Below the pieces are notes generated by a model, which searched no databases, was not told where the DNA came from, and worked only from the letters and a program-made list of their open reading frames with translations. The position numbers and the translations under genes are program-made. Shown here in pieces: positions 1 through 22,721 of a DNA stretch of 22,721 bases; position 1 is the stretch's first letter; the number at the start of each line of letters is the position of its first letter. The stretch comes from a virus. Where the stretch lies: the IMG/VR virus record IMGVR_UViG_3300023178_000280, positions 1-22,721 of that record; one strand, written 5' to 3'.

Positions 1-3000
1 ATAGAGGCAAATGCACAAGTCAACGTTGCCACCAACCTCTCAGTAACAGCAGACACTAACCAATTGCAAGTTAACTCATCTACTGGTACTAATGTAGACT
101 TGCCTGCCGCGACATCAAGTGCTTGGGGTGTTGTATCGGATGATGCTCAAACATTCGGTGGTGAGAAAGCGTTCGCTAATGGAATACTTCTTACTTCTAC
201 TGCTGCAACAACGCCTGCCATTCAATTTAATAACAATTCTGGGACCGATGCCGCTGTCGATATGGCTATTCGTGGAAATGCTGAAGCATTGGACTTTTAT
301 GAACCAGAACAGGCTGATAAAGTTCATATGCGAATTATTGATGACGGAGGTGTCTGGGCGCATTATGGTTTTAAGACGGGTAGTACAAACAACGGTATTC
401 TAAGACTCGATTCTGTCGGTAATTTATTAAACATTAGTAATATCACACTTTCTGGTACAGTGGATGGTCGAGATGTTGCGAACGATGGTGCAAGGGTTGA
501 CGAACTTCCTGAAAGTATCGCACGTGCTCAGGGATGGGTTCCCGCTTATAGTAATAACGACGAAACGACTGTTTATTGGAACCCGACTGAAGAAGCTGTT
601 GCTCTCGAAAATGGTACTAGTGATAATACAGTTGGAATGGCATACCCAGCATTTAGAGTTAATTCTGGTGAAGTAGTAAAATTTTCACTAAGTTATAAAG
701 GATCATCTGCGGATACGGATGGGTTTTATGCTAGAATTTATTGGTACTATGGTGATTTACCAGACGGCATAACTCACGTATCAAGCTCATCAAACGGTAC
801 AACAACTTCCTCACCGTTTGTAATAGAAGATAATGACGGTGATGGCGGCGCCGCCCAGATCACCGATTGGGAAGATAATTCTGCTGTACCATCTACTTGG
901 ACAAATACTGAATATTCTTGGACAGTTCCAGATCTAGATGCTGCTTCAGGTGGTCAAACTCTTGGATATGCCTATGCATCTATAGTAATTCTAAACTGGA
1001 GTGGTTTTGAAGCTACAGGGGATACAATATACGTAAAACAACCCAAAATTTCTGTACAAGAGACTTTATCAAGTCTGGGATATACGGGTGATACAAACGC
1101 TCAAGCAAACGTAGCCACTAATCTGGGGACCGACGCGACTGCCAGTAGTCTGACCATCACGTCTTCAACTGGTAATAATGCAAGCGTACCTGCGGCTACT
1201 ACTTCCGCCTGGGGCGCAATGACAGATGAAGATAAATCTAAACTCGACAGTGTTCAGATTGCCGCAACGGTACCACCATCCTTCGGTTCCTTCGGAGGTG
1301 CTGGTACATATGGTTCTACTTCTAACAGTACCAAGATTGATAATATCACAATTGATGCGTATGGTCGAATCACAAACATTACAACTGGTGGAACAGGTGA
1401 CATCACAGGTGTTACTGCTGGTACTGGTTTAAGTGGCGGTGGAACGTCTGGTACAGTTACACTTAACGTAAGTGGTTTAACAACATCAGAAATAGCGGCC
1501 GCTACATTAATAACGTCATCTGAAACTTTTACTGATAATGATACAACACTGGCGACCACTGCTGCAATTACTGACCAAATTGAAAGTTTTAATTATATCA
1601 CTAACAGTATTAGTACTGGTTTTACAGCGACTGGTTCATTAACGGGTTCATCTTTGGAAACCACTTCTGGTGGTTTGAATCTTACAGGCGAATTTGCTGG
1701 TGGAAATGATATAACCATTTTTGATAGTGCAGGATTAACGGCAACCACCCATCTTATTACACCAAGTAAGTCAGGTTTGGCGATCAGTGTTGATGCCCTC
1801 AGTAAGCACATCAACACCGCTTTTGAGGTTTCATTAGATGGTGATCGTGCATTTATGAGCACAGCTGGCGGCGCCGCACAACATAAATTTTCTATAAACC
1901 CACAGGCTGGGAATGTAGTTACTGCATTTGAAGTTAAAAACGACGAACCTGAAATAAGGATTGCACATAACCAAGCAATCCCAACCAGTGGTACAGTTCT
2001 CGCAACGATTACTGCTTATGGTGCTACTGCGGGTTCAAACGCAACAAACTGGACTTACGAAAAAGGCGGAGAATTAACGTTTACCGCAGGTGGTACTTGG
2101 AGTGGATCTAGCCAACTCACCAATGTGACACTGGATGCAACTGGAGACATTACTCTTGACGCAGACGGTAACCAAATCAGATTTAAGAACGGTGCGGGTG
2201 GAGACGAAGTAACTCACACTCTTAACGACAATGCAACCTACGAAATCGACGCACCTTCTACGTACACCGTGGACGCAGGCGGGGATATTGTTCTTGACGC
2301 AGACGGTGGTGATGTTATCATTCGGGACGGTGGTGTAGTAGATTATGTATTCAGCACCAACGGTACAATCTCCAGAACCGGAGACTTTATTGTTGACGTA
2401 ACTGGAGACATCACATTAGACGCAGACGGTAACCAAATCAGATTTAAGAATGGTGCTGGTGGAGACGAGGTAACTCACACGCTTAACGACAATGGCACAT
2501 ATGAAATCGACGCACCTTCTACTTATACAATAGATGCAGTTGGGGATATTGTTCTTGACGCAGATGGCAACGACATTATCTTTAAGAATGGAGGCGGCGC
2601 TGATACGGTAACTCACACATTAGCAAATGATGCGAACTTTACTATTACTGCTCCTGCTAACTATACAGTCGACGCTAGTGGTGATTATACACTCAATACA
2701 AATGGGGGTAGTGGTACTACTGCGGTACGAATGAGTGTTACGGGAACTGATGGACAAATCGGTTTCAACACAAGTTCCCCCGCAGCGGGCACTACTATTG
2801 ATATTCACGACGGCCGAGAAACAATTGACGATCCGACGAACCATTTTCCACATCTTCGTTTGACTAACAGTTTCCCCGATACCACCACCTATACTGTCGA
2901 TGATACTATGCATAAAATTAGTTTTTATGAAACGGATGGTAGTAAAGAAGGGTGGGCTATCACTACTCGAAACATGTCTACGTCATCAGCGTTTACTGAT

Positions 3001-5049
3001 ATGAAGATCGAGTATGGCGGTGGAAACACATCTGCTCGATTTAGTTATGACGGAAAATTTGGTGTTGGTAACGGCATATCCTCCTCCTTAAGCGATCCTT
3101 GGAGAGACTGTACGATCACTGCAGCAGGACCAGGCAATTCTGAAATTAGATCGGTTGCTGATGTTGGTGGAAGACTTGGTGTATGTAGAGACGATACTAC
3201 AATCACCACTGGTGAGTTAATCGGTGAAGTTGTTTTCTGGAGTCAGGAGGGGAATGATCCAGATGAAGCAGCAAAAATTGAAGCGGTTGCAGCTGCCAAT
3301 CACGTTGGTGGCTCCAGTTATGCAACTGAATTAAACTTCTATACCACTGAGGCTGCCAGTACCCCAGTACAAAGAATGACAATAACCGCAGACGGTAACG
3401 TCGACATCGGCAGCCTTTTTGAACTAAGCACTGTCGGAAAAAATTTGCTATTGGGTCCTGATAAAACTCAATTATCGGGTACTGATACCTTCTCTATTAG
3501 GTTCGGTAACTCAGAACACAGCGCTAGTGAGTCCAGTGTAGCCGGAATTGCCAGCAGTCTCTTCGGTAGTATAGGAGGTCCTGTTGGTGTTATAGACGAT
3601 CTTCAATTTAAACCCGGCACTCACGGTATTATTAGATTCGGAAGAGGCACCGCTACGGGCGAAAATCCGATTATTTTCGATTCGAATAATGGTATCGGAA
3701 TAGGTCCAACCGTGGCCCGTTCAACCGGCGTTTCAGATATGGACGGATACTTCCATATAAAAAGATCTGACGCTACGGTTTGGGCAGAAAATTCATCATC
3801 TGGATATGATGGTATAAACGCAGTTATTGAAAATACGAGTACTACTAATACTACATCAGCAGGTATTCTTTTTAGAACTAATGGTAATAGTACTGAAAAT
3901 ATTGCTAAGATTAGTAGTGTCTGTTCCGGTGGGGCCGGTTTTGGTACTGCTGACTTCAGATTTACACTGGAAAATAGTGGTACTATTAGTGAAAAAATGC
4001 GACTGACTGGCGACGGCAATTTGCTGGTTGGTCTCAGTTCTGGCGAAGACGCAGTAGTTCACATTGAAGCAACTCAACCTACCTATACCAACTACTCAAC
4101 TATTTTTGCTGGTGGGACTAGCAGCAATACTGGTGTACATGGTATTTCATTAATTTCTTCTGGTGATGCTTTAGGTGGCCTCGTAGGTTCAAACTTGGCT
4201 TTGGAGGGGTCGACTTACAGTCAACCCAACACATCAAGAGCTAGCTCATTTATAGGATTTAGCAACACTACCGTAGCAGGGAAAACTGGCAGTATTTCAT
4301 TCGGAGGTTTAGTAAAGGGAACTACCACTGCGGTGACTCATATGACCCTTGATGAGGACGGCGACTTGCGTGTAATTGATGGATTGGTCACTGCGGGAAC
4401 ATCAACCAGTGGAACCGATGGTGGTGTTATTGTTCAGGGTTATTACAGTAGTGGTAACCTCGCGGTCGTTGGTCAGCAAGCTTCTACTGGTAGTTTAGCT
4501 CTTGGATATGGTGTCAAACCAAAATCGTCAGGCGGCGTCGGAAGTTTTGTAAGTTCAACGGGTATCACTATACCGAAGGGTGCTTACGAGGTTACTGATG
4601 ATCACAGGTGGTATGCAGCAGCCTCGAGCAGCGTGGCAATAGGTAATGATGTCACTATGACAGAAACTATGAGGCTGGAAGAAGACGGTGATCTTCACGT
4701 AGAAAATGATGTTATTGCCTTCTCTACCACAGTATCAGATCAACGCCTCAAAGATGATGTAGAAACACTTGACAAATCACTAGATAAGATTCTACAATTA
4801 AGAGGTGTATCGTTCACTTGGAACTCAGGGTCTCGTGAAGGAACTCGTGACATTGGTGTTATCGCACAAGAAGTGGAAACGGTTATACCAGAAATTGTTC
4901 GTGAGAAACAGGCAGTCCTAATTGATGATCAACCCACAAAGACGGTTGACTACGAAAAACTTGTTGCTGTTCTTATCGAAGGTATGAAAGAACAACAAGC
5001 CCAGATTGATGAACTTCGTGAAGAAATTCAAGCACTCAAGGGAGAATAA
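1..5049 (+). CDS. Large tail-fibre/adhesin protein with C-terminal S74 chaperone domain (5' end outside window)
   Basis: The reading frame is open from base 1 to the TAA at 5047-5049 (1,682 codons seen), so the true start lies upstream; the TTG at 64 is internal. The product is Thr/Ser/Gly/Asp-rich and beta-strand-like, as in long trimeric phage fibres. From about 480 to 1060 a stretch rich in Tyr and Trp looks like a jelly-roll carbohydrate-binding module (inference). Around 1400-1470 there is a GVTAGTGLSGGGTSG motif common in phage fibres. Four tandem repeat units lie at 2143-2679. The C-terminus (about 4735-4950) carries SDQRLKDDV, the hallmark of the peptidase S74 intramolecular chaperone. 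That domain trimerises the fibre and then cuts itself off in front of the Ser (codon 4735-4737), with Ser and Lys as the catalytic pair in known members. A coiled coil (EQQAQIDELREEIQALKG) ends the protein. Role in host binding is inferred; the S74 domain is secure. Confidence 0.88.
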   Translation: MEANAQVNVATNLSVTADTNQLQVNSSTGTNVDLPAATSSAWGVVSDDAQTFGGEKAFANGILLTSTAATTPAIQFNNNSGTDAAVDMAIRGNAEALDFYEPEQADKVHMRIIDDGGVWAHYGFKTGSTNNGILRLDSVGNLLNISNITLSGTVDGRDVANDGARVDELPESIARAQGWVPAYSNNDETTVYWNPTEEAVALENGTSDNTVGMAYPAFRVNSGEVVKFSLSYKGSSADTDGFYARIYWYYGDLPDGITHVSSSSNGTTTSSPFVIEDNDGDGGAAQITDWEDNSAVPSTWTNTEYSWTVPDLDAASGGQTLGYAYASIVILNWSGFEATGDTIYVKQPKISVQETLSSLGYTGDTNAQANVATNLGTDATASSLTITSSTGNNASVPAATTSAWGAMTDEDKSKLDSVQIAATVPPSFGSFGGAGTYGSTSNSTKIDNITIDAYGRITNITTGGTGDITGVTAGTGLSGGGTSGTVTLNVSGLTTSEIAAATLITSSETFTDNDTTLATTAAITDQIESFNYITNSISTGFTATGSLTGSSLETTSGGLNLTGEFAGGNDITIFDSAGLTATTHLITPSKSGLAISVDALSKHINTAFEVSLDGDRAFMSTAGGAAQHKFSINPQAGNVVTAFEVKNDEPEIRIAHNQAIPTSGTVLATITAYGATAGSNATNWTYEKGGELTFTAGGTWSGSSQLTNVTLDATGDITLDADGNQIRFKNGAGGDEVTHTLNDNATYEIDAPSTYTVDAGGDIVLDADGGDVIIRDGGVVDYVFSTNGTISRTGDFIVDVTGDITLDADGNQIRFKNGAGGDEVTHTLNDNGTYEIDAPSTYTIDAVGDIVLDADGNDIIFKNGGGADTVTHTLANDANFTITAPANYTVDASGDYTLNTNGGSGTTAVRMSVTGTDGQIGFNTSSPAAGTTIDIHDGRETIDDPTNHFPHLRLTNSFPDTTTYTVDDTMHKISFYETDGSKEGWAITTRNMSTSSAFTDMKIEYGGGNTSARFSYDGKFGVGNGISSSLSDPWRDCTITAAGPGNSEIRSVADVGGRLGVCRDDTTITTGELIGEVVFWSQEGNDPDEAAKIEAVAAANHVGGSSYATELNFYTTEAASTPVQRMTITADGNVDIGSLFELSTVGKNLLLGPDKTQLSGTDTFSIRFGNSEHSASESSVAGIASSLFGSIGGPVGVIDDLQFKPGTHGIIRFGRGTATGENPIIFDSNNGIGIGPTVARSTGVSDMDGYFHIKRSDATVWAENSSSGYDGINAVIENTSTTNTTSAGILFRTNGNSTENIAKISSVCSGGAGFGTADFRFTLENSGTISEKMRLTGDGNLLVGLSSGEDAVVHIEATQPTYTNYSTIFAGGTSSNTGVHGISLISSGDALGGLVGSNLALEGSTYSQPNTSRASSFIGFSNTTVAGKTGSISFGGLVKGTTTAVTHMTLDEDGDLRVIDGLVTAGTSTSGTDGGVIVQGYYSSGNLAVVGQQASTGSLALGYGVKPKSSGGVGSFVSSTGITIPKGAYEVTDDHRWYAAASSSVAIGNDVTMTETMRLEEDGDLHVENDVIAFSTTVSDQRLKDDVETLDKSLDKILQLRGVSFTWNSGSREGTRDIGVIAQEVETVIPEIVREKQAVLIDDQPTKTVDYEKLVAVLIEGMKEQQAQIDELREEIQALKGE
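10..1233 (+). repeat. Dispersed 45-residue repeat in the fibre gene (copies at 10-144 and 1096-1233)
   Basis: Two segments about 1.09 kb apart encode the same pattern: NAQ-x-NVATNL, then SSTG-x-N, then PAAT-x-SAWG, then an acidic stretch. They diverge at the DNA level but are clearly alike in protein. Together they suggest that the fibre shaft is built from long modules that each begin with this segment. Further copies may lie upstream of the window. Confidence 0.7.
2143..2679 (+). repeat. Four tandem beta-repeat units in the fibre shaft
   Basis: Units begin at 2143, 2281, 2404 and 2542 and encode 46, 41, 46 and 46 residues, each starting GDI(T/V)LDADG. Units 1 and 3 are nearly identical in protein (DGNQIRFKNGAGGDEVTHTL, then EIDAPSTYT), giving an 87-residue super-repeat, while units 2 and 4 are more divergent. 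The DNA of units 1 and 3 is also very similar, which points to recent duplication or gene conversion. The alternating polar/hydrophobic pattern fits a stacked beta-prism or beta-helix shaft; this is inference. Confidence 0.85.
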
Positions 5050-5053
5050 GTAG

Positions 5054-5773
5054 ATGGGCATAGTTGCCAGCACAAATGTTTCTTTTAAAAACCTTTACCG
5101 AGGCACTTCTTGGGGCCAAAGCAATTCAACAATCGCGGATGTAAGTACAAATAAACAATTTTCGATTTCCGCTATAACACACCTAAGAAACCAATTCGGA
5201 ATAGAATATGACGCTAGTAATCCGATTAACGGAACTCAGGGAACTGAATGGAAAGCGTCTCAAACCGTTGGATTATATCTAGCTGATGCTATTCTCACCC
5301 AACAAATTACTTTCGGCACCGACTTGAAGGGTTCTTTAACTAGTGGTTGCGGTTATGGCAATCGATATAATCCAAATAATTTTACCGGCAGACAGTTAAG
5401 TATAGATGGTGTGTTAATAACTCATAATGGACAAGTCGTGACATTCGATGACGGCTTCGCCGGAACTGGGTACTACAATGATGGTACCACTGAGCGGTTT
5501 CAGCTTTCGGTAGAAACTGCTAGTGCCGGGCCCCCTGCTGCCGATTTTGTAAGTTCCATAATTATTCAAATTTCTGGTAACGCGGCAGTCACTCAAAACG
5601 GTCAGCAAGATAGTTTTACACTTGATTTGGCCAACGCCAGCTCCACCGGAACTTTGGGTAATATCCGCTTTATATTCTGGAATCAGACCGATTTTGGAGA
5701 TAATACCGCTTGGACTAATATGACTAATGCTTGGGATGGTTCTGGGGATATGTTTATCGCTTTTGTCGCATAA
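5054..5773 (+). CDS. Unrecognised virion-type protein downstream of the fibre gene (239 aa)
   Basis: ATG at 5054 lies 4 bases after the fibre stop, with a purine-rich GGGAGA (5040-5045) 8 bases upstream, so it is probably co-translated with the fibre. No family is recognised. The protein is rich in Gly, Thr, Asn and Ser, has aromatic residues spread through it (LYRGTSWGQ near the N-terminus, NIRFIFWNQTDFG near residue 205) and has no signal peptide or membrane segment. Composition and position suggest a small beta-sandwich virion protein, such as a fibre partner, tip or decoration. No terminator follows; the next late promoter starts 24 bases after its stop. Confidence 0.7.
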   Translation: MGIVASTNVSFKNLYRGTSWGQSNSTIADVSTNKQFSISAITHLRNQFGIEYDASNPINGTQGTEWKASQTVGLYLADAILTQQITFGTDLKGSLTSGCGYGNRYNPNNFTGRQLSIDGVLITHNGQVVTFDDGFAGTGYYNDGTTERFQLSVETASAGPPAADFVSSIIIQISGNAAVTQNGQQDSFTLDLANASSTGTLGNIRFIFWNQTDFGDNTAWTNMTNAWDGSGDMFIAFVA

Positions 5774-5796
5774 TTTAACAGGAAAATCCTTAAACA

Positions 5797-5804
5797 TATA
5801 AATA
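5797..5804 (+). promoter_or_regulatory. T4-type late promoter box TATAAATA
   Basis: Exact match to the T4 late promoter -10 element, which in T4 is read by RNA polymerase with the gp55 sigma factor and the sliding clamp. With T4 spacing (box from -13 to -6) transcription would start near 5810. It lies in the 68-base gap before the gene at 5842, and its 3' half overlaps the 5' arm of the inverted repeat described next. Confidence 0.8.
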
Positions 5805-5851
5805 GGACATATACACACACCACTAATGATGGGTTGGGGATATGTCCTATT
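5801..5851 (+). promoter_or_regulatory. 12-bp inverted repeat sequestering the start codon of the 5842 gene
   Basis: AATAGGACATAT (5801-5812) is the exact reverse complement of ATATGTCCTATT (5840-5851), separated by 27 bases. The 3' arm holds the ATG at 5842-5844, and the G-rich candidate ribosome site (5831-5839) lies in the loop. RNA read through from upstream could fold and hide the start codon. RNA begun at the late promoter (about 5810) would lack nearly all of the 5' arm. T4 genes such as e and the I-TevI gene are known to use this read-through-off, late-on arrangement. The repeat is seen; the function is inferred. Confidence 0.6.
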
Positions 5852-6207
5852 ATAAAGACCTAACGATAGACCAAGGTTCTTCAGTTTCAATTGATGTCTA
5901 TCTTACAAACAAAGACGGCACGGCTAAGAATTTAACCAATTACACGCCGACTGCTCACATCAGTCCAAACTATAATCTTGATAGTGATAATATTACTGTG
6001 TTCACTTGCACAGTAGATTCTGCTGCGTCTGGAATTATTAATCTTGCGTTATCCTACACTCAAACGGACAATCTGAAAGCGAACAAGAGGTATGTCTATG
6101 ACCTTGAGATTGCTAGAGATAGTTCTGGTTCAATTGCAGAAATTGAACGTGTTATGGAAGGTCAGATTTTCATAACCCCATCAGTAACTAAACTTCCGGG
6201 CTTATAA
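5842..6207 (+). CDS. Small BppU-N-like virion protein (121 aa)
   Basis: The protein opens with MSYYKDLTIDQGSSVSIDVY, continues with DGTAKNLTNYTPTAHIS and ends with the pattern Y-V-Y-D-L-E-I then MEGQIFITPSVT. This matches the layout of the BppU N-terminal-like Ig/beta-sandwich domain found in baseplate and fibre-attachment proteins of many tailed phages (a short 'IDQG...D-G-x-x-x-x-LTxYT...' sandwich of about 110 residues). No enzyme motifs, signal peptide or membrane segment are seen. The ATG is chosen because the domain starts at once after it. The ribosome site is poor: GGGG at 5836-5839 is only two bases away, and the alternative GGG at 5831-5833 is 8 bases away. Expression is probably from the promoter at 5797 and modulated by the hairpin over the start codon. 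It overlaps the next small ORF as TAATG. Confidence 0.72.
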   Translation: MSYYKDLTIDQGSSVSIDVYLTNKDGTAKNLTNYTPTAHISPNYNLDSDNITVFTCTVDSAASGIINLALSYTQTDNLKANKRYVYDLEIARDSSGSIAEIERVMEGQIFITPSVTKLPGL

Positions 6208-6305
6208 TGACAACCGTTGTTCAGAAAGTAGTTCAGGTTAAAACTAAAGTGAACAAAGTTGTTATCACTAAAAATACTTTGGTTAAAAAAGTCGTTTTAA
6301 ATTAA
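6207..6305 (+). CDS. 32-residue Val/Lys-rich small ORF
   Basis: ATG at 6207 overlaps the upstream stop (TAATG), the same junction used between other genes of this window, and the frame runs to TAA at 6303-6305. The peptide is almost all Val, Lys, Thr, Asn and Gln (for example VVQKVVQVKTKVNKVVITKN), with alternating hydrophobic and charged residues as in a beta strand. No known function. In related phages a BppU-like gene is often followed by a fibre gene whose N-terminus looks similar before a collagen-like stretch, so this may be a minimal or truncated remnant of such a gene (inference from pattern memory). It is too short to be sure that it is translated. Confidence 0.5.
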   Translation: MTTVVQKVVQVKTKVNKVVITKNTLVKKVVLN

Positions 6306-6307
6306 CC

Positions 6308-6315
6308 AATAAATA
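6308..6315 (+). promoter_or_regulatory. Probable late promoter box AATAAATA before gp13
   Basis: One mismatch from TATAAATA and an exact match to the relaxed NATAAATA late motif described for cyanophages. It lies 26 bases before the gp13 start, directly after the stop of the small ORF. A transcript starting near 6321 would carry the AAAGG ribosome site at 6326-6330. Confidence 0.55.
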
Positions 6316-6340
6316 TGATTGAATAAAAGGATTAACAATA

Positions 6341-7093
6341 ATGGCAACACCAAATTCAAGGCAATCACTGATAGACTTCTGTCTTCGCAGATTAGGTGCG
6401 CCTGTAATTGAAATTAATGTTGACGATGATCAGATCGAAGATAAGGTCGATGATGCATTACAAATGTATCAAGAGTTTCATTCTGATGCAACCTATCGAA
6501 CATATTTAAAGCACGTTATCACACAAACCGATAAAGACAATGGATATATTCCAATATCGTCCAATGTAATTTATGTGTCTCAACTGTTTCCTCTAAACCC
6601 GACATTTTCTTCTGTGAATATGTTTGACATTCGATATCAGATGATGTTGAATAGTCTGGGTGATTTTTTGAACTTTGCAGGTGGTATGTCTTACTACTAT
6701 CAAATGCAACAGTACTTAGAATTTCTCGATCAAATATTGTCGGGTTATCCTCAAACCACTTGGTCACGTCATCAAGATAGACTTTACATTTGGGGTGAGT
6801 GGTCTAACGGTGATTTAGACGTTGGAGATTATATTGTTGCCGAGGTTTACACAGCCGTTGACCCAACTACATTCTCAAGTGTTTATAATGATATGTTTGT
6901 AAAAAATTACACCACTGCGTTAATCAAACAACAGTGGGGTATGAATATGTCTAAGTTTGAGGGAATGCAGTTGCCAGGGGGTGTGACAATCAGTGGCAGA
7001 CAAATTCTAGAAGATGCTAGCGCAGAACTGAGAGAACTAGAAGAGAAACTTCGTTTAGAACAAGAATTACCACCCGACTTCTTTATAGGTTAA
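6341..7093 (+). CDS. 13: Neck protein gp13 (head completion)
   Basis: Homologue of T4 gp13, which with gp14 forms the neck that closes the filled head and offers the docking site for the tail. The N-terminus has the typical family start (ATPNSRQSLIDFCLRRLGAP followed by IEINVDDDQIEDKVDDAL), then a Tyr/Phe-rich middle (MSYYYQMQQYLEFLDQIL) and an acidic, helical C-terminal end (ASAELRELEEKLRLEQELPP). At 250 residues it is shorter than T4 gp13 (about 309) and close to the marine T4-like forms. The ribosome site is AAAGG at 6326-6330, and AATAAATA at 6308 is the likely promoter. In T4 gp14 follows directly; here a small membrane-type gene lies in between. The family assignment is firm from sequence pattern and from the following gp14-gp15-gp16-gp17 order. 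Confidence 0.9.
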   Translation: MATPNSRQSLIDFCLRRLGAPVIEINVDDDQIEDKVDDALQMYQEFHSDATYRTYLKHVITQTDKDNGYIPISSNVIYVSQLFPLNPTFSSVNMFDIRYQMMLNSLGDFLNFAGGMSYYYQMQQYLEFLDQILSGYPQTTWSRHQDRLYIWGEWSNGDLDVGDYIVAEVYTAVDPTTFSSVYNDMFVKNYTTALIKQQWGMNMSKFEGMQLPGGVTISGRQILEDASAELRELEEKLRLEQELPPDFFIG

Positions 7094-7095
7094 AT

Positions 7096-7440
7096 ATGAA
7101 CATACAGATTGATAATAAGTTATTTGGTGTGATTGTTACTGCGGTCAGTGTGGTCTTTGGTGCCTATATGTATTTGGATAATCTTCACATCGATGAGAAC
7201 GAATTAGAACTTGATCAAATGGAACAAGATGCAGTAGTAGAAGCTCTCGAAGATGATATCACCACAAGAATGCTTATGTCACAATCTACTCGATACGCAG
7301 AGATTGCAAAATACTATGGTGATGTTCAAAGGGAAAGATCTTTAACGAAGGCAGAAGAACTGCGATTAAAAAACGTTGAAGATGAACAATGCCGTATTCG
7401 TAATATCATATCAAAACATAATGTGGAGTCTTGCGACTAA
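7096..7440 (+). CDS. Small single-pass membrane protein inserted between gp13 and gp14 (114 aa)
   Basis: The first eight residues are followed by a hydrophobic segment at about residues 9-28 (LFGVIVTAVSVVFGAYMYLD), long enough for one membrane pass. The rest is acidic and then charged and helical, probably coiled-coil (ELELDQMEQDAVVEALEDDI; VQRERSLTKAEELRLKNVED), with two Cys near the C-terminus (residues 99 and 113). The N-terminus is short and lacks a cleavage site, so an anchor fits better than an exported protein. It starts 2 bases after gp13 and overlaps the gp14 start as TAATG, so it is probably expressed with the neck proteins. No family is recognised. Possible roles include a membrane-tethered assembly factor or a small lysis or exclusion protein; nothing in the sequence decides between them. 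Confidence 0.75.
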   Translation: MNIQIDNKLFGVIVTAVSVVFGAYMYLDNLHIDENELELDQMEQDAVVEALEDDITTRMLMSQSTRYAEIAKYYGDVQRERSLTKAEELRLKNVEDEQCRIRNIISKHNVESCD

Positions 7441-8321
7441 TGGCAACCAATCCATATTTCAGTCAGGGTAGAAAAAGCGAACAATTGTTGTACGAGGATT
7501 TGGTGATCGAATCCTTAAAAATGTACGGACAAGATGTTTACTATCTACCACGAGAAATCGTTAATCAAGATGATATCTTTGTTGACGATTCGGTTTCTCG
7601 TTTCTCTGATGCCTATAAGATTGAAATGTATATCGAAAACACCGAAGGGTTTGATGGTGAGGGAGACCTATTTACCAAATTCGGTGTGGAGATTCGTGAT
7701 GCAGCTACATTTATTGTTTCACGAAGAAGATGGAATAGTGTCATTGCAGAGAATGAAGAAACCGATGTGGTTCCTTTTTTCCGTCCCCGTGAAGGTGATG
7801 TAATCTATCTTCCATTGTCTCAGTCTATGTTCCAAATAATGAAGGTAGAAACCGAGTCTCCATTCTTCCAACTCAAAAACCTTCCTACATTTAGAATGCG
7901 TTGTGAACTCTTTGAGTATAACGATGAAGACTTTGATACAGAAATTGAAGAGATTGATCAGGTAGAAAACTTCTCTGCGTATCAATATGTAATGACCTTC
8001 TCTTCGGTCACCGGAACGTTTGTCGTAGGTGAAAATGTAACACAGAACAACGGTGAGTATACGATGAATGGTGAAGTGGTCAATTGGGATGCAGTAAATA
8101 ATAAACTATATCTAGCCCACGTAGGGGCAGATGACGGTGAATTCCACACCTTTACCACAACCGCCAATGTGGTTGGTGGAACTTCAGGTGCGATAGGTAC
8201 ACCATCACTCATTGAAGAATTGCAAAATATTCAACGTGAAGCACAGAACGATATCTTTGATGTGTTTGAAAGTGACTTCTTAGATTTTAACGAATCTAAT
8301 CCGTTTGGAGATCCTCAGTAA
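7440..8321 (+). CDS. 14: Neck protein gp14 (head completion)
   Basis: Homologue of T4 gp14, partner of gp13 in the head-tail neck. Recognisable parts are the N-terminal ATNPYFSQGRKSEQLLYEDL, the segment YGQDVYYLPREIVNQDDIF, and the C-terminal end DFLDFNESNPFGDP, which is nearly invariant in the family. The start is set at ATG 7440 (TAATG overlap with the previous gene) rather than at the in-frame TTG 7431; GGAG at 7425-7428 may serve as ribosome site. At 293 residues it is longer than T4 gp14 (about 256). The extra length is partly a Gly/Val/Thr-rich insert at about residues 180-255 (TGTFVVGENVTQNNGEYTMN ... VVGGTSGAIG), a beta-rich pattern seen in many phage structural proteins. Confidence 0.9.
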   Translation: MATNPYFSQGRKSEQLLYEDLVIESLKMYGQDVYYLPREIVNQDDIFVDDSVSRFSDAYKIEMYIENTEGFDGEGDLFTKFGVEIRDAATFIVSRRRWNSVIAENEETDVVPFFRPREGDVIYLPLSQSMFQIMKVETESPFFQLKNLPTFRMRCELFEYNDEDFDTEIEEIDQVENFSAYQYVMTFSSVTGTFVVGENVTQNNGEYTMNGEVVNWDAVNNKLYLAHVGADDGEFHTFTTTANVVGGTSGAIGTPSLIEELQNIQREAQNDIFDVFESDFLDFNESNPFGDPQ

Positions 8322-9124
8322 TGTTTGGTACATATTTTTATCATCAAAGAGTTAGAAGAACAGTTGCCGTTTTCGGTTCCCTGTTTAATAACATATATGT
8401 TTTAAGAAAGAATTCTAGTGGTGCTGTAATTAGTCAGGTCAAGGTGCCACTTTCTTATGCTCCTAAAAGAAACTTCATCGAACGAATAGAACAGATGAAC
8501 AAAGGAGAAGATGCGGAAAGACAGATTGCAATCAAACTGCCTCGTATGTCTTTCGAAATTGTTTCGATGGAATATGATCTGGCCCGTCAACTACCGAAAA
8601 TAAATTCACGATCAAAACAGTTGACAAATGGAAGTAATAGTGTATCAGACAGAACTCGATTATACACCTCTGTACCCTACAATGTCAACTTTCAATTAAA
8701 CGTATATGCAAAATCACAAGACGATGCGTTGCAAATTGTCGAACAGATTATACCTTTTTTCAATCCACAATATACAGTAACAGTCAAACCACTCGAAGAT
8801 TTGACAGACATCAAAGACGATGTTCCAATTGTGTTACAGGGATTGAACTTTCAGGATGATTATGAAGGCCCATTAGAGGCGAGAAGAACCATTATATACA
8901 CTATGGACTTCTCAATGAAAATTAGTTTTTATGGCCCTCTTTCTACTGGTCCGATTATTCGTCAGGTGGATACTCCAATCTATCAACAGGATACTGGATT
9001 ATCTGGAGATAGTGATACCTTACTCGAAACAATTAGAACGGTACCGAATCCGTTAGCGGTAAGTCCTGATAGTGACTTTGGATTTAGTTATGAATATTTT
9101 AACGCATTGGATAGTGTAACCTAA
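8321..9124 (+). CDS. 15: Tail completion and sheath stabiliser protein gp15
   Basis: Homologue of T4 gp15, the hexameric ring that caps the finished tail tube and sheath and joins it to the neck. It shares the gp15 start (MFGTYFYHQRVRRT, T4 begins MFGYFY), the block VPLSYAPKRNFIERIEQMN, the segment LPRMSFEIVSMEYD, and VEQIIPFFNPQYTVTVKPLE (T4 has VEQILPYFQPHF). Its 267 residues are close to the T4 length of about 272. The start overlaps the gp14 stop as TAATG, and its own stop overlaps the gp16 start in the same way, so translation of 14-15-16 is probably coupled. Confidence 0.92.
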   Translation: MFGTYFYHQRVRRTVAVFGSLFNNIYVLRKNSSGAVISQVKVPLSYAPKRNFIERIEQMNKGEDAERQIAIKLPRMSFEIVSMEYDLARQLPKINSRSKQLTNGSNSVSDRTRLYTSVPYNVNFQLNVYAKSQDDALQIVEQIIPFFNPQYTVTVKPLEDLTDIKDDVPIVLQGLNFQDDYEGPLEARRTIIYTMDFSMKISFYGPLSTGPIIRQVDTPIYQQDTGLSGDSDTLLETIRTVPNPLAVSPDSDFGFSYEYFNALDSVT

Positions 9125-9480
9125 TGAAAGATGATAATACAAAAAATATACAAGACGACTATGACACTTCACGTGACACATATCTCGAACTGATTGAGGG
9201 TGGTAAAGAATCGCTTGAGCTTATGATACAAGTCGCTCGCGAATCTGAACACCCACGAGCTTTTGAAGTTTTGTCTGGTATGATCAAGAACATCGCAGAT
9301 GTAACCGATAAATTGATGGAACTGAACAAAAAACATAAAGATGTTATTAAAGAAGATAAACCTGAACAAAAACAGATCACGAACAATAATGTGTTTTTAG
9401 GAAGCACAACTGATTTACAACGATTATTACAAGATGAAGAAAAGGTGATTGATGCAAAACTCGTTACTGAGAATGAATAA
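9124..9480 (+). CDS. 16: Small terminase subunit gp16
   Basis: Homologue of T4 gp16, the DNA-recognition and regulatory subunit that stimulates the gp17 motor ATPase and nuclease. The central part ARESEHPRAFEVLSGMIKNI followed by ADVTDKLMELNKKHK is the conserved antiparallel helical hairpin used for oligomerisation. The C-terminal part (NNVFLGSTTDLQRLLQDEE) also follows the family. At 118 residues it is shorter than T4 gp16 (about 164), with shorter ends outside the hairpin. The start overlaps the gp15 stop as TAATG. Its 3' end overlaps the gp17 gene, as in T4, where 16 and 17 are also overlapping neighbours. Confidence 0.9.
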   Translation: MKDDNTKNIQDDYDTSRDTYLELIEGGKESLELMIQVARESEHPRAFEVLSGMIKNIADVTDKLMELNKKHKDVIKEDKPEQKQITNNNVFLGSTTDLQRLLQDEEKVIDAKLVTENE

Positions 9481-11074
9481 TAACGAAACGTATCTTGGCA
9501 ATATCAATGTAAAACGTGATGGTGTAGTTCAGGAATGGACTAAGGAGCAGATACGTGAATACAAAAAGTGCATGGACAACCCTTCGTACTTTGCAGAAAA
9601 ATATGTCAAGATTATTTCGTTGGACAGTGGGCTTGTTCCATTTAATCTTTACGATTATCAAAGACATATGTTTGAACATTTCAACAGCAATCGTTTTAGT
9701 GTCGTTTTGGCTTGCAGGCAGTCTGGCAAATCAATATCGTCGGTTGCCTACCTTCTCTGGTACGCCATTTTCCATTCCGAAAAAACAATCGCTGTATTGG
9801 CGAATAAAGGCGCGACTGCCCGAGAAATGCTCGCACGTGTTACTCTCATGTTGGAAAATCTTCCATTCTTCTTACAACCTGGCTGTAAAACTCTCAATAA
9901 AGGTTCGATCGAGTTTTCTAATAACAGTCGGATTGTTGCTGCTGCCACTAGCGGGTCTTCTATTCGTGGTATGTCTGTTAACCTACTTTATCTTGACGAG
10001 TTTGCTTTTGTTGAGCGAGCGGCTGAGTTTTATACCTCTACATACCCCGTGGTATCCGCCGGAAAAGACACCAAAGTCATCATCACGTCGACCGCAAACG
10101 GAATAGGAAATACCTTTCATAAAATTTGGGAAGGTGCAGAACAGGGGATCAATGAATTTAAATCGTTTCGTGTAGACTGGTGGGATGTGCCTGGGCGAGA
10201 TGAAGAATGGAAGGCACAAACAATTGCAAATACATCACCACTCCAATTCGACCAAGAATTTGGTAACACCTTTTTTGGAACAGGTGACACCCTTATAAAT
10301 GCCGAGACGCTTTTATCACTAAGGGCAAAAGCGCCTCGGCAAGTTTTAGAGGGCGGTCTTCTAGAAGTTTATAACGAACCTGCTAGCAAGCACGAGTACA
10401 TCATGACCGTTGATGTCTCGAAAGGAAGAGGTCAGGACTACTCTACGTTCACTGTCATCGACATATCGACACGCCCATTTGAACAAGTGGCTGTGTATCG
10501 GAACAATACTATCTCTCCAATACTCTTCCCTAATATTATATATAAGTACGCAACCGTTTATAACAACGCTTATGTGATTGTAGAATCAAATGACCAAGGT
10601 TCTGTGGTATGTAATGGTTTATACTACGATCTCGAATACGAAAACGTTCACCTCTCTTCAGCCGTGAAAGCGAACTCAATTGGTATTGAAATCAATCGTA
10701 AAACAAAACGATTGGGTTGTTCTGCCATCAAGGATATTCTGGAAGAAAAGAAAATTGCAATTCACGATGATAACACTATTTTAGAGATCTCCACTTTTGT
10801 ATCGAAAGGGGTTTCGTATGAAGCAAGTGACGGTAATCATGATGATTTGATGATGAATCTTGTGATGTTTGGTTATTTCGTTACCACACAGTTCTTCGCT
10901 GATATGACAGATATCAATTTAAAACAAATGATGTTCGAAAATAGAATGCAAGAAATTGAGGATGATGTTGTTCCATTTGGATTCATCGATGATGGTTCAG
11001 ATGAAATTAATTTGATCGAACAAAGAGAAGAAATAGAACGCCGTGGTTGGCAGATTCTTCACGACCCTTTCTAA
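9452..11074 (+). CDS. 17: Large terminase subunit gp17 (packaging motor ATPase/nuclease)
   Basis: Pumps DNA into the prohead at the gp20 portal and cuts the concatemer. From the ATG at 9452: Walker A-type loop CRQSGKS (residues 88-94), Walker B LLYLDE (178-183) with the catalytic Glu, and motif III-type coupling segment TSTANG (212-217). The RNase H-like nuclease domain has Asp321 in VDVSKGRGQDYS, Glu378 in VIVESNDQG and the Asp pair 464-465 in NHDDLMMNL, matching T4 Asp401, Glu458 and Asp542. Both active sites look intact. The 540 residues compare with 610 in T4; the N-terminal extension before YLGNINVKR is missing. ATG 9452 has AAGG 6 bases upstream within gene 16; ATG 9473 (MNNNETYLGN) is an equally plausible start. 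No promoter is seen in front of it. Confidence 0.95.
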   Translation: MQNSLLRMNNNETYLGNINVKRDGVVQEWTKEQIREYKKCMDNPSYFAEKYVKIISLDSGLVPFNLYDYQRHMFEHFNSNRFSVVLACRQSGKSISSVAYLLWYAIFHSEKTIAVLANKGATAREMLARVTLMLENLPFFLQPGCKTLNKGSIEFSNNSRIVAAATSGSSIRGMSVNLLYLDEFAFVERAAEFYTSTYPVVSAGKDTKVIITSTANGIGNTFHKIWEGAEQGINEFKSFRVDWWDVPGRDEEWKAQTIANTSPLQFDQEFGNTFFGTGDTLINAETLLSLRAKAPRQVLEGGLLEVYNEPASKHEYIMTVDVSKGRGQDYSTFTVIDISTRPFEQVAVYRNNTISPILFPNIIYKYATVYNNAYVIVESNDQGSVVCNGLYYDLEYENVHLSSAVKANSIGIEINRKTKRLGCSAIKDILEEKKIAIHDDNTILEISTFVSKGVSYEASDGNHDDLMMNLVMFGYFVTTQFFADMTDINLKQMMFENRMQEIEDDVVPFGFIDDGSDEINLIEQREEIERRGWQILHDPF

Positions 11075-11086
11075 AAACCCTCTAAA

Positions 11087-11094
11087 TATAAATA
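11087..11094 (+). promoter_or_regulatory. T4-type late promoter box TATAAATA before tail sheath gene
   Basis: Exact late-promoter box 12 bases after the gp17 stop, in an 82-base gap. Predicted start of transcription is near 11100, leaving a leader of about 57 bases with an AAAAGGAAA ribosome site (11143-11151). An overlapping AATAAATA (11091-11098) continues the box. The gene served, tail sheath, is one of the most abundant late products in T4-like phages. Confidence 0.82.
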
Positions 11095-11156
11095 AATACA
11101 TTGAACATCCGTATTATGTAAATCTTATTATTAGCTAATAAAAAAAGGAAACGATT

Positions 11157-12950
11157 ATGGCTCTTTTTACCCCATCAGCGTCTCCCAGCATTACAGTTAA
11201 AGAAATTGACTTAACGGGTGTTGTCCCTTCAGTCACTACTTCAACTGGTGCTTATGTGGGAGAATATGCCTGGGGTCCTGTACATCAACCAACGCTCGTA
11301 GATAACGAGGCAACGTTGGTATCGACGTTCGGGGCGCCAAGCGCAGACCAAGCTGTGGACTTTTTGTCTGCGGCAAACTTTTTACAGTACTCAACGAGTC
11401 TGTACGTAACACGAACAGTAGACGATACTGCCAACACAGGTGCGTTAAACGCATGGGATTCAGATGAAGTAGGTGTTTTGTCAAATAAACCATTGGTTAA
11501 GAATGCCGATGATTTTGATATTCAGAACACAGCATCTGGTCTCGCAGAAGCTGCTAAAAACCATACTTTCATCGCAAAGTATCCTGGCGAAGCTGGTAAC
11601 AGTTTAAAAATCGAAATTTGTCCTGCAAAGGAAAATGATACGACGGTTTTTGATGGCTGGGCATATGCTTCATACTTTGATGCTGCGCCAGGCACTTCAC
11701 AGTACGTCTCTGATGCCGGTGGTGCAAAGGACGAAGTTCACGCAGTAGTAGTTGATGAACTTGGTACTTTGACAGGTACTATTGGTGCGGTTCTAGAAAC
11801 CTTCCCATTCTTATCTTTGGCAACAGACGCTAAGACAGTTGATGGAACGGTTAACTATTTGTTAGATGTTATCAACAACCGTTCTAGTTACGTATGGATT
11901 ATTAGTCCTAACAAACACGACGAAGCTGCCAACCGAAATCTAAACTTCACCTCTGCAGCCGCAGTCGGTGGTATTGGTGTTGATTTTGAAGCGGTTGACC
12001 CTGTTATCAAAACTTTCTCATTAGGTGGAGGTGTTGACGGAACAGCAACTTCAGGCGACATTCTTCGAGGTTTTGACGAATTCGAAAGTAAGGAAAACAT
12101 TCAGGTAGATTTTCTTATCGCGCCTGGTGCAGCTGACGCAACAACTCAGAAAACAATTGTTGCTGATCTTGTCGCTACTGCTGGTAGTTTACGTAAGGAC
12201 TGTGTTGTAGTTACATCACCAAGTCGTGCATCAGTTATTGGTTTAACTGCTTCTGCAGCGACTTCAGCGGTCAAAGCAGAAATTGAACAGTCTGGTTATT
12301 CTGCATCATCATATCTTGTGGTTGACAACAACTATTTGAAGGTATATGATAAGTACAACGACCAGTATGTCAATATTCCTGCCGCTCCAGCAACTGCTGG
12401 TTTGATGGCAGCAACTGATGCTGTCGCGGCACCTTGGTTCTCACCCGCTGGTCAAAGAAGGGGTCAGTATTTCGGAGTCACTTCCTTAGCTTATTCAGCT
12501 AGTAAGGCACAAAGAGATACATTATACAAAGTTGGAGTTAATCCGATCGTAAACTTGCCTGGACAAGGTATTGTTCTTTTTGGTGATAAGACCAGAGAGA
12601 CACGTCCATCAGCATTCGATCGTATTAATGTCCGTCGATTGTTCCTCGCAATTGAAAGGTCAATCGAACGTGCTGCAAGGAATGTAATGTTTGAATTCAA
12701 TGACGAATTCACTCGTGCAGAATTTGTTAATATCGTTGAACCGTTCCTGAGAGAAATTCAGGGTCGAAGAGGTATTACAGATTTCCGTGTAGTATGTGAT
12801 GAGACGAATAACACTCCAGCTGTAGTCGATCGTAACGAGTTTGTTTGTTCAGTATTTGTCAAACCTGCTCGTTCAATTAACTTCATCACACTCAACTTCG
12901 TTGCTGTTCGCACTGGTGTTGATTTCAGTGAAGTAGTTGGTACGGTTTAA
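11157..12950 (+). CDS. 18: Tail sheath protein gp18
   Basis: Contractile sheath subunit, stacked in hexameric rings around the gp19 tube. The N-terminus SPSITVKEIDLTGVVPSVTT, followed by TGAYVGEYAWGPV, is the typical start of the T4-like sheath family. The C-terminal third holds the conserved core (VNPIVNLPGQGIVLFGDKTR; INVRRLFLAIERSIERAARN; FEFNDEFTRAEF; ending in the strand FVKPARSINFITLNFVAVRT), which binds the tube and neighbouring subunits in T4. At 597 residues it is slightly shorter than T4 gp18 (659), with less surface-domain sequence in the middle. It has its own late promoter at 11087. gp19 follows 26 bases later and probably shares the transcript. Confidence 0.95.
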   Translation: MALFTPSASPSITVKEIDLTGVVPSVTTSTGAYVGEYAWGPVHQPTLVDNEATLVSTFGAPSADQAVDFLSAANFLQYSTSLYVTRTVDDTANTGALNAWDSDEVGVLSNKPLVKNADDFDIQNTASGLAEAAKNHTFIAKYPGEAGNSLKIEICPAKENDTTVFDGWAYASYFDAAPGTSQYVSDAGGAKDEVHAVVVDELGTLTGTIGAVLETFPFLSLATDAKTVDGTVNYLLDVINNRSSYVWIISPNKHDEAANRNLNFTSAAAVGGIGVDFEAVDPVIKTFSLGGGVDGTATSGDILRGFDEFESKENIQVDFLIAPGAADATTQKTIVADLVATAGSLRKDCVVVTSPSRASVIGLTASAATSAVKAEIEQSGYSASSYLVVDNNYLKVYDKYNDQYVNIPAAPATAGLMAATDAVAAPWFSPAGQRRGQYFGVTSLAYSASKAQRDTLYKVGVNPIVNLPGQGIVLFGDKTRETRPSAFDRINVRRLFLAIERSIERAARNVMFEFNDEFTRAEFVNIVEPFLREIQGRRGITDFRVVCDETNNTPAVVDRNEFVCSVFVKPARSINFITLNFVAVRTGVDFSEVVGTV

Positions 12951-12976
12951 GCACAACCATTTTAAGGAGAAATTAA

Positions 12977-13504
12977 ATGGCAATTTTAGGAGTCGATGAC
13001 TTTAAGTCAAAGCTGAGAGGTGGTGGTGCTAGGCCCAATCTGTTCCAAGCAACTGTCAACTTTCCCGGCTATGCAGGAGGAGATGTTGAACTGACATCCT
13101 TCTTGTGTGAGGCAGCTCAGTTACCTGGCTCGGTAGTGGGATTGGTGACAGTTCCCTTCCGTGGCCGTCAGTTGAAAATTGCTGGCGACAGGACGTTTGA
13201 GCCTTGGACAGTAACCATTATCAATGATACTGATTTTTCAATTCGTGACGCTATGGAGCGTTGGATGAACGGTATGAACGCTCATTCAGCGAACACTGGT
13301 TTGGTTAATCCAGTGGACTATCAGGCAGACCTTTTGGTAGATCAACTTGATAAGGATGGTAGCACGTTGAAACGATACACTTTCCGTGGTTGTTTCCCAA
13401 CAAACGTTGCACCAATTGACCTTTCATATGCAACAGAAAATGAGATCGAAAGATTTACTGTTGAATTCCAAGTCCAGTACTGGGAATCAAATACAACATC
13501 TTAA
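12977..13504 (+). CDS. 19: Tail tube protein gp19
   Basis: Forms the inner tube through which DNA passes; copy number equals that of gp18. The family blocks are clear: GGGARPNLFQATVNFPGY, the segment PFRGRQLKIAGDRTFEPWTV followed by TIINDTDFSIRDAME, and the C-terminal CFPTNVAPIDLSYATENEIE then FQVQYWE. The 175 residues fit T4 gp19 (163). A strong ribosome site AAGGAG (12964-12969) lies 7 bases before the ATG. No promoter is seen between gp18 and gp19, and a strong terminator follows 17 bases after the stop, so 18-19 form one unit. Confidence 0.95.
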   Translation: MAILGVDDFKSKLRGGGARPNLFQATVNFPGYAGGDVELTSFLCEAAQLPGSVVGLVTVPFRGRQLKIAGDRTFEPWTVTIINDTDFSIRDAMERWMNGMNAHSANTGLVNPVDYQADLLVDQLDKDGSTLKRYTFRGCFPTNVAPIDLSYATENEIERFTVEFQVQYWESNTTS

Positions 13505-13521
13505 ATCTCTACTAAATAATC

Positions 13522-13556
13522 GGGACTCCTTCGGGAGTCCCTTTATTTACTTTTTT
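13522..13556 (+). terminator. Rho-independent terminator after the sheath-tube unit
   Basis: Perfect 8-bp stem GGGACTCC (13522-13529) / GGAGTCCC (13534-13541) with the very stable UUCG tetraloop, followed by a T-rich tract to 13556. It sits in the 62-base gap between gp19 and gp20. The T tract ends right in front of the GGAA that may serve as gp20 ribosome site. Confidence 0.93.
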
Positions 13557-13566
13557 GGAAACAGGT

Positions 13567-15214
13567 ATGGCAGACGATAGCATCTTTAAATTATTCGGTT
13601 TTGAATTACGTAGAACACAAGCACAGAAGAAAGAAAAACTTCCTTCCATTGTTCCTCCTACGGATGACGATGGTGCTGGGTATGTCACTTCAGCTGCTGG
13701 TCATTATGGTCAGTATATCAATATGGACGGTGATGGATCGAAAGATAATCACCAACTTGTCTTACGTTATCGTGGAGTTGCAACACATCCAGAAGTGGAT
13801 ATGGCAATTGAAGAAATTGTCAACGAGTCTATTACTGCTTCTGAACTAACATCTAACCTTGAACTATCGTTAGAAGATGTAGAAGCACCCGATAAAATTA
13901 AAGAACAAATTCAAGAAGAATTCAAAAATATTGTGTCAATGTTAAAGTTCAATGACAATGGACACGATATTTTCCGTTCATGGTATGTTGATGGTAGAAT
14001 CTATCATCACTTACTTGTGAACGAATCAAATCTTAAAGCTGGTATTCAGGAAATTAGACACATTGATGCTGCAAAGATTCGCAAAGTTAAAAATGTAAAG
14101 TATAAAAAAGACCCTGCAACGGGCGCAAAGATTGTTGAGTCAGTAGACGAGTTTTATATTTACGAAGAGAAGCCTGGACAACAATCATCAGCAGTTAAAC
14201 TTTCTACTGATTCTATCAGTTATGTTACATCAGGTCTATTAGATGAGACAAAGAAGAAAGTTGTTTCACACCTACACAAAGCATTAAAACCAATCAATCA
14301 GTTAAGAATGATGGAAGACTCTTTGGTCATCTATCGTCTTGCACGTGCACCAGAAAGACGTATCTTTTATATTGACGTGGGTAACTTGCCCCGTGGTAAG
14401 TCTGAACAGTATATGAAAGATATTATGACCAAGTATCGTAACAAGTTAGTCTATGATGCAAATACGGGTGAGCTCAAAGATGACCGCAAGCATATGTCAA
14501 TGCTTGAAGATTTTTGGTTACCCCGTCGAGAAGGTGGTCGTGGTACAGAGATTTCTACTCTGCCTGGCGGCGACAACCTTGGTCAGATTGATGATATCAT
14601 TTATTTCCAAAAGAGATTATATCGTGCATTAAATGTTCCGGTTAATCGTTTGGAACAAGAAGCTCAGTTCTCTCTTGGTCGTTCTACTGAAATTTCACGA
14701 GACGAAGTGAAACTACAGAAGTTTGTTGACCGTCTTCGTAGAAAGTTTTCTCAAGTATTCTTGGGTATTCTTCGCAAACAACTTCTGTTAAAAGGTATTA
14801 TCACTGAACAGGATTGGGAAGAATGGCGAAACGGAATCGTCGTTGATTACGTTAAAGATAATCACTTCACTGAACTCAAAGAAACAGAAATTATGCGTGA
14901 ACGGTTTGGTCTTCTGAATGAAGTGGATCAGTTCGCTGGTCAGTATTTGAGTAAAGAATGGATCTGGAAAAATGTTTTGAGAATGTCTGAAGAAGATATC
15001 GAAGAAATGCAGAAACAGATGGACAGTGAAGGTGAAGATGGTGATGTTGAACTGCCTGGAATGAGTGGTGACGAAGAGAAACCACAGAAAGAACCTGTTC
15101 CAGATGAAGAAGAAACACCACCACAACAAGAACCCGAAGAGAAAAAAGAAAAATATATACCTTCACAAGAAGATGAATTACTCGAAGAAATGACAAGGTA
15201 TATGGCACGAATCA

Positions 15215-15228
<14 letters not shown>
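13567..15228 (+). CDS. 20: Portal vertex protein gp20
   Basis: Dodecameric portal at the unique head vertex; it nucleates prohead assembly and is the docking site for the gp17 motor and later the neck. Diagnostic blocks are YRGVATHPEVDMAIEEIVNE, the segment IYRLARAPERRIFYIDVGNL followed by PRGKSEQYM, and FQKRLYRALNVPVNRLE with FSLGRSTEISRDEVKLQKF, the region often used as a marker in marine T4-like phages. The start is set at ATG 13567, not the in-frame TTG 13555 inside the terminator T tract. The 553 residues compare with 524 in T4; the excess is a Glu/Pro/Lys-rich tail of about 65 residues. No late promoter box is seen before the gene, so it depends on read-through of the terminator or on a weak start within the gap. 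It overlaps the next gene by 14 bases. Confidence 0.95.
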
Positions 15229-16300
<1,072 letters not shown>

Positions 16301-16301
16301 T

Positions 16302-16309
16302 TATAAATA
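16302..16309 (+). promoter_or_regulatory. T4-type late promoter box TATAAATA before the 652-aa protein gene
   Basis: Exact box directly after the stop of the collagen-like gene. Predicted start of transcription is near 16315, giving a leader of about 46 bases. The leader contains ACACACACC (16319-16327), also found just after the promoter at 5797, and a good ribosome site AGGAG (16348-16352), 8 bases before the ATG. Confidence 0.82.
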
Positions 16310-16360
16310 ACAGGGTGCACACACACCTAATATAAAAATTTCTACGTAGGAGATAACGAA

Positions 16361-18319
16361 ATGCCAACAATTGTAGATCCAGATGGATTGTTTGACACCG
16401 GCGGTGATTCGGCCGGTAAAAACATTCATATCGATACTGCATTACGAACAATTAAGGTTCGTAATAACAGTGCTGCGCCAAAGGGTCCGGTTCTAGATGA
16501 AACGGGTGTAACTCTTCAGGCGCTTTACAGCTTTCTTAAACAAGAATGGAAGGATGACCCGAACAACAAATCGCTTATTGCTTATCCTTTCCCATTGATC
16601 GCGATTACACCAGAACAGTTCGAATGGCGTTTCGGATGGTCACCTGCTGACGATTCATCACGTACCCTGTTACGTACTGCTGGTTGGAGAGAATTTGGTA
16701 CAGACAACTCTACCCTATTGCGAGAGTACATCGGTACTATTTCATTGGGTAACATTGACGGTGACCAGAACCAAGACGAAGTTGGTAATCAACACAAAGT
16801 CTACTATGGATGGTTCAATAACGCGACTGGTGTTTCGGTCGCAGGGCCAAGCGATTATGCTTTTCCAGGCGAAGTTAACCAAGCGATACAAACTTTTGGT
16901 AACGCAGACAACGGTAACTTTGACCGTCGTACAAATGTGTTGCGTCTGTTCATTCGTCAGGAAGCTAAAACATTTGACCAGACAGATACAACCGACATTG
17001 GTTTGACTGGTGGTTCAACGCTTCCGTATAACACTCAGCGATTCCCGCTGGTTGAAAACGATGACCTGAAAATCATTGGTACTGGTACTACGTCTTCTCC
17101 AGAATACTCAGACGCTGTGCTTGAGGCCGCTAATGCGGTGGGTCAGTTATACTCTAACGCTCGTGATGGATCAACCATTCAGTATCTCTTGACAGATTCA
17201 TCTTCTGCTGGATTTGGTTATTCAGAAGATCTTGTTGGTGGTCCATATAACTTTGGTATTAAGATCAAATCAGCATCAGGTGTTGATGGTACTACTCCAT
17301 TAACGAATGAACAGTTGTATGCTTGGACTCAGAGAGAATTGAGACAAGATTCTGATATTGCCGCTGATAATGCATTAGTAGGTACGGTTACGCTCAAGGG
17401 TAAGCTAGCAGACGAATTGTTGGCCTTCGTTGGTGATACTCTAACAACCAAACCAGCAACCAACATTAATCAGGGTGGGTCGATCTCTGGTGTTGCTCTC
17501 ACAAACATTAATGCTGATGATATTAACAACACGCAGTTATTTAATACTGGTGGTTCGTTACAATCGTTTCCGATTTCAACATCTATTAGTATTGGTTTCT
17601 CTGCTGATATTTTGGGTGATAGTGCTAGTGCTAAAGTGTTTGTATATTATGACCACACACGAGATTACGCTGTTGGTGGTGAAATTGGAACATCGATTGA
17701 GATTGCTAATGCGGGAACAGCTGCGGGTGATACTGCACAGGACTCTGCAAACTTTATTTTGACTGGTACAACCTTCACACCTTTATTGACGACTACTACT
17801 GTTCAGAACCCCGAAGGTTTGAACCCAGCAGTAGATGCTGATGCATTTTTCCGTGTTCATAAAAATGCCGAGACTGGTGCTAACCACAATGTTATCTGGA
17901 AGGTTACAACAGTGTTCGACTCAAGCAATTTCGCTGCAATAACGCTTGATGATACGGTTGCACCAATTGACGAGACATTAGACACAACGGGTGATGCGAT
18001 TTATACTCATCCTATCAACTCTCCAGGCGCATTGCTACTTGACTCTGCTGGAGCAACATCGGAAAATAATGTTGCTCAAGCAGCGGTGTCAACTCTTGCT
18101 CCGGCGAATTTGACAAATAACCGATATGTACTGACATATGCGTTTACTAACAATTCTCAGAAGGATAGAGAGGGTGGGTCGCCTTTCGTTGCTAATGTTC
18201 GTGCTATCGGATTGGATAATGGTAGTTGGGTAGAACAGCTTCAGACAATTACTTCTCAGAATACGAATAGTATCTCTGTAGTATCTGCTGTAGAAAGAAA
18301 CTACTCTGACCCAGCATAA
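16361..18319 (+). CDS. Probable major virion structural protein (652 aa)
   Basis: I do not recognise a characterised family. The N-terminal third (IHIDTALRTIKV; GVTLQALYSFLKQEWKDDPN; YPFPLIAITPEQFEWRFGWS followed by PADDSSRTLLRTAGWRE) resembles an uncharacterised family that I have seen in marine phage genomes. The rest is Thr/Ala/Asn-rich and beta-strand-like, without signal peptide, membrane segment or enzyme motif. It ends in ERNYSDPA, matching DRNYRDPV at the end of the 763-residue protein at 18805. The gene has its own late promoter (16302), a strong ribosome site and its own terminator (18331), an arrangement that suggests high expression, as for the sheath-tube unit. Likely a decoration, whisker or fibre protein; this is inference. 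Confidence 0.78.
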   Translation: MPTIVDPDGLFDTGGDSAGKNIHIDTALRTIKVRNNSAAPKGPVLDETGVTLQALYSFLKQEWKDDPNNKSLIAYPFPLIAITPEQFEWRFGWSPADDSSRTLLRTAGWREFGTDNSTLLREYIGTISLGNIDGDQNQDEVGNQHKVYYGWFNNATGVSVAGPSDYAFPGEVNQAIQTFGNADNGNFDRRTNVLRLFIRQEAKTFDQTDTTDIGLTGGSTLPYNTQRFPLVENDDLKIIGTGTTSSPEYSDAVLEAANAVGQLYSNARDGSTIQYLLTDSSSAGFGYSEDLVGGPYNFGIKIKSASGVDGTTPLTNEQLYAWTQRELRQDSDIAADNALVGTVTLKGKLADELLAFVGDTLTTKPATNINQGGSISGVALTNINADDINNTQLFNTGGSLQSFPISTSISIGFSADILGDSASAKVFVYYDHTRDYAVGGEIGTSIEIANAGTAAGDTAQDSANFILTGTTFTPLLTTTTVQNPEGLNPAVDADAFFRVHKNAETGANHNVIWKVTTVFDSSNFAAITLDDTVAPIDETLDTTGDAIYTHPINSPGALLLDSAGATSENNVAQAAVSTLAPANLTNNRYVLTYAFTNNSQKDREGGSPFVANVRAIGLDNGSWVEQLQTITSQNTNSISVVSAVERNYSDPA

Positions 18320-18330
18320 TAAAATGAACG

Positions 18331-18362
18331 GGGGGCCCCGAAGGGTCCCCTTAATTTTTTTT
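18331..18362 (+). terminator. Rho-independent terminator after the 652-aa protein gene
   Basis: An 8-bp stem GGGGGCCC (18331-18338) / GGGTCCCC (18343-18350), with one G-U pair, closes a CGAA loop and is followed by TTAATTTTTTTT. It begins 11 bases after the stop codon and ends 10 bases before the next start codon. Confidence 0.92.
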
Positions 18363-18372
18363 GAGGAATATT

Positions 18373-18639
18373 ATGAAAATATCTTTAGAACAAACATGTG
18401 ATATACTTAATCGAAATGCTGATGAAGTTCTTTATATTGCTAACAATGAGAAACGACTTCCGATTCAACTTGTTGGTGATGAAGAATTAAACTATAACGA
18501 AGATGGTACAATTTCGTTTAATGAAAACGTCGAAACTACTGAACCAACATGGTGGTTTAATTTAGATGATGTGCTAGCGTTTAAAAAGCAGATGGATGAA
18601 GGTTTGGACGGAGAACTCAGACAGATCTTAGAGGAATAA
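18373..18639 (+). CDS. Small acidic protein with excisionase/MerR-like helix-turn-helix pattern (88 aa)
   Basis: The start is ATG 18373, with GAGGA (18363-18367) upstream, rather than TTG 18361 in the terminator tract. The pattern SLEQTCDILN - RNADEVLYIANNEK - RLPIQLVGDEE - TWWFNLDDVLAFKKQMDEG follows the winged-helix excisionase layout: helix, turn, recognition helix, a strand with Leu-Pro, and then the final 'W-x-F-x-x-x-D-V-L-A-F' helix. The usual Arg/Lys of the wing are replaced by acidic residues, so DNA binding is not assured. Context is a structural block just after a terminator. It could be a late regulator, a DNA mimic or a protein-binding adaptor built on the HTH fold. The fold is a moderate inference; the function is unknown. 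Confidence 0.65.
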   Translation: MKISLEQTCDILNRNADEVLYIANNEKRLPIQLVGDEELNYNEDGTISFNENVETTEPTWWFNLDDVLAFKKQMDEGLDGELRQILEE

Positions 18640-18640
18640 G

Positions 18641-18805
18641 ATGCCGATACCGGAAGATTATTTCGTAAGAATAACAGTTGATTCTCAGATTGTACAAGTG
18701 TACAAAGATGGTGAATATATTACGACAGATTACCCATCCCCAGTTGATGCTCTAAACGCTGCCAAAACATTAATCGAGAATGAAATTACGGAGTTAGAAA
18801 ACTAA
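18641..18805 (+). CDS. 54-residue hypothetical protein
   Basis: ATG 18641 follows the previous stop by one base, with GAGGAA (18631-18636) 4 bases upstream, and the frame ends at TAA 18803-18805, overlapping the next ATG as TAATG. The peptide shows strand (YFVRITVDSQIVQVYKDGEY), turn, and acidic helix (PVDALNAAKTLIENEITELE), a compact beta-beta-alpha layout. The tight spacing on both sides and the ribosome site make it a real gene in an operon with its neighbours. No family is recognised. Confidence 0.72.
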   Translation: MPIPEDYFVRITVDSQIVQVYKDGEYITTDYPSPVDALNAAKTLIENEITELEN

Positions 18806-21096
18806 TGACTGTTAGTATTTCTACGACTGGCCCAATAGAAATGGATCAGATCTTTGACGGAGATACGATCACGGAATGGACAAACTCCAATAGGCTTTCT
18901 TTGGATGGATTTAATTCCGAAATTGAAGGCACAGGATGTGTTGCAATCTCTTTGGCAAAAAACAGTACGGTGACTTATACGTACACGCCTGGGCTAGGAA
19001 TCAATGTACCAGAACATACGGAACCAGATTATGCGAGTCGAGAACAGGTGCCCGCAGCGGCAATTACGGGTGAGTTTAAAACTCAAGCAATTATTAACTC
19101 TTATACTACCATTGGTGGTATTTTAAACACTTACTCAATTACTATAAATGATGAACAGACCCCGACAGCGGGCACAGCGACTTATGATATTTTACCGGAG
19201 TTTACTGGAGCAACATCGTCTTTAACTTTAAAATCTTTTGTTCCAACAGCATTAGATCTGTCTGCTGGAACTTTAGGATTAGATGAAACTGCGGGTACTG
19301 GAATTGAGTCAGTAGATTTTAATTACGACGTGCAAAACGTAAACATTCGATCGGTTGATAATGCATTTATTGATATCGGTTGGGCTGGTAATGGAATAAA
19401 TGTCTTGGGCTTAACCGATAGTGATTCTCTTTTTCGAGAGGCAGTCGATGCTGATATTAATGGAGACACACATTATGGGGTATTACAAAGTTTCGAAGGT
19501 GTTGTTTTTGCACAACACAATATTGAGTTCAATGCAGGAGCGTTGGCAGACCCAGGCCAAGTAAGCAGAAACGAAAATTTAACTTTTGTTGAAACTCTGA
19601 ATGGCACCAATCAATATGTTCTGCTATTCTCCAGCAGCAGCGGCGGCGATCAATCATTGATTGGATCAAATATTCAAACGACTGGTAACTGTATTTTAGA
19701 TTGTCTTGTGAACACCGCCGATTCTTTTACTATGGATGGAGGATCATTTAAGAAAGCAAGGTCAGTTCTTTTTTATAACAACGCGTCGACAGGTAATATT
19801 GACCAACGAATCGAAAATGCTGTTTTTGAAGACATTACCTATGTAAACACAGGATTGGGCGGAGCAAATTCCAGTCTCAGTGGTGGTAACGGTGAGGGGT
19901 ATTTTAGAAATTGCAATATGACCAATATATCCGGTTTATGGATTGAATCTACCTTTGAAAATAATACGATCACAAATTGCGATTCAGTAAGAGCTTATAA
20001 CATAAATCAACCGAGCTCTCGCGATTTTATCATATCCGATTGCACTATAACAAATAGTGGGCGAATAAATACCACACTTCAAGACTCAGCTGTTTCAGGT
20101 TCGCCTCTTTTCGTAACCAATTGTACCTTTGATTCTTCGGGAAGATTGGAAGGCGCAGCCTTATTTGCAGATAGTGATACATTCAACGATATTACTGGAT
20201 GTACCTTCACTCGCAATATCAGCACTAATGCGGCTGTTGAACTTCGTGTGGGCGGAAATGTAACTCTCGATTGGGATAATAACACATTAACAGGGTATGG
20301 AACTGGAACCGTTGGAACTGATGTTGCGAGCACTGCGAATGGTGCAATTGCTGTTGACTTCCTATCAAACTCAACATTAACTCTTAATGTTATAAATGGA
20401 TCAACTGTTCCTACTGTCGAGAAAATAGGAACCGGAACTGTAAATATTGTAAATAGTGCTATTGTTTCATTGACTCGTTTGTTGGGTAACACAGAGATTA
20501 GTGTTCTTGACAATCCATCACCATACTCAGCAACATCATTACCAGCGCCTTCTATTACAACTATCGCATCAACTGAAAGAGTGAGTGCAGACACAATTAC
20601 TGGCAATGGTTCTAGTGATTATGTCAATTATTCTAACAATGGTGGGTTTGTGCAGATTAATGCGACAGGTCTTGGTTCAAGCTTCACGAACTTTCCCGGC
20701 GTACTTCAAGACACTAACGCATCAAGTCCAAGAAATTTGACCGCTGGCGACAAAGTTCGAGTAACTATTAGAGACGATGCTGACAACCCATCATTACAGT
20801 TATTCGATGAGTTTGAGGTTTCAGGTACACCGTCGAGCGCATCTATACTGACAACGACTTCGTTTAGTGGATTTGAATCTGCATTTGGTACGACATTAAA
20901 TAGTGCGAATAGTAAGATCGTCACTGTCGAAAAGGTCGATGCGAGATTCCAGTTTTCGACTCCGGTAGGTAATGTGGTCGACATCCTTGCGTTTAGAACT
21001 GGTTCAGATCCCGTGTTGTCCCTAGAAAATATAGCAGAAACAGGTAACTTACCATTATCACAGGTCGGTGACAGAAACTACCGAGACCCAGTATAA
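18805..21096 (+). CDS. Beta-rich virion-type protein, probable beta-helix (763 aa)
   Basis: ATG 18805 overlaps the preceding stop (TAATG). No signal peptide. The middle (about residues 290-500) has short repeated turns rich in Asn, Thr, Gly and Cys (YFRNCNMTNISG; STFENNTITNCDS; FIISDCTITNSG; LFVTNCTFDSSG; FNDITGCTFTRN; LDWDNNTLTGYG), the signature of a right-handed parallel beta-helix as in tailspikes and polysaccharide-binding proteins. The flanks are beta-sandwich-like. No obvious catalytic motif can be named. The C-terminus DRNYRDPV matches ERNYSDPA of the 652-residue protein, suggesting a shared terminal docking or folding element. Role as a host-contact or decoration protein is inferred. 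Confidence 0.78.
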   Translation: MTVSISTTGPIEMDQIFDGDTITEWTNSNRLSLDGFNSEIEGTGCVAISLAKNSTVTYTYTPGLGINVPEHTEPDYASREQVPAAAITGEFKTQAIINSYTTIGGILNTYSITINDEQTPTAGTATYDILPEFTGATSSLTLKSFVPTALDLSAGTLGLDETAGTGIESVDFNYDVQNVNIRSVDNAFIDIGWAGNGINVLGLTDSDSLFREAVDADINGDTHYGVLQSFEGVVFAQHNIEFNAGALADPGQVSRNENLTFVETLNGTNQYVLLFSSSSGGDQSLIGSNIQTTGNCILDCLVNTADSFTMDGGSFKKARSVLFYNNASTGNIDQRIENAVFEDITYVNTGLGGANSSLSGGNGEGYFRNCNMTNISGLWIESTFENNTITNCDSVRAYNINQPSSRDFIISDCTITNSGRINTTLQDSAVSGSPLFVTNCTFDSSGRLEGAALFADSDTFNDITGCTFTRNISTNAAVELRVGGNVTLDWDNNTLTGYGTGTVGTDVASTANGAIAVDFLSNSTLTLNVINGSTVPTVEKIGTGTVNIVNSAIVSLTRLLGNTEISVLDNPSPYSATSLPAPSITTIASTERVSADTITGNGSSDYVNYSNNGGFVQINATGLGSSFTNFPGVLQDTNASSPRNLTAGDKVRVTIRDDADNPSLQLFDEFEVSGTPSSASILTTTSFSGFESAFGTTLNSANSKIVTVEKVDARFQFSTPVGNVVDILAFRTGSDPVLSLENIAETGNLPLSQVGDRNYRDPV

Positions 21097-21102
21097 AAAA
21101 CT

Positions 21103-21110
21103 TATAAATA
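21103..21110 (+). promoter_or_regulatory. T4-type late promoter box TATAAATA
   Basis: Exact box 6 bases after the stop of the 763-residue protein gene. Predicted start of transcription is near 21116. It would serve the 32-residue basic peptide (21142) and the large gene at 21255. Confidence 0.8.
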
Positions 21111-21141
21111 AAGGAATACTAACGCAAAGATTGGAACGGAC

Positions 21142-21240
21142 ATGAAGTGGAATAGTCAACCACCACAGAAAAAAGATAGGTGGAAGAATAGGGGAAAACC
21201 TAAACCACTGCCTCAAAAGCCAGCGAAGCAATCTAAGTAA
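21142..21240 (+). CDS. 32-residue Lys/Pro/Gln-rich basic peptide
   Basis: ATG 21142 is preceded by GGAACGGA (21133-21140) and the frame ends at TAA 21238-21240. The peptide (MKWNSQPPQKKDRWKNRGKP, then KPLPQKPAKQSK) carries about 11 Lys/Arg and only one acidic residue, with no hydrophobic core, so it is probably disordered and nucleic-acid- or acid-surface-binding if made. It lies between a late promoter and a large probable structural gene, 14 bases before the next start. Position and ribosome site support translation; nothing is known of its role. Confidence 0.55.
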   Translation: MKWNSQPPQKKDRWKNRGKPKPLPQKPAKQSK

Positions 21241-21254
21241 CGGAGAAATTTTAA

Positions 21255-22721
21255 ATGGCAGGCGAAAAACGATTCACAAGAATACCACCGGAGAGCACTG
21301 GCGATCGCCTGTATATGGTGCATACTGCTGAGATCGAATTCCAACAGAAATTAGATGCACAAGGTGGTGATACTGATCACGTTTGGAAGATTGGTGAAAT
21401 GTACGACATTACCAATTTTCAAGGTAGCATGGTGCATGTTCACGGTGTTTACGATAAAGGTGATGGTACTGGTATTCTTGCTGTTCACTACAATAAAACT
21501 GCAAAATTTGAAAATGCAGTTCCTGCCGCTGGCGAAACCATTTCTTATGATGGTACACCCATCTGTAAAGTATTAGAAGCATATGACGTATACATACCAA
21601 CTACCCACATTATGGGGTACGACAACCCAGAGTACGGCTTAGAGATTGACCGTTTCGGGGCGGCAAACATTAGATTCTCAGAAGGACAACCAGAACTTGC
21701 GGCATATGGTCAGTTGCGTATTGCTGACTCAAAGGTTCTTGCTAATTATAATTTTGACACTGATGCAATGCCCTCGCAATTTGCAAACTCTCTCTTGGGT
21801 TCTGGCACTGCTGTATGGGACTCAGGTAAAAAATGGATACGTCTTGGTTTAGAAGGTAATCTTGGTGGCGGTGCTATCAATGATCTTGCAACAAACACCT
21901 CACACCTTTATCACCCGTTAACGTTTGGTTCTGGTATCTTCGTTATTATGGGAACCATGATTCCTGATACTGGTAAAGCAACCTGTGTGAGAAACTGGGG
22001 CCCATTTGATGCAACTGACGGGTTTATGTTCCGTCTCACTGGGTCAGGTATCTCTGTCGTACATCGTAGAACTTTTGACGGTATTCAAACCGAAAAAGTT
22101 ATCCCACAATCAAATTGGAATGGAGATCGTCTGGATGGCGCTGGCGGTAATGGCAACAGATCAGGTGTAACCCTTGATGTCACAACGGCAAACCAATATT
22201 TCTACGATTATCAAAACTTGGGTGGAGGTTCTATTCGTTGGGGTATTATCATCAACGGTGAACGAATCATCTGTCATGAAATGGATATGAGTAATCGAAC
22301 CGACATCGGATGGCAAACAAATGCTATCGGGTTGAGTGCAAGACCTATTTGTTGGGCAACTAAGAGAACGTCTGCGCCGACAGAAGATACTGCTGATTAT
22401 TTCTATGCATTGGGCGCTGGTGTTTGGACAGATGCTCAAACTGACCCCATTCAAGAATTGGGAAAGCCAAGTTCTATTGATGAAACATTCATGATTGATA
22501 ACAAAGTAACTACTGCGGGTGTTCCATATACGCAGGGTGCTTATTACATCACCTCAATGCGTCCGGCTTCCGAATACCCTGCTGGTTTTCCTGCCGCCGG
22601 ACAAGATAACCACTCTCTGTATGCACCAGAACAAATTCGTCTCAATTGTTTTAACAATGACGGAACTTTCCCAGATGGCGAACTGCGTGTGTTCTTGAAG
22701 TGTATTCTTCGAGGAGAAAAG
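21255..22721 (+). CDS. Large probable virion protein (3' end outside window)
   Basis: ATG 21255 has GGAGA (21242-21246) 8 bases upstream, and the frame is open for 489 codons to the window end. It begins MAGEKRFTRIPPESTGDRLY followed by MVHTAEIEF and goes on with mixed beta-type sequence rich in Gly, aromatic and His residues (WKIGEMYDITNFQGSMVHVH; YDNPEYGLEIDRFGAANIRF). A middle part (about residues 220-400) has jelly-roll-like strands (GIFVIMGTMIPDTGKATCVR; GIIINGERIICHEMDMSN). No membrane segment or enzyme motif is recognised. Being in a late unit with a T4-type promoter and among probable virion genes, it is most likely a structural or host-contact protein. The incomplete C-terminus prevents a firmer call. 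Confidence 0.8.
   Translation, partial: MAGEKRFTRIPPESTGDRLYMVHTAEIEFQQKLDAQGGDTDHVWKIGEMYDITNFQGSMVHVHGVYDKGDGTGILAVHYNKTAKFENAVPAAGETISYDGTPICKVLEAYDVYIPTTHIMGYDNPEYGLEIDRFGAANIRFSEGQPELAAYGQLRIADSKVLANYNFDTDAMPSQFANSLLGSGTAVWDSGKKWIRLGLEGNLGGGAINDLATNTSHLYHPLTFGSGIFVIMGTMIPDTGKATCVRNWGPFDATDGFMFRLTGSGISVVHRRTFDGIQTEKVIPQSNWNGDRLDGAGGNGNRSGVTLDVTTANQYFYDYQNLGGGSIRWGIIINGERIICHEMDMSNRTDIGWQTNAIGLSARPICWATKRTSAPTEDTADYFYALGAGVWTDAQTDPIQELGKPSSIDETFMIDNKVTTAGVPYTQGAYYITSMRPASEYPAGFPAAGQDNHSLYAPEQIRLNCFNNDGTFPDGELRVFLKCILRGEK

Follow-up and report, generated by a model that had tools for sequence, protein, structure and literature searches.

Why should the start codon of a virion gene be embedded in an inverted repeat whose other arm overlaps a late promoter, and would RNA begun at that promoter be translated differently from RNA read through from the genes upstream? 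The window, i.e., the whole 22,721-nt stretch of viral DNA analyzed here, raises this question at position 5842. The earlier note had suggested a time switch, in which read-through RNA folds over the start codon and the late RNA does not. The features concerned, all on the plus strand, are the following.

1–5049, +: large gene with a C-terminal Peptidase_S74 chaperone domain (tail fibre; domain match)
5054–5773, +: gene for a 239-aa protein without family match, candidate source of read-through RNA
5797–5804, +: T4-type late promoter box TATAAATA (exact match)
5801–5812, +: 5′ arm AATAGGACATAT, sharing its first 4 nt with the end of the box; the last 2–4 nt lie in the predicted late RNA
5809–5811, +: putative late transcription start, placed by T4 spacing from the box, with a CA initiator-like step at 5808–5809
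5813–5839, +: loop with the purine-rich GGGTTGGGG at 5831–5839; sequence and length differ among near relatives
5840–5851, +: 3′ arm ATATGTCCTATT, containing the start codon plus codons 2–4
5845–5847, +: rare Ser codon TCC (codon 2), the partner of GGA in the 5′ arm
5842–6207, +: gene for a 121-aa fibre-collar/adaptor protein, T5 p132/LtfC-like, with a BppU-like fold (phrog_1084/3304, profile, Foldseek)

Gene Product and Genomic Neighborhood

The product of the 5842 gene matches phrog_1084 and phrog_3304 (L-shaped tail fibre assembly) and, in a profile comparison, the PDB sequence 7qg9_R (T5 p132; E 1.2e-8). The top Foldseek matches of its AlphaFold model (pLDDT 87.6) are 8hqz and 7qg9, both p132 of T5/DT57C (8hqz_T: E 9e-10, TM 0.81). 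By sequence and fold, the product is thus a fibre-collar protein of the T5 p132/LtfC type. Lower in the Foldseek list stands the injection device 4v96, a lactococcal-phage baseplate containing BppU; "BppU-like virion gene", as the product had been called, is therefore fair, and "fibre-collar adaptor" is more exact, the best match being p132.

The window belongs to a T4-like marine phage, and neck, tail-sheath and terminase genes follow downstream. Genome G001 (locus L416) is the nearest long relative: its six upstream genes are virion/fibre-like or unmatched, and over 12 kb upstream every annotatable gene is a virion or fibre gene; the fibre gene carries its own TATAAATA, 46 nt ahead of its ATG. 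No terminator-like site was found within 4900–6500 of the window.

A Perfect Repeat Overlapping the Late Promoter

The 12-bp inverted repeat is perfect: AATAGGACATAT at 5801–5812 is the exact reverse complement of ATATGTCCTATT at 5840–5851, and the ATG (5842–5844) of the ORF lies inside the 3′ arm, so that the coordinates in the earlier note, including the overlap of the 5′ arm with TATAAATA, are borne out. Exact copies of the box occur four times in the 22.7 kb window, all on the plus strand and all upstream of genes; the same box is in use among T4-like marine phages (PMC2984593). A start near 5810 had been expected to keep about 3 bases of the 5′ arm, and T4 spacing from the box gives 2–4 nt for the predicted start at 5809–5811. 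The late RNA would accordingly lack 8–10 nt of the arm, and the positions of the box (5797–5804) and the arm (5801–5812) place this promoter as in T4-type nested hairpins, in which late RNA does not carry the 5′ arm. The ribosome-binding site of the 5842 gene is weak, which makes the size of any effect of the hairpin uncertain.

An upstream ATGATG opens a frame of 9 codons (5826–5855; MMGWGYVLL*), overlapping the start codon at 5842. Locus L005 has one base fewer, so that this ATGATG is in frame with the gene (MMGWD-MSYYKD); an in-frame TTG in L003 has the same effect.

Could such a repeat arise by chance? It is the single perfect 12-bp inverted repeat with a 3–60-nt loop in the window, and shuffled windows contain 0.09 on average, with at least one in 7% of them. 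However, some of the paired bases are under constraint irrespective of pairing, namely AATA in the box, CAT in the CATATA initiator (against ATG) and the Tyr codons TAT-TAT, so the estimate must be conditioned on these elements. With the box, CATATA and the coding sequence held fixed, a helix as strong is expected with P = 0.003–0.009, and with synonymous codons also freed, P = 0–0.002. TCC accounts for 28 of the 446 Ser codons in the window genes; we count its retention at the very codon where the pairing requires it in favor of a selected hairpin.

Predicted Folds of Read-Through and Late RNA

The earlier note had called for folding the long RNA against one starting at about 5810, and the outcome agrees with its expectation: the hairpin forms in the predicted long RNA and is lost in the late RNA. 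For RNA beginning at 5700, 5760, 5780 or 5795, the probability that the AUG is unpaired is 0.00 in silico, vs. about 0.4–0.5 for RNA beginning at 5808–5811. Opening the region from −12 to +10 costs 18–20 kcal/mol in the long RNA vs. 8.6–8.8 in the late RNA. The predicted long RNA places the AUG within a helix, as expected of a T4-type nested inhibitory hairpin, in which the SD and/or AUG is paired in this way.

The late RNA is itself partly closed, as GGGUUGGGG is mostly paired with downstream sequence. The purine stretch at 5831–5839 is also still mostly bound in it (unpaired probability 0.19–0.25), so that the predicted gain lies at the AUG and the first codons. The z-score of the long RNA over 5780–5900 is just −1.25, which we count against a hairpin gate, and the window hairpin has no match in Rfam.

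Conservation and Covariation among Homologues

Of 142 distinct upstream regions from homologues of the adaptor gene, all but 9 carry a late box no more than 75 nt from the ATG. In 46 of these 133 boxed homologues (35%), DNA ahead of the start pairs with the leader or ATG in a helix at p < 0.01; among 116 control late promoters that serve other genes at the same loci, 5 do so (4%). Controls obtained by box-pattern scan are biased and were excluded from this comparison; they proved to include the homing-endonuclease genes described below. Duplex energy and a helix test cut at box +12 were too crude as measures, and the latter clipped the arm of the window. Scores in the helix test are similar for the window (28, p 0.011), T4 e (27, p 0.006) and T4 49 (26.5, p 0.04); its sensitivity is limited, since it missed T4 soc and I-TevII, both of which have published structures.

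The enrichment rests on few lineages, because the median p falls below 0.05 in only about 4 of the 28 protein clusters (65% identity); many homologues have no hairpin, and one large clade (phage C48C1 and relatives) dominates the count of 46. On the tree, the presence of the hairpin requires seven changes of state.

All 34 rows of the C48C1 clade are positive, and the stem that contains the box reaches up to 25 bp. In this clade, 14 pairs have changed on both sides, e.g., T-A, A-T, G-C and C-G at −7, giving 73 two-sided cells; shuffling gives 22.7 on average and 42 at most. These counts use plus-strand rows only, the covariance-model alignment (A6) having included minus-strand self-matches of the palindrome, and are to be read knowing that this alignment was fitted to the structure and is biased towards it; an additional control on the two-sided changes covered ten rows. 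In a second lineage (L239, L441, L242, L251 and L244), the arms flank the box and are shortened to match each other (CCAGTTTCC/GGAAACTGG and CCAGTTCC/GGAACTGG). G-U pairs are frequent in the covarying C48C1 clade, which favors pairing in RNA over pairing in DNA.

Relatives of the window at 98% protein identity have invariant TATAAATAGGACATATAC and ATATGTCCTATT; the box, arm and leader are alike among them, and the loop and all sequence 5′ of the box vary. At 76–80% identity, the homologous stem still folds, with an A-C mismatch in L017 and an internal loop in L011. With arms either invariant or more weakly paired, covariation in the clade of the window is thin. The earlier note had called for a comparison of arm covariation in related phages; the C48C1 clade and L239 lineage show it, the window's own clade hardly does. 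The arrangement as such, judged by sequence, is kept in related phages. No closer isolate with the window leader emerged when annotated phages were searched by DNA sequence, and a further scan added no new members to the clade.

Proposed Mechanism and Alternative Explanations

Sequence and computation establish the repeat, its overlap with the box and ATG, the difference between predicted folds, the enrichment of pairing across the family and the covariation in two other lineages; where late RNA starts, that read-through occurs, how translation responds and what purpose this serves, we infer. Read-through RNA from the fibre genes, which includes the 5′ arm, would fold into a 12-bp stem over the AUG and codons 2–4, and the adaptor protein would not be translated from it. 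RNA initiated from the adaptor gene's late promoter, near 5809–5811, would form no such stem and could be translated. Synthesis of the adaptor would in this way be tied to its own promoter and insulated from whichever fibre module adjoins upstream. We consider it fairly probable that the late promoter harbors a cis-acting translational gate, with promoter-tying and insulation, rather than delay, as its likeliest role.

The time switch proposed in the earlier note fares less well. As a strict switch of the T4 e kind, early or middle read-through RNA would stay silent until late transcription begins; T4 e and I-TevI are among the genes with an established switch of this kind (PMC3014915, PMC2988022), and the window shares their geometry. 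However, the annotatable upstream genes encode virion and fibre proteins and appear late themselves, which makes insulation likelier than delay, and the late box of the fibre gene in L416 means that read-through RNA is probably also late, pointing to selection by promoter of origin and not by time. No evidence of an early promoter supports the switch either, and we regard it as quite unlikely. Somewhat less doubtful, although still unlikely, is coincidence at the window: the AATA of the box, the CAT of the initiator and the Tyr-Tyr codons would happen to pair, with no RNA function under selection. Most of the 12 pairs do involve bases under independent constraint, the arms of the near group do not covary, and pairing is weaker in L017 and L011. 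Against this stand the low conditional probability of the helix, the rare TCC codon and the covarying hairpins elsewhere in the same gene family.

Two further explanations assign the repeat to termination or to DNA. If the repeat ended the fibre operon as an intrinsic terminator and the next promoter lay within it, this would agree with the 5–7 T that follow the 3′ arm in some members of the C48C1 clade (L348, L357), and such members may possess a terminator. The stem of the window, however, is A+T-rich with a 27-nt loop and no T-run after it, terminator-like sites are absent from 4900–6500, and in L239, L242, L251 and L403 the 3′ arm stops at the ATG without a T-run. Lacking the G+C-rich stem and U-run of a terminator, the window hairpin was rejected as one, and we find this reading very improbable. 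A DNA-level palindrome, serving as an operator or as a recombination site at the point of fibre-module exchange, would account for the sharp divergence of the fibre side at the box, and I-TevI, bound to an operator over its late promoter, offers a precedent (PMC2988022). The many G-U pairs of the covarying clade and the differing distance between arm and box among lineages nevertheless disfavor it for the hairpin; it might apply to single relatives, fits the window poorly, and in our estimate has hardly any chance of being correct.

If the gate does act as an insulator, the dose of adaptor would remain constant while upstream fibre genes are exchanged. Our analysis suggests that the device can insulate a conserved adaptor gene from a fibre cassette that is open to exchange. 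More tentatively, and with the odds somewhat against it, we speculate that hairpins nested in promoters have arisen more than once in marine T4-like phages as translational insulators of fibre adaptors, a late-on-late control by promoter of origin and not by timing. The locus offers a testable pair of RNAs that differ at the 5′ end alone, and the family already contains natural compensatory variants.

Leaders of Other Genes and Other Adaptor Leaders

A scan of marine viral contigs, in which leaders were selected solely by the 5′ half of the motif, returned homing-endonuclease genes: SegE-like GIY-YIG genes in L155 (1777–2217, −), L164 (−), L189 (1142–1555, +) and L171 (+), and HNH-like genes in L146 (5636–6328, −) and L175 (1445–2200, −), the latter two named from an HHI-P-CxGG motif recognized by eye and, in L146, a NUMOD3 match. 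In both groups, the late box lies within a hairpin and the start codon in its 3′ arm, in a geometry near-identical to that of the window, and the arms covary (e.g., GTTCATATA/TATATGAGC and GTCCATATA/TATATGGGC).

Late boxes within hairpins were also observed at a gene beginning METL.AMFGDTLWIY (57+ aa, membrane-like) among the late promoters of G001 and G002 (L300, L323), where the arms differ between the two phages (CTCCTAGA/TCTGGGAG and CTCTTAGA/TCTGGGGG), and just upstream of the ATG of a prohead protease gene (Peptidase_S77; L133, 1472–2110, +). Ahead of neck-protein genes (L029, L041, L087, L095), an AATCCT immediately 5′ of the late box is able to pair with AGGATT in the ribosome-binding site, a short version of the window design.

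A different adaptor leader lies just upstream of the ATG in L230, L252, L253, L256, L276, L281, L444, L456 and L484. It comprises GGCAGG, a small covarying stem (GGGC..GTCC, GGTGG..CCACC) and GACAAAGAA, followed by a second covarying stem (GAAAT..ATTTC, GAACT..AGTTC) that presents GAGG or GGAG in its loop right before the ATG. It has no match in Rfam and is possibly an unrecorded structured RNA.

Comparison with Known Systems

The mechanism itself is already known from T4 (e, soc, 49 and I-TevI); what is new here is the gene, the family-wide covariation and the proposed late-on-late logic. For the fibre-adaptor genes of marine phages, no description of hairpins like these was found in the open-access papers searched, an absence that counts as weak evidence. 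T4 e, soc and 49 have leader hairpins that hide the start and are associated with late promoters (PMC3014915), and in I-TevI, segB and mobE the late promoter is nested in the leader hairpin (PMC2988022). The likeness to T4 e and I-TevI asserted in the earlier note holds up: the geometry is the same, the helix score of e is similar, and homing-endonuclease genes of marine contigs are arranged alike.

In T4 e, as in the window, the 5′ arm overlaps the late box (AATACCT.. vs. ..GGTATT), the 3′ arm covers the start region, and the 5′ arm is absent from the late RNA, which at the window is a prediction. T4 e, however, hides a strong SD and is silenced on early RNA, whereas the window hides mainly the AUG, belongs to a fibre adaptor and has upstream RNA that appears late. 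Leaders of T4 I-TevI, segB, Aeh1 mobE and the SegE/HNH-type genes likewise combine a 5′ arm bearing the late promoter with a 3′ arm bearing the start codon or RBS (PMC2988022), but those of the I-TevI type serve selfish endonuclease genes within early or middle units and not a virion gene. T4 soc, 49, 25 and 26 resemble the window as late genes, some of them virion genes, with a hidden translation start; they differ in that they reportedly lie on long transcripts shared with early and middle genes. Were the proposed gate real, a control device known from lysozyme and homing-endonuclease genes would also operate in the host-recognition module of phages that are abundant in the sea.
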